Below are positions 1 to 64,000 of a stretch of DNA of 64,000 bases, one piece after another. Positions within the stretch are counted from its first letter, which is position 1. Every line of letters begins with the position of its first letter. The position numbers and the translations under genes are program-made. The notes under the pieces are model-generated. The model did no database searches. It was not told where the DNA came from and saw only the letters and a program-made list of their open reading frames with translations. Source of the DNA: Actinoplanes utahensis (GTDB lineage: Bacteria > Actinomycetota > Actinomycetes > Mycobacteriales > Micromonosporaceae); assembly GCF_016862455.1 (NCBI RefSeq), contig NZ_BOMZ01000082.1:1-64000 (forward strand), in the 5' to 3' direction.

Positions 1-108
1 CGAGGTCGACTTCGCGGGCGAGGTGGTCGAGGACGTCGAGGTCGACTTCGCGGGCGAGGTGGTCGAGGACGTCGAGGTCGACTTCGCAGGCGAGGAGGCC
101 GAGGACGT
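1..108. repeat. 36-nt tandem repeat, three copies
   Basis: Three head-to-tail copies of a 36-nt unit; the first two are near identical and the third diverges. The array may continue beyond base 1. The unit is a multiple of three and adds a 12-residue Thr/Ser/Pro/Ala/Lys module to the protein encoded on the minus strand. Confidence 0.9.
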
Positions 109-348
109 CGAGGACGTAGAGGACGGCGTCGTGGCCGAGGCGGACGCCGCGGCCTCGCTCAGCTTCGCGTTCACCTTGTCGGTGCCGGTGCCGATCAGGG
201 CCTTGGCCTTCTCCTGCGCCTGCACGACCGTGGGGTGCTCGCCGACCTTGCGGGCCGTGGCCGCGATGTTCTCGTACTTCTCGCGGCCCGCCCGGCTACC
301 GAGCACGTAACCGACGGCGACGCCGGCAGCCAGCTTGAGAAATCCCAT
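1..348 (-). CDS. YtxH-like small membrane-associated protein, C-terminus cut by window edge
   Basis: The reading frame runs from an ATG at 348 to base 1 without a stop, so the C-terminus is outside the window. A GGAG ribosome site lies upstream. The product begins MGFLKLAAGVAVGYVLGSRA, a short hydrophobic glycine-rich segment followed by a basic REKYENI patch, as in YtxH-type stress or envelope proteins of actinomycetes. A lysine/alanine-rich helix follows. The visible tail is low complexity (Ser/Thr/Pro/Ala/Lys) and is encoded by a 36-nt tandem repeat. Family assignment rests on the N-terminus only. Confidence 0.75.
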   Translation of the reverse strand, partial: MGFLKLAAGVAVGYVLGSRAGREKYENIAATARKVGEHPTVVQAQEKAKALIGTGTDKVNAKLSEAAASASATTPSSTSSTSSASSPAKSTSTSSTTSPAKSTSTSSTTSPAKSTS

Positions 349-377
349 GAACACTCACTCCAATGTCGAGATCCGGG

Positions 378-411
378 CGGAGGTACGGGCTTCGACTTGC
401 CCGTACCTCCG
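378..411 (-). terminator. Hairpin terminator after the LtrA gene
   Basis: A perfect 13-bp inverted repeat (378-390 with 399-411) with an 8-nt loop lies just downstream of the minus-strand stop at 417. There is no clear U tract, as is common in actinomycetes. Confidence 0.75.
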
Positions 412-416
412 TGGGG

Positions 417-1655
417 TCAAACCTTGGCGACCTTGATCTCACCCTGCCGGTGCTGGTGGATGCCGGTGACGACACCCGCGATCAGCACCGCCGCGCACAG
501 CCCGACGAGCACCGGCGGCGCCAGATCCAGCAGCATGATCACGGCGACGGCCGGGATGCCGAGACCCGGCCAGATCAGGACCGCGTGGTAACGCCGGGAC
601 AGCACGCCCTGGATGAGGGCCGCGCTGATCAGGTATCCGGCCAGCCCCGCCCCGAGCACCCCGCGGGTCCCGGCGCTGAGATGGCCTTCCGAGCCGTGCA
701 CGATGGCGTGTTCCAGCCCGACCGCCACGGCCGCCAGGCTGACGGCGACCGGCAGGTGGGCGTACACGTAGAAGTCGTGGACCCCCTGCCGGGTCCGCTC
801 GCCGCCCTCCTGCACCAGACGCCGTTTCGCGGCGCCGCCGGAGAGATCGAAGTAGGACCACCACAGCGCCGCCGACAGCAGGAACGCGGCGAGCGCGGTC
901 ACCACCACACCGCCGCCCCACTTGCCGTCGTGCAGCCCGTGGACGGTTCCGGCCACCGATTCGCCGAGCAGCAGGATGACGAAGAGGCCGAAGCGTTCCG
1001 GCAGGTGCTCCATGTGCAGCGGCGGCGCGTCCGGCACCCGGGCGGCCACGGTGGGCCCGATCAGGTCGACCAGCACGCCGACGGCCCACAGGACGTAGCG
1101 GCCGGGCGCGGCGACCATCAGGGAGATCAGCCAGAATCCGGCTCCGGCGGAGTGCCCGATCAGGTACGGCATGATCCCGGTCCGGGTCTCCGGCAGGTCC
1201 ACCCAGACCCGCAGATAACCCACCACAAGCACGATCCGCAGCGTGACGTACCCGAGCGCGAACCAGGTCGCGCCCGAGCCGGTGACCTGGTCGGTGGAGG
1301 CGGCCATCACGATGACCCCGCCCATCCCGGTGAGGGTGAGCAGCCGGAAGATGGCGTCGTCGGTGTCGAACCGGTTCGCGTGCAGGGTGGTGCTGGCCCA
1401 TGCCCACCACCCGACGGCGACGATCGCGGCGAACTTCAGCCCGCCGGCGACGGTCTCGTTCTTCGCCAGCACGTCCGCGCACTGGGCCACGAACAGCACG
1501 AACGCCAGGTCGAAGAAGAGTTCCAGCCGGGTGGCGGAGCGGTTGGACTCCTGGTTGACGTCGGGCTCGCGGACGAGTTGCCGTTCCTCCTGGTCCTCTT
1601 TATCGAGGCGGGCGCGGTCCTCGGGCGACGGCCCGGCTTTCGGTTCTGCTGACAC
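417..1655 (-). CDS. Low temperature requirement protein A (LtrA) family membrane protein
   Basis: A 412-residue polytopic membrane protein of the LtrA family, named from a Listeria cold-growth locus; its biochemical role is unknown. Family hallmarks are visible: an N-terminal ATRLELFFDLAFVLFVAQ motif, a central HMEHLPERFGLFVILLLGES motif, and roughly ten hydrophobic segments spread over the length. Length is normal for the family. The start is a GTG at 1655. The gene stands alone, with a hairpin terminator behind it and a divergent hydrolase gene upstream. Confidence 0.88.
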   Translation of the reverse strand: MSAEPKAGPSPEDRARLDKEDQEERQLVREPDVNQESNRSATRLELFFDLAFVLFVAQCADVLAKNETVAGGLKFAAIVAVGWWAWASTTLHANRFDTDDAIFRLLTLTGMGGVIVMAASTDQVTGSGATWFALGYVTLRIVLVVGYLRVWVDLPETRTGIMPYLIGHSAGAGFWLISLMVAAPGRYVLWAVGVLVDLIGPTVAARVPDAPPLHMEHLPERFGLFVILLLGESVAGTVHGLHDGKWGGGVVVTALAAFLLSAALWWSYFDLSGGAAKRRLVQEGGERTRQGVHDFYVYAHLPVAVSLAAVAVGLEHAIVHGSEGHLSAGTRGVLGAGLAGYLISAALIQGVLSRRYHAVLIWPGLGIPAVAVIMLLDLAPPVLVGLCAAVLIAGVVTGIHQHRQGEIKVAKV

Positions 1656-1707
1656 GGCTTCGCCCTACCCGCGCACGTCTTTGGTCAACCTGGGTAAAGG
1701 CCGGTCT

Positions 1708-2526
1708 GTGAAACTGCGAAAGATCGCCCGCATGGGTACGGGTGACGAGCGCCTGGCCCTCGCGGCGCCCGCCCCGGCCCGCGGGTTCACCAGCCGGTTC
1801 CGTGACGTCGGCGGCCTGCGGCTGCACGCCCGGGTCCGGGACGGCTCCGGCGGCCCCGCACATGTGCTGCTGCACGGCCTGGCGGTGTCGCACCGCTATC
1901 TGATGCCGACCGCGGCCGCTCTCCCCGGCGACGTCCACGTCCCCGACCTGCCCGGTTTCGGGTTGTCCGCGCGTCCCCGGCGGGTCCTCGACGTCGGCGA
2001 GCACGCCGACGTCGTGGCCGCGTGGATGGACGCCGCAGGGCTGAGCTCCGCGACGCTGATGGGCAACTCGTTCGGCTGCCAGGTCGCCGTGGAGATCGCC
2101 GTCCGCCGGCCGGACCTGACCGCCGCCCTGGTGCTGGTCGGCCCGACCGTGGATCCGGCCGCCCCGACCCCGGCCGGGCAGGCGTTCCGGTGGCTGCGCG
2201 ACGTCGCCTACGAGGATCCGCGGCAGGCCCGGATCATCGCCCGCGATCTGCGCGACGCCGGGATCCGCCGGGTGTACCGGACGTTGCGGCACAGCACCCG
2301 GCATGCGATCGCCGAGCGGCTGCCGCTGGTCGCCGCGCCGGTGCTGGTGCTGCGGGGCGAGCACGACCGGATCGCCCCGCCGGAATGGGTCGCCGCGCTC
2401 ACCCCGGACGGCAACCGCGGCACCGTGCCGCTGGCCGCCCACAACGCGATGACCACGGCCGGGCGGTCAATCGCGGCTCTCGCCGTCTCCGCCGCTTCCG
2501 CCGGAGGCGTCGGGTACGGGGGGTGA
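1708..2526 (+). CDS. Alpha/beta hydrolase
   Basis: A cytoplasmic hydrolase of about 272 residues with the alpha/beta fold. An HG oxyanion motif (LLHGLAVSHR) sits near residue 55. The nucleophile elbow GNSFGC is near residue 125, the acid lies in RGEHDRIAP and the histidine in AAHNAMT near the end. Substrate is not evident. I take the GTG at 1708 because an AAAGG site lies just ahead; an ATG at 1732 is the alternative. The last 60 bases overlap the convergent regulator gene that ends at 2467. Confidence 0.85.
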   Translation: MKLRKIARMGTGDERLALAAPAPARGFTSRFRDVGGLRLHARVRDGSGGPAHVLLHGLAVSHRYLMPTAAALPGDVHVPDLPGFGLSARPRRVLDVGEHADVVAAWMDAAGLSSATLMGNSFGCQVAVEIAVRRPDLTAALVLVGPTVDPAAPTPAGQAFRWLRDVAYEDPRQARIIARDLRDAGIRRVYRTLRHSTRHAIAERLPLVAAPVLVLRGEHDRIAPPEWVAALTPDGNRGTVPLAAHNAMTTAGRSIAALAVSAASAGGVGYGG

Positions 2527-3234
2527 CGGCTGGGTGTAGAGCACCGCACGCGCCTGCTCGGCCGCGCGCAGCGTGGTCTCGCTGACGAAGGCGAGGAACC
2601 GGGCGATGTTCTCCAGGCGGTTGCCGGCCGGGGTTCCGGAGCCGAGCACGCCCACGCCCTGCCGGGAGGTCTCGACCACCCGGGCCAGGGCCCGGGCGCT
2701 GGCCAGGGTCGCCTGGTACCACACGTCGTCGTCGATCAGGTAGCGCTCGCGGCGGCGTTCGTCGCGCTCCCGCCGGACCATGCCCTGGCTCTCCAGGAAG
2801 GTGACCGCCTTGGAGATGGACGCCGGGCTGACCTGCAGCCGGGCGGCGAGCTCGGCGGCGGTGAGGCTGCCGGTGTCGGTGATGTAGAGGCACGCGGTCA
2901 CCCGGGACATCATCCGGGGCATGCCGGACTGGATGAACACGCTGGTCAGCGTCTCCTCATAGGCCGCGACGGCGGCGGCGTCGCGGCCGTGCGCCGGCGG
3001 GACCGCGGCCGGTCCCCGGGCGGTGGGCTGCCGCCGGCGGCGGGCCCGGTGCTCGGTGGCGTGGTGGGCCAGGTCGGCACGGTAACCGGTGGGGCCGCCG
3101 TTGCGCATCACCTCCCGGGTCACGGTCGAGGTGGGTCGGTCGAGCCGCCGCGCGATCTCCGCGTAGGCGAGACCGTCGGCCAGGCCCAGCGCGATCTGCT
3201 GGCGTTCCTGCGGAGTGAGTCTGCCGCCCGGCAT
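2467..3234 (-). CDS. GbsR/MarR-like transcriptional regulator with an extra N-terminal HTH
   Basis: About 255 residues. The first third contains a LTPQERQQIALGLADGLAYAEIARRLDRPTSTV-type helix-turn-helix, resembling IS30-type HTH_38 domains. The central part (LTAAELAARLQVSPASISKAV) is a winged helix of the GbsR/MarR kind. An ATG at 3234 is preferred over a GTG at 3258 because a GGGAGG site precedes it by six bases. It is divergent from a DUF4097 gene, and the intervening region holds several TTGCA sites, so it probably represses or activates that gene and itself. The ligand is unknown. Confidence 0.85.
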   Translation of the reverse strand: MPGGRLTPQERQQIALGLADGLAYAEIARRLDRPTSTVTREVMRNGGPTGYRADLAHHATEHRARRRRQPTARGPAAVPPAHGRDAAAVAAYEETLTSVFIQSGMPRMMSRVTACLYITDTGSLTAAELAARLQVSPASISKAVTFLESQGMVRRERDERRRERYLIDDDVWYQATLASARALARVVETSRQGVGVLGSGTPAGNRLENIARFLAFVSETTLRAAEQARAVLYTQPSPPVPDASGGSGGDGESRD

Positions 3235-3267
3235 CGCAACCTCCCATGGAGCGTTCACCGTCAGTTC

Positions 3268-3361
3268 ATTGCAATGCTATCAGACCCGTCGTTGCATTGA
3301 ATTCCGAGCCGTTGCAACGATTGCACGCATATGAGCTGCAGCAATGGCTGGATAGTGCAAC
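3268..3361. promoter_or_regulatory. Cluster of TTGCA/TGCAA operator-like sites
   Basis: In an AT-richer divergent promoter region there are ATTGCAAT (3268-3275), GTTGCATT (3291-3298), GTTGCAAC (3311-3318), ATTGCAC (3320-3326) and AGTGCAAC (3354-3361). The first three are spaced 20-23 bp apart, about two helical turns. They are good candidates for binding sites of the adjacent GbsR/MarR-like regulator. This is an inference from position and symmetry. Confidence 0.6.
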
Positions 3362-3434
3362 GAGTCTGTTGTCGATACTTGGAAAGCAACGTAGCTTTTC
3401 ACTCATCGGAAACAACAAGCCGCAGGAGAGAACG

Positions 3435-4103
3435 ATGCCGAACTTCAACACCCCCGCCGCCGTCGCCGCCGTCCTCGACCTCCCCGCCGGCAACATCCGG
3501 ATCATCGCCGCGGACCGGGCCGACAGCACCGTCGAGGTCCGCCCCGCGGACGCCGGCAAGGACCGTGACGTGAAGGCCGCCGAGCAGGTCGAGATCGACT
3601 ACCGTGACGGCGTCCTGCGGGTCACCGCCCCGGTGCGGAATCAGTACTTCGGCGCCTCCGGAGCCGTCGAGGTGACGATCCAGCTGCCCACCGGCTCCCG
3701 GATCGAGGCGAAGGCCGCGACCACCGACTTCCGGGCCGTCGGGCGTCTGGGCGAGGTGACGGTCGAGGCGCCGCAGGCCACCGTCAAGATCGACGAGGCG
3801 AGCGGAGTGCGGGTCACCGCCTCGGCCGGGGACATCGCGATCGGCCGGCTCACCGGGCCCGCCGAGATCAGCGTCGAGAAGGGCGACATCCGGATCGACG
3901 AGGCCGTCCGCGGTGACCTGGCCCTGACCACCACGTACGGCGAGGTGTCCGTCGGTGTCGCCGCCGGCGTCTCGGCGACCCTGGACGCGGGCGCCGCGCA
4001 CGGCCGGGTGCACAACGCGCTGAGGAACACCGAGGGCGCCGGCGCCCCGGTCACCATCAAGGCCACCAACGGGTACGGCGACATCACGGCCCGCAGCCTC
4101 TGA
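3435..4103 (+). CDS. DUF4097 family beta-strand repeat protein
   Basis: A 222-residue protein without signal peptide or membrane segment. From about residue 15 to the end it is a regular succession of short beta strands (NIRIIAAD, GVLRVTAP, VEVTIQLPTGSRIEAKA, GDIAIGRL, GEVSVGVAAG, GYGDITARSL), the right-handed beta-roll pattern of DUF4097 proteins. Function is unknown; members often accompany regulators of envelope stress or toxin-type loci. The ATG at 3435 follows an AGGAGA site. Regulation by the divergent GbsR/MarR-like protein is likely. Confidence 0.85.
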   Translation: MPNFNTPAAVAAVLDLPAGNIRIIAADRADSTVEVRPADAGKDRDVKAAEQVEIDYRDGVLRVTAPVRNQYFGASGAVEVTIQLPTGSRIEAKAATTDFRAVGRLGEVTVEAPQATVKIDEASGVRVTASAGDIAIGRLTGPAEISVEKGDIRIDEAVRGDLALTTTYGEVSVGVAAGVSATLDAGAAHGRVHNALRNTEGAGAPVTIKATNGYGDITARSL

Positions 4104-4116
4104 CGGCCGACACCCG

Positions 4117-4161
4117 GGCGTGTGGATTTCGGGCGCGAGAGACGACCGGAGTCCACACGCC
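4117..4161 (+). terminator. Possible long-loop hairpin terminator
   Basis: A 10-bp inverted repeat (4117-4126 with 4152-4161) with a 25-nt loop lies just after the DUF4097 stop. The long loop makes it a weak candidate; it could instead be an operator for the next gene. Confidence 0.35.
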
Positions 4162-4198
4162 GGGTCTACTGGGGGCACCGAGACAACGAGGAGTTCAC

Positions 4199-4645
4199 GT
4201 GCGCCGTCTTCTTCCCGCGATCACCGCCGTCACGATCGGGGCCGTCACCGGGCTGGCCTCGCCCGCGCAGGCGGCGCCCGCCCTGCGGTTCCACAGCGCC
4301 CAGTACGACTCGCCGGGCACCGACACCCGTACCGTCGCCAGCCTCAACGCCGAGTGGATCTCGCTGGTGAACTCCGGCTCCACCGCCGTCGACCTGACCG
4401 GCTGGCGCATCCACGACAAGTCCCGGACCTACACGTTCGGCAAGGTGCGCATTCCGGCCAGGGGTGGCCGGCTGTGGCTGCACACCGGCAAGGGCGCTGA
4501 CAGCGGAACCCGCCTGTACTGGAACTCCGGCAACTACGTCTGGAACAACACCGGCGACACGGCCACCCTGCTGACCAGGACCGGCGCCACCCATCACACG
4601 TGCACCTGGGCCCAGCGAGCCGGCCGCACCGTGGTCGGCTGCTAG
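4199..4645 (+). CDS. Secreted lamin-tail domain protein
   Basis: A 148-residue exported protein. The signal peptide (MRRLLPAITAVTIGAVTGLA, then SPAQAA) is cleaved near residue 26. The mature part is a single lamin-tail domain (LTD) with NAEWISLVNSGSTAVDLTGW and a closing WNNTGDTATLLTRTG, an Ig-like fold found in secreted bacterial nucleases and surface proteins. Here it stands alone without a catalytic domain, so a binding or structural role is likely. Two cysteines near the C-terminus may form a disulphide. The GTG start has a GAGGAG site. Confidence 0.85.
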   Translation: MRRLLPAITAVTIGAVTGLASPAQAAPALRFHSAQYDSPGTDTRTVASLNAEWISLVNSGSTAVDLTGWRIHDKSRTYTFGKVRIPARGGRLWLHTGKGADSGTRLYWNSGNYVWNNTGDTATLLTRTGATHHTCTWAQRAGRTVVGC

Positions 4646-4686
4646 ATCCGGTGTGGTGGGCCTCGCCTCGCTCCCGAACGCAGGAC

Positions 4687-5727
4687 CTACGGGAGGCCGG
4701 CGAGGCTCTTGCGGTGGCGGTAACCGGCGATCAGGTTGACCGCGCCGAGGACCAGGGCGCCGGTTCCGGCGTAGAGAGCCAGCGTCAGGATCGGGGTGCC
4801 GATCGGGGCGTCGGGGAAGTAGAGGACGCGGCGGAGCAGGGTGGCGCCGGCGCCGGGTGGCAGGGCCTGGCCGAAGTCGTGCCAGAAGGCCGGCATCAGC
4901 GGGCCGGCGGTGGCGGCGCCGCTGATCGGGGCGCCGATCAGGAAGTAGAGGAGGCCGCCGATGCCGGCGCCGGCGGTGCCGATCAGGGACACCAGGGCGC
5001 TGGTGGAGGCGGTCGCGGCCAGGTTGATCAGGGCGAGGCCGAGCATCAGTTCGAGGAAGTCGACGTGGTCGCCGACGCCGAAGCCGCGGGCCAGGCCGGC
5101 GATCCCGGCGCCGACGCACAGCGCGTAGAGGATCAGGAAGATCAGGGGGAGTTCACCGCGGGCCCAGTCGGCGCGGTAACGGGGGACGAGGCGGCCCAGG
5201 CCCATCGAGCCGATCGTGCCGCCGAGGATCACCACCTGCAGCATGATGCCGAGGCCGCCGCCGGCCGAGTCGCCGGACGGCAGGGGAGTGGTCTCGGTGA
5301 CCGTCGGGGTGGCCCGGCCGGCGAACGCGGTGGTGACCAGGCCGGTCAGTGTGGCGGCGACCTGCGGGGACGCGGCGGTGGACTTGAGCAGTTCGACGCC
5401 GGTGGCGGTGACGATCAGGGCGCCGTAGACGTCCAGGCGGCCGATGCCGGTGAGCGCGGCGTCCCGGCTGTCGTACGTGGTGACGTCGAGCGCGTCCCCG
5501 GCCTGCTGTTCCAGGCTCTGCCGGGTGCTGTCGGCGCCGACGTAACCGAACGGGATGTGGTGCGGTGTCGGCGCGTGCGAGATGCTCAGCAGCGCCGATC
5601 CGAGCAGGGCGACGATCACGACACCGAGGGCGGCGAGCGCCGCCGAGCGTACCCAGAAATGCTGTTCGAGCCGTTTCTCCTCGGCTTTCGGCAGCACCTG
5701 GGTGGCGTCGTCGTCCCTGTCTGACAC
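4687..5727 (-). CDS. ABC-2/YhgE-like integral membrane protein
   Basis: A 346-residue protein. Residues 1-25 are cytoplasmic and charged. One membrane helix (AALAALGVVIVALLGSALL) precedes an extracytoplasmic domain of about 130 residues, and about five more helices fill the C-terminal half. This layout, with an external loop between the first helix and a helical bundle, is that of ABC-2 permeases and YhgE/Pip-type (DUF3533-like) proteins. No ATPase lies beside it. Role unknown; export or envelope function is inferred. Confidence 0.6.
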   Translation of the reverse strand: MSDRDDDATQVLPKAEEKRLEQHFWVRSAALAALGVVIVALLGSALLSISHAPTPHHIPFGYVGADSTRQSLEQQAGDALDVTTYDSRDAALTGIGRLDVYGALIVTATGVELLKSTAASPQVAATLTGLVTTAFAGRATPTVTETTPLPSGDSAGGGLGIMLQVVILGGTIGSMGLGRLVPRYRADWARGELPLIFLILYALCVGAGIAGLARGFGVGDHVDFLELMLGLALINLAATASTSALVSLIGTAGAGIGGLLYFLIGAPISGAATAGPLMPAFWHDFGQALPPGAGATLLRRVLYFPDAPIGTPILTLALYAGTGALVLGAVNLIAGYRHRKSLAGLP

Positions 5728-5741
5728 GTACCGAATGCTGT

Positions 5742-5773
5742 CACGGACCCGGGGACGTGTCCCCGGGTCCGTG
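5742..5773 (-). terminator. Perfect hairpin terminator after the CsbD gene
   Basis: A perfect 15-bp inverted repeat (5742-5756 with 5759-5773) with a 2-nt centre lies directly downstream of the CsbD stop and upstream of the membrane-protein start. Confidence 0.8.
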
Positions 5774-5786
5774 GAAACTCAGCGAC

Positions 5787-5960
5787 TCAGGACTTGAAGA
5801 CGTCCTTGATCTTCTCGCCGGCCTGCTTCAGGTTCGAGGCGCGCTGGTCGGCCTTGCCTTCGGCTTCCAGGCGCTCGTCGTCGGTAGCCTTGCCGACACC
5901 TTCCTTGACCTTGCCACCGACCTCTTCAGCCTTGTTGTCGACCTTGTCGTCGAACGCCAT
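5787..5960 (-). CDS. CsbD family stress protein
   Basis: A 57-residue highly charged helical protein starting MAFDDKVDNKAEEVGGKVKE. The KAEE..GK.KE..GK pattern and the absence of hydrophobic core residues are typical of CsbD, a general-stress protein family of unknown mechanism, often controlled by a stress sigma factor. The ATG follows a clear GGAGG site and the gene is closed by a strong hairpin. Confidence 0.93.
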   Translation of the reverse strand: MAFDDKVDNKAEEVGGKVKEGVGKATDDERLEAEGKADQRASNLKQAGEKIKDVFKS

Positions 5961-6023
5961 CGGGCACCTCCATAGGTCTCAGGTGTACGCAGGAGGAGTA
6001 CCCCGCCACGGAAGTCCCAACCG

Positions 6024-7094
6024 TCAGCCGGTGGACTCCCGCGTGACCAGCCGGCATGGCACGGTCTCGGTGCCCGGGGCGAGCGCGCCCGAGGCGGAGG
6101 CGCCCGAGGCGGAGGCGCCCGCAGCGGAAGCGCCGGAACGGAGGGTCCCGTCGATCGCGGCGAACAGGCGCTGGGCGGCGAGCCGGCCGAGCTGTTCCAG
6201 GTTCATGTCGATGGTGGACAGCGGCGGGCGGGCGTTGGCGGCCAGGATGTTCCAGTTGTCGAAGCCGATCACCGCGACCCGCTGCGGGATGTCGAGTCCT
6301 TCCTGGTGGAGCACGTCGAGGACGCCGCGGGCGATCTCGTCGGAGCCGGCGAAGACGGCGTCGACGCCGGGGTCGCGTTCCAGCAGCATGCGAGTGGCGC
6401 TGCGGCCCCACGCCTCGGACCAGGATCCGAACCAGACTTGGTCGCCGGCCAGCTGGAGACCCTCCTCGGCGAGCCGGGCGAGGGCGCCGGTCGCGCGGTC
6501 CTGGGCGGCGCCGTAGGTGGCGTCGCCGGTGATGTGGGCGATGCGCCGGCGGCCGTGCCGGATCAGGTGGTCGACGGCGAGCCGGCCGCCGCCGACGTTG
6601 TCGGTGACCAGGGACAGGTCGGCGGGATCCTCGGACGGCGAATACGCGTAGATGACCGGCACCGGCAGGTCGCGGCCGAGTGAGGGGCGGGCGTCGGGCC
6701 GGGCGCCGACCACGATCAGGCCGTCGACCCGGCGGGACAGCAGGGCGCGCAGGTGGTGTTTCTCGCGGATGGCGTCACCGCGGGCGTCGCAGAGGAACAC
6801 CGAGGTCTGGTCGGAGCCGAACGCGTCCTCGGCGCCCATCAGGATCGGGATGGAGAACCGGCCCTCCAGGTCGGAGGTGAGCAGGCCGACGGTGCCGGTG
6901 CGCTGTGTGATCAGGCCCTGGGCCAGCGTGTTCGGCGAGAAGTTGAGCTGCTCGGCGGCGCGGATGACCCGGTCGCGGGTGCTGGCGCGGACCTGGGGCT
7001 GGCCGTTCAGCGCTTTGGAGGCGGTCGCGATGGAAACCCCCGCGAGCTGGGCGACGTCACGCAAGGTGACCGGTCCCATCGACGCTCTTGACAA
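6024..7094 (-). CDS. LacI family regulator of the arabinofuranoside locus
   Basis: A 356-residue LacI/GalR repressor. The N-terminal HTH (VTLRDVAQLAGVSIATASKA) is followed by the hinge and a periplasmic-binding-protein-like sensor domain (VFAGSDEIARGVLDVL, VIGFDNW). A TTG start at 7094 is chosen because a GGAGG lies 8 bases upstream; an ATG at 7079 is possible. It is divergent from the ABC transporter genes and presumably controls them. The C-terminal region holds a Gly-Ala-Ser insertion encoded by a 15-nt tandem repeat just before the final VPCRLVTREST strand. Confidence 0.92.
   Translation of the reverse strand: MSRASMGPVTLRDVAQLAGVSIATASKALNGQPQVRASTRDRVIRAAEQLNFSPNTLAQGLITQRTGTVGLLTSDLEGRFSIPILMGAEDAFGSDQTSVFLCDARGDAIREKHHLRALLSRRVDGLIVVGARPDARPSLGRDLPVPVIYAYSPSEDPADLSLVTDNVGGGRLAVDHLIRHGRRRIAHITGDATYGAAQDRATGALARLAEEGLQLAGDQVWFGSWSEAWGRSATRMLLERDPGVDAVFAGSDEIARGVLDVLHQEGLDIPQRVAVIGFDNWNILAANARPPLSTIDMNLEQLGRLAAQRLFAAIDGTLRSGASAAGASASGASASGALAPGTETVPCRLVTRESTG
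6085..6138. repeat. 15-nt tandem repeat inside the LacI gene
   Basis: About three and a half copies of a 15-nt unit encode GASAS-type pentapeptides in the C-terminal region of the LacI protein. The unit keeps the frame. Confidence 0.75.
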
Positions 7095-7120
7095 CAGTTT
7101 TTCCTCCGTATTACGTTCCT

Positions 7121-7132
7121 GAAAACCTTTTC
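7121..7132. promoter_or_regulatory. LacI-type operator candidate GAAAACCTTTTC
   Basis: An inverted repeat GAAAA-CC-TTTTC lies in the 122-bp divergent region between the LacI gene and the solute-binding protein gene. Its size and symmetry fit a LacI-family operator. Its position would allow control in both directions. Confidence 0.55.
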
Positions 7133-7216
7133 GGCATCTCTAGATCCGCTTGACCAGGTGCCCAGCGTACCTGCTGACCGCTCGGACCGAAACTCACCGA
7201 AAATCGGAGGTACTCC

Positions 7217-8515
7217 GTGCGCCACAACAGGTTGAGCAGGGCGATCCTGGCCGGGCTGCTCATGACCACGATGGCCGCCTGCGGCGACGGCGGCGCACAG
7301 GGCACCGCCGCGCCGCCGGCCGGCGCCGGTGTCGAAGGGGTCGACGACGGCTCGAAACTGACCCTGTGGACCCGGGCGCCGCTGGAGTCGCAGGCGAAGG
7401 CCCTGGTGGAGGCGTACAACGCCACGCACAAGAACCAGGTCGAGCTGACCATCGTGCCGAACGACGACTACGTCGCCAAGGTCGGCGCGGCGGCCGGCAG
7501 CGGCGACCTGCCCGACCTGTTCGCCGCCGACATCGTCTACGTGCCGAACTGGACGAAGTCCGGCCTGTTCCACGACCTGACCGAGAGCATCGGCCAGCTG
7601 TCCTACGCCGACGAGATCAACCAGGGGCACGTGCGGGCCGGAACGTATGAAGGCAGGAAGTACGTGCTCCCGTTCGTGCTCGACCTGTCGGTGATCTTCT
7701 GGAACAAGGCGCTCTACCGGGAGGCCGGCCTCGACCCGGAGAAGGGCCCGGCCACCCTGGACGAGTTCAAGGAGCACGCCCTCGCCGTCCAGAAGCTCGG
7801 CAGGACGGACGTCCACGGCACCTACTTCGGCGGCAACTGCGGCGGCTGCAACGTCTTCACCTGGTTCCCGATGATCTGGGCCAGTGGTGCGGAGGTGATG
7901 GCCGACGACGGCGGGAAGTCGCTGCTCGACGGCGCGGCCGCGCAGAAGGTCTACCGCACGTGGCGGGATCTGCGGGCGGCCGGGGCGATCGCGCCCGGCG
8001 CGAAGGACGAGACCGGCGCCACCTGGGTCGCGGCTTTCCAGGAGGGCAAGGTCGGTGTGATGCCGTACCCGGCGACCCTGCTGCAGACGGCGGCCAAGAC
8101 CGTCGACGTCGGCGTCACCGCGATCCCCGGAGCCTCCGCCGGAACCGGCTCCACCTTCGTCGGCGGTGACGGCATCGGCATCTCCAAGGACTCGGAACTG
8201 ACCCAGCAGGCGTGGAACTTCCTGTCCTGGCTCACCTCGGAGGCCGCCCAGGTCGAGGTGCTCGCCAAGAACGACAGCAGTGTCGCCCGCACCGACCTGG
8301 TGGACAACCGGTACGCCGTCGAGGATCCGCGCGTCGTGACGATCAACAAGACCGCCGCCGCGCCGCAGAGCAGGACCCCGGTCGCCGTCAACTTCCAGCA
8401 GGCGTTCAACGCGCCGGGCAGCCCGTGGGTCACCCTCCTGCGCAATCAGGTGTACGGCGACGCGTCGAGCCTCGCCACGGACAACGAGGCCCTGACCAGC
8501 GTCCTCGCCCAATAG
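7217..8515 (+). CDS. ABC transporter sugar-binding lipoprotein
   Basis: A 432-residue extracellular solute-binding protein (family 1) for sugar uptake. The signal peptide ends in a lipobox-like MAAC (cysteine near residue 22), so the protein is lipid-anchored. The mature protein has the usual features: SKLTLWTRAPLESQAKALVE early, a DLPDLFAADIVYVPNW segment, and a late AWNFLSWLTSEAAQVEVL helix. The GTG start follows CGGAGG. It is the first gene of the operon and lies two bases ahead of the first permease. The ligand is probably an arabinofuranose oligosaccharide, judging from the downstream hydrolases. Confidence 0.9.
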   Translation: MRHNRLSRAILAGLLMTTMAACGDGGAQGTAAPPAGAGVEGVDDGSKLTLWTRAPLESQAKALVEAYNATHKNQVELTIVPNDDYVAKVGAAAGSGDLPDLFAADIVYVPNWTKSGLFHDLTESIGQLSYADEINQGHVRAGTYEGRKYVLPFVLDLSVIFWNKALYREAGLDPEKGPATLDEFKEHALAVQKLGRTDVHGTYFGGNCGGCNVFTWFPMIWASGAEVMADDGGKSLLDGAAAQKVYRTWRDLRAAGAIAPGAKDETGATWVAAFQEGKVGVMPYPATLLQTAAKTVDVGVTAIPGASAGTGSTFVGGDGIGISKDSELTQQAWNFLSWLTSEAAQVEVLAKNDSSVARTDLVDNRYAVEDPRVVTINKTAAAPQSRTPVAVNFQQAFNAPGSPWVTLLRNQVYGDASSLATDNEALTSVLAQ

Positions 8516-8517
8516 AC

Positions 8518-9432
8518 ATGACGACCAGCCTCACCGGGACCGAGGAGCGCCGTGCTCCGGCCGTACACCGCGAGGTCGTGCGCAAGCGGCGCGGACCGCG
8601 ACTGACCGGATGGGCCTACGCCGCGCCCACCGCGCTCTTCGTCCTGATCTTCTTCGTGGTGCCGACCGTGCTCGTCGCGCGGATGTCGGTGTCGGACTGG
8701 AACCTGTTCGCCGGCGACCGCGGCTACAACGCGCCGGAGAACTTCACCGCCGCCGTCCAGAACCGGCTGTTCTGGCCGGCGGTCGGGTTCACCGTCAAGT
8801 ACACGCTGGTGACCACGGTGATCCTGCTGGTGCTGGCGCTCGGGCTGGCGCTGCTGGTGCAGGAGTCGAGCCGCTGGTCCGGGTTCCTGCGCACCGCGTT
8901 CCTGGTGCCGTCGGCGCTCGGGCTGGCGTCGGCGTCGCTGCTGTTCTACGCCCTCTACTCGCCACAGAGCAGCCCGCTCGGCTTCCTCGGGATCTCGTTC
9001 CTCGGCACCCCGGCCGGCGCGCTCTGGTCGACGGTCGTCCTGATCGTGTGGCGGTTCGCCGGGTTCTACATGCTGTTGCTGCTGGTCGGGCTGCAGGGCA
9101 TCTCCGGCGACGTGTACGAGGCGGCCCGGCTGGACGGCGCGACCCGGTGGCAGACGTTCCGGTACGTCACCCTGCCGCTGCTGCGCTCGTCCCTGGCACT
9201 GTGCACGATCCTCTGCGTCACCGGCTCGATGCTCGCCTTCGACCAGTTCTACCTGCTCACCAAGGGCGGGCCGGACAACAGCACGATCACCATCGTTCAG
9301 CTCGTCTACAACCTGGCCTTCCAGGGCGCCAACGACCTGGGCCGGGCCGCCGCCCTGTCGATCCTGATCCTCGGCGCGCTCCTGGTCGTCAACCTCGTGC
9401 AGTTCCGTGGCCTGCGCGGTAGGGAGAACTGA
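8518..9432 (+). CDS. ABC sugar permease (MalF-type)
   Basis: A 304-residue inner-membrane permease with six hydrophobic helices. The cytoplasmic coupling motif EAARLDGATRWQTFRYVTLP is the EAA loop of binding-protein-dependent permeases. It begins directly after the solute-binding gene and its stop overlaps the start of the second permease, so the two are translationally coupled. No ATP-binding subunit is encoded nearby; a shared multi-sugar ATPase such as MsiK elsewhere in the genome would be needed. Confidence 0.92.
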   Translation: MTTSLTGTEERRAPAVHREVVRKRRGPRLTGWAYAAPTALFVLIFFVVPTVLVARMSVSDWNLFAGDRGYNAPENFTAAVQNRLFWPAVGFTVKYTLVTTVILLVLALGLALLVQESSRWSGFLRTAFLVPSALGLASASLLFYALYSPQSSPLGFLGISFLGTPAGALWSTVVLIVWRFAGFYMLLLLVGLQGISGDVYEAARLDGATRWQTFRYVTLPLLRSSLALCTILCVTGSMLAFDQFYLLTKGGPDNSTITIVQLVYNLAFQGANDLGRAAALSILILGALLVVNLVQFRGLRGREN

Positions 9433-10238
9433 TGTCGCGTACTCCGCGGTATGTGCTCACCGGCGGTCTCGCCGTCCTCTTCCTGGCGCCGCTGCTGTGG
9501 GCGGCGATCGCCTCGGTCAGCCCGCAGCCCGGCACCCGGCAGATCGACGGCTGGGGCCTCGGCAACTACCAGACCCTGGCGAACTACCAGGCCGGGATCG
9601 GGCAGTACCTGCTCAACTCGACACTGGTCGCCGGGATGACCGTGCTGTTCACCCTGTTCGTGTCGCTGCTCGGCGGCTACGCGTTCGCGATGTTCCGGTT
9701 CCCCGGCCGCAACGTGCTGTTCCTGCTCACCCTGGCCATCCTGATGGTCCCGTACGCGACCCTGTTGATCCCGCTCTACGTGCTGCTCAACGACCTCGGC
9801 CTGCAGAACTCGCTGGTCGGGCTGTCGCTGGTGCTGACCATGTTCCAGTTGCCGTTCGCGGTGTTCATGATGCGCATCTCGTTCGAGGCGGTGCCCAAGG
9901 AGCTCGGCGAGTCGGCGCTCGTCGACGGCTGCGGCAGCCTGCGCGCCCTGCTGCACATCCTGGTCCCGGCGGTGCGGCCGGGCCTGATCACGGTCGGCCT
10001 GTTCGCCTTCCTGGCCGCCTGGAACGACTTCATCACCCCGCTCGTGCTGATCAGCGACTCCGGCAAGCTGCCGCTGCCGCTGGCCGTGGCGAACATGCGC
10101 CAGCAGGTGATGGGGATCGTCGACTACGGCGCCACCGAGGCCGGCGTGGTCGCCCTGGCACTGCCCTGCATCGTGCTGTTCCTCGCCCTCCAACGGCACT
10201 ACGTCCGCGGTTTCATGTCCGGCGCACTCAAAGGTTGA
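9432..10238 (+). CDS. ABC sugar permease (MalG-type)
   Basis: A 268-residue permease, partner of the preceding one. Six hydrophobic segments are visible, and the coupling loop reads ELGESALVDGCGSLRALLHI, a slightly divergent EAA motif. The ATG shares a base with the upstream TGA. The first arabinofuranosidase gene starts seven bases after its stop. Confidence 0.92.
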   Translation: MSRTPRYVLTGGLAVLFLAPLLWAAIASVSPQPGTRQIDGWGLGNYQTLANYQAGIGQYLLNSTLVAGMTVLFTLFVSLLGGYAFAMFRFPGRNVLFLLTLAILMVPYATLLIPLYVLLNDLGLQNSLVGLSLVLTMFQLPFAVFMMRISFEAVPKELGESALVDGCGSLRALLHILVPAVRPGLITVGLFAFLAAWNDFITPLVLISDSGKLPLPLAVANMRQQVMGIVDYGATEAGVVALALPCIVLFLALQRHYVRGFMSGALKG

Positions 10239-10244
10239 GCACCC

Positions 10245-12116
10245 ATGACGATCGAAGAAGTGACCGTGACCGGGGAATGGATCCGGCGCGGCGGCACTCC
10301 CGCGGCCCCGAGCACCGGCCGGCTGCGGCCGCTCGGCCTCGGCGAGGTGACCCTGCGCCCCGGCTTCTGGCAGCGGCGGCGTGACGTCAGCCGGACGGCG
10401 TCGTTCGCGCACATCGAACACTGGCTGGAGAAGGCCGGCTGGCTGCCCAACTTCGACCTTCCGTCGGGCCTGCGGCGGGGCCGGGAGTTCTCCGACTCCG
10501 AGGTCTACAAGTTCCTCGAAGCCCTGGCCTGGGCCGACGATCCCGCGCTCGAGGACCGCTACCGGGCGATCGTGGCCCGGGTCGCCGCCGCCCAGCAGCC
10601 CGACGGCTACCTCAACACCAACTTCGGCCGCCCCGGCCAGGCGGCCCGCTACAGCGATCTGGAATGGGGCCACGAGCTCTACTGTCACGGCCACCTGATC
10701 CAGGCCGGGGTGGCCCGGGCCCGCACCCACGGCCACGACGACCTGGTGACCGTGGCCGTGCGGGCCGCCGACCACGTCTGTGACACGTTCGGCCCGGACG
10801 GCATCGCCTCGGTATGCGGGCACGCGGTGATCGAGACGGCGCTCGTCGAGCTGTACCGGGTCACCGGCGACCGCCGCTACCTGGAACAGGCTCGGCTGTT
10901 CATCGACCGGCGCGGCCGGCCGGTGCTCGACGACATCGAGTTCGGGCGCGCCTACTTCCAGGACGACGTGCCGATCCGGGAGGCGCGGTCGCTGCGCGGG
11001 CACGCGGTCCGGGCCGTCTATCTTGCGGCCGGCGCTGTCGACCTGGCGGTGGAGACCGGCGACGACGGGCTGCTCGACGCGATCGACAGGCAGTGGCGGC
11101 ACGCGGCGGCGCGGCGCACCTACCTCACCGGCGGCATCGGATCCCGGCACCAGGACGAAGCCTACGGCGACGACTTCGTGCTCCCGCCGGACCGCGCCTA
11201 CCAGGAGACCTGCGCCGGTGTCGGCTCGATCATGCTGGCCTGGCGACTGCTGCTGGCGCGCGGCGACGCCCGCTACGCCGACCTGATCGAACGGATCCTG
11301 TTCAATATCATCGCCACCTCGCCGGCCGACGACGGCACCCGCTTCTTCTACGCCAACACCCTGCACCAGCGGGTTCCCGGCGCCGAACCGGCGGCCGGCA
11401 CCCAGGTCCCGCGGGCCGCGTCCAGCCTGCGCGCCTCCTGGTTCGCGGTGTCCTGCTGCCCGACCAACCTGTCGCGCACCTTCGCCAGCCTGGCCGCCTA
11501 CGTCGCCACCAGCGACGACGACGGCGTGCAGATCCACCAGTACACGCCGGCCTCGATCACCGCGGGCGGCGTCGAACTCGACGTGGACACCGCCTATCCC
11601 GACGACGGCCGGGTCACCGTGCGGATCGTCCGCACCCCGGACACGCCGTGGACCCTCGCGCTGCGGATTCCCGGGTGGGCGACGGAGGCGACGGTGGACG
11701 GGATTCCGGCGGCTCCGGGCTACGCCCGGATCACCCGCCGCTTCGTCGCCGGGGAGACGATCGTCCTGGATCTCGCGGTCCGGCCCCGGGTCACGGTCGC
11801 CGACCCCCGGATCGACGCGGTACGGGGAAGCGTCGCCATCGAACGGGGACCGCTCGTCTACTGCGCCGAGTCCGTCGACCTGCCGCCGGGGGTCGCGCTC
11901 GACACGATCCGCCTCGAGCCCGGCACTGACCTGGTCGAACGTGACGGTGCGGTGATCGTCACCGGTCGCGCCGTGCCCGTCGACGACGATGCGTGGCCGT
12001 ACGCCGCACCCGGGGTTTCTGATGCCGGGACCGCCGTCGAGATCCCGCTGTACCCGTACCACCGCTGGGCCCGTCGTGGCCCGTCGGCCATGCGCGTCTG
12101 GATCCCCACCATCTGA
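10245..12116 (+). CDS. Cytoplasmic beta-L-arabinofuranosidase (GH127/DUF1680)
   Basis: A 623-residue glycoside hydrolase without signal peptide. In the GH127 enzyme HypBA1 a zinc ion is held by one Glu and three Cys, one Cys being the nucleophile. The equivalent residues here are E321 and C323 (in QETCAGVGS) and C404-C405 (in SCCPTNLSR). The N-terminal two thirds form an alpha/alpha barrel, and the C-terminal third is beta-rich. It probably cleaves beta-1,2-linked L-arabinofuranose units imported by the upstream transporter. It belongs to the same operon. Confidence 0.92.
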   Translation: MTIEEVTVTGEWIRRGGTPAAPSTGRLRPLGLGEVTLRPGFWQRRRDVSRTASFAHIEHWLEKAGWLPNFDLPSGLRRGREFSDSEVYKFLEALAWADDPALEDRYRAIVARVAAAQQPDGYLNTNFGRPGQAARYSDLEWGHELYCHGHLIQAGVARARTHGHDDLVTVAVRAADHVCDTFGPDGIASVCGHAVIETALVELYRVTGDRRYLEQARLFIDRRGRPVLDDIEFGRAYFQDDVPIREARSLRGHAVRAVYLAAGAVDLAVETGDDGLLDAIDRQWRHAAARRTYLTGGIGSRHQDEAYGDDFVLPPDRAYQETCAGVGSIMLAWRLLLARGDARYADLIERILFNIIATSPADDGTRFFYANTLHQRVPGAEPAAGTQVPRAASSLRASWFAVSCCPTNLSRTFASLAAYVATSDDDGVQIHQYTPASITAGGVELDVDTAYPDDGRVTVRIVRTPDTPWTLALRIPGWATEATVDGIPAAPGYARITRRFVAGETIVLDLAVRPRVTVADPRIDAVRGSVAIERGPLVYCAESVDLPPGVALDTIRLEPGTDLVERDGAVIVTGRAVPVDDDAWPYAAPGVSDAGTAVEIPLYPYHRWARRGPSAMRVWIPTI

Positions 12117-12128
12117 AAGGACGTCCCC

Positions 12129-14609
12129 ATGCTGTCCCGTCGTCAGATGCTCCAGGTCGGCGCGGCCACCGCCGCCGCCACTTTTGTCGCACCGCGTGCC
12201 GCCGCCGCGGCCCCGGCGTCCTGGAAGGCCGTCCCGTTCGGCCTCGACCGGGTCACCCTGCAACCGAGCGTCTTCACCGAGAAACGGGACCGGATCCTCG
12301 CCTACGCCCGCGCCTACCCCGCCGACCGAATCCTGGCGAACTTCCGGGCCGCCGCGGGCCTGGACACGCTCGGCGCGCAACCGCCCGGCGGCTGGGACGA
12401 CGCGACCGGCAACCTGCGCGGCCACTACAGCGGCCACTTCCTGTCGCTGCTGGCCCAGGCCTGGGCCGGGACCGGCGAGGCGGTCTTCAAGTCCAAGCTC
12501 GACTACCTGGTCACCGGGTTGAAGCAGTGCCAGGACGCGTGGGCGGCCCGGGCCGGTCAGCCGGGTTCCGGGCCGGTGCCGCCGACGTGGACGGCCGACG
12601 GTCTGGCGCTGTCCGGCAGCGGCCAGTACGTGGGCCTGCCGGACGCCACGATCGACGGCCTGACCCGGGCCACCATCGCGATCCGCCTGCGGATCAGCGA
12701 GCTGCGGACCTGGTCACGAGCATTCGACTTCGGTACGGGGACCGGCGTCACCATGTTCCTGACGGTGCACGACGGAACCGGCCCCCGGTTCGCGATCACC
12801 ACCTCCGGCAGTGGCGGTGAGCAGCGCATCAGCGGCTCCACGCCGCTGCCGGTGGGCCGGTGGGTGGATCTGGCGGTCACTCTCGACGGGCGGGTCGGCA
12901 CCCTCTACGTCGACGGGGCCGTGGCCGGTACCAACACGGCGATGACGCTGACCCCGGCCGCGCTGGGCGCCCCGAAGAACAACTGGATCGGCCGGTCCCA
13001 GTACGCCGATCCGTACCTCAAGGCCACCGTCACCGAGTTCCACCTGGCCGACCGGGCCCTGACCGCCGCCGAACTCGCCGCCGGGGCGCAGGGGAACCTG
13101 ATCCGCTACCGGTTCGAGGAGACCTCCGGCACGACCGTCCACGACTCGTCCGGCCGCAACCGGCAGGCGGCCGTCGTCACCGGCGTCGGAACGGGAACGC
13201 CCGGCCCCAGCCGCGCCGGATTCCTCGCCGCCTACCCGGAGACCCAGTTCATCCAGCTCGAACAGTATGTGACGTATCCCGCGATCTGGGCCCCGTACTA
13301 CACCTGCCACAAGATCATGCGCGGTTTGCTGGACGCGCACATCCTGACCGGCAACGCCACCGCCCTCACCGTGGCTCGCGGCATGGGGGAGTGGGTGCAC
13401 AGCCGGCTCAGCCGGCTGCCCCGCGCTCAGCTGGACCGGATGTGGTCGCTCTACATCGCCGGCGAGTACGGCGGCATGAACGAGGTGATGGCCGACCTGG
13501 CCGCGCTCACCGGCGACGGCGCCTTCCTGACCACGGCCACGTACTTCGACAACACCCGGCTGCTCGCCGACTGTGTGGCCGGGACCGACACCCTCGACGG
13601 CAAGCACGCCAACCAGCACATCCCGCAGTTCCTCGGCTACCTGCGCATGTACGAGCAGGGCGCCGGCGCGGACTACCGGACCGCGGCGGCGAACTTCTAC
13701 GAGATGGTCGCCGGGCACCGCACCTACGTGCACGGCGGCACCGGCCAGGGCGAGGTGTTCCGCGGCCGGGACGTGATCGCCGGCAGCATCTCCGGCGACA
13801 CCAACGCCGAGACGTGCGCCGCCTACAACATGCTCAAGCTCGCCCGGAACCTGTTCCTCCACACGCCGGCCGCCCGGTACCTGGACTACTACGAGAAGAC
13901 CCTGGTCAACCAGATCCTGGCCTCCCGCCGGGACGCCGAGAGCACCGACGATCCGCTGGTCGCCTACATGGTCCCGGTCGGGCCCGGGAGCCGGCGCGGG
14001 TACGGCAACATCGGCACCTGCTGCGGCGGCACCGGACTGGAGAACCACACCAAGTACCAGGACACCGTCTACTTCCGGTCACCGGCGAACGACGTCCTCT
14101 ACGTCAACCTCTACATTCCCTCGACGCTGCGCTGGACCGAACGCGGCGTCACCGTCACCCAGACCGGCGACTACCCCCGCACCCCGTCGTCGACCCTGAC
14201 GATCACCGGGGCGGCCCGGTTCGACCTGCGGCTCCGAGTGCCGTCGTGGGCGCGGGCCGGGTTCGCCGTCACCGTCAACGGCGGCGCCGTCGACGCCCCG
14301 GTGACCGCGGAGGGCTACGCGAGCCTCGACCGGACCTGGGCGGCCGGCGACCGGGTGCAGGTCAGCTTCCCGTACCGGCTGTCGGTCGAGCGGGCCGTCG
14401 ACGACCCGAGTCTGCAGGCCCTGCTCTACGGCCCGCTCGCCCTGGTCGCCACGTCGTCGTCCACCGGCTACCTGAACCTGCCCGCCGACCTGCCCGGCAC
14501 CGTCCGGCCGGGACCCCGGCCACTCACCTTCACCAGTGGTGACGTCACGTTCCAGCCGTTCTTCCTCGGCGACACGGCGGCCTACCACGCCTACGTCCGC
14601 CGCGCCTGA
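12129..14609 (+). CDS. Exported GH127-type hydrolase with an inserted LamG-like domain
   Basis: An 826-residue secreted enzyme. The signal carries a twin-arginine motif (LSRRQMLQVG) and ends in an alanine run near residue 28. Residues 29-143 and 360-826 form a DUF1680/GH127-GH146 type hydrolase, with metal/nucleophile residues E561 and C563 (NAETCAAYN) and C631-C632 (GTCCGGTG). Residues about 144-358 are a concanavalin/LamG-like sugar-binding domain inserted inside the catalytic fold. It presumably trims arabinofuranosides outside the cell for the adjacent importer. It starts 12 bases after the cytoplasmic paralogue. Confidence 0.9.
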   Translation: MLSRRQMLQVGAATAAATFVAPRAAAAAPASWKAVPFGLDRVTLQPSVFTEKRDRILAYARAYPADRILANFRAAAGLDTLGAQPPGGWDDATGNLRGHYSGHFLSLLAQAWAGTGEAVFKSKLDYLVTGLKQCQDAWAARAGQPGSGPVPPTWTADGLALSGSGQYVGLPDATIDGLTRATIAIRLRISELRTWSRAFDFGTGTGVTMFLTVHDGTGPRFAITTSGSGGEQRISGSTPLPVGRWVDLAVTLDGRVGTLYVDGAVAGTNTAMTLTPAALGAPKNNWIGRSQYADPYLKATVTEFHLADRALTAAELAAGAQGNLIRYRFEETSGTTVHDSSGRNRQAAVVTGVGTGTPGPSRAGFLAAYPETQFIQLEQYVTYPAIWAPYYTCHKIMRGLLDAHILTGNATALTVARGMGEWVHSRLSRLPRAQLDRMWSLYIAGEYGGMNEVMADLAALTGDGAFLTTATYFDNTRLLADCVAGTDTLDGKHANQHIPQFLGYLRMYEQGAGADYRTAAANFYEMVAGHRTYVHGGTGQGEVFRGRDVIAGSISGDTNAETCAAYNMLKLARNLFLHTPAARYLDYYEKTLVNQILASRRDAESTDDPLVAYMVPVGPGSRRGYGNIGTCCGGTGLENHTKYQDTVYFRSPANDVLYVNLYIPSTLRWTERGVTVTQTGDYPRTPSSTLTITGAARFDLRLRVPSWARAGFAVTVNGGAVDAPVTAEGYASLDRTWAAGDRVQVSFPYRLSVERAVDDPSLQALLYGPLALVATSSSTGYLNLPADLPGTVRPGPRPLTFTSGDVTFQPFFLGDTAAYHAYVRRA

Positions 14610-14612
14610 GCC

Positions 14613-15644
14613 GTGCGCGCCCCCGTCCTCAAGGACGTCGCCCGGCTCGCCGGCGTGTCGGTGCAGACCGTCTCCCGCGTCGTCAACGACAACCCGAGCG
14701 TCCGCCCGGAGACCCGGGCCCGGGTCCGCGCCGCCATGCGAGCCCTGAACTACCAGCCCAACCTGGCCGCCCGCACCCTCGTCACCCGGCGGTCGCGCAC
14801 CCTCGGAGTGATCACCCCGGTCTCCGGCACGCTGCTGTACGCCGTCGAGGACGCGGCCCGCCGGGCCGGGTACCACATCGGCGTCACCGGCTGCGCCGGC
14901 CCGGACGACGGCTTCGTCCGGGCGGCGCTGGCCCGCCTCCGGGACCAGGCGGTCGCCGGGACGATCCTGATCGCGCCGGTCGCCGGGGTCCGGCAGGCGC
15001 TCAGCGAGCCGCAGCCGGTGCCGTTCGTGGTGGCCGGTGATCTGCGGGATCTGCCGAGCGTCGCCGTCGACAACGCCCTCGGCGCCCGCCAGGTGACCCG
15101 GCACCTGCTGGGCCTCGGCCACCGTACGGTCCACCACGTCTCCGGCCCCGCCGGTGACCCGGAGGCGACGGAACGCCGATCCGGCTGGCAGCAGGCGCTG
15201 CTGCGGGCCGGCCGCCCGGTCCCGGCGCCGCTCGCCGGTGACGGCACCGCCCGCTCCGGTTACCTGGCGGGCCGTGGACTCGCCGCCGACCGGTCGGTCA
15301 CCGCGGTATTCTGCGGCACCGACCATCTGGCCCTCGGTGTGCTCCGTGCGCTCGCCGAAGCCGGCCGTCACGTGCCCGGCGACGTGAGCGTGGCCGGGTT
15401 CGGGGACCTGCCGGAGTCGCCCTACCTGTGCCCGCCGCTGACCACCGTCCACCAGGATCTCGACGCGGTCGGCCGGGACGCCGTCGCCGCCCTGCTGCAC
15501 CGGATCGACACCGGCGGGGACGCCGGGATCCGCCGCCACGCGCCCCGCCTGGTCGTCCGGGCCAGCACCGCCCCGCCGGCCGGCGTCAATGCGGAAATGG
15601 CACTCTCGGGCGTGGCTCGATCTCGTCGCGGAACCGTTCGATGA
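14613..15644 (+). CDS. LacI family regulator, last gene of the arabinofuranoside operon
   Basis: A 343-residue LacI-type protein: HTH in VLKDVARLAGVSVQTVSRVV, hinge near residue 50, and a ligand-binding domain (AVFCGTDHLALGVLRAL, VSVAGFGDLPESP). The GTG start is three bases after the hydrolase stop, so it is co-transcribed with the catabolic genes, unlike the divergent LacI at 6024. It could give feedback on this operon or regulate a distant target. The last 59 bases overlap the convergent DUF1152 gene. Confidence 0.9.
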   Translation: MRAPVLKDVARLAGVSVQTVSRVVNDNPSVRPETRARVRAAMRALNYQPNLAARTLVTRRSRTLGVITPVSGTLLYAVEDAARRAGYHIGVTGCAGPDDGFVRAALARLRDQAVAGTILIAPVAGVRQALSEPQPVPFVVAGDLRDLPSVAVDNALGARQVTRHLLGLGHRTVHHVSGPAGDPEATERRSGWQQALLRAGRPVPAPLAGDGTARSGYLAGRGLAADRSVTAVFCGTDHLALGVLRALAEAGRHVPGDVSVAGFGDLPESPYLCPPLTTVHQDLDAVGRDAVAALLHRIDTGGDAGIRRHAPRLVVRASTAPPAGVNAEMALSGVARSRRGTVR

Positions 15645-16614
15645 TGTGGCTGACCTGCAACATGTCGTCGGTCCCGCGGATCCGGTCCAGGTAGAGCGAG
15701 CGGGCCGCCAGCCCGGCCAGGTCGAACGTGAAGTACATCGCCATCAGCGGGTTGACGAAGAGCGGCGAGCCGCCGATGCGCTCGTCCACCGGCACGTCAC
15801 CGGCCGCTCCGGTCAGGGCCGCCGCGATCTGGCCGTTGACGATGCTCGCCCGGCCCGGCGTGGCGATCCGGGCGTGTTCGACCGCGTCACGGTAGAGCGC
15901 CGCCTCCCGGCCGTGGGACGGCACGGTGAACGCGCCCAGATAGGCGCCGTCCCGGTCGAGCGCCGCGATGTTCTCCAGAACCTGCACGTGGTTCACGCCG
16001 TGATAGGCGTCCACGCCGAAACCGATCGACGCCACCAGCCTGACCGGCACGGGGGTGGCGGCGACCGCGGCGAGACTCGTCGCGTCCTCCACCGGGGTGC
16101 CGAGCGCGGCCTCGTCGCCACGCATCAGAATGTCGGTGCCACCGTCGACGAGAACGATCGCGTCGAGGTCGAGGCGTCTCGCCAGCCGCCGGTATGCACG
16201 GCGCAACGGCCGGACGCCGGTGCGCGGGAACGCGTACACGGTCGACGGCAGGGCGTGCCGGCGCAACCATCGAGCCAGGGTGCGCTCCGGGAAGTAGACC
16301 TCGTGCGACGCGGTGTCCGCGGTGACCGCCGCGACGCCCTCGTCCCGCCGGAACCCCTGCTCCAGCCCGTAGAGGTTCACCAGCGACAGACTGCCGAAAT
16401 GCACGGTCCGGCCGGCCGCCATCAGGGACAGGCCGAGCGGCAGGCCGGCGTAGACGTCGAAACCGCCGCCCGCCCCGGCGATCAGCACCCGCCGGGCGTC
16501 ACCCAGCGCCTCGAAGAACGGCATCCGCCACACCGCGTCATGATGCCCACCATGGTCGCCGTCCGCAGCCGGATATTCGAACCGGTCGCTCCCGGATCCG
16601 CTCGGCGTCCGCAT
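15586..16614 (-). CDS. DUF1152 domain protein
   Basis: About 342 residues, matching DUF1152: an early glycine-rich RRVLIAGAGGGFDVYAGLPL motif, a central DAIVLVDGGTDILMRGDE motif and IGFGVDAYHGVNHVQVLENI. The fold is probably nucleotide- or cofactor-binding; function is unknown. Start is uncertain: ATG 16614, GTG 16533 and ATG 16524 are all in frame, and none has a strong ribosome site. It converges on the LacI gene with a short overlap. Confidence 0.82.
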   Translation of the reverse strand: MRTPSGSGSDRFEYPAADGDHGGHHDAVWRMPFFEALGDARRVLIAGAGGGFDVYAGLPLGLSLMAAGRTVHFGSLSLVNLYGLEQGFRRDEGVAAVTADTASHEVYFPERTLARWLRRHALPSTVYAFPRTGVRPLRRAYRRLARRLDLDAIVLVDGGTDILMRGDEAALGTPVEDATSLAAVAATPVPVRLVASIGFGVDAYHGVNHVQVLENIAALDRDGAYLGAFTVPSHGREAALYRDAVEHARIATPGRASIVNGQIAAALTGAAGDVPVDERIGGSPLFVNPLMAMYFTFDLAGLAARSLYLDRIRGTDDMLQVSHIIERFRDEIEPRPRVPFPH

Positions 16615-16674
16615 CGGTCCGCCCGGCTCGCCTCGGGGCTGCCGGATCCGTCGGGGCTTCTCTAGGCTGGCGGC

Positions 16675-16905
16675 ATGCGACAGGCGCTCAAGGATCTGAC
16701 GTTCACCGAGCACTCCGAATGGTTCGGACTGGGGCCGCTGGCTCTCGCCGTGCCGGCCGGTGTCCGGGCGTTCCTGACGGACGATTCGTTCGCCCGCGCG
16801 GTCTGGATCGCCATCTCCGCCGTCCTGCTGACCCTCTGCGCCGTCTACGTGATCTGGTCCCGGCGAACGCGCTCCGCGGAGACGACCGGGCCGGAAGCCC
16901 GTTAG
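16675..16905 (+). CDS. Small two-helix membrane protein
   Basis: A 76-residue protein with an N-terminal amphipathic stretch, a hydrophobic PLALAVPAGVRAF region, a clear helix (AVWIAISAVLLTLCAVYVIW) and a basic tail. I do not recognise the family. TAGGCT lies at 16663-16668, six bases before the ATG, which marks a leaderless promoter. Confidence 0.7.
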   Translation: MRQALKDLTFTEHSEWFGLGPLALAVPAGVRAFLTDDSFARAVWIAISAVLLTLCAVYVIWSRRTRSAETTGPEAR

Positions 16906-16960
16906 CCCGCTCTCGGACCCCGCATCATGCGCCGGCGCGTGGGTCGTACCAGGAAGGTCT

Positions 16961-18124
16961 TCAGGAAGAGCGGCCCGGGTGGGGCAGCGGCGTCCCGGCG
17001 GGCCGGGTGAGCCAGCCGCGGACCGCCGGCGTGTGCTCGCCGAGAGCGGGCGGGGATGACGGCGGTGCGGTGGACGCGCGGGTGTAGGTGATCGGATGGC
17101 GGATCTGGGAGTCGCCGGACGGCAGGGTGACCAGCGGGTCCAGGCCGTGGGCGGTGGCGTGGGCGATCGCGTCGCCGATGTCGCCGACCAGGCCGGCGGG
17201 GACACCCGCCGCGGTCAGCCGTTGTTCCCAACGGGCGGCGGTGTCGGCGGCCAGGGCCTGTTCCAGCGCGGTGACCAGGGCCGCCCGGTGCGCGACACGG
17301 TCCGCGTTGGTGGCGAAGCGGGGGTCGGCGGCCAGCCCGGGAACACCGATCTCGGTGCACAGGCGGGTGAACTGGCGGTCGTTGCCGCAGGCCACGGCGA
17401 TCGGGGCGTCGGCGCAGCGCAGCGTCTCGTACGGGGCTATCGACGGGTGCCGGTTGCCCATCCGGGCCGGGGCGACGCCCGTGGTCAGGAAGTCGGCGGC
17501 CTGGTTGACGAGGCCGCCGAGCAGGCTGGACAGCAGGTTCACCTGCACGTGGTCGCCCTGGCCGGTACGGGCCCGCCGGTGCAGTGCGGCCAGGATGCCG
17601 ATCGTGGCGTCCTTGGCGGTCAGCACGTCGACGAGCGCCACCCCGACCTTGGTGGGTTCGCCGCCGGGGTCGCCGGTGATGCTCATCAGGCCGCCGACCG
17701 CCTGCACCACGAAGTCGTAGCCGGGCAGGTCGGTGTCCGGGCCGAAACCGGTGACCGTGCAGTAGACGACGGCCGGGTTGATCGCCGAGACGGTGTCGTA
17801 GCCGAGCCCGAAGGAGTCCATCCCGGCCGGCCGCAGGTTGTGGATCAGCACGTCGGCGCGGGCGGCCAACTCCCGCGCGGCGTCCCGGTCGTCCGGGCGG
17901 GACAGGTCCAGGGCCAGGCTGTACTTGCCGCGGTTCAGCCCGTCGAAGTACGCCGACGAACCGGCCGTCCACGGCGGACCCCAGCCGCGGGTGTCGTCGC
18001 CGCTGCCGGGGCGTTCCACCTTCACCACCGTGGCGCCCAGGTCGGCCAGGGTCATGGTGGCCAGCGGGCCGGCGAGGACGCGGCTGAAGTCGGCCACCAG
18101 GAGGCCGTCCAGGGGAGCGGTCAT
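16961..18124 (-). CDS. CaiB/BaiF family CoA-transferase
   Basis: A 387-residue class III CoA-transferase that moves CoA between carboxylic acids through an aspartyl-CoA anhydride. Family features are the opening LLVADFSRVLAGPLATMTLADLGATVVKVE, a DVLIHNLRPAGMDSFGL segment, and the probable catalytic Asp in KVGVALVDVLTAKDATIG. Length is slightly short but within range. The ATG at 18124 is preceded by TACGGT and six bases, a leaderless promoter, so an upstream GTG at 18139 is not needed. The natural acid is unknown. Confidence 0.9.
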   Translation of the reverse strand: MTAPLDGLLVADFSRVLAGPLATMTLADLGATVVKVERPGSGDDTRGWGPPWTAGSSAYFDGLNRGKYSLALDLSRPDDRDAARELAARADVLIHNLRPAGMDSFGLGYDTVSAINPAVVYCTVTGFGPDTDLPGYDFVVQAVGGLMSITGDPGGEPTKVGVALVDVLTAKDATIGILAALHRRARTGQGDHVQVNLLSSLLGGLVNQAADFLTTGVAPARMGNRHPSIAPYETLRCADAPIAVACGNDRQFTRLCTEIGVPGLAADPRFATNADRVAHRAALVTALEQALAADTAARWEQRLTAAGVPAGLVGDIGDAIAHATAHGLDPLVTLPSGDSQIRHPITYTRASTAPPSSPPALGEHTPAVRGWLTRPAGTPLPHPGRSS

Positions 18125-18149
18125 CTTCGGACCGTACACACCGGGGTGG

Positions 18150-19073
18150 TCAGTCGCGTCCGATCTTCAGGGAGCCGATGCCGGCTTCGGCGTCGATGTC
18201 GAGGCCGGGCCGGTCGTTCGGGTCGCCGTCGCGGACCGTCTCGCCGCCGCGGACCCCGCCCCTGTCGTGGCCGTAGACGGTCAGCGCGCCGGCGCCGCCG
18301 CCCAGCGCCACCGTGACCGGCACCTTCTCGGAGGTGCTGATCCGCCAGGTGTGCACGCCCGCCCCCATCCGCAGCCGCCAGACGACGGTGTCGCTGAGCA
18401 GCACGTCGACCCGTCCGGAGCCGGAATCGGAGCCGTCCGGTTCGGTGCGGACCCGGAGGGTGCCGTCGGTGAACCGGGCGTCCACGTCGAGACCGGAGTC
18501 CTTCGGGGTGGTGACGCGGAAGGTGGCGCCGTCCAGGTCGGCGGTGCGTACGGAGAGTTCGGTGACGCCGGTGACCAGCTCGAAGCGGGCGGCGGTGATC
18601 GGGGGCGGAGGTTTCGGCGGGGCGGTGGTGGGAGCCTTCGGCGCCGGCGCCTCGGCCGTCGGGGCGGGCGGCGGTTCGGCGGGTGACTCGCTGGGGGCGA
18701 GACTGACCGGGACGACGGCCGTCGTCGGGGCGGCCGCGACGGGCCGGGGTTCCTCGGGCCCGGTCAGGGGCCGGGACAGCAGGAACGTGCCGACCGTGAC
18801 GACGGCGGCCAGCAGGGTGGCGAGGACGGCCGGGCGACGGTTTCCGGTCGTGACGGTGGTGGCCCCGGGTCCGCTCGGTTCCGGCGGCTGTCGCCCGGCG
18901 TCCGGCCAGTAGTCGGCGATGTTCGGCAGGTTCAGCGGCGGGCGCCGGGACACGGCGGCGGCTGGCGGCGTGAACGGATCCGGGTCGGCGACCGGCTCCG
19001 CGTGCCCCTGCACGTATCCCGCGATCCGCAACCGCGGGCGCGGCTCGCCGTCCGCACCGTTCCGCTTCACCAC
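18150..19073 (-). CDS. Single-pass membrane protein with proline-rich stalk and DUF4097-like domain
   Basis: About 307 residues. The N-terminal part is cytoplasmic and Pro/Arg-rich. One membrane helix (AVLATLLAAVVTVGTFLL) is followed by a long Pro/Ala/Thr stalk and a beta-rich C-terminal domain of about 130 residues (FELVTGVTELSVRTADL, GTLRVRTEP, VPVTVALGGGAGALTVYG), resembling DUF4097/DUF2154 beta-roll modules. I choose GTG 19073 because GGGGGAC lies just upstream; GTG 19124 would add 17 residues. Function unknown. The layout resembles anti-sigma or envelope-stress sensors, but no anti-sigma domain is evident. Confidence 0.65.
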   Translation of the reverse strand: MVKRNGADGEPRPRLRIAGYVQGHAEPVADPDPFTPPAAAVSRRPPLNLPNIADYWPDAGRQPPEPSGPGATTVTTGNRRPAVLATLLAAVVTVGTFLLSRPLTGPEEPRPVAAAPTTAVVPVSLAPSESPAEPPPAPTAEAPAPKAPTTAPPKPPPPITAARFELVTGVTELSVRTADLDGATFRVTTPKDSGLDVDARFTDGTLRVRTEPDGSDSGSGRVDVLLSDTVVWRLRMGAGVHTWRISTSEKVPVTVALGGGAGALTVYGHDRGGVRGGETVRDGDPNDRPGLDIDAEAGIGSLKIGRD

Positions 19074-19180
19074 GCCGTCCCCCAGGACCGTCGATGTGAT
19101 TCCCCGTGCAGGGTACGGACACACAGAGTCGACGGTTCAAAGGGCGACGGATCGATGACGGACGGTACGCGTGTGGGCGG

Positions 19181-19443
19181 TCAGGCCTCGTCGCCGAGCG
19201 CGATCAGGATCTCCCGCAGCGCCTCGATCGCCGCCCGGCTCGTCTCCGGCCCGGGCCGCCTCCTCCGCCTTGGCGATCCCGGCGGGGAACACCGGCGCGA
19301 TCGTCACCTGCCTGGGCACGTCCGATGTGCACACCGTCATAGTCGACGGCCGGATCGTCAAGCGTGCCGGCCGGCTGACCGCCCTCGACCTGCCCGAACT
19401 CCGCCGTGCCAACGCGGAGCGACTTACACGTTTCGTTGCGTAA
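19181..19443. pseudogene. Remnants of two genes: amidohydrolase tail (+) abutting a short minus-strand C-terminal tail
   Basis: On the plus strand, from about 19285 to the stop at 19443, the frame reads TSDVHTVIVDGRIVKRAGRL and then an arginine-rich helix. This is the characteristic C-terminal strand and helix of metal-dependent amidohydrolases, without the catalytic barrel. On the minus strand, about 19255 down to the stop at 19181, a frame ends in AAIEALREILIALGDEA, like the C-terminus of another, unidentified protein. Neither has a start or upstream domain. This looks like a deletion that joined the ends of two genes. Confidence 0.6.
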
Positions 19444-19482
19444 CGAGCGGATTGTGCCGGCGCAGGATAGGCTCCTTTCCTC

Positions 19483-20214
19483 GTGTCCTCCGGTAACCTC
19501 CACCTCTCCCGCCGCCGGCTCGCTCTCGTCCTCGGAGCGGTCGTGGTCATACTGGCCGCGGTCAATGTCGCGAACCGGTTCGGCCCGCCCGGAACCGGCC
19601 TGGTCGCCGGTCCCCTGGTCGCCCTCGTGCTGGTCCTGCTCGGCAGGCGGGCCGGCCTCACCTGGCACGATCTCGGGCTGTCCCGCAGCACCCTGCTGCC
19701 CGGCCTGAAATGGGCGATCGGATCGGTCGCCGTGGTCGCCGTCGTCTACGCGATCGGGGCGGCCGTCCCGTTCACCCGGCCCGCCTTCCAGGACGTCCGC
19801 TACCACCTGCACCTGAGCGCCGCCCTGCTGACCGCGTTCGTGGTGGTCCCGCTCGGCACGGTCCTCCTCGAGGAGGTGGCGTTCCGCGGCGTGCTGCTGG
19901 GGCTGGTCAACCGGCACCGCGGCGCGGTCTGGGCCAGCGTCACCTCGTCGGTCCTGTTCGGCCTGTGGCACATCCTGCCGTCGCTGCGCCTGAACAGCGC
20001 GAACGAGGCCGTCGGCTCGGCGTTCGGCACCGGCGTCACCGGTCAGTTCCTGGCCGTCGCCGGGGCCGTCGGGTTCACCGCCCTGGCCGGCCTGCTGCTG
20101 TGCGAGCTGCGCCGCCGCAGCGGCAGCCTGCTCGCCACCGCGGCCCTGCACTGGGCCACCAACGGCCTCGGCCTGCTGATCACCGCCGGGCTGGCCACCG
20201 TCCGTTTCTCCTGA
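19483..20214 (+). CDS. CPBP intramembrane metalloprotease
   Basis: A 243-residue polytopic membrane protein of the CPBP (Abi/CAAX protease-like) family. The active-site motifs are present in order: EEVAFRG (glutamates and arginine), FGLWH, and HWATN near the C-terminus. About seven hydrophobic segments are visible. Members process small peptides or prenylated proteins; the target here is unknown. The start is GTG 19483. A TAGGCT box nine bases upstream may be its -10. Confidence 0.9.
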   Translation: MSSGNLHLSRRRLALVLGAVVVILAAVNVANRFGPPGTGLVAGPLVALVLVLLGRRAGLTWHDLGLSRSTLLPGLKWAIGSVAVVAVVYAIGAAVPFTRPAFQDVRYHLHLSAALLTAFVVVPLGTVLLEEVAFRGVLLGLVNRHRGAVWASVTSSVLFGLWHILPSLRLNSANEAVGSAFGTGVTGQFLAVAGAVGFTALAGLLLCELRRRSGSLLATAALHWATNGLGLLITAGLATVRFS

Positions 20215-20321
20215 CGTACCGCTCGAGTCTCCGCAGATCCTCGTCCCGCGCCGGCCACCGTCCGGTCCGCGCACGCCGGCACCTGGGCACGTGATCATCG
20301 CCGTGTGACGGCGAGGGGAAC

Positions 20322-20719
20322 CTGCTCCGGATCGGCGACGCGGCCGCGGCGGCCGGGACGACCCCACGGGCGGTGCGCTACTACGAGGCCGACGGGCTGC
20401 TGCCGCCGCCCGGGCGGACGTCGGCGGACCGGCGGGTCCACACCGGCAAGGACATCGTGCGGGTACGGGTGATCCGCGAACTGCCGTCCCTCGGCCTGAC
20501 CGTCGCCGACCTCCGCGCCTGCGCCGACCGTCTCGACCTGCTCGACGGCGACGCCCTGCCGGCCGGGTCGGCGCGCCCGGAGCCCGCGCCGACCCGGCCG
20601 GGGTCGCCGCCCGCCGTATCGCCACCCTGACCGCCGAGATCACCCGGCTCACCGGGCTCCGCGACCGGCTCGCCGCCCTGCCCGGCGTCCAGGGCGGCGA
20701 GGGGCCACCGTCCGGCTGA
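20322..20719 (+). pseudogene. Frameshifted MerR family regulator
   Basis: The frame from 20322 reads LLRIGDAAAAAGTTPRAVRY and continues YEADGLLPPP, a MerR HTH, then a short dimerisation helix (GLTVADLRACADRLDLL), and stops at 20630. The expected end of the coiled coil (VAARRIATLTAEITRLTGLR) is in another frame and stops at 20719. No ATG, GTG or TTG lies in frame upstream; only a CTG follows the GAGGGG site. A frameshift near 20560-20590 plus a missing start suggests a pseudogene. A sequencing error could explain the shift but not the start. Confidence 0.7.
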
Positions 20720-20722
20720 GGA

Positions 20723-21076
20723 CTACTTGCACGCCTCGGCGAACTTGGTGCTCGCCTTGCTGAAGGCGCCCGCGTCCGGGACCTCGGTCGCGCCCGAGCT
20801 GAGGATCCGCCCGAAGTCGTCCATCGAGGCGGCCAGCTCGTTCGCCGCCGTCTCCACGTCGCCGCCGGCCTTCTTGCCCTCTTCACGGACCTTGGCGGCG
20901 CCGTCGGTGTACGTCTTGGCGAGCCCCGTCGGGTCGGCGATCTGCCCCATGCCCTTGCTGGTGATGCCCTTCAGCTCGGCCGTGATCGCCTCGCAGGCGG
21001 CGGAGTCCCCACCGGAACAGCCCGTCACCATCGTGGCGAACATGACGGCAGTGACGGCAACCTTGAGTGAACGCAA
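20723..21076 (-). CDS. Small lipoprotein
   Basis: 117 residues. The leader (MLRSLKVAVTAVMFATMVTG) is followed by the lipobox cysteine (VTGC at residue 21). The rest is a soluble helical domain with three predicted amphipathic helices (ELKGITSKGMGQIADP, AAKVREEGKKAGGDVETAA, ASMDDFGRILSSGA) and a second cysteine at the end. The TTG start is set by a GGGGAGGGA site just ahead. Function unknown. It ends four bases from the MerR remnant. Confidence 0.8.
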   Translation of the reverse strand: MRSLKVAVTAVMFATMVTGCSGGDSAACEAITAELKGITSKGMGQIADPTGLAKTYTDGAAKVREEGKKAGGDVETAANELAASMDDFGRILSSGATEVPDAGAFSKASTKFAEACK

Positions 21077-21197
21077 GGTCCCTCCCCGTGTTGATGTTGA
21101 TGAATATGTGAGCAGGCACCGTAACAGCGCGACCCGCCCTCCCGCCGGTAGGGTCCGATTCCCGCCACTTCCCCTCGGCCGCCGTCCGGGAGCACCC

Positions 21198-21518
21198 ATG
21201 ACCCCACCCGAGCACTCGGTGAACCTGACCTACGCCCTGTCGGACGACGGCTTCGGGGCCCCCGGCGAGCGCGACGCGGTGCGTGCCCACCAGGCGCGCC
21301 TGGCGGACGTCATCGAGGCGGCGGGCGCCGGCGAGGTCGACGGCCACGAGTTCGGCGGCGGCCGGGTGGTGATCTTCGCGTACGGGCCCGATGCGGACCG
21401 GCTCTTCGCGGCGATGGAGCCGCACCTGCGGGCCCTGCCGAACCGGCCGGCCCATGCCGTGCTCCGGTACGGCGATGTGGACGACCCCACCGCCACCGAG
21501 CGCCGTGTGGAGCTGTGA
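21198..21518 (+). CDS. Conserved small actinobacterial protein
   Basis: A 106-residue soluble protein beginning MTPPEHSVNLTYALSDDGFG. The pattern of two beta-alpha-beta units (VNLTYALSD, VVIFAYGPDADRLFAAMEP, HAVLRYGDVDD) suggests a small ferredoxin-like fold. I know of similar uncharacterised proteins in streptomycetes but cannot name a family. TAGGGT at 21149-21154 is a likely -10, and GGGAG precedes the ATG. Confidence 0.72.
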   Translation: MTPPEHSVNLTYALSDDGFGAPGERDAVRAHQARLADVIEAAGAGEVDGHEFGGGRVVIFAYGPDADRLFAAMEPHLRALPNRPAHAVLRYGDVDDPTATERRVEL

Positions 21519-21542
21519 CCCGGATTCTTCTCGACGTTCTGT

Positions 21543-21823
21543 GGGACGTCGCCGTCCTGGACCGGCGAGACCGCGACGATCATCAGCAGGGCGGTGAGCA
21601 CCTGCCGGGGCGCCAGGTGCTCCGGCGGATGAGCGCAGGCGCAGGTTGCAGGCGACGGTGACCGGGAGGGCGAAGCCGAGGCCGATCACGGTGCCGGTCA
21701 TCCGGTCCCCGGCGCCGGCGGCGGGCGAGGCGAGGCTCCGCCACACCTGGAGGATCAGGAGCACGAGGAACAGGCTGTCCTCCAGGGCGAGACCGCTGCC
21801 GTTCCACCGCCGTTCGACCGGGA
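21543..21823 (-). pseudogene. Frameshifted small membrane protein
   Basis: The minus strand reads LDFPVERRWNG..., then LFLVLLILQVWRSL and TVIGLGFALPVTVACNLRLR, two hydrophobic helices. Beyond about 21630 the sense continues in another frame as HLAPRQVLTALLMIVAVSPV, a further helix, ending GDVPQNVEKNPG. No start codon lies in frame ahead of the first part, where a stop occurs. This looks like a decayed small membrane protein with at least one frameshift. Confidence 0.5.
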
Positions 21824-21922
21824 AGTCCAGGCGCGGTGATCAAGCACGAGTTCTTGTCGTACCCGAGCGGCATGATGTCGGCATGCCGCTCGCGGGACCG
21901 GCTCAGGCGTTCCGGGTGGTGG

Positions 21923-22246
21923 TTACAGAATGTGACGGATACGGCTCAGGGGGACACCGGCGGCGGTGAGGAGGCCGGCGAGACTCGCGGAGGTGTGATC
22001 GAGGAAGACGGCGACCTGATGATCGTCGCCGAGGAGGCAGGCGGCGGCGAGGGTGCCCAGGTTGATCGCGTCGAGTTCACGGATGTCGGCCAGGTCGAGG
22101 ACCAGACGGGCGGGGCGGGTGTGCCGGATGGTGTGGACCAGGGTCCGCTGCAGGCCGGCGGCGTCGTCGGGGTCGAGAAGGCCGTGGGGGTGGATCACGA
22201 TGGTGCCGTCGGAGTTGGTGATGACGTCAAGGGTGCTGGCGCCCAT
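21923..22246 (-). CDS. STAS domain protein lacking the phospho-acceptor serine
   Basis: A 107-residue single STAS domain, the fold of anti-sigma-factor antagonists such as SpoIIAA/RsbV. The strands GTIVIHPHGLLDPDDAAGLQ and RLVLDLADIRELDAINLGTL align with the family. The usual D-S-S-G loop reads D-A-I-N, so the serine normally phosphorylated by the anti-sigma kinase is missing. It may be permanently active, or a divergent partner of another switch protein. The ATG follows GGAAGG. Confidence 0.85.
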   Translation of the reverse strand: MGASTLDVITNSDGTIVIHPHGLLDPDDAAGLQRTLVHTIRHTRPARLVLDLADIRELDAINLGTLAAACLLGDDHQVAVFLDHTSASLAGLLTAAGVPLSRIRHIL

Positions 22247-22380
22247 CGCGGAAACCTTCCGTTAACCGGATCTTTGCGCGGCGTCAACGTTAAGGCGTCC
22301 GGCGGGGTGCGTCGAGCGAAGTCGGGAAAGTTCACCTGGGCATAGCGCGTTCACAGGTCGACGGTGACACTCGGTGAGGG

Positions 22381-22412
22381 GATGGCGGGATGGCGGGATG
22401 GCGGGATGGCGA
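22381..22412. repeat. 8-nt tandem repeat, four copies
   Basis: Four consecutive copies of GATGGCGG, the last ending in A, in the gap between the STAS gene and the pectate lyase terminator. No gene is seen in 22247-22661. Confidence 0.9.
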
Positions 22413-22490
22413 AAGGGGCGCCCCGCACGAGACGGCCACGGCGGGCGGAAAGGGCGCTCTTGCATGAGGCGGTCGCGGCGGGCGGCAAAC

Positions 22491-22535
22491 GATGCAGTCC
22501 CGGGCGATGCAGTCCCGGGCGATGCAGTCCCGGGC
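22491..22535. repeat. 15-nt tandem repeat, three perfect copies
   Basis: Three identical head-to-tail copies of GATGCAGTCCCGGGC in the same gene-free gap, followed by a degenerate partial copy. No coding frame is convincing, so this is intergenic. Confidence 0.92.
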
Positions 22536-22661
22536 GAGGCAGGGCCGGAGCGGGTGAGCACGAGCAGCGCGAAGACGAAGCCGAAAAAGGCGGCAAAAGG
22601 GCGGCCTTGAGCGAACCGGGCGGGGCGGAGGGCGGCTGCTATACCGCGTACCACGCAAAGG

Positions 22662-22688
22662 GGTGCCCGCTCGCCGTGAGCGGGCACC
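22662..22688 (-). terminator. Hairpin terminator after pectate lyase
   Basis: A perfect 11-bp inverted repeat (22662-22672 with 22678-22688) with a 5-nt loop, just downstream of the pectate lyase stop. Confidence 0.78.
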
Positions 22689-22708
22689 GCCGTGAGGTGA
22701 TCGCCTGC

Positions 22709-23683
22709 CTAGATCTTGCCGGTGCCCGCCCCGGCGGTCACCGTGGCCTTGACCGTGTTGTTGGCCTCCGGGGTGTAGGAGTAGGGGATCGCGGCGACGC
22801 TGGCGCCGTTGCGGACCTGCTCGGTGCCGGAGTTGACCCGGTAGTTGTTGAGGACCTTCAGGTTGCCCGGGTCCGAGTCGCCGGTCTGGGTCACCGTCGG
22901 GGTGGCGACGTTCTCGAAGTAGTTGCGTTCGACGAAGACGCCGGCGTTCTCGGTGGAGGCGACGCCGTACGACCCGATGTTGCTGTAGTAGTTGTTCAGC
23001 ACGTGGACCGGGTTCGCGAACCGGACCCGGGGGTGGCGCTGGCCGGTGCCCTCGAACCAGTTGTGCACATAGGTGACGCGCAGGCGCCCGGTGTCCTGGG
23101 AGGCGTTGTCGTCGCTGTGGCCGAGCAGCATCGACTTGTCGTGGTGGTGCAGGCGGTTCCAGGAGACCGTGATGAAGTCCGAGCCGCGCTTGATGTCGAT
23201 CAGGCCGTCGTAGCCGTTGGACAGGTCGTTGTGGTCGATCCACACGTTCGTCGTGCTGTCCTGGATGTTGATCGAGTCGTCGCCCGCGTTGCGGAACACC
23301 AGGTTGCGGATGATCACGTTGCGGACGCTGTCCAGGTTGAGGCCGCCGCCGGTGATCCCGGAGCCGGACCCGACGCCGATGATCGTCTTGTTGGAGGCGA
23401 CCGCGTACATGCCGGAGATGCTGATCAGGCCGGACACCCGGACGGTCTGGGACGTGCCGGAGCTCAGCGCCGACTTGAGCGCCGACGCCGTCGTCACGGT
23501 GACCACCGTGGACGGCGAGCCGCCGGTGGTCCCGCCGTTGAGGCCGGCGTAACCGACCGGGCTGTTCTCGTAGGCCAGGGCCGGGGACGCGCCGGCCACG
23601 GTGAGGCCACCGGCGGCCAGAGCGCTCGCCGCCAGGGTTGCGAGGACGGTGCGGCGGCGGGGGCGGAACGATGATGCGGACAT
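22709..23683 (-). CDS. Secreted pectate lyase, polysaccharide lyase family 1
   Basis: A 324-residue exported beta-helix lyase that cleaves polygalacturonate by beta-elimination with calcium. The leader has a Tat-type RPRRRTVLATLAAS and ends ASPALA near residue 38. Diagnostic motifs are NVWIDHNDLSNGYDGLIDIK (calcium Asp residues) and RHPRVRFANPVHVLNNYY, containing the catalytic arginine region. GGAAGG precedes the ATG. Two AAGCGCT operator-like sites upstream suggest LacI-type control, consistent with use of plant cell walls alongside the arabinofuranoside operon. Confidence 0.93.
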   Translation of the reverse strand: MSASSFRPRRRTVLATLAASALAAGGLTVAGASPALAYENSPVGYAGLNGGTTGGSPSTVVTVTTASALKSALSSGTSQTVRVSGLISISGMYAVASNKTIIGVGSGSGITGGGLNLDSVRNVIIRNLVFRNAGDDSINIQDSTTNVWIDHNDLSNGYDGLIDIKRGSDFITVSWNRLHHHDKSMLLGHSDDNASQDTGRLRVTYVHNWFEGTGQRHPRVRFANPVHVLNNYYSNIGSYGVASTENAGVFVERNYFENVATPTVTQTGDSDPGNLKVLNNYRVNSGTEQVRNGASVAAIPYSYTPEANNTVKATVTAGAGTGKI

Positions 23684-23763
23684 GGGGTTCCTTCCGTGGG
23701 GGACGGATCGGATCGACGGAAGACGCTGCCCGCTGGCCGGGGGATTCGACCGTACGCTGCGGG

Positions 23764-23796
23764 TAAGCGCTTTCCCCGGCCGACGGTAAGCGCTGC
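23764..23796. promoter_or_regulatory. Two LacI-type operators (AAGCGCT) before pectate lyase
   Basis: TAAGCGCTTT at 23764-23773 (palindromic core AAGCGCTT) and TAAGCGCTGC at 23787-23796 are spaced 23 bp apart. They lie about 80-115 bp upstream of the pectate lyase start. This matches the AAGCGCTT core bound by many actinobacterial LacI/CebR-type repressors. Which LacI protein acts here is not known. Confidence 0.65.
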
Positions 23797-23853
23797 AATC
23801 GACACTTGTCAATGGGCCCGATGTTCGCGTCCCGCCGGCGCGGCCGGCCGGGG

Positions 23854-24630
23854 TCAGGCGGCGGCGCGGACCCGTTCGGCCAGCTCCGGCCACAGTGCCG
23901 GGCCCGCGCCGATGGTCAGCTCGGTGGAGAAGTCCGGGCCGTGACCGCCGAGGACCACCCCGGCCTCCCGCGCGATCAGCGCGCCGGCGGCGATGTCCCA
24001 CAGCTTCGTGTCCAGTGCCAGCCCGCCGTCCAGGCGGCCGCAGGCCTGATAGACCAGGTTCAGTGCGGCGGGGATCCGGCGGATGTCCCCGGACAGCGGC
24101 AGCAGCTCGCGGATCACCCGGCCGGCCCGGTCCTTCGTCCGCGGGTTCGGCTGGAAGCTGACACCGATCAGGGCCTCGGCCAGCGGCGGCCCGCTCGACG
24201 CCCGGATCGGCTCGCCGTCGAGGAACGCGCCGCCGCCGTCGAGAGCGCTGAATGTCTCACCCGCGGCGGGATCGTGCACGATCGCCATCCGGGCGTGATC
24301 GCCCTGGTAGAGCGCGATGCACACCGACCACGGGCCGGTGCGGCTGATGTAGTTGCGGGTGCCGTCCAGCGGATCGACCACCCAGGACCAGCCGCTGTCG
24401 CCCGGCCTGCCGTGCCCCTCCTCGGCCTGGACGGCGTCGTCCGGCCAGGCCGCGGTCACCGCGTCGACGATCAGGCGCTCGCTGGCGATGTCGACGTCCG
24501 AGACGACGTCGTTGGCGTGCGCTTTCGGGGCGCCCATCGTCAGGGTGTCACGGCGGTCCAGCTGGAGCCGGCCCGCCCGCACGGCCAGGTCGGCGGCGAG
24601 GTCACGGGCGGCGATGAGATCTCGATCCAT
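23854..24630 (-). CDS. Inositol monophosphatase family phosphatase
   Basis: A 258-residue Mg-dependent sugar or inositol phosphatase. Metal-binding motifs are in order: AEEGHG near residue 78, WVVDPLDGTRNY near 95 and LWDIAAGALIAREAG near 215. The usual DGTTN reads DGTRN. Substrate could be inositol phosphate, histidinol phosphate or a sugar phosphate; the sequence does not decide. TAGCGT seven bases upstream of ATG 24630 marks a leaderless promoter. Confidence 0.9.
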   Translation of the reverse strand: MDRDLIAARDLAADLAVRAGRLQLDRRDTLTMGAPKAHANDVVSDVDIASERLIVDAVTAAWPDDAVQAEEGHGRPGDSGWSWVVDPLDGTRNYISRTGPWSVCIALYQGDHARMAIVHDPAAGETFSALDGGGAFLDGEPIRASSGPPLAEALIGVSFQPNPRTKDRAGRVIRELLPLSGDIRRIPAALNLVYQACGRLDGGLALDTKLWDIAAGALIAREAGVVLGGHGPDFSTELTIGAGPALWPELAERVRAAA

Positions 24631-24763
24631 CCCGGCAACGCTATCCGACCGGTCCCGGCCTCGCGCCGGAACACCGGGCGCATCGACACCGGCGATTTCA
24701 CGGATGTGTGGGGGATGTTTCGGCGCCGACGATGCAGGGACCCCGCGATCCCCTGGAGGTTCC

Positions 24764-25432
24764 ATGCGCCGTCGACTCCTCGTCCTCCTCACCGCGGTGC
24801 TGACCGTGCTCGCCCTGAGCCCGGCCCTGCCGGCCGCGGCGGCGCCCAGCACCCCGGTGATCTTCGTGCACGGTTACACCGGCAGCGCCTCGAACTGGAC
24901 GACCGCGATGTCGGTGTTCCGGGCCGGTGGATATTCGAGCAGCCGGCTCTTCGCGTACGAGTACGACTCCTACGGCGACAACATCACCAACGCGCAGGGT
25001 CTGGCCTCCTACGTCAGCCAGGTTCGGGCGCGCACCGGCGCCGCCCAGGTGGACATCGTGAACCACTCGATGGGCGGCCTGGTCAGCCAGTGGTACCTCA
25101 AGCAGTTGGGCGGCGCGCAGTACGTCCGGCACCTGGCGTCGATCGCCGGCGCGAACCACGGGACCACGGCCGCCGGAGCCTGCCTGATCTACGTCACGTG
25201 CCAGCAGATGTATCCCGGCTCGTCGTTCATCGCCACGATCAGCGCCGGTGACGAGACGCCGGGCGGCACGAGGTACGGAACCTGGTACTCGCCGTGCGAC
25301 GGGGTCATCCTCCCGTACACCAGCACGATCCTCAGCGGCGCGACCAACAACCATGTGGCCTGCGAGACCCACCTCGGGTTCCTGGCCGACACCGTCACCC
25401 TGACCCGGATCCGATCCTTCCTCGCCACCTGA
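24764..25432 (+). CDS. Secreted lipase (class 2 family)
   Basis: A 222-residue exported triacylglycerol lipase/esterase. The signal peptide (MRRRLLVLLTAVLTVLALSP) is cleaved after PAAAA near residue 27. The mature part begins TPVIFVHGYTGSASNW with the oxyanion HG; the nucleophile is in IVNHSMGGLVSQWYL, an N-H-S-M-G variant of GXSXG. An Asp in SPCDGVILPY and a His in CETHLGFL complete the triad. Four cysteines suggest two disulphides. GGAGG precedes the ATG. Confidence 0.9.
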   Translation: MRRRLLVLLTAVLTVLALSPALPAAAAPSTPVIFVHGYTGSASNWTTAMSVFRAGGYSSSRLFAYEYDSYGDNITNAQGLASYVSQVRARTGAAQVDIVNHSMGGLVSQWYLKQLGGAQYVRHLASIAGANHGTTAAGACLIYVTCQQMYPGSSFIATISAGDETPGGTRYGTWYSPCDGVILPYTSTILSGATNNHVACETHLGFLADTVTLTRIRSFLAT

Positions 25433-25444
25433 TCCGTGACCGGT

Positions 25445-25493
25445 CCCGGGCCGGCGCCGCGTTCCCGCGACGGGTGCGCGGCGCCGGCCCGGG
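25445..25493 (+). terminator. Strong hairpin after the lipase gene
   Basis: A perfect 17-bp inverted repeat (25445-25461 with 25477-25493) around a 15-nt loop, directly after the lipase stop. Confidence 0.78.
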
Positions 25494-25549
25494 TTCGCTC
25501 GATCGGATGGTCGCCGTCGTCCGTGTCGGACTTCGGGCAGAATGATCCG

Positions 25550-25978
25550 ATGGCTACGGCGATGAGCGACACCGAGGTCCGCGCGTTCCTCACGGCGGGC
25601 ACCCGGACCGGAAAACTGGCGACGGTACGAGCGGACGGGTCCCCGCACGTGGTGCCGATCTGGTTCGTGCTCGACGGCGACGACCTGGTCTTCAACACCG
25701 GCGCCGACACCGTCAAGGGCCGCGCGCTGGCCCGGGACGGCCGGGCCGTGGTGTGCGCCGACCAGGAGACCGCGCCGTACGCCTACGTCACCGTCCGTGG
25801 CACCGCCACCCTGAGCACCGACCTCGCCGAGATGCGCACCTGGGCCACGAAGATCGCCGGCCGTTACATGGGCCCCGAGCGGGCCGACGAGTACGGCGCC
25901 CGCAACGCCGTCGAGGGCGAGCTGCTGGTCCGCCTCAGGATGGAGAAGGTCACCGGCTTCACCGGCGTCGCCGACTGA
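25550..25978 (+). CDS. PPOX-class F420-dependent oxidoreductase
   Basis: A 142-residue split-beta-barrel flavin/deazaflavin protein. The pattern RTGKLATVRADGSPHVVPIW, then FNTGADTVKGRALARDGR and YVTVRGTATL, is typical of actinobacterial F420-dependent or pyridoxamine-phosphate-oxidase-like enzymes. Substrate is unknown. ATG 25550 is used; ATG 25562 is possible. No clear ribosome site, so it may be leaderless. Confidence 0.88.
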   Translation: MATAMSDTEVRAFLTAGTRTGKLATVRADGSPHVVPIWFVLDGDDLVFNTGADTVKGRALARDGRAVVCADQETAPYAYVTVRGTATLSTDLAEMRTWATKIAGRYMGPERADEYGARNAVEGELLVRLRMEKVTGFTGVAD

Positions 25979-26006
25979 GCCGGGCGGCGTAACCGGTTCC
26001 CGGCTG

Positions 26007-26196
26007 TCAGAGTCCGGCGACCATGCGTTCGAGGGCGCCGGGCGCGATCCGCAGCATCGCCGGCATCAGTCTGGTCCGGCCCGGCAGCGCCATCGGCCGG
26101 CGTTGCCGAAGTGCTGTGAGCGTTGCCGCCGCGACCTCGGCCGGTGGCAGTTTCGGGCCGGTGGCGGCGGCGTTCATCGGGGTGTCCGTGGTCGGG
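26007..26196 (-). pseudogene. C-terminal fragment of a short-chain dehydrogenase
   Basis: Reading back from the stop at 26007, the frame gives TPMNAAATGPKLPPAEVAAA, then a TALRQRRPMALPG segment and MLRIAPGALERMVAG. This is the substrate-loop-to-end portion of an SDR. The Rossmann fold, the catalytic Tyr-Lys and the start are absent. It abuts the TetR tail on the other strand. Confidence 0.65.
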
Positions 26197-26204
26197 GGAG
26201 GTTC

Positions 26205-26396
26205 CTCCGGTGATCAGAACTACCTGCCGTCGACGACGGCGACCTGCCGGCCGGCGCCGATCCCGCCCTGCTCGCCCGATATCTCATGACCGTGGCCAAC
26301 GGGATCGCCGTCCAGGCCGCCGGCGGAGCCGGCCGGGAGGAACTACAGCTGGTGGCCGACATGGCACTACAGGCGTGGCCCCCGGTAGGCCCCTGA
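26205..26396 (+). pseudogene. C-terminal fragment of a TetR family regulator
   Basis: The frame DGDLPAGADPALLARYLMTV continuing ANGIAVQAAGGAGREELQLV and ending WPPVGP is the last helices of a TetR ligand-binding domain. The HTH and start are missing. Together with the SDR tail just upstream on the other strand, it suggests a deletion that removed the N-terminal halves of a divergent TetR/SDR pair. Confidence 0.65.
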
Positions 26397-26465
26397 CCGC
26401 GGCACGTCCAACGTGCCCCGATCGTGCCCATCGGCTCGCCGGCCGGCTCAGGCCGCTGTCGAGCG

Positions 26466-27602
26466 TCAGGCCGCGCCGGCCTCGGGCAGGGTCCGGGTGT
26501 CCACTCCGGCCCGCCGGTTCATCGCCGCGTACAGGCGGTGCCGGTGAGCCAGCGACGGCGCGGCCGGGCGCGGATCGCGGATCCTCCGGCGGCCCAGCCT
26601 CTCCCACGAGCGTTCCGGGCAGTCGCCGCGCCGGCTGCGGAAATCGGTGTACGGCACCGGAGTCAGCTCCAGTGAGAGCCACGCGTCCGTGGTCAGCACC
26701 CGGTGCCATTCAGCGAGGGTGAGCCGCAGCTGCTGCTCGGGCCGCGCCGGTTCGCCGGCGGTCGTGACGGTCAGGACGGTCGCGTGGCCGGCGGCCCGGT
26801 CCCACACGACGACCGGCCGGTCCTTGTGGTTGCCGTCCTCGTCGACGATCACCGCGTTCCAGACCTCGCCCGGTTCCGGCGGCCAGCTCGCGATGCCCGG
26901 CGGCAACGGCCAGGACGGTGGGCCCCGGCGCAGCCACTTCCGCAGCCGCAGGCCGCCGAGCAGCAGCGCGAACACTCCGGCCGCGGCGATCGCGCCGATC
27001 AGCAGGGTCTCGGCGAGCCGCCAGAGGCCGGGAGCCCGCAGGTCGAACGGCCCGTGCAGCCACGCCCCGGCGACGGCGATCGCGAGCAGGATCGTGCCGT
27101 CGCGGAGCAGCAGCACCGGCCAGTAGCCGGTGTCGACCACCCGCCAGCAGGCCAGGAAGCCGGCGGTCGCGATCAGCGAGACGAGCCAGATCCGCGGAAG
27201 CTGCGAGCGCAGGGGTACGTCCGGGGCCGCGGCCGCCCGGGTCGCACCGGCCACGATCAGCAGCAGCAGCGCGGCCCGCCCGGCGATCCACAGGTGCCAC
27301 GGCTTCCACCAGGGCGGGCTGATCCGCCGGACCAGTGCGAACGCCACCAGCGGCGCCGGGACCAGAATGGCCGCGGCCAGCGCCCAGTCGCCGAACAGCT
27401 CGACCCGGTCCGGCTCGGCCAGCAGCGCCGCCGGTTCCGGCAGCGGCAGCGATCCGATCAGGACGGTGAGCGGCGCGCCCAGGCCCGCCCACCCGTACCG
27501 GCGGGGCCTGCGGAACTTCTGATGCACGAAGAACCGGTTCCCCGGCCCGGACGTGACCAGCGCCATCAGCAGGACCGATCCGAGCACCACGACCCGCAGC
27601 AT
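26466..27602 (-). CDS. Polytopic membrane protein with C-terminal MazF/PemK-like soluble domain
   Basis: About 378 residues. Six or seven hydrophobic helices occupy residues 1-245 (for example DWALAAAILVPAPLVAFALV and LAETLLIGAIAAAGVFALLL). The cytoplasmic tail then reads PGEVWNAVIVDEDGNHKDRP and VVVWDRAAGHATVLTVTTAG. The G-E/D-V/I-W ... R-P-V-V-V pattern resembles the first strands of the PemK/MazF fold. The domain likeness is my reading by eye and is not certain. ATG 27602 is preceded by GGGGGAA. No partner antitoxin gene is obvious. Confidence 0.6.
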   Translation of the reverse strand: MLRVVVLGSVLLMALVTSGPGNRFFVHQKFRRPRRYGWAGLGAPLTVLIGSLPLPEPAALLAEPDRVELFGDWALAAAILVPAPLVAFALVRRISPPWWKPWHLWIAGRAALLLLIVAGATRAAAAPDVPLRSQLPRIWLVSLIATAGFLACWRVVDTGYWPVLLLRDGTILLAIAVAGAWLHGPFDLRAPGLWRLAETLLIGAIAAAGVFALLLGGLRLRKWLRRGPPSWPLPPGIASWPPEPGEVWNAVIVDEDGNHKDRPVVVWDRAAGHATVLTVTTAGEPARPEQQLRLTLAEWHRVLTTDAWLSLELTPVPYTDFRSRRGDCPERSWERLGRRRIRDPRPAAPSLAHRHRLYAAMNRRAGVDTRTLPEAGAA

Positions 27603-27907
27603 GCGTTCCCCCGTCGTTCGATCGACGGTCGATGCTGCTGGCGGCGTGACGGTGTCCGTCGCACAGCCGGTCCGGGCCGTACCCCCATCGAGGCAGTCCG
27701 CCACCTCCGGTGTGTGTATCGGAGCCGAACTCGGCACACCGCAATGGACGGGACTTTGCTGTCGGCGGCTCGGATGCTCCGTGTGGGGCCGCTTCGGCCC
27801 GGAGGCCGCGAGGAAGACCGTGCGGGTACGCCTGCCGCGCGCCGACTCATGGGAACGGCCATGGTTCTGCGGGACGGGGTGGCCCGTACCAGATGGGGGT
27901 CTCGGTC
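27603..27907. other. Gene-free stretch
   Basis: About 300 bases between the membrane protein start and the next minus-strand gene. No frame shows codon bias or a recognisable product. It may hold the promoter of the membrane protein gene; otherwise I see nothing in it. Confidence 0.5.
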
Positions 27908-28237
27908 TCAATCGATCGGCGGGCCCAGCCGCAGGATGCGCCGCGCACGCCGGCGGTCCAGCCACCGCGGCTCGGGGGCGTCGACCGGGTCGCCGGCGCT
28001 CGCCATCTCGATCACCAGGGTCAGCCAGAAGCCGATGGCGCTGAGGATGTTGCGCAGCCGGCCGGGTTCGGGAGCGCCGACCGGCAGGACCGTTTCCGCC
28101 CACCGCCAGGCCACCCACGCCACCTCCGGGTCAGGATGCCGGCGGCGGGAACGGCTCAGCGACACGACCTCCTTGCGGGTGGCGGCGGGAAGCTGCCACC
28201 ACTGTCGCAACAGGGCGAGGCGGGTCTCGTTGTTCAT
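27908..28237 (-). CDS. Hypothetical basic protein
   Basis: About 109 residues starting MNNETRLALLRQWWQLPAAT. It is rich in Arg and Trp (two WA/WW clusters) and has one moderately hydrophobic stretch (LSAIGFWLTLVIEMASAG) near residue 70. I do not recognise a family. ATG 28237 is chosen over ATG 28246. It lies 15 bases downstream of the AbiEii-like gene on the same strand and may be its third operon member. Confidence 0.55.
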   Translation of the reverse strand: MNNETRLALLRQWWQLPAATRKEVVSLSRSRRRHPDPEVAWVAWRWAETVLPVGAPEPGRLRNILSAIGFWLTLVIEMASAGDPVDAPEPRWLDRRRARRILRLGPPID

Positions 28238-28252
28238 GGCGAGCATTGTGCT

Positions 28253-28894
28253 TCATGCCCGCGGCCAGCCGGCCAGGCGGGCGCGGAGAACGTCGATGGC
28301 TTGCCGGTCCAGGCCGTAGAGCAGGAACCTCGCATCGTCGAGGCGGTCCAGGTAGCGGCCGGCGTCGGCGATGTCCTCCGGGTCGAGCGCCGGATCGGCG
28401 GCGTGCGCGAGTTCGAGGACCCGGTCCAGCGGATAGCGCTCCAGGGCGGCGGCGACGTCGATGTAGTCGCGGACCTCGCGCCGGTTGACCAGTGCGGCGA
28501 CCTTCGTGGCGACCAGATCGTCCAGGTGCATGACCGGACCGAAATCCATCACCACCGGGGCGCGGTGCCGGTCCAGGCGGCACAGGGTCAGGCGCAGCGC
28601 CCGGTGTTCGCCGGCGACCAGGAACTCCTGGATGTCGGCGTCCATCCCCTCGAACAGCTCGTCACCCTCCTCACGGACCACCCGGTACCCGGCGGCGGTC
28701 AGCGCGGAGGTCACCTCCCCGGCCGCGGCGGCCACCCCACCGGCGGTGTCGGTGAACAGGTCCAGGTCCTCGGTCGGGCGCGACACCAGGCCGTTGACCA
28801 GCCAGGCCACCCCGCCACCGAGCACGAAGCCGTGCTTGTCGGCGACGGCCAGAGCGATCCGGGCGATGTCGCGGTAGAAATCGTCGACGCTCAC
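28253..28894 (-). CDS. AbiEii-like nucleotidyltransferase
   Basis: A 213-residue protein with the minimal nucleotidyltransferase core: GGGVAWLVNGLVSRPTEDLD followed by LFTD, matching the GG/GS ... DxD metal-binding motif of AbiEii/AbiGii toxins. A third acidic residue may lie in VVMDFGPVMHLDDLVATKVAAL. The C-terminus is helical. AbiEii proteins of type IV toxin-antitoxin or phage-abortive systems transfer nucleotides to tRNA. The start overlaps the stop of the upstream 112-residue gene, giving a coupled pair. Confidence 0.8.
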   Translation of the reverse strand: MSVDDFYRDIARIALAVADKHGFVLGGGVAWLVNGLVSRPTEDLDLFTDTAGGVAAAAGEVTSALTAAGYRVVREEGDELFEGMDADIQEFLVAGEHRALRLTLCRLDRHRAPVVMDFGPVMHLDDLVATKVAALVNRREVRDYIDVAAALERYPLDRVLELAHAADPALDPEDIADAGRYLDRLDDARFLLYGLDRQAIDVLRARLAGWPRA

Positions 28895-29229
28895 CCGGCG
28901 CGTTTCCGCAGGCGGGGGTGACGGGCCTCCCAGGCGGCGCGGACACCGCGGGGCAGGTTGAGCTCCGGCCAGACGCGGGCCAGGACGGCGCCGTTCAGGT
29001 AGGCCCGGAGCTCCTCGGCGCGGATCGCCTCGCGCAGCACGTTCTCATACATCCACAGCAGCATCGTGTGCTGGCTCAGATCGAAGGCGCACTGCGGCTG
29101 CCACCACAGGCGCAACGGCAGCTCGACCAGGCCGGTGGTGGGGCCGCGCAGCTCGCCCAGGGTGCCCGCCACGACCACGGGCCGGTGCGGCCGGGCGAGG
29201 TGGGTGACGGGGGCGGTGCTCACGGTCAT
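28891..29229 (-). CDS. Uncharacterised partner of the AbiEii-like gene
   Basis: A 112-residue soluble protein: an N-terminal segment with TTGLVELPLRLWWQP, then a helical part (TMLLWMYENVLREAIRAEEL) and an arginine-rich end. It does not look like AbiEi, the usual antitoxin with a winged helix. Its stop overlaps the nucleotidyltransferase ATG, so expression is coupled in toxin-antitoxin fashion. TAGGCT six bases before ATG 29229 marks a leaderless promoter. Confidence 0.78.
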   Translation of the reverse strand: MTVSTAPVTHLARPHRPVVVAGTLGELRGPTTGLVELPLRLWWQPQCAFDLSQHTMLLWMYENVLREAIRAEELRAYLNGAVLARVWPELNLPRGVRAAWEARHPRLRKRAG

Positions 29230-29300
29230 GTCATCAGCCTAAACCGACACACCGTACCGAAGGCAAACGCCTAGAGTCCTAGGCCGGTCCAGCGGGTGTG

Positions 29301-29627
29301 TCAGGTGAGGTAGCAGGCGGAACGGCACATCGGGCAGAAAGCGTGCTTCGCCGTCGAAGTCACCTCGAAACCGCACCGGCGGCAGCTGCCGATACGGGTC
29401 AGGCCCTCCTCCGAGGCCGGATCGTCGCCGGGCCAGGCCACCACCTCCATCGTCAGCCCCGGCACCTCGGCGTTGGCGGTGACGGCGGCGAGCACCAGCG
29501 CGGTCCGGCTGCCGGGAAACCCCTCGTCGCGTTCCGGCAGCACCCGCCCCAGCACGTCCAGCAGCACCGGCATCGGCAGGGCCCGCAGCTCGGCGGCGAG
29601 CCGTTCCGGGACGGCGTCATCGGTCAT
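29301..29627 (-). CDS. Small protein with C-terminal zinc ribbon
   Basis: 108 residues. The N-terminal two thirds are soluble and acidic. The end reads CRRCGFEVTSTAKHAFCPMC, a four-cysteine zinc ribbon (C-x2-C ... C-x2-C). Function unknown. ATG 29627 is preferred to an upstream ATG at 29651 because TACCGT lies seven bases ahead of it. It is divergent from the gene at 29684, with 56 bp between the starts. Confidence 0.75.
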   Translation of the reverse strand: MTDDAVPERLAAELRALPMPVLLDVLGRVLPERDEGFPGSRTALVLAAVTANAEVPGLTMEVVAWPGDDPASEEGLTRIGSCRRCGFEVTSTAKHAFCPMCRSACYLT

Positions 29628-29634
29628 GCCCGGC

Positions 29635-29676
29635 ACGGTATCGATGCTCATCGTGCTGGGGGAAGCCCGCTACCGT
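29635..29676. promoter_or_regulatory. Back-to-back leaderless promoters
   Basis: ACGGTA at 29635-29640 (TACCGT on the minus strand) and TACCGT at 29671-29676 each sit seven bases before a start codon, at 29627 (-) and 29684 (+). The two genes therefore share one short control region. Confidence 0.65.
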
Positions 29677-29683
29677 AGCGATC

Positions 29684-30025
29684 ATGACGGAGACCCCCGC
29701 GCAGCGGCGCTACCGTGACGACGCCCGACTGCTGGCCGGGATCGGCGAGCAGGTGGCCGCCCAGACCGGGCCGGTCACCGTGCGCCTGCCGCAGGAGGTC
29801 GCCGAGGCGGCCGTCCGGGCCTGGCAGCGCGACGAGACCGACCCGCCGGGGCCGGAGTCCGGAGAGCAGGCGTACGTGCGGGCCTTCGCGGCGTCGCTCG
29901 CCCTCATCGGCCTGGCGATCGACGAGGCGGACGGCGACGTCGTGGTGACCCTGGACCCGGCCCGGGCGGCCGCGGCGGTGTTCGCCCACGAGTGCGCCAC
30001 CGACGGCCTGCTCGATCGCTCCTGA
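29684..30025 (+). CDS. Conserved hypothetical soluble protein
   Basis: 113 residues, acidic and mostly helical, with TGPVTVRLPQEVAEAAVRAW and a final AAAAVFAHECATDGLLDRS. No family recognised. Start is fixed by TACCGT seven bases upstream (leaderless). A strong hairpin follows. Confidence 0.75.
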   Translation: MTETPAQRRYRDDARLLAGIGEQVAAQTGPVTVRLPQEVAEAAVRAWQRDETDPPGPESGEQAYVRAFAASLALIGLAIDEADGDVVVTLDPARAAAAVFAHECATDGLLDRS

Positions 30026-30027
30026 GC

Positions 30028-30060
30028 GAGGTCCGCCGCGAAGGCTTCGCGGCGGACCTC
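30028..30060. terminator. Bidirectional hairpin terminator
   Basis: A perfect 15-bp inverted repeat (30028-30042 with 30046-30060) with a GGC loop, between two convergent stops (30025 + and 30073 -). It can serve both genes. Confidence 0.85.
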
Positions 30061-30072
30061 CGGCGCGGGAGG

Positions 30073-30831
30073 TCAGGCCTGGGGCGTAGGAAGCACGATC
30101 AGCTGCCGCAGGTTGACGTGGCGCGGCCGGGACACGGTGTACGCGACCAGATCGGCCACGTCGCGCGCGCTCAGGGCCGGCAGCGCCTGGTACATCTCAC
30201 CCACCCGCCCGTGGATGTCCGGATTGTCGATGTGCCCGCTCAGTTCGGTGTCGGTGAGGCCGGGCTCGATGTTGGTGACCCGGACCATCTCCGCGCCGAG
30301 CTCCGGGCGCAGCGCCGTGGACAGCTGGGTCACCCCGGCCTTCGTCGCCGCGTAGACGGCGAAGGCCGGGAACGGGACGTGCGCGGCGATGGAGGAGACG
30401 TTCACCAGGTCAGCGGGCCGGCCCTCGGCGGCGGCGGCACGCAACCCCGGCAGGAACTCCCGGATGATGCGGAGCGTACCCGTCAGATTGGTGTCGATCA
30501 TGCGGGTCCACTCGTCTTCACGGCCGTCGCCGATCGGGTTCGGCAGCATCACCCCGGCCGCGTTGACGACCAGGTCCGCGGGGCCGAACGCGGCGGTGAC
30601 CCGGTCGGCGGCGGAGCGTACCGAAGCCGGATCGGTGATGTCCACCGGAACCGCCAGCGCCACGCCCCCGGCTGCCTCGATCTTCGCGGCGACGTCGTCG
30701 AGGCGATCCCGGCGGCGCGACAACAGGGCGACCCGGGCGCCGGCGGCGGCGAGGAGTTCGGCGGTGGCGGCGCCGATGCCACTGGCCGCCCCGGTGATGA
30801 CGGCGGTGCGGTTCTGCAGTTCGTAGGTCAT
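30073..30831 (-). CDS. Short-chain dehydrogenase/reductase
   Basis: A 252-residue NAD(P)-dependent oxidoreductase. Cofactor motif TGAASGIG at residue 14, NAAG near 90, catalytic Ser in VNVSSIAAH and Tyr-x3-Lys in YAATKAG. RR after the second strand favours NADP(H). Substrate unknown. It is divergent from an XRE-type regulator, a common arrangement in which the regulator controls the dehydrogenase. Confidence 0.92.
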   Translation of the reverse strand: MTYELQNRTAVITGAASGIGAATAELLAAAGARVALLSRRRDRLDDVAAKIEAAGGVALAVPVDITDPASVRSAADRVTAAFGPADLVVNAAGVMLPNPIGDGREDEWTRMIDTNLTGTLRIIREFLPGLRAAAAEGRPADLVNVSSIAAHVPFPAFAVYAATKAGVTQLSTALRPELGAEMVRVTNIEPGLTDTELSGHIDNPDIHGRVGEMYQALPALSARDVADLVAYTVSRPRHVNLRQLIVLPTPQA

Positions 30832-30935
30832 GCCGATCAGCGTCGCCGGATTCGCGATGGTCAGGCAGAGGCCTGTCGGTACCTGGGTCTGACAGAACCA
30901 GGATGCGGATTCCGGCGGGGGGCAGAATGGCGGGC

Positions 30936-31781
30936 ATGACTGCGTCGGAGACCGACATCGGAACGTTCCTGCGGGCCCGGCGGGCCGCCATCCGGCCGGA
31001 GCAGGTGGGTCTGCCCGCGCTGGGCCGGCGGCGGGTGCCCGGTCTGCGCCGCGAGGAACTGGCGCAACTCGCCGGAGTCAGCCCCGACTACTACATCCGC
31101 CTGGAACAGGGCCGCAGCCGTAACGTGTCGGACGCGGTGCTGCACTCCGTCGCCCGAGTCCTCGGCCTCGACCGGACCGAGATGGAGCACCTGCACAACC
31201 TGGCTCGTCCCCGCGCCACCGGATGCGCGCTGCGGCGGGTCCGTCCCGGAGTGCAGGCGCTGCTGGACATGATGGAGACGGTGCCGGCGTTCGTGCTCGG
31301 CCGGCGCCTCGACGTGCTGGCCTGGAACGCGCTCGGTGACGCCGTCAACGGGTTCAGCTCCTGGCCGGCCGCCCGCCGCAACATCATCCAGCAGGTCTTC
31401 TTCGACCCGGCGGCGCGGACGTTGTACCCACAGTGGGAGACGGTGGCCGCCGAGTCCGTCGCGCACCTGCAACTCGACGCGGGACGGCATCCCGGCGACC
31501 CGTTGCTGGCCGCCATGGTCGGCGAGCTGACGATCGGCAGCCCCGAGTTCGCGCGGATGTGGGCGGCCCAGCGGGTGCGGGAGAAGTCCTCCGGGGTCAA
31601 GGTGCTGCACCACCCGCTGGTCGGCGAGATGGAGTTCGGGTACGAGACCCTCGCCGTGGCCGGTGAGCCCGACCAGGCGCTGGTGACCTACACCGCCGCG
31701 CCGGGCAGCCCGGCCCACGAAGCGTTGCGCCTGCTGTCCAGCTGGAACGCCCCGGCCCCCATCCGCACGACCACCCCGTGA
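30936..31781 (+). CDS. XRE-type HTH regulator with MmyB-like ligand domain
   Basis: A 281-residue regulator. The N-terminal HTH includes RRRVPGLRREELAQLAGVSP and DYYIRLEQGRSRNVSDAVL, the hallmark of the MmyB-type family. The C-terminal domain (VLGRRLDVLAWNALGDAVNG ... FDPAARTLYPQWE) is PAS-like and may bind a fatty acid. CAGAAT seven bases before ATG 30936 suggests a leaderless start; an earlier in-frame start at 30903 is less likely. It probably regulates the divergent dehydrogenase. Confidence 0.9.
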   Translation: MTASETDIGTFLRARRAAIRPEQVGLPALGRRRVPGLRREELAQLAGVSPDYYIRLEQGRSRNVSDAVLHSVARVLGLDRTEMEHLHNLARPRATGCALRRVRPGVQALLDMMETVPAFVLGRRLDVLAWNALGDAVNGFSSWPAARRNIIQQVFFDPAARTLYPQWETVAAESVAHLQLDAGRHPGDPLLAAMVGELTIGSPEFARMWAAQRVREKSSGVKVLHHPLVGEMEFGYETLAVAGEPDQALVTYTAAPGSPAHEALRLLSSWNAPAPIRTTTP

Positions 31782-31848
31782 CGCTGTCGTCCCATGGCGG
31801 GCCGGCCCCTGCGTGGTGCGACGGGGGTCGATGGCGCAAGATTCTCTG

Positions 31849-32310
31849 ATGCGTTTCAAGATCATTATTGCGGGCCTCGCCGTCGGGACTCTCGGGGCCG
31901 GTTGCGGCGCGGCCGATGACGCCACGGGTCCGGCAGCCGTACCGCCGTCGGTGACAGGGCCGTCGAGCAGCGCTCCGCAGCCGTCCGCGCCGGCGACGTC
32001 GGCGAGTTCCGGGGACGAGCTCAGGATTGCGGTGCAGGCCTACAGCGATGCCTTCCTCACCGGGGACGCGAAGACGGCGTACGGATTGCTGTCCGAGCGG
32101 TGCCGCAAGCGGATGTCCCCGGCGGAGTTCACCGGCATCGTCGAAGCGGCCGGGAAGATGTACGGCAGCGCCCTCCCGCTGGCGACCTACTCCGCCAAGG
32201 TGTCCGACGACCTGGCCCGCGTCACCTACACCTACGCGATCAAGGCGATCAACCAGGAGGCCGAGCCCTGGACCCGCGAGGACGGACGCTGGCACCAGGA
32301 CGACTGCTGA
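31849..32310 (+). CDS. Lipoprotein with NTF2/DUF4878-like domain
   Basis: A 153-residue exported lipoprotein. The leader MRFKIIIAGLAVGTLGAGC ends in a lipobox cysteine at residue 19. A Ser/Pro/Ala linker follows to about residue 55. The final 95 residues (AVQAYSDAFLTGDAKTAYGL ... VTYTYAIKAINQEAEPWTRE) resemble NTF2-like or DUF4878-type domains common in actinomycete lipoproteins. ATG 31849 is chosen from the leader. Function unknown. Confidence 0.75.
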   Translation: MRFKIIIAGLAVGTLGAGCGAADDATGPAAVPPSVTGPSSSAPQPSAPATSASSGDELRIAVQAYSDAFLTGDAKTAYGLLSERCRKRMSPAEFTGIVEAAGKMYGSALPLATYSAKVSDDLARVTYTYAIKAINQEAEPWTREDGRWHQDDC

Positions 32311-32322
32311 CCCCGGGCACCG

Positions 32323-32711
32323 TCACTGCTCGTATGTGGCGAAGGGGTGGTCGAAAGAAGTGGGGCAGCGAAGGACGTACAGGTCCCAGCCGCGTCCGAT
32401 CTGAATCTGTGGGGGATTGCCGAAGCCGCCCGCGGGCTCCTCGACCGGCCGCCAGCTGTCGTGGTTGTACCACTCACCGGACGCCACGGTGAGCAGCGGG
32501 ACCATCGTGACCCCGCATTCCGCGCAGTCGGCCGTCTCTCGCCCACTGACCGGGAAGGCCGCGTGACCACCCACTTTCCATCCCACCGTGAGCGACAGAT
32601 CGTCTGCGTAGTCGGCCCCGTCCGGCTCCCATGCCTCGATCCGTTCGCTCAGGTCGGCTCCGGGAAGATCGACGTGACATCGAGCGGCCGGGGTGGCGTG
32701 GTGCGGGTCAT
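32323..32711 (-). pseudogene. Internally deleted and frameshifted conserved protein
   Basis: From ATG 32711 the frame reads MTRTTPPRPLDVTSIFPEPT and then meets a stop. The remainder (DLSLTVGWKVGGHAAFPVSG, CAECG, LLTVASGEWY, ending YVLRCPTSFDHPFATYEQ) is in a different frame and ends at 32323. The two halves fit the start and the end of one type of uncharacterised actinobacterial protein with a CxxC motif, with the middle missing. Confidence 0.6.
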
Positions 32712-32720
32712 CGGCGACCG

Positions 32721-32885
32721 TCAGCCTTCCCAGTCGAGCTGGTGGTCGGGGACGCCGGCGGCGTGCCCTCCTGGTCGAGGCGGTAGACGCGGGTGAGCCG
32801 GACACCCGGCGGGGCGAACACGGCGCCGGGGCGGAGACCGTCGCCGATCAGCGTTCCGGTGGCGGGCAGGGGTGGGTCCTTCCGG
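32721..32885 (-). pseudogene. C-terminal remnant of another protein
   Basis: One frame reads GTLIGDGLRPGAVFAPPGVR and LTRVYRLDQEGTPP; the natural ending DHQLDWEG with a stop at 32721 is in a neighbouring frame. No start is present. It fills the gap between the deleted gene and the pentapeptide gene. Confidence 0.45.
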
Positions 32886-32887
32886 AG

Positions 32888-33469
32888 TCAGGCGTCGCGG
32901 ATCTGCAGGCCCAGGGACATCGCGAGGACGACGGCCTGGTCGGCGGTGATCACGGCGTCGCGCAGCTCGATGCTTCGCGGGTCGAAGGCGTGCAGGTCGG
33001 TGCCGCGCAGGTCGCAGCCGGTGAAGTCGGCGCCGGTGAGCTGGGCGGCGGACAGGTCCAGGCCGCGCATCGTGCCGTTGCGGCAGCGGACCCCGGTCAG
33101 GTCGGCCTCACGCATGCGCACCCCGGTGAAGGTGGCGCTGCCCAGGTCGGCCCGGGTCAGCGTGACGAACGACCAGTCACCACCGTCGACCGTGGTCAGG
33201 TCGAAGGAGCAGCCCTCGAAACCGCTGCCCACCGCCTTGCAGTCGGTGAGCGTGGCGTCGAAGAGGTTGCAGTTGACGAAACGGCAGTTCAGATAGGCCA
33301 CGTCGACCTGCCGAGAGCAGTTGAACCGGGCGTCGCGGAAGACGCACCCGGAGAACTCGACGCCCTCCAGGTCGGTCTCGCACAGGTCGAGCCCGGAGAA
33401 CTGCACCTCCTCGTGCCGGCGCAGCTTTCCCGCGCCGGCGTCCCAGTCACGGGTGGTGAGCGTCTTCAC
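32888..33469 (-). CDS. Pentapeptide repeat protein
   Basis: A 193-residue protein built of A(D/N)LXX-type repeats: [74 protein letters not shown]. These form a right-handed quadrilateral beta-helix of about eight coils. Family members mimic DNA or act as scaffolds (for example Qnr/MfpA, which protect gyrase), but no specific target can be read here. The GTG start overlaps the stop of the aldo-keto reductase (GTGA), so translation is coupled. Confidence 0.9.
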
Positions 33470-34473
33470 GCCGGGCGCCGTGGGGAACGGGCCAGGTACG
33501 GATGCGGGTACGGCGCCTGCTGCTCCCCGGCGGCGGTCAGCTGTTCCAGGTGCTTGTCGCCGAGGGCCCAGCCGGTGGCGCCGAGGTTGTCGGTGAGCTG
33601 GTCGACGGTCCGGGCGCCGACGATCGGGGCGGTCACCCCGGGCCGCTGCAGCAGCCACCGCAACGCCACCTGCGCCGGGGTCCGGCCGGTCTCGTCGGCG
33701 ACGGCGATCAGCGTGTCGGTGACCGTCCAGGTCCGCTCGTCGACGCTGTTCTCCCAGTTGCCCAGCCACGGCTGCTGGTCGCCGTCCCACCGGGTGCCGG
33801 CCGGCGCCGCCGTCATGCCCCGCCGGTACTTGCCGGTCAGCCAGCCGCCGCGCATCGGCGACCACGGGATGATGCCGACCCCCTCGTTGCGGCACACGGG
33901 CACCAGCTCGTGCTCGATGTCCCGGTCGATCAGGTTGTAGAGCGGCTGCGCCGCCACGAACGGCTCCCACCCGCGGAACCGGGCGACGTCCACCGACTTC
34001 TGCAGCTGCCACGCGGCGTAGTTGCTGACCCCGAGATAGCGGACCAGACCGGTACGGACCAGCTGGTCCAGCGTCGACAGGGTCTCCTCGATCGGCGTCG
34101 ACTCGTCGAAACAGTGCAGCTGGTACAGGTCGATGTAGTCGGTGCCGAGCCGCCGCAGGCTGTCGTGCACCGCCGCGATCAGATGCTTGCGTGACGCCCC
34201 GTGATCGTTCGCCGCGTCGCCGGTGCCCCAGAACCCCTTCGTGGCCACCACCAGGGCGTCGCGCCGCCGCGACGGCAGCCAGCGGCCGATGATCTCCTCG
34301 GAGGCGCCGCCCCCGTACACGTCGGCGGTGTCGATGAAGTCACCCCCGGCCTCCACGTAGGCGTCGAGGATGGCGTGGGACGCCGCCTCGTCCGCCTCCT
34401 TGCCGAAGGTCATCGTCCCGAGGCAGAGCTCGCTCACCCGGAGCCCACTGTTCCCGACATACCGGTATTCCAT
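33466..34473 (-). CDS. Aldo/keto reductase
   Basis: A 335-residue NADPH-dependent (alpha/beta)8 oxidoreductase. The catalytic tetrad is visible: Asp and Tyr in [12 protein letters not shown], Lys in VVATKGFWG and His in DLYQLHCFD. The C-terminal cofactor segment is [23 protein letters not shown] 34473 ([19 protein letters not shown]) is the natural start; the frame is open further upstream but without family residues. It is followed by the coupled pentapeptide gene. Confidence 0.92.
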
Positions 34474-34532
34474 GAATCCGATCTTTGCAGTGGAACCGGG
34501 CCGCTGCCACCACGACGCGGTTCCGGAACACC

Positions 34533-37500
34533 TCACCCTTGCGTACGCTCGGTGATCCGGTCCAGGACGCCGGTGTAGTGGTGACGCCGGTCCGGGCGGG
34601 CGTGCCGGGCCGCGGACGTGAGAGCCGGAACAGCCGGCGGACCGATCCGGATCAGAGCGTCGGCGGCACTCCGGCGGACCGTGGGACCGCGGTGGGTGAG
34701 CAGCCGGACGAGGGCCGGGACCGCGGGCCGGTAACCGGCGTAACCGAGGGCACGGACCGCCGACCGGACCAGTCCGGCATCCGCATCGTCCAGCAACAGC
34801 ATGGTCTGTTCCAGGTAGGTGGCGTGGTCCAGGACCTTGCGGCCGATCCGGTGGGCGTGCAGGCGCAGCCGCTTCTCCGGCCGTCGCAGCAGTTCGGCCA
34901 GCAGCGTCGTGAGGTCGAGGCCGTCGGCGCGGCCGTCCTCGTGCGCTTCCGCGAGGCGGGTGAGCGCCTGCCGGGCCTGCTCGGTGTGACCGGTACGGAT
35001 CAGATTGATCAGGTTTTCGCTGGACGGTCCGGCATCGTCCGCTGGTTGAGGGCGTTCACGGAGCGCGGCGATCGCGGCGGCGTCGTCGTGAACGGCCGCC
35101 GGATCGCGCAGCGGCCCGTCCACGAACGTGAGCCGTTCACCGTGCCCGGCGGCTCTGCACCGCCGATCGATCCGTTCCAGGGCCGGGGTACGCAGCAGCG
35201 GCAGATCCGTGATCAGGTCGAGGAAGCCCCAGCCCCCGGCATCGAGACGGTCCTGCAGGAGGGCGGCGACCGTGTCGGCGTGCCCGGGATGACGCCGTAC
35301 CGCCTGTTCCACCGCCGTCCGTGTGGCCGGCCCGCCGTGCTCCCACCATCGGATCAGCATCGGGAGCAGGCGGTGCATCCCGTCGGCGTCCAGGTACAGC
35401 GCCAGCCGGGCCGCCCGCTCGCGTACGCCGTCGCCCTCGAGATCCTCCTCGTCGAAGCCGGTCAGCGTCTCGGCGAGCCCGGCAGTGACCGCAACGTCGG
35501 CCCGCCCGTGCAGGTACGCGCTCAGCACCGCCCGCCGGATCTCCGGCTCCGGCCAGTCCCGCAACGCTGTGGCGGCCGCGTCACGGCGGTCGGCGGCGGG
35601 CGCGCCGAGCCGGGCGAGCAGGCGTTCGCGTTGCGCGGCCGAGCGGGGCTGGTCCAGGTCTCCGTCCTTCGGGGTACGGGGTACCGGCGCCGGCTGCCGG
35701 GTCTCCTCGGCGATGGTCCACGGTGGCGCGCCGACCGGCTGGAGAGCCTCCATCCAGTCCAGCATCGCGGCGCGGACGTCACCGTCAGCCGCCGGAAACG
35801 CCCCGATGAGCGCGTCGATGCGCTCCCTCGACGAGATCGCCTGGTCGTCGTGGGCCCGGAACGCGGCAAGGCCCCGGGGCGTGCGGACGGCGTCGTGCAG
35901 CGCCAGCCGCCACACCTCGGCATCGGCGAGACCGGGCGTCGGGCCGACAGCCGTGCGGGATGTGACCGCGGAGGGGGTGGCGGCGTCGAGACCGGGGATC
36001 AGAGGGACCGCCGTGCGGGATGTGACCGCGGAGGGGGTGGCGCCGTCGAGACCGGGCGTCAGGGCGACGGCCGTGCGGGATGGGGTGGCGGCGAGGGCGG
36101 CCGCGGGGGAGGGGGCGAAGGCTTCGCGGAGGACGGCGGTCTCGGCGGTCCACGGGTCGGGGCCCAGCCGGGCCGCATCGATGGCCTGCTCCACGTCGGC
36201 GCGGGTGAGGACGGCGCCGCACCGCCGCAGCAGCGGCAGCGTGGATCGGCGGCCGGCCGCCGTCGCCGGTGCCGTGCGGATGCGGGAGACGATGCCGAGC
36301 GCGCGGGCGGCATCCAGGACCGGCGCGACCGCTTCGAGCACGGCGAGGAGGTCGTCGCGGTCCGTACCGGACGCGACTGCCAGCCCCTCGGCGACGGTCT
36401 CGGCGGCCCCTGCGATCGTGCTGATCTCCGAGTCCGTCCACGGGGCCGGGCAGATCCGCAGCGCCCATCCCAGGGCGGCCGGCTCGGCCTCGGCCAGGCG
36501 CAGCCAGCCGGCGAGCATCGGCCGCAGCCGTTCGCGCTGCTCCCGGCCCAGATCCTCGGGCCGGCGCGACACCAGACGCCGGGCGGTCACCTCGTCCCAG
36601 CCGTCGAGGGTCAGGGTGTCGACGTCGTCGTCGATCGGCCCGCGGCCGGCCGGGACGGGGATGCCGAGGACGGTCAGCTCCTCCACGGTTCCGGAGCTGA
36701 GCCCGATCCGGCCGTCGACGACCATGCCGAGCAGCAGCGACGCGACCGGCGAACCCTGCCGGGCGAGGGCGCCGACGGCCCGGGTCGACAAAGACCGGGA
36801 AAGGGCGCCGAGCAACATCTCCCGGGTACGGTCGTCGCGAGCCTGTTCGGCCGCCGCGAGGACGGTGGCGGCGTAGGCGTCGCCGAGGATCGCGCGGAGT
36901 GCCCCGATGAGAGCGACCCGCAGTCCCGGATTGTCGTGGTGGCCGAGCCAGAACAGCAACGCGGGCACCGCCGCCGGGCCGCCCGCGACGGCCAGCACTT
37001 CGGCGGCGGTCTTCTTGACGTTCATGGCCGGGTGCTCGAGAGCGGCCGCGATCACCGGGGCGGCCCAGTGGGCGCGGATCTCGCCGAGCGCCAGGAGAGC
37101 CTGCCGGGCGGTCGGGGCGTCACGGGCGGCGGCCAGCACGATCAGGCTCGCCGACAGCGCGTGCGCGCCGTCGCCGGCGGGGTCTGCGGCCAGCAGGGCG
37201 ATGACGTGTTTACGGACGTGCCGGTCCCGGTGGCGCAGCAACCGGTGAACCCGGGCGCGGGTTCCCCGATACGGCGCCCGGCGCAGCAGGTCCAGGAGCA
37301 CGGCCTGCTCACCGCTGGACCGGCCGGGCCGGTCCAGCAGATCCAGAGCGATGGTCGCGACGAGCGCGTCACCGGCCTCGTCCGGGCCGGCCGCTTCACG
37401 CAGGCAGTACGGCCGCAGACTGCCGCGCTCGTGAAGACGACGGCCCAGCCCACGCAGCGCGGTGACGACCTCATCGGGCACTACGGGCTCAGCGGCCGGC

Positions 37501-39698
37501 CGAACCTCCCCGGAAACCATGCCGGACGGCTTCGAGCCGGAGGCCATGGTGCGGGTGAGGGCCGAGCCTGAGGCGGCGGTGCGGGAGGACGCCGACTGGG
37601 AGGCGACGGTGCCGGAGGACGCCGGCTGGGAGGCCGCGGTGCGAGTGAGCGCCGAGTCTGAGGCGACGGTGCGGGAGAGGACCGAGTCGGAGGCCACCGT
37701 GCCGGACAGTGCCGCGAGATCGGCCACGAGACGCAGCAGGATGTCGGTGATGGCCGGGAGGGTGGAGCCGTCGCCGTTGCGGGCCAGCCCGATCAGCGTC
37801 CGCACCGGATCGTCCGGGTCGGCTGCGGCGCTCAACAGGGCCAGTTCGCGGGGATCGGCGGCGCCGAGGTCGGCCCGGATCCGGGCCGGAAGATCACGAG
37901 GGTTCAGGCGGGCCAGGATCGTCTGACGCCGGCCGGGTTCGTCACTGAGATGCCACAGCAGCTCCAGCGCCCGGCCCCGAACCGCCCGCAGATGGACGGC
38001 GATCACACCGTCGCTGGTCTGGCTCGTGCCGATCCTGTCGGGCAGGGCGGCGACGGCATCGTTGTTCGTCTGGGTCATGCCGATCCTGTCGGGCACGGCG
38101 GCCAGGGCATCATTGTTCGTCTGGGCCATGCCGAGCCCGTCGGACAGGGCGGCCACGGTCGGCGCACCGCCGATGGCTTCGAGCGCGGTCAACGACGCCG
38201 AGGGTGCTCGGGGCAGCATGTCGAGGACCGCTGTCTCGGCCGGGAGGTGCCGCAACGCGACGATCGCGGTCAGGAACGGCTCCGGATCCGCTGCCACCGG
38301 CAGGACGGCGGTGATGGCGTCACCGATCGGCAGATCGTCACCGCCCTGCCGGGCCAGACCGGTCAGCAGCGCGAGTCGCCGGGGCCATCGGGGATCATCG
38401 GGTCCCGCGGTCACCAGCGCGTCGAAAGCCGCCCGCCGGCACGTGTAAAGGATGGTGGCCACCTCGTCCGCGGCGATGGTGTGGTCGGCGAGTGCCATTT
38501 CCACGATCGCCGCCGCGTCGCCGTCGCCCGGGAACACCCCGCGCCGGTGCATCGCCCGCAGGCATGCCGTCACCGGCCCACCGAACAGCAGCGGGTCCGC
38601 CCCGGCGTATCCGGTGATCTCCGGAAGAGCATCCCGCCCGGCCAGTTCACCGAGCGCCCGCAGCGCCTCCTGCCGCGACCGTGGCGGCATCGCCTCATCG
38701 GCGATCACGTCCCGCAGCAGGTCGTCGTGGCCGTGCCGGGCCGCGACGAGGACAGCGGCCTCGATCACGGCGGGATCCGGGACCGGCGATCCGGCGGTGA
38801 GTAGCGGACGGATGCGCTGGGCCGGCTGCGGGGCGAGCGCCGCCCACGGCTCGGCGAGTTCCCGCAGCACGGCGACGATCACTTCGTCGCTCGTGGCCCC
38901 GAACAGCCCACTCCGGCGCGCTGCGGCTCGCGTCGAGCCCGGCTGCTCTCCGTGGTGTTCCGGTGCCCGCGGGCCGGTGTTGGGGATGTCGGCGTGTGCT
39001 GGAGGCAGCAGGCGGGCGATGTGGGCACGGGCCTGTGCCGGGGACAGCAAGCCGGTGTGCAGCGCCTCGCGGGCCACTCGCAGTGCCGCGCCGTGCAGCA
39101 CCGGGTCGGGGGCAGCGGCCAGTTCGCGCAGCAGGTCGTCGGGCTGGGCGGCGTCGGCGGCGGTCAGCCCGGCCACCGCCTGGTATAGCGGTTCCCCTAC
39201 CGGTTCGTCCCGGATCACCGACGGCCGGTCGAGGATCTCCGCCCGCAGCCAGGCGACCCGCACCGGAGCCGGCAGCCCGGCGTCCCGCCAGGAGGGCCAA
39301 GCGGGCGGGGACGGCGAGGAGGGCGAGGACGGCGAGGAAGGCGGGGACGGCGAGGAGGCCGAGGACGGCGAGGACGGCGAGGAGGGTGAGGAAGGTGAGG
39401 AGGGCCGGTCGATGTGCGCCCCGAGCCGCTGGTACAGCCCCGCGAGCAGCAGTGCCGTCTCCGGTGGCCCGTCCACGGTGCGGGGGAGCAGCCCGGCGTA
39501 CTGGGACCCGCCGGTCCGGTTGCGCCCGAGGAACTCCCGCAGACGATCGAGGCCGAGGTGCCGCAGCCGCGGGTCGTCGTGGCGGACGAGCAGCCGCATC
39601 ACCTCCGGGCTGCATTCGTCCACGCCGAGGTGGGCGGTGAGCCAGCCGAGGTCGCCGCGCCGGATCGCGTCTCGTACCGGCTCGCGTACCGCTGTCAT
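34533..39698 (-). CDS. Giant HEAT-repeat protein (1721 residues)
   Basis: A 1721-residue soluble protein made of helical HEAT/PBS-lyase-type repeats along its whole length. Clear units are at the C-terminus ([40 protein letters not shown]) and in the middle ([40 protein letters not shown]). No catalytic domain is seen. Four low-complexity insertions at about residues 98-133, 513-565, 654-716 and 1204-1255 are encoded by tandem DNA repeats. Probably a large scaffold or peptide-binding solenoid. TACCAT eight bases before ATG 39698 is its likely -10. Confidence 0.88.
35935..36085. repeat. 60-nt tandem repeat in the HEAT gene
   Basis: Two full copies and a partial copy of a 60-nt unit encode a 20-residue module (SRTAV..TPGLD.ATPSAVT). 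The copies are nearly identical at DNA level. The frame is preserved. Confidence 0.88.
37550..37730. repeat. 30-nt tandem repeat in the HEAT gene
   Basis: Six imperfect copies of a 30-nt unit encode a 10-residue Ser/Thr/Ala-rich module ([10 protein letters not shown] and variants). Confidence 0.88.
38010..38160. repeat. 51-nt tandem repeat in the HEAT gene
   Basis: About three copies of a 51-nt unit encode a 17-residue module ([17 protein letters not shown] and variants). Confidence 0.88.
39297..39405. repeat. 9-nt tandem repeat in the HEAT gene
   Basis: About twelve degenerate copies of a GGCGAGGAC-like nonamer encode a Ser/Pro tract (SPS repeats). Confidence 0.85.
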
Positions 39699-39748
39699 GC
39701 CGCCCGATGGTAGTGACGGCCGTCAGCCACGCCGATAGATTTTCCACT

Positions 39749-40414
39749 GTGACACGGACGCTGCGCGGCATCGGGGACTTCGGGACGGTGGATGTCTGCG
39801 CGTTCGTGAGCGGCGGAGAACCCGATCATGAGACGGTCGCCTATCTGCGCTCCGGCACTCCGTTCGTGTGGTCGACGAGCCTTTCCCCCTGCCTGCTGTG
39901 CGGTCGACGGACCAGCACGGCGGTCCTGACCGACGGTGAGCGTTACGTCTGGCCGGAAAGCCTGATCCACTACGTCGGGGAACACGGCGTCCGGCTGCCG
40001 GTGAGTTTGCGGGGCACGCCCGGGCCGGTGGACGCCGACCGGTTCGCGGAGGGCCTGCTCACCACCGGTGAGGTGACGATCGACGATGACTGGTGGTCGG
40101 CGCAGCGCCGCGACGCCGTACGTCATCTGCCGGGTTGTCCCCGCAGCCCGGTGCGCTGCTCGTGGCAGCTGCCGCGGAACGCCGACATCTGGGTCGACGG
40201 CGTGTGGCCCGGTGATGTGGCGACGATGGCCCGGCTGCGGCGGCTGTTCGGGGCGGCTTGGCCGTTCTCCGAGCTGCACGCCCGGATCGCGGACCAGCCG
40301 TTCCGGGTCGCCGTGAACGGCGACCCGGTCGCCCTCAACAGGGAGTCCGGCCTGCGTGACCACCTGTTCTACGGCGCGCCGGGCGCGCTGCTGCCGGTGA
40401 CCACGGACGTCTAG
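39749..40414 (+). CDS. Conserved hypothetical protein with CxxC motif
   Basis: A 221-residue soluble protein. A CLLCGRR motif sits near residue 50, and another cysteine pair occurs in LPGCPRSPVRCSWQLP. Tryptophan-rich segments suggest a compact alpha/beta domain. No family recognised. The GTG start is fixed by TAGATT seven bases upstream (leaderless). It is divergent from the HEAT-repeat gene with only 50 bp between starts. Confidence 0.78.
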   Translation: MTRTLRGIGDFGTVDVCAFVSGGEPDHETVAYLRSGTPFVWSTSLSPCLLCGRRTSTAVLTDGERYVWPESLIHYVGEHGVRLPVSLRGTPGPVDADRFAEGLLTTGEVTIDDDWWSAQRRDAVRHLPGCPRSPVRCSWQLPRNADIWVDGVWPGDVATMARLRRLFGAAWPFSELHARIADQPFRVAVNGDPVALNRESGLRDHLFYGAPGALLPVTTDV

Positions 40415-40468
40415 TGCCGCTACGGCGAATCCGGGCTCGGAGCGGTTCCGGGTGGTCGCGGTTCTGTC

Positions 40469-40523
40469 CGGCTGGTTGTCACGGCTGTCTCAGCGCCGCT
40501 GAGACAGCCGTGACAACCAGCCG
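40469..40523. repeat. Dispersed palindrome, copy A
   Basis: A perfect 27-bp inverted repeat around one central base; the left arm begins CGGCTGGTTGTCACGGCTGT. Similar palindromes lie at 53191-53243 and 54522-54580. It may also act as terminator for the gene ending at 40414. Confidence 0.9.
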
Positions 40524-40610
40524 GGGGTGACCGGGACGCGCATGCATGAGCCGCACCGGGCGGCCGGTCGTGCGGGAACGCCTGCAGCAGCCGCCGCGAG
40601 TCACGGGACC

Positions 40611-40757
40611 GTGCGTGGCCCGTACCGAAGCATGGTGTGAGAGAAGTGCGGCGGACCGGAAGTGGACAGCTGCGGGGGCGGTTGGTGGCCGCCGTGAGGC
40701 ACGGTGCGTGGCCCGTGCCGGAGCATGGTGAGACAAGCGCCGCGGACCGGAAGCGGG
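40611..40757. repeat. Imperfect direct repeat of about 55 nt
   Basis: The stretches 40611-40666 and 40704-40757 share GTGCGTGGCCCGT, then CATGGTG and GCGGACCGGAAG, with small indels, 93 bases apart. They lie in the gene-free gap 40524-40764, downstream of the serpin-like gene. No coding function seen. Confidence 0.8.
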
Positions 40758-40764
40758 CGCGGTT

Positions 40765-41937
40765 CTAGTGGCCGCCGCGGTGGGACTCGGGCAGGTCCTC
40801 CGGCTCGGTGACCCAGGCGGAGAAGACCGGCACACCGTGCCACGGGCTGTCCGGGGCGGCGTCGGTGAAGGCGACGACCGCGTACGGATGCCCGAACCGT
40901 AGCTCCACCGACCGCACCAGGCGGGGGGCCGGCGCGCCGCCCCGGGCGGCGAAACCGGTCACCGCGGCCGCCTCGAACCCGTACCGCCCGAACGTGGCGG
41001 TCGCCGACTGTCGTGCCTGGAAACCACCGCCGCCGGTCAGCGGCGCCAGGGTCCGTGCCGCGGCGTCGAAGCCGAGACCGGGCCCGGCCAGTTCGTGGTC
41101 GCTGGTGGCCGACCAGCAGGGCAGCACGGCCTGGCAGGAGTCGCCGCCGGACGACATCTCCTCCCGGGCGTCCCACAGCGCCGTCTCGCCCAGCGGCAGC
41201 GCGGACAGCGGCGTGCGGGCGGCGGCGCCGATCGCGTAGGCCGCGGCGAGCACCCGGCCCGGCTCGACGCCGGGCGCGGCGGCCACCGACATCACCCGCA
41301 GCGTTCCCGGCGCGCCGGGCAGGGTCGCCGGCGCCGCGTGCACGATGACGTCACCGGCCTGCGCCGTGGTCGCCACGTACGCGTCGTGGCCGTGCCGCGG
41401 CGTCCGCAGCACCGTCGACAACCGGGACGCCCAGGGGCTCGCCGGGCCGAGCGCCCGGGCCGGGGCGGGCCGGAACGGCGTGTCCCAGCGGACCTTCGTC
41501 GCGAGCGCGCTGCCCATCACCAGCGCCGTCCGCGGCGGCACCGAGACCGGGAACCGCTTGATCAGGCCGAAGGTGTTCGCGCGTGCCCACCGGTCCAGAT
41601 CGTCCTGGCCGCGCAGCGGTTCGACGGCTGTCGCCGACGGCAGGCCGGCCTGCCAGCGGGCCAGCGCGGCCCGGTCGACGTGACCGGAGTGCCAGACGGC
41701 GGTCGCCGCGGCGACCAGCGGGTGCGGGGCGGTGAGCAGCGTCCCGGCCACGTCGGCGGCCTGTGACGGGCTGACGCCGAGGGCTTCGGTGAGCCCCGGG
41801 TCGGGGTCGGGCGTGGCGGAGGCGGTGAGCGCCGGCAGCAGCCAGGCGCCGAGCGGTGAGGCGACATGGTGCTCGCCGCCGGCGACGGCGTGCACGCGCT
41901 GCGCGTAGCGGCCCACCGCGGCGATCCAGTCATTCAT
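40765..41937 (-). CDS. Serpin-like protein
   Basis: A 390-residue protein resembling serpins, serine protease inhibitors that trap proteases through a mobile loop. Supporting features are an N-terminal SPLGAWLLPALTA helix, a LVMGSALATKVRWDTPF strand region, and the C-terminal HPYAVVAF ... VPVFSAWVTEPED, which corresponds to the serpin end (PFLF ... P.F.G.V..P). No signal peptide is evident, so it would act in the cytoplasm. The hinge of the reactive loop is not typical, so inhibition is unproven. The ATG overlaps the upstream gene's stop by eight bases. Confidence 0.72.
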   Translation of the reverse strand: MNDWIAAVGRYAQRVHAVAGGEHHVASPLGAWLLPALTASATPDPDPGLTEALGVSPSQAADVAGTLLTAPHPLVAAATAVWHSGHVDRAALARWQAGLPSATAVEPLRGQDDLDRWARANTFGLIKRFPVSVPPRTALVMGSALATKVRWDTPFRPAPARALGPASPWASRLSTVLRTPRHGHDAYVATTAQAGDVIVHAAPATLPGAPGTLRVMSVAAAPGVEPGRVLAAAYAIGAAARTPLSALPLGETALWDAREEMSSGGDSCQAVLPCWSATSDHELAGPGLGFDAAARTLAPLTGGGGFQARQSATATFGRYGFEAAAVTGFAARGGAPAPRLVRSVELRFGHPYAVVAFTDAAPDSPWHGVPVFSAWVTEPEDLPESHRGGH

Positions 41938-42691
41938 CCGCGGCTCCGATCAGTCGGGTGTGGACGACGATGTCGTGCAGCGTCGCCACAGCGCCCGGAT
42001 CGGCGTACCCCGGGAGATGGGTTCGATCTCGGGCCTCCTCCAGTTCGGCGCGCAGCGCCGGCACGTCCGCCGCCAACCGCGCCGCCGCGAATGCCGGTAA
42101 CGGTCCGTGTTCGGCCTCGCGCTTCGCGGCGATCAGCTCGGGCACGTAGGAGATCGCCGCGCCGAGCACGCCGAGGTCGCATTCGAGTTCGCCGGTGCGC
42201 ATCAGATGGATGCCGGTGAGCAGCACCCGCAGCGTGTAGAGGGCGGGCTTGAGCTGCCCGGTCTTGTGGTAGAGCCGTTCCTGGGTGGCGGCGAACCCGA
42301 GGTAGTGGTGGGCGTGGTTGCTGGTGAGCAGCCCGGGCGCGACGGCTTTGAGCTCCGCGTGCACGTCCGAGGTGACGACCACGAGCGGTGACAGCAGCTG
42401 TTCCAGAACGTAGCCGTTGCGGCTGTTCAGCAGCTTCGCGAACTTCAGCAGATCATGGCTGACCACGTCGAGTTCGACACCGTCGCGCACGCCGGAATGT
42501 TGCAGAGTGTCCGGCCCGGTGCGCAGGCCCACGACCTCCGCCGGCGGCAGCACATGCGAGGCGCGCAGGTCCAGGTCCGAGTCCCGGGAGGCGAAACCGT
42601 ACAGATGCGCGCCGCTCACGGTCGCGAAGAGCAGGGGATACGGCAGGGTGGTGGCGGCCTCGGCGGCCCACTGCGGGATGTCGAGGGTCAC
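41930..42691 (-). CDS. YcgL-like nucleotidyltransferase, second copy
   Basis: A 253-residue nucleotidyltransferase of the DNA-polymerase-beta superfamily, related to YcgL. The active-site region is LLFATVSGAHLYGFASRDSD then LDLRA: a G-S-like motif reading S-G, then DSDLD for metal binding. Helical C-terminal half with HAHHYLGFAATQERLYHKTG. The GTG start overlaps the stop of the previous paralogue (GTGA). The usual GS is swapped to SG, so activity could differ from its neighbour. Confidence 0.82.
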   Translation of the reverse strand: MTLDIPQWAAEAATTLPYPLLFATVSGAHLYGFASRDSDLDLRASHVLPPAEVVGLRTGPDTLQHSGVRDGVELDVVSHDLLKFAKLLNSRNGYVLEQLLSPLVVVTSDVHAELKAVAPGLLTSNHAHHYLGFAATQERLYHKTGQLKPALYTLRVLLTGIHLMRTGELECDLGVLGAAISYVPELIAAKREAEHGPLPAFAAARLAADVPALRAELEEARDRTHLPGYADPGAVATLHDIVVHTRLIGAADE

Positions 42692-43362
42692 CGCAGATTC
42701 CTTTCGCGTACGGCCACCAGCACCCGATCCACCGCGTTCACGTCCGGCCGCCGGGGCAGGGACGTGTGGGCGGCCGCCTCGGCGAGATCGTTCTGGAGCC
42801 GGCCGGCCCACGCGGCCACCTCGGGCCACGGGCGCTCGCCACGGCGTACCGCGAGAAGCTCTTCTCTCTGATCCGACACGTCGACGAGCACCTCGCCGGT
42901 GCGCAGCACGTGGGCGCCGGCCGTCAGCAGCCGGATCATGTGCATCGCCTGCTTGAAGTCGACCTCGCCGGTCCGCTCCCGCCGGTTCGCCAGCTTGGCG
43001 AGCTGGTCACGGGCATAGCTGCCGTAGCTGTCGGCCACCCGCTGGGACAGGAACGAGTGCCGCACCGCACGCAGCGCGTGACCGTCGTCGGTGATCGACT
43101 CGACGAGCGGGGACCACAGCACTTCGAGGACGGTCGGGTTGGCCTGCAGCGCGAGCGTGCAGAACCGCTCGAACTCCCAGGAGAACTGCTCCTCGGCCGG
43201 CCCGTCCAGGTGGGTGGGCGGTTTGGTGAGCGTCCAGAACGCCCGGGTCGGCGCGACGAACACACCCCGGCGGTCGTGGTCGGAGTCCGGGCGGTGCAGA
43301 CCGTAGGCCCGGGATCCGACCACGACCGCGAGGGCCGTGTGCCGTTCGACAAAGTCGATCAT
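42688..43362 (-). CDS. YcgL-like nucleotidyltransferase, first copy
   Basis: A 224-residue paralogue of the next gene. The catalytic motif VVGSRAYGLHRPDSDHDRRG is canonical (GS, then D-x-D). The helical half includes LEVLWSPLVE and FKQAMHMIRLLTAGAHVLRT, matching equivalent segments in the second copy. First gene of a three-gene coupled operon. Substrate unknown: AMP transfer to protein or RNA is possible for the superfamily. Confidence 0.85.
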   Translation of the reverse strand: MIDFVERHTALAVVVGSRAYGLHRPDSDHDRRGVFVAPTRAFWTLTKPPTHLDGPAEEQFSWEFERFCTLALQANPTVLEVLWSPLVESITDDGHALRAVRHSFLSQRVADSYGSYARDQLAKLANRRERTGEVDFKQAMHMIRLLTAGAHVLRTGEVLVDVSDQREELLAVRRGERPWPEVAAWAGRLQNDLAEAAAHTSLPRRPDVNAVDRVLVAVRERNLR

Positions 43363-43379
43363 GACGCCGGAGGGTAAAC

Positions 43380-44375
43380 CTAAAGGTCAAGCACCGTCGC
43401 GTCGATTTCGTCGAGCTCGCTCTGGTCGATGCTCAGGTTGCCGAGCGCGGCCACGTTGTTCTCCAGCTGCTCCACGCTCGACGCGCCGATGATCAGGCTG
43501 GTCATCCGCTCGTCGCGCAGCGCCCAGGCCAGCGCGAACTGGGCGAGCGTCTGCCCGCGCCGCTTCGCGATGTCGTTGAGCGTGTGCAGCCGGGCCACGG
43601 TCTTGTTGTCCAGCGCGCTCTCGTTGAGGAACACGCTGGTCCGGATCCGCGAGTCGTCCGGGATGCCCTTGAGGTAACGGTCGGTGAGCAGGCCCTGCTG
43701 CAACGGGCTGAACGCGATGCAGCCGGCCCCGGCCGCCTCGAGGGTGTCGAGCAGCCGGTCGTGCTCGATCCACCGGTTCAGCATCGAGTACGACGGCTGA
43801 TGGATCAGCAGCGGCGTGCCCAGCTCGCGCAGGATGTCGGCGGCCCGGGCCGCCTGCTCGCTCTTGTAGTTGCTGATGCCGACGTACAGCGCCTTGCCGG
43901 ACCGGACGATCGCGTCCAGCGCGGTCATCGTCTCCTCGAGGGGCGTCTCCGGGTCGGGCCGGTGGTGGTAGAAGACGTCGACGTAGTCCAGACCCATCCG
44001 CTTCAGCGACTGATCCAGCGACGAGATCAGGTACTTGCGGGAGCCCCAGTCCCCGTACGGGCCGTCCCACATGGTGTAACCGGCCTTCGACGAGATGATC
44101 AGCTCGTCGCGGTGGTGCTTGAGGTCGGCCTCCAGGATCCGCCCGAAGTTCGTCTCGGCGCTGCCCGGCGGCGGCCCGTAGTTGTTGGCCAGGTCGAAGT
44201 GGGTCACGCCCAGGTCGAAGGCACGGCGGACGATGTCGCGCTGGCGGTCGGCGGGACGGCCGTCACCGAAGTTGTGCCAGAGGCCGAGGCTGATGGCGGG
44301 GAGCTTGAGACCGCTGCGACCAGCACGCCGGTAGATCATTTCGGCGTAGCGGTCGGCGGCAGGGGTGTACGTCAC
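43380..44375 (-). CDS. Aldo/keto reductase, YghZ/Gpr-like
   Basis: A 331-residue reductase similar to L-glyceraldehyde-3-phosphate reductase YghZ. The family signature SLGLWHNFGDGRPADRQRDI is present, with tetrad residues Asp and Tyr in HFDLANNYGPPPGSAE, Lys in IISSKAGYTMWDGPYGDWGS and His in DVFYHHRPD. C-terminal cofactor motif LIIGASSVEQLENNV. GTG 44375 with TAGGGT seven bases upstream is a leaderless start. Role: probably detoxification of methylglyoxal or reduction of aldehydes. Confidence 0.9.
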   Translation of the reverse strand: MTYTPAADRYAEMIYRRAGRSGLKLPAISLGLWHNFGDGRPADRQRDIVRRAFDLGVTHFDLANNYGPPPGSAETNFGRILEADLKHHRDELIISSKAGYTMWDGPYGDWGSRKYLISSLDQSLKRMGLDYVDVFYHHRPDPETPLEETMTALDAIVRSGKALYVGISNYKSEQAARAADILRELGTPLLIHQPSYSMLNRWIEHDRLLDTLEAAGAGCIAFSPLQQGLLTDRYLKGIPDDSRIRTSVFLNESALDNKTVARLHTLNDIAKRRGQTLAQFALAWALRDERMTSLIIGASSVEQLENNVAALGNLSIDQSELDEIDATVLDL

Positions 44376-44382
44376 ATCGCAC

Positions 44383-44423
44383 ACCCTAGGACTCCCGGTC
44401 CCGCCCCCGTTCGCTGGTAGGTT
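44383..44423. promoter_or_regulatory. Divergent promoters of the aldo/keto reductase and gcvP
   Basis: ACCCTA at 44383-44388 is the -10 (TAGGGT on the minus strand) of the leaderless reductase. TAGGTT at 44418-44423 is the likely -10 for the riboswitch-gcvP transcript, which would then start near 44430. Confidence 0.55.
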
Positions 44424-44444
44424 GACTGTTGCCGGCAACACCCA

Positions 44445-44536
44445 TGCGGGAGAGACCCTGGAGACAGGGCGCCGAAGAGGCAAATCCTCCCCGGAAACTT
44501 TCAGGCAAAGCGAACCGCGTGGGCAGGCGACTCTGA
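44445..44536 (+). ncRNA. Glycine riboswitch (single aptamer)
   Basis: The conserved glycine-aptamer elements are in order: GCGGGAGAGACC, the GCGCCGAAGAGGCAAA core, CCCCGGAAACTTTCAGGCAA and a closing GACTCTG. It lies 70 bases upstream of gcvP, the classic target. Only one full aptamer is present. Confidence 0.93.
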
Positions 44537-44538
44537 AG

Positions 44539-44578
44539 TACCCGATGTCTGGGTATGACAGAGGGGGAGGTCTGTCAT
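44539..44578 (+). promoter_or_regulatory. Riboswitch expression platform hairpins
   Basis: Two small hairpins follow the aptamer: TACCC/GGGTA (44539-44543 with 44551-44555) and a perfect 8-bp ATGACAGA/TCTGTCAT stem (44555-44562 with 44571-44578). The loop of the second is GGGGGAGG. They probably communicate glycine binding to gcvP expression, or form part of a ghost second aptamer. Confidence 0.55.
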
Positions 44579-44605
44579 CTGACCTTCTCACGCCAGGAGT
44601 CGCCC

Positions 44606-47410
44606 ATGACGTCCCCGTTCGTTCCCCGCCACATCGGCCCGGACGCCGACGAGCAGGCCCAGATGCTCAAGGCCATCGGGTACGGCTCGGTCGACGACCT
44701 GATGGAGGCGGCCATCCCGTCCTCGATCCGGTTCCGGGGCGAGCTGAACCTGCCGGCCGGCGCCTCCGAGGAGGAGACGATCGCCGAGCTGCGCGCGATC
44801 GCCGACCGCAACGTCGTGGCCACGCCGATGATCGGCCTCGGCTACTACAAAACCCACACGCCAGCGGTGATCAAGCGGAACGTGCTGGAGAACCCCGCCT
44901 GGTACACGGCGTACACGCCGTACCAGCCGGAGATCAGCCAGGGCCGCCTGGAAGCGCTGCTCAACTTCCAGACCATGGTCACCGACCTCACCGGGATGAC
45001 CACGGCCAACGCCTCCATGCTCGACGAGGCGACGGCGGTCGCGGAGGCCATGACGCTCGCGCGCCGCGCCTCCAAGAACAAGAGCAGTGTGTACGCCGTC
45101 GACGCCGACACCTTCCCGCAGACGCTGTCGGTGCTGCGGACCCGCGCCGAACCGCTCGGTATCACGATCGTCCTCGTCGACCTGGACGGCGGCGAGCTGC
45201 CGGACGACTACTTCGGGCTGCACCTGCAGTACCCGGGCGCCTCCGGCGCCATCCGGGACCACGCCGCCCTGGTCGAGGCCGCCCACGCCAAGGGGGCCCT
45301 GGTCACCGTCGCCGCCGACCTGCTCGCGCTCACCCTGCTGCGCACCCCCGGCGAGATCGGGGCGGACATCGCGGCCGGCACCACCCAGCGCTTCGGGGTG
45401 CCGCTCGGGTTCGGTGGCCCGCACGCCGGATATCTGGCCGTGCGCGCCGGTCTCGAACGGTCGCTGCCCGGCCGGCTGGTCGGCGTGTCCAAGGACGCCG
45501 ACGGCAACCAGGCGTACCGGCTCGCCCTGCAGACCCGCGAGCAGCACATCCGCCGTGAGAAGGCGACCAGCAACATCTGCACCGCCCAGGTGCTGCTGGC
45601 CGTGATGGCCAGCATGTACGCGGTCTACCACGGCCCCGCCGGCCTCCGGCGGATCGCCGAACACGCCCATGACCGGGCCTCCCACATCGCCGGGGCGCTG
45701 CGCGAGGCCGGTATCGAGGTGCCGGCCGCGAGCTTCTTCGACACGGTGACTGCCGTGGTCCCGGGCCGGGCCGCGGAGATCGTCGCCGCAGCCGCCGCCC
45801 GGGGTATCGAGCTGCGCCTGGTCGACGCCGACCGGGTGTCGGTGTCGTGTGACGAGACGACGACCGCCGCGCACGTGGAGGCCGTGATCGAGTCCTTCGG
45901 CGCCGGGTGGGAGGGCGTGTTCCCGGTGGCTGGTTTCATCGGCCGGAGTACCGAATACCTGACCCACCCGGTGTTCAACACCCACCACTCCGAGACCAGC
46001 ATGCTGCGTTACCTGCGCAGACTCTCGGACCGGGATTACGCCCTGGACCGCGGCATGATCCCGCTCGGCTCGTGCACGATGAAACTCAACGCCACCACCG
46101 AGATGGAAGCGGTGACCTGGCCCGAGTTCGCCAACATCCACCCCTTCGCCCCGAAGACCCAGACCGAGGGGTACGAACACCTCGTCGCCCAGCTGGAGGC
46201 CTGGCTCGCCGAGATCACCGGCTACGACGCGGTCAGTGTCCAGCCGAACGCCGGCTCCCAGGGTGAGCTGGCCGGCCTCCTGGCGATCCGCGGGTACCAC
46301 CGCTCCCGCGGCGAGGCCCACCGCGACGTCTGCCTGATCCCGTCCAGCGCGCACGGCACCAACGCCGCCAGCGCCGTGATGGCCGGCATGCGGGTCGTGG
46401 TGGTGGCCTGCGACGCCGACGGCAACGTCGACCTCGCCGACCTGGACGCGAAGATCGAGAAGCACCGGGACGCACTGTCCGCGATCATGGTGACCTACCC
46501 GTCCACCCACGGCGTCTACGAGACCGGCATCGCCGACCTGTGCGCCAAGGTCCACGAGGCCGGCGGCCAGGTGTACGTGGACGGCGCCAACCTGAACGCC
46601 CTCGTCGGTTACGCCCGGCCGGGGAAGTTCGGCGCCGATGTGTCCCACCTCAACCTGCACAAGACGTTCTGCATCCCGCACGGCGGCGGCGGCCCGGGTG
46701 TCGGCCCGGTCGCGGTCGGCGCGCACCTCGCCGACTTCCTGCCCGGCGACCCGGTGCTGCAGGGCGACCACCACGCCGTGTCGGCGGCGGCGCACGGCTC
46801 GGCGGGCATCCTGCCGATCTCCTGGGCGTACATCCGGATGATGGGCCCGGACGGCCTCACCGCGGCGACCGCCACGGCGGTGCTGGCCGCCAACTACGTC
46901 GCGGCCCGGCTGCGGGAGCACTACCCGGTGCTGTACGCGGGCGAGCACGGTCTCGTCGCCCACGAGTGCATCCTCGACCTGCGCCCGATCACCAAGGCCA
47001 CCGGCGTGAGCGTCGACGACGTGGCGAAGCGGCTGATCGACTACGGCTTCCACGCCCCGACCATGTCGTTCCCGGTCGCCGGCACCCTCATGGTGGAGCC
47101 GACCGAGAGCGAGGACCTGGCCGAACTGGACCGGTTCATCGCCGCGATGATCGCCATCAAGAGCGAGATCGACAAGGTCGCGGCGGGGGAGTGGCCGGCC
47201 GGGGACAACCCCCTGGCCAACGCGCCGCACACCGCGTCGTCGGTGACCGTGGACGAGTGGACGCACCCGTACTCACGCTCCGTGGCGGGTTTCCCGGAGG
47301 GTGTGGACCGGACGGCGAAGTACTGGCCGCCGGTTCGGCGCATCGACGGGGCCTACGGCGACCGGAACCTGGTGTGTTCCTGCCCGTCGCCCGAGGCGTT
47401 CGAGGACTGA
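44606..47410 (+). CDS. gcvP: Glycine dehydrogenase (decarboxylating), P-protein
   Basis: A 934-residue full-length P-protein of the glycine cleavage system. It decarboxylates glycine with pyridoxal phosphate and passes the aminomethyl group to lipoyl-GcvH. Both ancestral halves are present; the PLP lysine lies in [19 protein letters not shown] near residue 700. The [14 protein letters not shown] and [20 protein letters not shown] motifs are intact. AGGAG precedes ATG 44606. The gene is alone: gcvT and gcvH are not in the window. It is controlled by the glycine riboswitch in its leader. Confidence 0.98.
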
Positions 47411-47418
47411 CCGGGATC

Positions 47419-47454
47419 GCGCAGGTCGCGGTCGTCACTGATCGCGGCCTGCGC
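47419..47454 (+). terminator. Hairpin terminator after gcvP
   Basis: A 12-bp inverted repeat with one mismatch (47419-47430 with 47443-47454) and a 12-nt loop directly after the gcvP stop. Confidence 0.7.
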
Positions 47455-47505
47455 CGCCGTCGTAGTCGTCGATTGATTACGCTGCGTCGCGTAGGGGAGG
47501 ATTCC

Positions 47506-47706
47506 TCAAGCTGCCAGGGCGTGCACGGCCGGTCCGCGGTGCGGTTCGATCATCGTGCCGTCCGGCAGCAGCTCACCGGTGTCCTCGAAGATGATGACGC
47601 CGTTGCAGAGCAGGCTCCATCCTTGCTCCCGGAAGGTCGCGATGATGAGCGCGGCCTCACGGTCGGTGGCGTCGGCTGGAGGGCAGGGGATCAGGTGCTG
47701 GCACAT
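47506..47706 (-). CDS. DUF5999 family protein
   Basis: A 66-residue protein: MCQHLIPCPPADATDREAAL then IIATFREQGWSLLCNGVIIF and EDTGELLPDG. This fits DUF5999, a small actinomycete-specific family of unknown function. Cys2, His4 and Cys8 could bind a metal. CGGAG precedes the ATG. Confidence 0.9.
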   Translation of the reverse strand: MCQHLIPCPPADATDREAALIIATFREQGWSLLCNGVIIFEDTGELLPDGTMIEPHRGPAVHALAA

Positions 47707-47921
47707 CGGTTTTACTCCGGTCGGGGCTGTGTGAAGGTTCACAACTGCGGTGACGAACGTTACCTCACATCGAACGACAACGGTGCAACCCGGTGACGGC
47801 GTCGGCTCACGGTTCATCGACTCATATGGTCCACGCCGGGACGGTCTTCGACCACTCTCCGCTACCTCCGATCGGTCGTCCGCCGGGTGCGCCGACCGGC
47901 TGTCAGGGCCGCCACCATGCG

Positions 47922-49037
47922 TTGTGCGTGTTTCGATGGCATCAGGGTGATCCCGGTGACCCTGCTGAGCTTCTCGCCGGGTTCCTTGCCGACAACGGAC
48001 TGCCGGTGCGAAACCTTGGCCGAACGGGTGACCAGGACAGGCCGATCGGCGATGGTGAAATCTGTGGGGCAGCACTCTACGTGTCGGCGGATGCCGGTTC
48101 TGTGATGGCTGGTGGGGCACCCGGCGCGCCGACGCCGGTGCCCGTCGTCCCGGACGTGTACGCCGTCGTCTACGCCCACGGCGCACCTGTCGCGCCGTCC
48201 CCCGCGAGTGGCCCCTGGAGTCTCGGGCCGTGGCGCGAGAGCTGGAGCCGCGACGAGCACGCTGAAGCGGTTCAGCGGGTGCGGGCGGCGATCGGGCGGG
48301 GCGACGTCTATCAGGTGAACGTCGTCGGGCACGCGTCGGCGCCGTACCGCGGCGATCCCGCGGCGGCGCTGCGCCGGGTGGCGGGGCTGGCCGGCGCCCG
48401 GTACGGCGGGGTGCTCGCCGGGGACGGCTGGGCGATGGCCACGGCCTCGCCGGAGACGCTCGTCGAGGTGCGGGACGGCCGGGTGATCACCCGGCCGATC
48501 AAGGGCACCCGGCCGGCCACCGAGGCGGGCCGCCGTGAACTCCTCGCCTCGGCGAAGGAACGCGCCGAACACGTCATGATCGTCGACCTGGAGCGCAACG
48601 ACCTGGCCCGGCTGCCCGGGACGGGCCCGGTCCGGGTGGACGAGCTCTTCGCCGTACGCGAATGGTCCGGTCTGTGGCAGGCCGAATCGGTCGTCTCCGC
48701 GCCGCTGGACGGTGCGGTCGGCCTCGCGGCGCTGCTCCGGGCCGTCTGCCCCGGCGGCAGCGTGACCGGCGCCCCGAAACTCGCCGCGCTGCGGCAGATC
48801 GCCGCCCTCGAACCGGTCGGCCGCGGCGTCAGCATGGGCGCCCTCGGCTGGCTCGGCCACGACCACCTGGATCTCGGCCTGAGCATCCGCACCGTCGCCA
48901 CCGACGGCGACCGGGTACACGTCTGGGCCGGTGGCGGCATCACCATCGACAGCGACCCGATCGCCGAGGTCGACGAGGCCGCCGCCAAATCCGCTCCCGT
49001 GCGTGCGGCGTTACGGGGCCCCACAGTCCGTTCATAG
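47922..49037 (+). CDS. pabB: Chorismate-binding enzyme, aminodeoxychorismate synthase component I-like
   Basis: About 371 residues. The C-terminal catalytic domain has PIKGTRP, EHVMIVDLERNDLARLPGTG, PGGSVTGAPKLAALRQI and a final GGGITIDSDP, as in PabB, which turns chorismate and ammonia into aminodeoxychorismate for folate. The N-terminal half is divergent. Start is doubtful: TTG 47922 and GTG 47928 are in frame, while the nearest ATG (47917) is one base out of frame. A PabA/glutaminase partner is not adjacent. Some such stand-alone enzymes serve secondary metabolism. Confidence 0.82.
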   Translation: MCVFRWHQGDPGDPAELLAGFLADNGLPVRNLGRTGDQDRPIGDGEICGAALYVSADAGSVMAGGAPGAPTPVPVVPDVYAVVYAHGAPVAPSPASGPWSLGPWRESWSRDEHAEAVQRVRAAIGRGDVYQVNVVGHASAPYRGDPAAALRRVAGLAGARYGGVLAGDGWAMATASPETLVEVRDGRVITRPIKGTRPATEAGRRELLASAKERAEHVMIVDLERNDLARLPGTGPVRVDELFAVREWSGLWQAESVVSAPLDGAVGLAALLRAVCPGGSVTGAPKLAALRQIAALEPVGRGVSMGALGWLGHDHLDLGLSIRTVATDGDRVHVWAGGGITIDSDPIAEVDEAAAKSAPVRAALRGPTVRS

Positions 49038-49200
49038 CCCTCTCCGAGCCGTCTCTACCGGATGCGTGCCACGGTCGTCGCGAACCGCCCCCACGGAAGG
49101 GGCCGGAGCGCGTACTTTGACGCGCGCAGCACCAGGAAAGCGCTCCACAGTGGCACGCAGCCGGTGCCGTGGTGCGGTCACGAGAGGCGACATCACGGAC

Positions 49201-49746
49201 ATGTTGGACACAATCGAACAACCGGTGACACCCCGGCGGGCCACCCGGTCCCGCCTCCGGATGCACGTCGACTTCACGCGCTTCGCCAGCGCCTCCTCCG
49301 CCCGGTTGCAGAGCAGCGCCTTCCAGCTCTGCCGCGACTGGCACCTGGCCCAGGACCTCACCCAGACCACCCTGGCCAAACTGTTCCTGAGCTGGGAGCG
49401 TGCGGTCGACAGCGACAACCTTTGGGCGTACGCGCAGAAGGTCCTGCTCCGCGTCTACCTGGACCACCGCCGGCGCCGCAGCTCCAGTGAGACCGTGCCC
49501 GGCGTGCTGCGCGAACCGGGGTACACGATGAGCCCCGAACTGCGGCTCACCCTGCTCGACGCGCTCGCCGAACTGCCCGGCAGGGACCGGGCGATCGTGA
49601 TGATGCGGTACTTCGCCGACCTCAGCGTCGAACAGGTCGCCCACGACCTCGACGTGCCGGTCACCGTGGTGAAGAGCCAGACCCGCCGCTCGCTGATCAA
49701 ACTCCGCCACATGCTGCTCCGCGAACGGCCCGCCCTGTTCGCCTGA
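49201..49746 (+). CDS. SigE-family RNA polymerase sigma factor
   Basis: A 181-residue ECF-like sigma factor of the actinobacterial SigE group. Region 2 includes FTRFASASSARLQSSAFQLC and LAQDLTQTTLAKLFLSWERA; region 4 includes LDALAELPGRDRAIVMMRYF and LSVEQVAHDLDVPVTVVKSQ, an HTH. No anti-sigma gene lies next to it. ATG 49201 has no strong ribosome site. About 160 bases without a gene precede it and presumably hold its promoter. Confidence 0.92.
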   Translation: MLDTIEQPVTPRRATRSRLRMHVDFTRFASASSARLQSSAFQLCRDWHLAQDLTQTTLAKLFLSWERAVDSDNLWAYAQKVLLRVYLDHRRRRSSSETVPGVLREPGYTMSPELRLTLLDALAELPGRDRAIVMMRYFADLSVEQVAHDLDVPVTVVKSQTRRSLIKLRHMLLRERPALFA

Positions 49747-49783
49747 CCGCACCGCGATGTAACGACCAGGTAGCCTCTCAGGC

Positions 49784-50272
49784 ATGACAGTTCGGCCCAT
49801 TCGGCTCTACGGCGACCCGGTCCTGCGCACCCCCGCCGACGAGGTCACCGACTTCGACGCCCAGCTCCGGGAGATCGTCCGCGACCTGGAGGACACCGTC
49901 CGTGAACCCGGGCGTGCCGGGGTGGCCGGCCCGCAGATCGGCGTCAGCCTCCGCGTCTTCTCCTACAACGTCGGCGGCCGCATCGGCCACCTGGTCAACC
50001 CGGTCCTGAGCGACTTCGCCGGCGAGCAGACCGACGAGGAGGGGTGCCTGTCACTGCCCGGCCTCGGCTATCCCACCCGGCGATACGAATCGGTCACCGC
50101 CCGCGGCTTCGACCAGCACGGCTCACCCGTGGTGATCGAGGGGACCGGCTTCCTGGCCCGCGCCCTCCAGCACGAGACCGACCACCTCGACGGCCGCCTC
50201 TACGTCGACACCCTGACCGGCGACGTCCGCCGTCAGGCCCTCCGCGAGATGCGCCGGGTCCTGCCCCGATGA
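49784..50272 (+). CDS. def: Peptide deformylase
   Basis: A 162-residue metalloenzyme that removes the formyl group from new proteins. Three motifs are present: RAGVAGPQIGV (family GxGLAAPQ), EEGCLSLPG with the metal Cys, and QHETDHLDG with the two His ligands and catalytic Glu. Slightly shorter than typical. TAGCCT seven bases before the ATG marks a leaderless start. Its stop overlaps the start of the methyltransferase gene (ATGA). It may be an accessory copy. Confidence 0.95.
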   Translation: MTVRPIRLYGDPVLRTPADEVTDFDAQLREIVRDLEDTVREPGRAGVAGPQIGVSLRVFSYNVGGRIGHLVNPVLSDFAGEQTDEEGCLSLPGLGYPTRRYESVTARGFDQHGSPVVIEGTGFLARALQHETDHLDGRLYVDTLTGDVRRQALREMRRVLPR

Positions 50273-51021
50273 CCCCCGTACCCCCACCTTCTCCTTCTTC
50301 CCCTTCGCCTTCGGCGGGTGACGCCCGTCCTCCCTCTTCGCCTTCGGCGGGTGACGCCCGTCCTCCCTCTTCGCCCTCGGCGGCAGACGCCCGTCGCCTG
50401 GCCGCCAGCTCGCTTGCGGCCGGCGATGCCACCGGTTGGTTCGAGCGGTTGTACGCGCAGTCGCGTGCCGGGAACGCCGAGGTCCCGTGGGACGTGCCCG
50501 AACCCAGTGCCCACCTGCGCGCCCTGGACCTGCCCGCCGGCGAGGGCCGCCGCGCGCTGGTCGTGGGCTGCGGTCCCGGCCGCGACGCCGAGCACCTCGC
50601 CGCCCTCGGGTACCGCACGACCGCCTTCGACATCTCCGCCACCGCCATCGACCTGGCCCGCGAACGGCACCCCGGCACTCCGGTCGACTACGTCGTCGCC
50701 GACCTTCTGGACCCGCCGGCCGCCTGGCGGCACGCCTTCGACCTGGTCCTGGAGAGCAACAACGTCCAGGCCCTCCCCAGGGAGATCCGTGCCGCCGCGA
50801 TCGGCGCCGTCGGCGCCTTCGTGGCCCCCGGCGGCACGCTGATCGTCCTGGCCGCCGCCACCACCCGCCTCGACAGCGACGGCAGCGGGCCGCCCTGGCC
50901 GCTGACACGCACCGAGATCGACGCCTTCGCCACCGACGGCCTGCGCCTGCTCTCCGTCTCCCAGGTCGCCGCCCCGGCCACCACCCTGCCGACCCGCTGG
51001 CAGGCCCTCTTCACCCGCTGA
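50269..51021 (+). CDS. SAM-dependent methyltransferase with repetitive N-terminus
   Basis: A 250-residue protein. Residues about 45-250 form a class I methyltransferase of the thiopurine methyltransferase-like type: WFERLYAQSRAGNAEVPWDV, the SAM motif ALVVGCGPGRDAEHLAALGY, an AFDISATAIDLAR acidic strand and FDLVLESNNVQALP. Residues 1-43 are low complexity Ser/Pro/Asp-Ala, encoded by a 33-nt tandem repeat. Translation is coupled to def by an ATGA overlap. Substrate unknown. Confidence 0.85.
   Translation: MTPVPPPSPSSPSPSAGDARPPSSPSAGDARPPSSPSAADARRLAASSLAAGDATGWFERLYAQSRAGNAEVPWDVPEPSAHLRALDLPAGEGRRALVVGCGPGRDAEHLAALGYRTTAFDISATAIDLARERHPGTPVDYVVADLLDPPAAWRHAFDLVLESNNVQALPREIRAAAIGAVGAFVAPGGTLIVLAAATTRLDSDGSGPPWPLTRTEIDAFATDGLRLLSVSQVAAPATTLPTRWQALFTR
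50297..50398. repeat. 33-nt tandem repeat at the methyltransferase N-terminus
   Basis: About three copies of a 33-nt unit encode an 11-residue SPSAGDARPPS module; the first two units are nearly identical at DNA level. The frame is preserved. Confidence 0.88.
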
Positions 51022-51090
51022 CCCCGCCCCGCCGCGGCTCTCGCCACCGCGGCCTGAATGCCGGTGGCGCGGGATCGGTAGGGTTTCGGC

Positions 51091-51567
51091 GTGGGCATGT
51101 ACCTGGTCAGCGTCGACGGCCCGGACTGGGCGGAGCGTGAGTTCGCGCCTTTCCTCGACGAAGCGCTCGCCGCGCGGGGCCTGCCGGGCTGTCCCGGGCC
51201 GCCGGCGAGGATCGCGGACTTCGAGGAGAAGCTCATCCCGAGGATGGACGACTTCGCCGGCCTCTGTGCGCGGCACGGCGTCGCGGAGTTCCTGGACGCC
51301 ACCCTGTTCGTGCCGGTCGACTTTCCCGGACTGATCGAGATCCCGGTGGAGACGTCGTTCGACGACGTGACGCACGTCTTCAGCGCCCAGCGCCTGCGTG
51401 CGGCGATCGCTCCGCTCGCCGCCGAGGTCGGTCTGCCCGCCGTGCTGCCGAGCGGTCCACTCGCGCTGACCCGGGCGATCGAGGACCCGGTCACCTTCTA
51501 TGTGGCGCTGTTCCAGCAGGCGGCCGGGCACGCCCTGCGAAACGGCTGCCCGCTGACCTACGTCTGA
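51091..51567 (+). CDS. Conserved hypothetical protein
   Basis: A 158-residue soluble protein: MGMYLVSVDGPDWAEREFAP, a central FLDATLFVPVDFPGLIEIPV strand region and a helical end (VTFYVALFQQAAGHALRNGC). No family recognised. GTG 51091 is fixed by TAGGGT six bases upstream; ATG 51097 is two codons in. Confidence 0.75.
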   Translation: MGMYLVSVDGPDWAEREFAPFLDEALAARGLPGCPGPPARIADFEEKLIPRMDDFAGLCARHGVAEFLDATLFVPVDFPGLIEIPVETSFDDVTHVFSAQRLRAAIAPLAAEVGLPAVLPSGPLALTRAIEDPVTFYVALFQQAAGHALRNGCPLTYV

Positions 51568-51618
51568 CCGGCGGATCCGGACGTTCGGGGGATCAGCTCC
51601 GGTCCCCGTACCACCAAG

Positions 51619-51957
51619 ATGTTGATCATGAATTTGTCCGGAGGGATCTCCCGTGCGCGGCTCAGCGGCCCCGCTGTCGCCGTCGCCTTCGCGGTCCTGC
51701 TCGTCTTCGCCGGCTACACGCTGATGGACGGGGCGTACCTGATGTCCAACGCCTGTTTCGACGACACCGGCCAGATCGTCTGTCCGGCGAAGGGCCCGGA
51801 CCGGCTCCGCCCACTGCCCGCCGCGACCGTGCTGCTCGGCCTCTGCGCCGGTCTCGCCGCCCTGCCGGCCGGTGGCCGCGCCCGCATCCCCGCCCTGATC
51901 ACCGGCTTCGTGCTGGTCACGGCGGCCCTCACCGCCAGCCGCCTGATGGTGGCGTGA
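51619..51957 (+). CDS. Small membrane protein
   Basis: A 112-residue protein with three hydrophobic helices (AVAVAFAVLLVFAGYTLM, LPAATVLLGLCAGLAAL, ALITGFVLVTAALTASRLM). The loop after the first helix carries two cysteines (NACFDDTGQIVC). Function unknown. ATG 51619 or ATG 51628. Confidence 0.68.
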   Translation: MLIMNLSGGISRARLSGPAVAVAFAVLLVFAGYTLMDGAYLMSNACFDDTGQIVCPAKGPDRLRPLPAATVLLGLCAGLAALPAGGRARIPALITGFVLVTAALTASRLMVA

Positions 51958-51978
51958 CACGCTGTCCGAGGCGTGCGC

Positions 51979-52371
51979 TCACGCCTTGCCCAGCAGGTCC
52001 CAGCGGTTTCCGGCGATGTCCAGGAAGACCGCGACACGACCATGGGATTCGGTACGGGGCTCCCGTACGAAAGTGACGCCCGCCTCGACCATCCGCTGGT
52101 AGGTGGCGTCGAAGTCGTCGACGTCCAGGAAGAAACCGACCCGGCCGGCGGTCTGCCGGCCGACGGCGGCGCTCTGCCGGTCACCGTCGGCGCGGGCCAG
52201 CAGCAGCCCGGTCTGGGCGCCGGGCGGCCGGACGACGACCCAGCGTTTCGGCCGGCCGTCGTCGGTGAGCGACGGGGAGTCCTCGACGAGATCGAATCCG
52301 AGCACGCCGGTGAAGAAGGCGATGGCCGGGTCGTACTCGTCGACGATCAGGGTGACCAGGTCGATACGCAT
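51979..52371 (-). CDS. VOC family (glyoxalase-like) protein
   Basis: A 130-residue single-domain glyoxalase/bleomycin-resistance-fold protein with two beta-alpha-beta-beta-beta modules: MRIDLVTLIVDEYDPAIAFF, FTGVLGFDLVEDSP, then VGFFLDVDDFDATYQRMVEA and RVAVFLDIAGNRWDLLGK. Metal-binding or drug-binding role unknown. TACGCT six bases before ATG 52371 gives a leaderless start. Confidence 0.9.
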   Translation of the reverse strand: MRIDLVTLIVDEYDPAIAFFTGVLGFDLVEDSPSLTDDGRPKRWVVVRPPGAQTGLLLARADGDRQSAAVGRQTAGRVGFFLDVDDFDATYQRMVEAGVTFVREPRTESHGRVAVFLDIAGNRWDLLGKA

Positions 52372-52453
52372 CCCGGCAGCGTACGTATCCGCGCCTGCCG
52401 TGCGACCCCGGCATGGTCGGCGGGTTCACAGGCGGGTGTTCTATTGTCGGACC

Positions 52454-53173
52454 GTGCCCGATTCCGCAGTGAGCCGCAGCAACGCGGCAGCCCCACGTGC
52501 CGCCGCCGGTCCGTCGCGCAACAGCGCCGGTGGCCCGCCGCTGAAGACGAAAGCCGAGAAACGGGCCGAGGCCAAGGCCGCCAAGGCGCGCGCCCGGGCG
52601 ATGCGGAAACGCCGCGAGATGCTGACCGTCGCCGGCGCCGCGGCCGCGGTGATCGCCGTGGTCGTCGGTCTGGTGCTGTGGGTCGACAGTTCCTCGCCGT
52701 CGTCGCCGGCCACGACCGCCGCCAGCGCCGGCGCGGAAGCCGCCGCCGCTCCCACCGCGACCGCACCGGCTGCCGCGTTCCCGCCGGTTCCCGAGGGCGC
52801 CGACCCGGCCCTCAGCAAGAAACCGGCCGCGACCGCCGGCACCGGCAAGGTCACCGAGCTCAAGACGACGACCGTGATCGAGGGCAAGGGCCCGGCGGTC
52901 CAGTCCGGTCAGACGATCAACGTGAACTATGTGGGCGTCACCTACGCCGACGGCAAGGAGTTCGACTCCTCGTGGAGCCGGTCCGAGCCGTTCAGCTTCC
53001 AGGTCGGCGCCGGCAACGTCATCCAGGGCTGGGACAAGGGCCTGATCGGCGTCAAGGTCGGCAGCCGCGTCCAGCTCGACATCCCGGCCGCCCAGGCCTA
53101 CGGCGACAACCCGACCGGCGGCCGGCCCGCCGGCGCCCTCCGCTTCGTCGTCGACGTCCTCGCCGCCGCCTGA
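52454..53173 (+). CDS. Membrane-anchored FKBP-type peptidyl-prolyl isomerase
   Basis: A 239-residue protein. A basic, Lys/Arg/Ala-rich cytoplasmic N-terminus (about 55 residues) precedes one helix (LTVAGAAAAVIAVVVGLVLW), an Ala/Pro linker, and a C-terminal FKBP domain (NVNYVGVTYADGKEFDSSWS, GAGNVIQGWDKGLIGVKVGS, IPAAQAYGDNP). The isomerase domain is outside the membrane and likely assists folding of exported proteins. TATTGT six bases ahead of GTG 52454 marks a leaderless promoter. Palindrome copy B follows. Confidence 0.93.
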   Translation: MPDSAVSRSNAAAPRAAAGPSRNSAGGPPLKTKAEKRAEAKAAKARARAMRKRREMLTVAGAAAAVIAVVVGLVLWVDSSSPSSPATTAASAGAEAAAAPTATAPAAAFPPVPEGADPALSKKPAATAGTGKVTELKTTTVIEGKGPAVQSGQTINVNYVGVTYADGKEFDSSWSRSEPFSFQVGAGNVIQGWDKGLIGVKVGSRVQLDIPAAQAYGDNPTGGRPAGALRFVVDVLAAA

Positions 53174-53190
53174 CCCAGCACCCCGACACC

Positions 53191-53243
53191 GGCTGGTTGT
53201 CCGTGCTGTCTCAGGCCGCTGAGACAGCACTGACAACCAGGCG
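53191..53243. repeat. Dispersed palindrome, copy B
   Basis: An inverted repeat with arms starting GGCTGGTTGTC and ending GACAACCAG, and an inner CTGTCTCAG/CTGAGACAG stem. It matches copies A and C. It lies 18 bases after the FKBP stop. Confidence 0.88.
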
Positions 53244-53395
53244 GTCCCGCCCACGCCGCCGCGGCCGGTCGGTGTCGAAGGCCCCTCCGCGAACCATACG
53301 AGGGCAGCGGCACATCCGCTCGTGACTTCCCCGCACCGGCCGGACGGCAGCGATAATCGGTGGCGGGGAGCGGGCCGGGGCTGGATGATCCGGCG

Positions 53396-53791
53396 GTGAC
53401 CGCCTACATCTCGCACACCACGGTCGATGCGATCGACGCGTACGCGCAGGCCCGCTGGTGGCGGAACGTCCTGGACTGGGTGGAGGACCCGGACGACCCG
53501 AACCTGCCCGGCCACGAGGAGTGCCTGATCAGCTCCCGGGACGGGCGCAGCCACCTGCTGTTCATCGCGGTTCCGGAGGACAAGAAGGTCAAGAACCGGA
53601 TTCACTTCGACCTGCGGCCGGTCGAGGGGACCCGCGACGAGGAACTGGCACGCCTGCTCGAACGAGGCGCCACCGAGGTCGCCGACCTGCGCCGGCCCGA
53701 CGGCACCGGCTGGGTGACGCTGGCCGACCCGGAGGGCAACGAATTCTGCATCACCCGGGGCGACGCCGAACGCGCTGCTCAGGGACGGTGA
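53396..53791 (+). CDS. VOC family (glyoxalase-like) protein
   Basis: A 131-residue VOC-fold protein of the actinobacterial glyoxalase-like type: AYISHTTVDAIDAYAQARWW, a central LLFIAVPEDKKVKNRIHFDL and a closing GTGWVTLADPEGNEFCITRG. GTG 53396 is preferred, with GATGAT six bases upstream; GTG 53360 is an alternative. Confidence 0.88.
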   Translation: MTAYISHTTVDAIDAYAQARWWRNVLDWVEDPDDPNLPGHEECLISSRDGRSHLLFIAVPEDKKVKNRIHFDLRPVEGTRDEELARLLERGATEVADLRRPDGTGWVTLADPEGNEFCITRGDAERAAQGR

Positions 53792-53794
53792 CGG

Positions 53795-54319
53795 TCAACC
53801 CTCCAGGAGGGCGGCCAGGCGCGGCATCCGCTGCCGCATGCGGTCGGCGTCGTCGAAGTCCCAGGCCGGCCCGAGGTCCGGGTAACGGCCGGTGACGGGT
53901 GGCTGCGCCGACCCGGTGAGTTCGGCGTACGCGAGGAACGCCACTCCGAACATCTCCTCCGACTCGAGTTCCGGTCCGTCGTTCGCGGCCTCCCGCACGG
54001 CCGGCACGTCGGCGAGGGTGTCCGGATCGGCGACGGCCCGGTCGAACACCTCGCGGCCCTGGGCGATCAGCCAGCCGCGGAAGTATTCGAAGCCGTCGTC
54101 GGAGCAGCCGCCGTTCAGGTGGTAGGCCGCCGCCCACAGATCATGCCGGTAGGACACGGCCATCAGCTCCCACGACGCCCGGGCCAGTTCCGCGACGTGC
54201 GGTGCCGGGAGCCGCATCAGCAGCTCCAACGCGCGTTCGGCCACCTGCCCGGCATCGGTGGCGTCGTCCACCGACGATCGCGCCGCCTGAACCACATCCC
54301 AGAACCCGTCGACACTCAC
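53795..54319 (-). CDS. DUF4240 family protein
   Basis: A 174-residue protein beginning MSVDGFWDVVQAARSSVDDA and continuing LWAAAYHLNGGCSDDGFEYF then RGWLIAQGREVF. This is the DUF4240 pattern, found in many actinomycetes and often near polymorphic or WGR-domain proteins. Function unknown. GTG start at 54319. Confidence 0.82.
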   Translation of the reverse strand: MSVDGFWDVVQAARSSVDDATDAGQVAERALELLMRLPAPHVAELARASWELMAVSYRHDLWAAAYHLNGGCSDDGFEYFRGWLIAQGREVFDRAVADPDTLADVPAVREAANDGPELESEEMFGVAFLAYAELTGSAQPPVTGRYPDLGPAWDFDDADRMRQRMPRLAALLEG

Positions 54320-54676
54320 GACTGGCGATCATGACAGACCGGCGGCGTGGATGACGGACGCGAGGGTGGTCGGGGTGGGCCGCTGGTGGACGAAGTGACG
54401 CTTCCGCTGGTGCGCCATCGATTCATCGTCGTTGGAGATGGCTGCCCTGCCGCGTACCGCCGAACCGGGCTGACGCTTTTGCGCCCGTCGTCCTTGATGT
54501 GGCCTCCACGTCGTCACTACGTCCGGCTGGTTGTCACTGCTGTCTCAACGGCGTCGCGACAGCAGGGACAACCAGCCGGACGGCATCTCCGGTCGGCTGT
54601 TGATCGAGGAGGCCGATCACGGAGCGACTCGCCTCGCCGCCATTTCGGCGCCGGGGCCGAGGCTCCGGCCGCCGAT
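54320..54676. other. Gene-free stretch with palindrome copy C
   Basis: About 350 bases between the DUF4240 start and the ankyrin gene end. Apart from the palindrome at 54522-54580 I see no gene. Confidence 0.5.
54522..54580. repeat. Dispersed palindrome, copy C
   Basis: Arms TCCGGCTGGTTGTC and GACAACCAGCCGGA with an inner, less perfect CTGCTGTC/GACAGCAG stem. It is the most degenerate of the three copies. Confidence 0.85.
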
Positions 54677-55090
54677 CTAGGTCGCCGGGTTTCCGGCCAG
54701 CAGCGCGAGCGTGGTCGGGTGGGGGCCGAAGCCGGCCCAGTCACGGGCGGAGTGGCCGTGGCCGGCGTCCTCCCGCAGGTCCGGGTCGGCGCCGGCGGCG
54801 AGCAGGACGCGGACCGTGTCGTCGTGGCCCCAGCAGGCGGCGCCGCACAGGGGCAGGCCCTCCTCGCCGGTGCCGCTCTCCCGGTTGGGGTCGGCGCCGG
54901 CGGCGAGCAGCGCCGCCACGATGGCGGCCCGGTTCTGGACGCTCGCCCGGTACAGCGGGGTGGTGCCGTCCCGGTCGGGCAGGTCCGGGTCGGCGCCGGC
55001 GCGGATCAGGCGGGCGACCCGGGCGGGTTCGGCCCAGGCCGCCGCCTGGACCAGTTGACGTTGCAGCTTCTTACGGCGGCGCCGATTCAC
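54677..55090 (-). CDS. Ankyrin repeat protein
   Basis: A 137-residue soluble protein with a basic start (RRRRKKLQRQ) and three to four ankyrin repeats: RVARLIRAGADPDLPDRDGT, then AAIVAALLAAGADPNRESGT and DTVRVLLAAGADPDLREDAG. Protein-binding role likely, partner unknown. GTG 55090 with CACACT seven bases upstream. Confidence 0.9.
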   Translation of the reverse strand: MNRRRRKKLQRQLVQAAAWAEPARVARLIRAGADPDLPDRDGTTPLYRASVQNRAAIVAALLAAGADPNRESGTGEEGLPLCGAACWGHDDTVRVLLAAGADPDLREDAGHGHSARDWAGFGPHPTTLALLAGNPAT

Positions 55091-55138
55091 GTACCCCAGT
55101 GTGGCAGTCTTGTTCGGACCGTTGCTTAGGGTGGGCGG

Positions 55139-56221
55139 ATGAGTGAGCTGACCTGGGATCAGGTGCGGTCGTGGCGGATGCGCCGGCAGTTCCTGGACCG
55201 GCCGGAGGGTGTCGGCGCCGAGCGGATCGTGGAGCGGCTGTGCGGGGTGCAGGCGCAGGTGGCGTCGGCCGCCGAGCATGCCGTCGCCGCGCGGATCCCC
55301 GAGCCGGGCACGGGAGCGGCCGCGGCGGCGCTGACGAGCCGGCGGCTGATCAGAGTGTGGGCGATGCGGGGCACGTTGCACCTGCTCACCGTCCGGCAGG
55401 CGGCCGACTTCCTGAGTCTGCTCGCTGCCGCCCGGACCTGGGAGAAGGGCTCGTGGCAGCGTACCTTCGCCACCACCGAGCAGGTCGCCGCGCTCGCCGA
55501 CGCCACCCGGGAGGCGCTGCACGGCCGGGTGCTCACCCGGGAGGAGCTCGTCGCGGAGATCGTGCGGCACACCCGCGACGACTCGCTCGCCGAGCTGCTC
55601 GGCTCCGGCTGGGGCGCGATCCTGAAGCCGCTGGCCTGGCAGGGACTGCTGTGCAACGGGCCGTCCGACGGCAACCGGATCACCTTCACCAGCCCGGCGA
55701 CGTGGGCCGCGGACTGGCCGGGCCTGCCCGACCCGGATCAGGCGGCGATGCGGGCGATCCCGGCCTACCTGGGCGCCTACGGCCCGGCCACGATGGACTC
55801 CTTCGACCAGTGGCTGCTGCGCGGCGCGTCCCGGCGGGCGTCGCTGAAAGGCTGGTTCGCGTCGCTCGTGGCCTCCGGCGAGCTCGCGGCGGTCACCGTG
55901 GAGGGCCTTCCGGTGTACGCCCGCAGCGCCGACGTGGATGACATCGGCACCGCGGAACCGATGCCGGACGTACGGCTGCTGCCTGCCTTTGATCAGTTCG
56001 TTCTGGGTCCGGGCACCAAGGACGAGCAGATCGTCGCACCGCACCGGCGGGCCGAGGTCAGCCGGGCGGCCGGCTGGATCTCCCCGGTCGTGGTGCACCG
56101 GGGCCGGGTCGCCGGGGTCTGGGAGCGGGGCGACACGGTGACCGTCACGCTCTTCCCGGAGGCCGGCGACGTGCCGGAGAAGGAGATCGCGGCCGAGGTC
56201 GCCCGGATCGAGGGGATCTGA
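55139..56221 (+). CDS. Winged-helix DNA glycosylase-like protein (AlkZ-like, HTH_42)
   Basis: A 360-residue protein of the winged-helix family that includes the DNA glycosylases AlkZ and YcaQ. The early ERLCGVQAQVASAAEHAVAA contains Q-A-Q, matching the catalytic QxQ motif of AlkZ. RVWAMRGTLHLLT, LLGSGWGAILKPLAWQGLLC and LLPAFDQFVLGP are also family motifs. It may excise alkylated or crosslinked bases. TAGGGT six bases before the ATG gives a leaderless start. The methyltransferase gene follows after two bases. Confidence 0.87.
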   Translation: MSELTWDQVRSWRMRRQFLDRPEGVGAERIVERLCGVQAQVASAAEHAVAARIPEPGTGAAAAALTSRRLIRVWAMRGTLHLLTVRQAADFLSLLAAARTWEKGSWQRTFATTEQVAALADATREALHGRVLTREELVAEIVRHTRDDSLAELLGSGWGAILKPLAWQGLLCNGPSDGNRITFTSPATWAADWPGLPDPDQAAMRAIPAYLGAYGPATMDSFDQWLLRGASRRASLKGWFASLVASGELAAVTVEGLPVYARSADVDDIGTAEPMPDVRLLPAFDQFVLGPGTKDEQIVAPHRRAEVSRAAGWISPVVVHRGRVAGVWERGDTVTVTLFPEAGDVPEKEIAAEVARIEGI

Positions 56222-56223
56222 TC

Positions 56224-56820
56224 GTGGACCGGATCCGGGATGCGTACGCCTCCGTCGCCGACCTCTACATCAGCCTGTTCGGCGCCCCCGCGAAGGTGGA
56301 CCCGGACGATCTCGACCTGATCGGCCGGCACCTGACGATCCACGACGGTGAGGTGCTCGATCTGGGCTGCGGGCCCGGCCACCTCACCGCCCACCTGCGG
56401 TCGCGGGGCGTCGACGCGACCGGGATCGACCTGGTGCCCGAATTCGTCGCCCACGCGCGGGCGGCCCACCCGGACGGCCGGTACCGGCTCGGGTCGATGA
56501 CCGGGCTCGGCGCCGCCGACGGATCGATCGCCGGCATCCTGGCGAACTACTCGCTGATCCACCTGCCGCCCGCCGACCTCGACGGGGTGCTCGCCGAGTT
56601 CCGGCGGGTGCTACGGCCCGGCGGCACCCTCGTGGTCGGCTTCGTCGACGGTGACGAGGTGTCCGCGTTCGATCACAAGGTGACGACGGCGTACCGGTGG
56701 CCCGCCGACGAGATGTCCCGGCGGCTGGCCGCGGCCGGCCTCGCCGAGATCGAACGGTTGCGGCGGCCCGCCACCGGAACCCAACGGCCGGCACTCATAG
56801 CAGCACGTCGATGTCCGTGA
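56224..56820 (+). CDS. Class I SAM-dependent methyltransferase
   Basis: A 198-residue methyltransferase. SAM motif I is VLDLGCGPGHLTAHLRSRGV, motif II ATGIDLVPEF, and ANYSLIHLPPADLDGVLAEF and RVLRPGGTLVVGF complete the fold. Methyltransferase_11/25 type, substrate unknown. It shares an operon with the AlkZ-like gene. The last 26 bases overlap the convergent gene ending at 56795. Confidence 0.9.
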   Translation: MDRIRDAYASVADLYISLFGAPAKVDPDDLDLIGRHLTIHDGEVLDLGCGPGHLTAHLRSRGVDATGIDLVPEFVAHARAAHPDGRYRLGSMTGLGAADGSIAGILANYSLIHLPPADLDGVLAEFRRVLRPGGTLVVGFVDGDEVSAFDHKVTTAYRWPADEMSRRLAAAGLAEIERLRRPATGTQRPALIAARRCP

Positions 56821-57499
56821 GGATCCGTGCGGTGTCCTCGTCGTCGGTGACCTCGAACGCGGCGAAGAGCGCCAGTTGCAGCTCGGGCCCGGCCAACCAG
56901 GCGAGGACCTGTGCGTGCTGGTCGGGACGCCCGTCCCAGAAGGCGTTGACGAGCCGAGGACCCTTGCGGCCGCGCTCGTAGTCGTCGCGCAGCAGGGTCA
57001 GCAGGTGAGCCGCCTCCGCCGGCCTGGTCGCCGGGTCGGTGAGGGCGGACAGCCAGGCGGCCAGGTACGGCGTGAGATCGTCCTCGGCGTTGCCGATCGC
57101 GCAGAGGACGTCGCCGTTCCGTTCCTCGGCCCACAGCGCGGTCAGGAAGGCCCGGACCGCGTCACGCTCGCCGGGCTGCCATCGGTGCCAACCGGCGTGG
57201 TACATCCGGTTCAGCAGCGGCTCCAGGTCGGGCCGGTCGAACCCGTCACCGGCGGCGATCTCCAGCATGCGGGGCAGGAAATACCGCAGGTCGGCGGGGC
57301 CGCCGACGTTGAAGATGACGTTGGCGGTGTACGGCCGAAGCGCCTCGACCGGCAGCGACCGCAACGGAACGTCCGCCAGCACCGCCCGCTCCTCCTCCGG
57401 GTTGAAGCAGCAGGCGCAGTAGTCGAGGGCGACCGGCCGCGGCACCCGGCTGAAAGCGTCGTACAGCGAGGTGATCGAAGCGGTGAGCGACACGGTCAC
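56795..57499 (-). CDS. Conserved hypothetical protein with CxCC motif
   Basis: A 234-residue soluble protein. Near residue 25 it has LDYCACCFNPEEERAVLADV, a cysteine cluster that could bind metal. The remainder is helical, with RPYTANVIFNVGGPADLRYF and FEVTDDEDTARILTDIDVLL. No family name known to me. GTG 57499 is fixed by TATTGT six bases upstream (leaderless). Confidence 0.8.
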   Translation of the reverse strand: MTVSLTASITSLYDAFSRVPRPVALDYCACCFNPEEERAVLADVPLRSLPVEALRPYTANVIFNVGGPADLRYFLPRMLEIAAGDGFDRPDLEPLLNRMYHAGWHRWQPGERDAVRAFLTALWAEERNGDVLCAIGNAEDDLTPYLAAWLSALTDPATRPAEAAHLLTLLRDDYERGRKGPRLVNAFWDGRPDQHAQVLAWLAGPELQLALFAAFEVTDDEDTARILTDIDVLL

Positions 57500-57583
57500 G
57501 GCGCCACAATAGACTGCGTCGCACAGACCGTCGTTCCGCCCGGACCGCCCGGCTGCACCCCCTCGACAGGAGAAGGATCCCCG

Positions 57584-58126
57584 GTGAGCGAACACCCCAC
57601 CACCGCCGAGCAGGTCCACGCGTTGCGTACCGAGATGGATGCCCGCATCCGCGCGCAGCGCGAAGCCCCGCTGCCCGGCTGGCTCGCCGGCCGCACCGCA
57701 CGCCGGATCGTCGCGGTCGTGCCGCCCACCGCGGTCCTGACCTGCGGTCTGCTGACCGCCACCCGGCCCGACGACACGATCGGCACGGTCCTGCTGGCCG
57801 TCACCGCGGTCCTCGCCGTCGGAGCTCTCCTGCTGCTGCGCAAGGCGGTCCGGCTGCTCGACAGCGTCCCTGACCGGCTGCTCGGCGAACGCGAGATCAG
57901 CGAGCGGAACGCCGCGCACCGCCGCGCCCACGGGCTGACGATCGGCCTGTTCACCCTCCTCACCCTGGTCGCGATCGCCGACGGGGTGATGGGCCGGTCC
58001 GGCGGGACCCCGCTGATCCCGGGTGACAACTGGATCCAGGTGCTGGTCACCGCGACGCTGGTGGCCGGCATGATCCCCGCCGCCGTCATGGCCTGGGGCC
58101 GGACCGAGCGGTCCGAAACCTCCTGA
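57584..58126 (+). CDS. Four-helix membrane protein
   Basis: A 180-residue protein: an N-terminal helix (HPTTAEQVHALRTEMDARIR), then two membrane helices (residues about 45-90), a charged cytoplasmic loop, and two more helices at the end. Function unknown. AGGAGAAGG precedes the GTG. Confidence 0.75.
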   Translation: MSEHPTTAEQVHALRTEMDARIRAQREAPLPGWLAGRTARRIVAVVPPTAVLTCGLLTATRPDDTIGTVLLAVTAVLAVGALLLLRKAVRLLDSVPDRLLGEREISERNAAHRRAHGLTIGLFTLLTLVAIADGVMGRSGGTPLIPGDNWIQVLVTATLVAGMIPAAVMAWGRTERSETS

Positions 58127-58137
58127 CGATCGGGAGA

Positions 58138-58164
58138 CCCGCCGGTCCGGTCACGGCCGGCGGG
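58138..58164 (+). terminator. Hairpin terminator
   Basis: An 8-bp GC-only stem (58138-58145 with 58157-58164) shortly after the membrane protein stop and before the convergent Nudix gene. Confidence 0.55.
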
Positions 58165-58210
58165 GCTTGCGGCGGCTCGCGGGGGTACGCCGTGCGCACC
58201 GCTCCGGCAC

Positions 58211-58765
58211 TCACCAGTGACCGGCGGCGCGGTCGTAGGCGACCCGGCCGTCCGGCACGAACAGCCACCGCTCCCGGGCCTCCCGCAGTTCCGGCTCGGT
58301 CAGCCAGCCGTGCCAGGCCACCGCCTCCGGGTCGGGACGCAGCCGGCCGAGGTCCGTTCCCGGCACCCGGGCCCCGTACACGGCGAGGTGGTACGACCCG
58401 GTCCGGCCGTGGCACAGGAACGTGACCAGATGCCGGACCGGCAGGTCCAGCCCGGTCTCCTCGGCCAGTTCCCGGCGGGCCGCCGCGGTGTACGTCTCGC
58501 CGGCCCGCACCGCCCCACCGAAACTCGTCTCGTAGTGACCGGGGAACCGGCCGGCGTCGTCGGGCCGCCGGTGCACCAGCACCCGGCCGTCGTCGTCACG
58601 GCAGATGGTCGTGGCGATCCGGTGCAGCCAGCCGTTCCGGACGGCATCCCGGCGCGACACCACCTCCAGCACCCGATCGTCGGCGTCGACACGTTCGACG
58701 TATTCGGTCGGCTCATCGTCTCCCGGCGCCCAGCCATCGCCGCGTCGCCGCCCGGTCCCGGTCAT
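58211..58765 (-). CDS. Nudix hydrolase
   Basis: A 184-residue Nudix protein, similar in layout to isopentenyl-diphosphate isomerase-like members. The Nudix box GGAVRAGETYTAAARRELAE then ETGL matches GX5EX7REUXEEXGU. Upstream residues VLEVVSRRDAVRNGWLHRIA are typical of this subgroup. It hydrolyses a nucleoside-diphosphate-linked compound. ATG 58765 overlaps the stop of the adenylyltransferase gene (ATGA). Confidence 0.92.
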   Translation of the reverse strand: MTGTGRRRGDGWAPGDDEPTEYVERVDADDRVLEVVSRRDAVRNGWLHRIATTICRDDDGRVLVHRRPDDAGRFPGHYETSFGGAVRAGETYTAAARRELAEETGLDLPVRHLVTFLCHGRTGSYHLAVYGARVPGTDLGRLRPDPEAVAWHGWLTEPELREARERWLFVPDGRVAYDRAAGHW

Positions 58766-59526
58766 CGGTGCAGCGACTCCCGGAGGAAACCCAGCATGTC
58801 GGCGCGGCGCCGCCACGGATTGCGGTAGACCGGATCGCCGCCGACCCGCAGCCGCAGCGCCTCCCGGACGATCGGGTGCCAGCGGTCCCCGTACGTCACC
58901 TCGGCGAACGCCGCCGCCTCGGTCTTGCTGGTGATCCGCCCGGCGGCGAGGGTGTGCCGCAGCCGGGCCACCCCGAGCACACCCCAGGTCGTCGCCCGAC
59001 CCGACAACCCGGCCGGCGACCGGGTCGTCCGCGCCGCCCACGGCCTCCAGTAGTCGTCGAGGTTGCGGCGGGTCGTCGCGGCCAGCGCCGGCCAGTCGGT
59101 GTGGACCATCCCGTCGAGCGTGGGGCCGCGAACCGCCACCCCGCCCTGCGCCAGCACGTGCCAGGTGACGAGGTTCCGCTCGAAGTCCGACCCCTCCCGC
59201 ACCCGCCACTCCTGCACCGCGACCCCACCCGGCAGTGTCCCCGGATCCGCCCGCAGATCGTCCCCGCTGACGTAGAGCCCGTCGAAGTACGGCTTGCGCC
59301 CGTGCCGCCGCCGCAGCTCCCGGTGGATCTCCCGAACCGTGCCGGGCTCGGCCGGCCGGCCGGTCACCGCGACGAAGTCGATGTCACTGACCCCGGCCCG
59401 GTAGTCCCCGAGCGCGATCGACCCCTGCAGGTACAGACCCTCGACCAGGGCGGGATCGATCCGGTCGGCGATCTCCAGATAGCTCGCGCACACGGCCGTC
59501 ACACGGTGATCCAGTGAAGTGGTCAT
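58762..59526 (-). CDS. Aminoglycoside adenylyltransferase-like nucleotidyltransferase (DUF4111)
   Basis: A 254-residue protein with the aadA-like nucleotidyltransferase core: GLYLQGSIALGDYRAGVSDI then DFVAV (GS ... D-x-D). The C-terminal DUF4111 domain includes LGVARLRHTLAAGRITSKTE and AAAFAEVTYGDRWHPIVREAL. It may adenylylate an aminoglycoside or another small molecule. TACGCT seven bases before ATG 59526 gives a leaderless start. Coupled to the Nudix gene. Confidence 0.87.
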   Translation of the reverse strand: MTTSLDHRVTAVCASYLEIADRIDPALVEGLYLQGSIALGDYRAGVSDIDFVAVTGRPAEPGTVREIHRELRRRHGRKPYFDGLYVSGDDLRADPGTLPGGVAVQEWRVREGSDFERNLVTWHVLAQGGVAVRGPTLDGMVHTDWPALAATTRRNLDDYWRPWAARTTRSPAGLSGRATTWGVLGVARLRHTLAAGRITSKTEAAAFAEVTYGDRWHPIVREALRLRVGGDPVYRNPWRRRADMLGFLRESLHR

Positions 59527-59645
59527 CGGCGGGAGCGTATCCGCCCGGCGTTCATACCGGGGGGGCGCGGACCCGGCGGCGTCGGCCTCCGCGGGGAGAG
59601 CAGGCCGGTGGTGGTCTGGCGAGGGGCGGCCGACGGCGTACCGGA

Positions 59646-60260
59646 TCAGGGTTTTGGAAGTGCCCGGAAAGCGGCGGCGAGAAGCCAGGCGCAGTAGACG
59701 GTGATCATGAGGCGTTCGCCGAGGCCGTAGGCGATCGGCTCACCGATCAGGCGGGAGATCGGTGGGCGGTTGGTCAGGGTCAGCAGGAAGAGCAGCAGCG
59801 CGAACGGGGTGGCGTAGCCGAGGATCCGGAGCATGCGGTATGCGGGCGGGGTGGTCCGGGTGATCAGGACGGCGGCTGCCGGCAGTGCCAGGAAGGCGAT
59901 CGCGCCGGCGGTGAGGTGCACGGTGCCGGCGGTGGTCAGGGTGACCGGGCGGCCGGGTGGCGCGGGGTCGGTGGGGACGGCGGCGACCACCAGCATCGCC
60001 AGGCCCCAGACGGTCAGCGCGATCAGGGCGGGGCGGGTGATCAGCGGGGCCAGGGCGTGCGCGACGGCGAGTGAGCCGAGCCCGATGCCGAGGCCGGCCA
60101 GGGGGAGGAGCCGGCCGTAGGGCTCGTCGACGTATTCGCTGATCGTCCGGCCGATCGGGTCCAGGCCGGTGGGCAGCAGATGCAGGGCGGTCACCGCGGC
60201 GAGGAAGACGGTCACCCCGCCGGCGCCGGCGAGGGCGGTGACGCTCCGGGAGATCCGCAT
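59646..60260 (-). CDS. DUF998 membrane protein
   Basis: A 204-residue protein with about six membrane helices. DPIGRTISEYVDEPYGRLLP after the first helix and a helix ALTVWGLAMLVVAAVPTDP are typical of DUF998. Function unknown. ATG 60260; GATAAT five bases upstream may be the -10. It lies 26 bases downstream of the MarR gene on the same strand. Confidence 0.85.
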   Translation of the reverse strand: MRISRSVTALAGAGGVTVFLAAVTALHLLPTGLDPIGRTISEYVDEPYGRLLPLAGLGIGLGSLAVAHALAPLITRPALIALTVWGLAMLVVAAVPTDPAPPGRPVTLTTAGTVHLTAGAIAFLALPAAAVLITRTTPPAYRMLRILGYATPFALLLFLLTLTNRPPISRLIGEPIAYGLGERLMITVYCAWLLAAAFRALPKP

Positions 60261-60286
60261 CGGGGGATTATCCGTGATCGATGCGT

Positions 60287-60700
60287 CTAATGGCAGCCCG
60301 TGATCTCCGCGGCGAGGCCGGCGAAGGTGGCGCGGTCGTCGGCGGGGAGGTCCGCGACGATCTCCGGTAGGCGGGCGCCGACGTCGGCGTGGAGGGCGTC
60401 GCCGATCTCCTTGCCCAGCGGGGTGCTGGTCAGGTCGCAGGCGCGGCGGTCCTGGGCGCAGGAGACCCGCTGGACCAGGCCGCGGCGCTCGGTGCGGTCG
60501 ATCAGGCCGCTCAGTCCGGGTTTGGCGAGGCCGAGCAGGTGGGACAGCTCGCCGAGGCGGCGTGGCCGGTCCTTGACCAGGCACAGCAGCTGGGCCTGGG
60601 CGACGGTCAGGTCGTGATCGGCGCAGATCTGCGCGTAACGCCGCTGGATCATGGTGGACAGGCACACCAGGGTGTTGCCGAGTCCCGGGATGTCCGTCAT
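60287..60700 (-). CDS. MarR family transcriptional regulator
   Basis: A 137-residue winged-helix repressor: DLTVAQAQLLCLVKDRPRRL, LGELSHLLGLAKPGLSGLID and RRGLVQRVSCAQDRRACDLT. The cysteine near residue 80 could sense electrophiles or oxidants. ATG 60700 with TAGGGT seven bases upstream. It is divergent from an old-yellow-enzyme reductase, and a long palindrome lies between them. It probably represses the reductase and itself. Confidence 0.92.
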   Translation of the reverse strand: MTDIPGLGNTLVCLSTMIQRRYAQICADHDLTVAQAQLLCLVKDRPRRLGELSHLLGLAKPGLSGLIDRTERRGLVQRVSCAQDRRACDLTSTPLGKEIGDALHADVGARLPEIVADLPADDRATFAGLAAEITGCH

Positions 60701-60724
60701 GTGCTCCACCCTACCTTGCGTTAC

Positions 60725-60759
60725 TTCGTGCCGCGAACTAACTTGGTTCGCGCCACGAA
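60725..60759. promoter_or_regulatory. MarR operator candidate
   Basis: An inverted repeat of 14 bp with one mismatch, TTCGTGCCGCGAAC (60725-60738) and GTTCGCGCCACGAA (60746-60759), between the divergent MarR and reductase genes. It overlaps where the promoters must be. Confidence 0.75.
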
Positions 60760-60780
60760 CTTTATCTGAGGGGTACGGCC

Positions 60781-61851
60781 ATGGCTGACGCATTCGACTC
60801 GTACGATCTCGCCGGCACGAAGCTGGCCAACCGCATCGCGATGGCGCCGATGACCCGAAGTCGCGCCTACGGGCCCGGCGCGACGCCGACCGAACTGACC
60901 GCCACCTACTACGCGCAGCGCGCCTCCGCCGGCCTGATCATCACCGAGGGTGTGCAGCCGTCGGTCGTCGGCCAGGGCTACGACGACACCCCGGGCCTGC
61001 ACTCGGCCGAGCAGGTCGAGGCGTGGCGCCAGGTCACCGGCGCGGTGCACGCCGAGGGCGGCGTGATCTTCGCGCAGCTGATGCACAGCGGCCGGATCGG
61101 TCACCCGAGCCTGCTGCCGGACGGCCTGATCCCGGTCGCGCCGTCACCGGTCCGGGCCGCCGGCCAGCTCTACACCCACGACGGCCCCAAGGACTTCGTC
61201 GTCCCCCACGAGCTGACCGAGGACGAGATCACCGCGACCATCGCCGACTTCGTCACCGCGGCCCGCAACGCGATCGCGGCCGGGTTCGACGGTGTGGAGA
61301 TCCACGGCGCCAACGGTTATCTGGTGCACCAGTTCCTGGCGTCCGGCGTCAACCGTCGCACCGACGGCTGGGGTGGCAGCGTGGCGGGGCGCATCCGGTT
61401 CGGCGCGGAGGTCGCGGCGGCGGTCGCCGATGCGATCGGCGCCGACAAGGTCGGTTTCCGGATCTCTCCCGACAACCCCTACAACGACATCACCGAGGAG
61501 GGTACGGAGGAGGTCTACACCGCCCTCGTCGCCCGGCTCGCCGCGACCGGCCTGGCCTACCTGCACATCGTGGAGAGCCCCGACCGGGAGCTCACGCGCA
61601 GGCTGCGGGCCCAGTGGCCGGGCACGTTCATCGTCAACCCGGCCACCTACCCGGACGTCACCGGCCCGGACGCACTCGCCCTGATCACCGACGGTCTCGC
61701 CGACCTGGTCTCGTTCGGCGCGCTGTTCCTGGCCAACCCGGACCTGCCGGCCCGGCTCGCGGCCGGTGGCCCGTTCAACACCCCGGACCGCGCGTCGTTC
61801 TTCGGCGGCGACCACCGCGGCTACACCGACTACCCGGCCCTCAGCGCCTGA
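60781..61851 (+). CDS. Old yellow enzyme family alkene reductase
   Basis: A 356-residue FMN-dependent (alpha/beta)8 ene-reductase like NemA/XenB. MAPMTRSRA near residue 22, FAQLMHSGRIGH near 98 and FDGVEIHGANGYLVHQFLAS with the substrate-binding His-x2-Asn near 175 are present. It reduces activated C=C bonds of electrophiles with NADPH. GAGGGG precedes the ATG. Regulation by the divergent MarR protein is likely. Confidence 0.95.
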   Translation: MADAFDSYDLAGTKLANRIAMAPMTRSRAYGPGATPTELTATYYAQRASAGLIITEGVQPSVVGQGYDDTPGLHSAEQVEAWRQVTGAVHAEGGVIFAQLMHSGRIGHPSLLPDGLIPVAPSPVRAAGQLYTHDGPKDFVVPHELTEDEITATIADFVTAARNAIAAGFDGVEIHGANGYLVHQFLASGVNRRTDGWGGSVAGRIRFGAEVAAAVADAIGADKVGFRISPDNPYNDITEEGTEEVYTALVARLAATGLAYLHIVESPDRELTRRLRAQWPGTFIVNPATYPDVTGPDALALITDGLADLVSFGALFLANPDLPARLAAGGPFNTPDRASFFGGDHRGYTDYPALSA

Positions 61852-61930
61852 ACTACCACCACGGTGGGAGGCGGGGTCAACCCCGCGTGGGACGACGATG
61901 CCGGCTCCGGTCGGTACGGTCGGTGATCAG

Positions 61931-61969
61931 GTGTCCGGGGAACGGGCGAGGGGGCCGTTCCCCGGACAC
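61931..61969 (+). terminator. Strong hairpin terminator
   Basis: A perfect 15-bp inverted repeat (61931-61945 with 61955-61969) and a 9-nt loop, about 80 bases after the reductase stop. A smaller hairpin (61871-61877 with 61880-61886) lies before it. Confidence 0.78.
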
Positions 61970-62004
61970 CCCGGTCCGCCGGACCGGCGTCTACTCTCGA
62001 CGGC

Positions 62005-62661
62005 ATGACACCCCGCGAGGCGGAACAGAAGCTGCTGGGTGACGGCTGGACCCCGGGCGGCGCCGGCGACTGGGCCATCGCGCTGCGTTCACCCGACGGC
62101 ACGAGAGCCGCCCGGATCAGCCCGTTCGACCCGACCGGGCCGTACTCCGCGGCGTTGTACGCACAGGCCGCGCACACCCGCCAGGTACCCGTCCTGTACG
62201 CCCACCGGCGCCTGACCGGCGGCGGCGACCTGCAACTGCTGGAATGGCTCACACCCGTCCCCGAGCCCGACGCCGCCGCCTTCCACCGGGCGCTCGCCGC
62301 CGGCGCGCCGGAAGTCGCCGAACTCGCCGCCATCGTGCGGCGCGTCCATGCCCAGGCACGGTGCGAGCTGCCCTGGTGCGGCCCGCTGGACCGCAACCCG
62401 GCCAACGTGATGCGCGCCGCCGACGGCCGGCTCGTGGTCCTCGACCTGTTCTACGCCGACGGGCCCGCCCTCTACGCGACCGCGGCGGCCGACCCCGACC
62501 GGGTGGCCGCCCTGATCCCCGAGGCCGAGCGCCGGTTCATGACCGAGATTCCGATGGCCTCCTCCGGCCCCTGGGACCCGGCGGCGCGGGAATCGATGCG
62601 CGCCGCGCTCGCCGCCGCCGACGCCCGGCGAGCCGCCGTCCACCCGACACGTCAGACCTGA
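62005..62661 (+). CDS. Kinase-like (aminoglycoside phosphotransferase-like) protein
   Basis: A 218-residue protein with the tail half of a protein-kinase-like fold: [20 protein letters not shown] corresponds to the catalytic D-x4-N loop and [11 protein letters not shown] to the metal-binding Asp. The N-lobe is short, so activity is uncertain. TACTCT seven bases before the ATG marks a leaderless start. The histidine phosphatase gene follows after 11 bases. Confidence 0.68.
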
Positions 62662-62672
62662 GAGGCATCCTG

Positions 62673-63311
62673 GTGCGCAACGTCTACCTGGTCACCCATC
62701 CGGAGGCGACCCATCATGTCGACGACCTCGTCGGCGGATGGTTCGACTCCGACCTGACGGACCGCGGGCTCACGCACGCCGCCCGGATCGCGGAGGCGCT
62801 GGCCGGCCTGCTTCCGGCGGACGGCCCGGTCGAGGTGCACTCGTCGGACCTGCTGCGGACCCGGCGTACGGCGGAGATCGTCGCGAAACGGCTCGGGGCC
62901 GACGTGGTGCTGGACGCCGATCTGCGGGAGAAATCCTACGGGGAGGCCGGCGGCCGTCCACAGGCGTGGCTCGACGAGCGGTTCATCCCGCCGCCCGCGA
63001 CCGGTGAACGGATGCGCCACGACGAGGGGGTGCCGGGCGCCGAGACCAAATGGGACCTGGCCGTACGGGCGTACCGGGCGCTGGACCGGATCCTGCGGTC
63101 CAGCGCGGAGAACCAGGTCGTGGTCGCGCACGGCGGCACGGCCACGTTCCTCGTCGCGGCCTGGATCGGCATGCCGATCGACGCGGCGGGTCTCGTGAAC
63201 TTCCGCTTCTCGTCCGGCGGGATCACGTCGCTGCGTGAGGACGATTTCTTCCACAACCGAGGCGTCGTACGCCTCGACGACACCACGCACCTGGACGTCA
63301 CACTCGCCTGA
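62673..63311 (+). CDS. Histidine phosphatase family protein with altered RHG motif
   Basis: A 212-residue phosphoglycerate-mutase-like protein. The usual L-V-R-H-G start reads [14 protein letters not shown], keeping the catalytic His but replacing Arg and Gly. [20 protein letters not shown] and the second His in [14 protein letters not shown] are normal. Substrate is unknown and may be a sugar phosphate. GTG 62673 follows AGAGG. It is the second gene after the kinase-like one. Confidence 0.85.
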
Positions 63312-63642
63312 CCACCACACCGGGTGACTCGATGCGGACGTCACGCGCGATGATCATCATCGGCACGGTTCCGGCGGCCGTCTCGGCGTCCCACGCGAAC
63401 AGCCGATACTCGTCGTCGCCCGTGACCTGCCCGGCGAAGCCGCGCTCCGCCGGGGTCGGATCCCGGAAGACCGGATGGTGGAAGAGATCCGCGCAGGACA
63501 CCCAGGCGACATCGCTGAACGTCACCTCGACACTGTGGTGATAGGTCAGGTCGTTGTCCGCCACCAGCCGGAGCGCGGCCACGTCCCACCGCTCCACCTG
63601 CCAGTCCCACCAGCGATCGTTCAGCTCCCGTAGATCATCCAT
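63298..63642 (-). CDS. Hypothetical protein
   Basis: About 114 residues, Trp/Asp-rich: [36 protein letters not shown] and [20 protein letters not shown]. Possibly an immunity-protein-like or DUF domain; not recognised. ATG 63642 has GATGAT six bases upstream; a TTG at 63660 would add six residues. Its end overlaps the convergent phosphatase gene by 14 bases. Confidence 0.68.
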
Positions 63643-63747
63643 CGAACGATCATCCGACAATCGGCCCCCAAGAACCTGGGCTGGGACAGCCCGCCCAACG
63701 GTTCACCCGACGGCTCACCCGGCCGCATGACGGTTCGGGAATGGTCT

Positions 63748-63999
63748 TCACGGTGTGGTGGCCGCGCGTACGACGGGAAATCCGTGCCTGCGAGCTGCGA
63801 CGACGAGAATCAGGGCCGGCGTCAGAAGCAACAGGACACTGATGGGGAAGGAGTCCGCGCCCAAGGAGCGGAGCAGAAGACCGCCGATCATTCCGCCGGC
63901 GGCCATGGCGACGTTCCAGAGCGTGACGAGCATGGCTTGTACCGAGTCGGCAGCTTCGCCCGCGGCATCCGCGGCCGCGGTCTGCAGCAAGGTGGGGAC
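63748..63999 (-). CDS. MFS transporter, C-terminal part (gene runs off the window)
   Basis: The minus-strand frame is open to the window end and gives the last 84 residues: ALLVTLWN-like helix (AMLVTLWNVAMAAGGMIGGL), then FPISVLLLLTPALILVVAAR. This is the final two helices of a major facilitator superfamily exporter of the DHA1 type (aromatic/arabinose efflux-like). The rest of the gene lies beyond 64000. Confidence 0.75.
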   Translation of the reverse strand, partial: VPTLLQTAAADAAGEAADSVQAMLVTLWNVAMAAGGMIGGLLLRSLGADSFPISVLLLLTPALILVVAARRHGFPVVRAATTP

Positions 64000-64000
64000 G

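Follow-up and report, generated by a model that had tools for sequence, protein, structure and literature searches.

The window analysed here (that is, the whole 64,000-nt stretch of Actinoplanes utahensis DNA at the start of contig NZ_BOMZ01000082.1) carries three overlapping genes on its minus strand, and their place and both junctions, as given in a preliminary description of the locus, are borne out by the sequence. Gene A (42688–43362, ATG start, 224 amino acids (aa)) and gene B (41930–42691, GTG start, 253 aa) encode RlaP-family nucleotidyltransferases of two different clades, termed A and B, and gene C (40765–41937, ATG start, 390 aa) encodes a protein of predicted serpin fold that is a lineage-specific neighbour of the other two. 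The stop of A overlaps the start of B by 4 nt (GTGA, 42688–42691, minus strand) and the stop of B overlaps the start of C by 8 nt (ATGAATGA, 41930–41937, minus strand). Upstream of A, at a distance of 17 nt, lies an aldo/keto reductase gene (43380–44375, minus strand; PF00248, E = 3.5e-71), which gene order in the genus loci identifies as a regular neighbour of A.

Both nucleotidyltransferases are full-length members of the RlaP family (RNA ligase-associated pol-beta nucleotidyltransferase, PF10127) and pass its gathering cut-off of 23 bits: A aligns with profile positions 22–248 of 249 (E = 2.6e-33, 116.2 bits) and B with positions 15–247 of 249 (E = 6.8e-42, 144.3 bits). The preliminary description was thus right in calling them paralogous nucleotidyltransferases and in the motifs it gave for them (GSRAYGL..SDHD in A and SGAHLYGF..DSDLD in B). 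The pol-beta catalytic motif comprises a G-S/G-A region, a paired Asp and a third acid, and its residues are retained in the aligned rows of both proteins: G16 S17, D28, D30 and E63 are invariant in the 27 rows of the A alignment, and S26 G27, D37, D39, D41 and D75 in the 26 rows of the B alignment, with catalytic roles that we presume from the pol-beta motif. The same genome encodes a third, distant RlaP (G000:C10:37825–38298) in a clade separate from A and B, and a profile search found no solved RlaP structure. Gene A matches the MntA model of the MntA/HepT type VII toxin–antitoxin system over a short N-terminal stretch with the nucleotidyltransferase motif, at 15.3 bits and far under the cut-off of 60 bits, and an identity as MntA antitoxin was rejected; the genes that adjoin A are the aldo/keto reductase and B. 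Assignment to a PADLOC defence system was likewise rejected, with a weak 13.7-bit match of A to PDC-S09 only and no match for B or C.

The conserved object at this locus is the pair A and B and not the trio. Among 20 loci of the genus, the complete order of divergent GcvP, aldo/keto reductase, A and B is found in 12; of the remaining eight, five have A without a called B (a feature for which some of them were chosen) and one has only B, while in one a gene intervenes between the reductase and A and in one A is uncalled. A and B also occur without the reductase in L110 (G090, same genus). According to the coordinates of a search with B as query, read by eye, A and B lie at most 3 kb apart in 50 of the 67 genomes of the genus. 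Of these 67, 62 have a match to B or to its paralogue A and 5 have neither; B is found in 51 (five of them fragmentary) and an A-like match alone in 11, five of which are confirmed as A from the locus. Where the B matches are fragmentary (G123, G135, G144, G137 and G148), an A-like match persists nearby, which may mean that B was lost recently or that the assemblies are in error. Genes were called with a simple codon-score script trained on the window genes, which may miss small genes; the A of G131, for example, is uncalled in L115 though matched in the genus search.

Beyond the genus, the GTDB set of loci around B consisted of the best 80 of 579 confirmed loci, and in 70 of these 80 the distance from A to B is no more than 3 kb: 54 pairs are tandem at less than 300 bp, 6 are tandem but separated by a gene or a gap, 8 are convergent (all in Streptomyces), 1 is fused and 1 is swapped. 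The other 10 of the best 80 of 579 have B only, some near contig ends and one with a broken frame. Among the 52 directly adjacent, co-directional called pairs from the best 80 of 579, 38 have the 4-nt A/B overlap, a frequency that exceeds chance; the B/C overlap was found in the A. utahensis genome only. No gene adjoins the pair across all genera seen, and the aldo/keto reductase recurs in some. Several loci have other genes within or next to the pair. In Actinoplanes sp. NBRC 103695 (L168, 7603–9921, plus strand), a 772-aa NACHT-domain protein separates A from B. A protein of about 498 aa is encoded between A and B in L106 (4892–6388), where beta-propeller (PQQ-like) Pfam matches are found, and its homologues in L107, L207, L219 and L221 (73–93% identical in the pairs compared) are placed likewise. 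In genus g34, an ADP-ribosylglycohydrolase gene directly follows or overlaps B (L103, 7412–8335; L104, 9727–10638), assigned by a Pfam match in L103 and by cluster in L104.

A and B also occur as a single protein. One of the best 80 of 579 GTDB loci, that of Dactylosporangium sp. AC04546, carries a fused A–B, and one genome of the family set (G115) has a 487-aa open frame with both domains. Used as a query, the Dactylosporangium fusion matched 257 proteins, and among the 120 matches listed 38 have alignments that cover 95% or more of its length. These full-length fusions include some outside Actinomycetota, from MAGs named Planctomycetota and Thermoanaerobaculia, at 42–43% identity to the Dactylosporangium query. 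The best-scoring match is A for the N half and B for the C half in each of the 39 fusion rows, one of which is the query. An alignment restricted to natural fusions (a mixed alignment with single A and B proteins had misplaced B rows onto the A half) has invariant Asp pairs in both halves, and in the A half E65, presumably the third acid, is nearly invariant. Among phage records, 212 matched the fusion, none over 80% of the query, and no fusion was seen there.

In a tree of 72 rows, A and B fall on opposite sides of a branch with 100/100 support, and A and B from the convergent pair of G307 (L255), of the same class, nest inside the A and B clades, respectively. Both clades keep 100/100 support in a tree of 57 rows that includes fusions and Deinococcus proteins, and the same eight rows (three Deinococcus genes and five distant fusions) cluster in A (100/96) and in B (99/96), with the Dactylosporangium fusion and P0125 placed apart from this group. 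The root of these trees is unplaced, long branches separate the types, and the other RlaP types are drawn on the A side. Given the matching eight-row groups and the separate placement of Dactylosporangium and P0125, the trees fit a pair that is inherited together and that has been fused more than once. The predicted structure of one fusion reaches a pLDDT of 91.4 and a pTM of 0.81 (a single number) despite a disordered linker, and the model places both halves well. Its fold neighbours include HalB of the Hailong system and the protein-AMPylating GlnE and DrrA; these neighbours are distant (8–13% identity in the top rows), and the listed nucleotidyltransferases among them align to the B half, so that the A half is barely tested by that list.

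Gene C matches the Pfam serpin profile PF00079 at E = 0.016 and 14.9 bits, below the gathering cut-off of 27 bits, and some of its close homologues carry a precomputed PF00079 match. The serpin-like character that the preliminary description gave to the third gene was upheld, its predicted fold being clearly that of a serpin. No signal sequence is apparent by eye in the alignment, and we therefore expect C to act in the cytoplasm. The hinge of inhibitory serpins has the consensus ExGTEAAAA at P17–P9, as given in the part of PMC8233489 available to us. With the register set by eye, the hinge of C (residues 318–326, RYGFEAAAV) agrees with this consensus at P15 Gly, P13 Glu and P12–P10 Ala and departs from it at P17, which is not Glu, at P14, which is Phe, and at P9, which is Val; the inhibitory hinge in full is therefore not found in C. 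Phe occupies P14, in place of the consensus Thr, in all 27 aligned serpin rows. From these residues, C is expected to be a weak or altered inhibitor. In L142 (G076), a serpin gene is present in two tandem copies, distant from RlaP.

The idea of the serpin as a third partner of the nucleotidyltransferases did not survive comparison with other genomes, for it stands beside the pair in no other genome examined. Of the 67 genus genomes, 16 carry a serpin homologue, and it lies beside RlaP only in A. utahensis; in the other 15 it is on another contig, which in draft genomes may still hide nearness at contig ends, or at least 0.88 Mb away, distances having been recomputed for the four genomes with both on one contig. 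Among 121 family genomes, a serpin-family match is found in 51 and an RlaP match in 94, and the two occur together only in A. utahensis (G000), with a separation of about 150 kb in the next closest case (G115). The called genes around B include no serpin in any of the best 80 of 579 GTDB loci. Close serpins and the A–B pair do not co-occur across the 121 family genomes (5/39 versus 15/82, p = 0.60). A constant gene partner for the serpin was rejected as well: 20 other serpin loci share no cluster with the window genes other than the serpin itself, and 6 of these 20 have a chromosomal neighbourhood in common.

The boundary between B and C is where the window departs from its relatives. Compared by blastn with nine sister loci, the window loses similarity at 41942–41952, in the last codons of B, and regains it at 34473–34492, at the start of the next aldo/keto reductase. 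Together with gene order, this delimits an inserted segment of about 7.5 kb (approximately 34493–41941), which is unmatched in seven of the nine sister loci beyond short stretches and which holds the serpin gene, an Ntox27-like gene and a large HEAT-repeat gene. Between B and the reductase, six of the nine sister loci have no called gene and three have other genes; the site is a variable spot. In view of the break in similarity and the differing contents of the sister loci, the 8-nt B/C overlap is most readily understood as marking the edge of a lineage-specific insertion, and a conserved trio was rejected on this ground and on that of the adjacency unique to A. utahensis. Within the segment, the gene with the Ntox27-like stretch (39707–40414, plus strand; PF15531, 29.1 bits, cut-off 24) is convergent to the serpin gene, and two of the sister loci, L115 and L119, have an Ntox27-like stretch in the corresponding position. 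Between the two convergent genes lies an inverted repeat (40455–40537; 41-nt arms, 85% complementary, 1 nt between them) that could serve as a two-way terminator, and two direct-repeat pairs (36 and 29 nt, 86%) are found beside it. The HEAT-repeat protein (34533–39698, minus strand, 1721 aa) has a weak PADLOC HEAT-ARM match (21.3 bits).

Some relatives of the pair are encoded together with RNA-repair enzymes. Two Microtetraspora loci, those of M. fusca (L184) and of Microtetraspora sp. NBRC 16547 (L186), carry Hen1–Pnkp–A–B in this order, and successive genes overlap there by 8, 4 and 4 nt. A search of plasmids with B matched 15 records, of which three Deinococcus records were analysed (a fourth matched partially, in two pieces): the D. 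gobiensis plasmid has Hen1–A–B–Pnkp, the D. ficus plasmid the same order with one extra gene before Pnkp, and the D. taeanensis plasmid (L262) Hen1–A–B with a Thg1-family gene upstream and no Pnkp within the stretch seen. The predicted operons of Microtetraspora and Deinococcus alike contain overlapping genes. Each Deinococcus gene has its best score to the profile expected for it, at 263–265 bits for A and 318–325 bits for B. Elsewhere, Hen1–Pnkp is followed by B in G040, whose A is on a different contig, Actinomadura sp. DC4 (L200) has a Pnkp–Hen1 unit 1.8 kb away that points toward A–B with a protein kinase gene between, and Actinocorallia populi (L229) has Pnkp about 3 kb upstream of A–B. 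Operon-like association with an RNA ligase is therefore seen in relatives in Microtetraspora and on two Deinococcus plasmids, where Hen1, Pnkp and the pair share one operon by arrangement (L184, L186, L261 and L263), and not at the window. Neither Hen1 nor Pnkp is among the called genes in 76 of the best 80 of 579 GTDB loci, and both are absent from the called genes in 39 of a second set of 40 loci. In A. utahensis, Hen1 and Pnkp are encoded at C51, unlinked to the pair of the window; no RNA ligase adjoins that pair, and the sole Pnkp ligase match of the genome is on another contig. Across the 121 family genomes, the pair and Pnkp co-occur weakly (31/39 versus 48/82, p = 0.026, with kinship not corrected); the lists of pair, Pnkp and serpin behind the co-occurrence counts were read by eye, and the Pnkp remnant of G064 was counted as present.

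We consider it probable that A–B is an RlaP-type RNA end-repair module and that the serpin gene arrived by lineage-specific insertion and is a likely bystander. This explanation builds on the insertion and, for the pair, on family membership, conserved motif residues, co-inheritance, fusion and the operon-like arrangement with Hen1 and Pnkp that some relatives show. For RlaP, a role in replacing lost nucleotides ahead of ligation has been predicted (PMC7824862, in the part available). Under such a scheme, A and B would be two subunits of one RlaP-type nucleotidyltransferase module, presumably forming a heterodimer where they are unfused; a ribotoxin would cut tRNA or another RNA, with loss of nucleotides at the break, and the two active sites of A–B would re-add nucleotides to the broken end or ends. 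Pnkp (polynucleotide kinase-phosphatase-ligase) would then seal the refilled ends and Hen1 would 2′-O-methylate the junction. Both the chemistry and the RNA substrate are what we infer for this module. As Hen1 and Pnkp of A. utahensis are encoded at C51, A–B would act with them in trans. The serpin gene would have come in with the segment inserted at the 3′ end of B, and it is probably co-transcribed with the pair as a bystander rather than a functional third component.

The alternatives differ chiefly in what they make of the serpin and of the neighbours of the pair. A single functional system of all three proteins, with the serpin as regulator of a protease or of A and B, would accord with the overlaps at both gene junctions, with the serpin fold of C and with the lack of an apparent signal sequence, through which the cytoplasm could be common to all three; it is nevertheless highly improbable in the face of a serpin that lies beside RlaP in one of 16 serpin-bearing genus genomes, in G000 only among 121 family genomes and in none of the best 80 of 579 GTDB loci, that shows no co-occurrence with the pair (5/39 versus 15/82, p = 0.60) and that belongs to an insertion whose edge is the 3′ end of B. 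The serpin may instead be newly arrived and yet recruited as a useful passenger, its coupling to B giving a selected expression level or stress regulation. Its intact reading frame and the exact overlap at the junction would suit such a history, as would the unrelated genes found directly after B, or overlapping its 3′ end, in other genera (the ADP-ribosylglycohydrolase of L103 and its cluster-mate in L104, and a methyltransferase in L101), but the arrangement is known from a single genome and thus gives no sign of selection on it, and we regard recruitment as improbable.

A different possibility concerns the pair itself, which might be a signalling or modifying pair (making an oligonucleotide messenger or AMPylating proteins), perhaps in defence, with its linkage to Hen1 and Pnkp secondary. 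The predicted fold brings HalB, GlnE and DrrA into its neighbourhood, 76 of the best 80 of 579 GTDB loci are apart from Hen1–Pnkp, and a NACHT protein lies inside A–B in Actinoplanes sp. NBRC 103695 and a beta-propeller protein in five other loci. Against this stand the distance of the fold neighbours (8–13% identity in the top rows), the family context of PF10127, the lack of a single gene adjoining the pair across all genera seen and the nature of the known linked genes, which in two phyla are RNA-repair enzymes; we hold this possibility to be rather unlikely. Unlike Hailong HalB, with which the likeness is one of fold only, A–B has no effector partner conserved across genera. From the nucleotidylation system, possibly for defence or protease control, that the preliminary description envisaged, we retain the paralogues that belong together and that probably act on RNA and discard the role of the serpin, and its notion of a toxin or modifier pair finds no counterpart in the MntA score (15.3 versus 60 bits) or in the known linked genes, Hen1 and Pnkp.

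No title among the literature matches listed concerns a tandem RlaP pair, and the main RNA-repair survey lies outside that scope; Burroughs and Aravind reportedly surveyed RNA repair systems in 2016. A and B are like the RlaP family in being full-length members with the motif retained, and unlike RlaP as published in that two clades usually occur together here, often overlapping and sometimes fused; the accessible portions of the accounts in PMC7824862 and PMC6514570 leave tandem pairs unmentioned. The Hen1–Pnkp repair system consists of Pnkp1, Rnl and Hen1 according to the sections of PMC4411300 at hand, where 'nucleotidyltransferase' appears only once, as a domain label in a figure legend. 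A–B relatives lie in predicted Hen1(–Pnkp) operons and A. utahensis encodes Hen1 and Pnkp, although the pair of the window is unlinked to these genes. Gene C, in turn, differs from inhibitory serpins (PF00079) at P17, P14 and P9 of the hinge when set against the consensus in the portion of PMC8233489 seen.

Beyond the RNA end-repair module that we favour, we tentatively suggest, as a bolder and doubtful extension, that A–B may be an obligate heterodimeric polymerase that rebuilds RNA ends, that is, an undescribed RNA-repair component with two active sites that would be present in several phyla (Actinomycetota, Deinococcota, Planctomycetota and Thermoanaerobaculia) and would have been fused repeatedly. 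Its sites might divide the labour, for example with one for each side of the break, or with one that primes and one that extends, and the enzyme could restore RNAs with excised nucleotides that ligase systems alone are unable to mend. The locus also illustrates that short gene overlaps can mislead: of the two found here, one joins genes that have long been coupled, and the other is a scar left by an insertion. If our reading is right, bacterial RNA repair would possess a dedicated two-subunit enzyme for nucleotide replacement, alongside Hen1–Pnkp in two phyla, and the predicted 'fill-in before sealing' would become directly testable in the existing in vitro repair assay.
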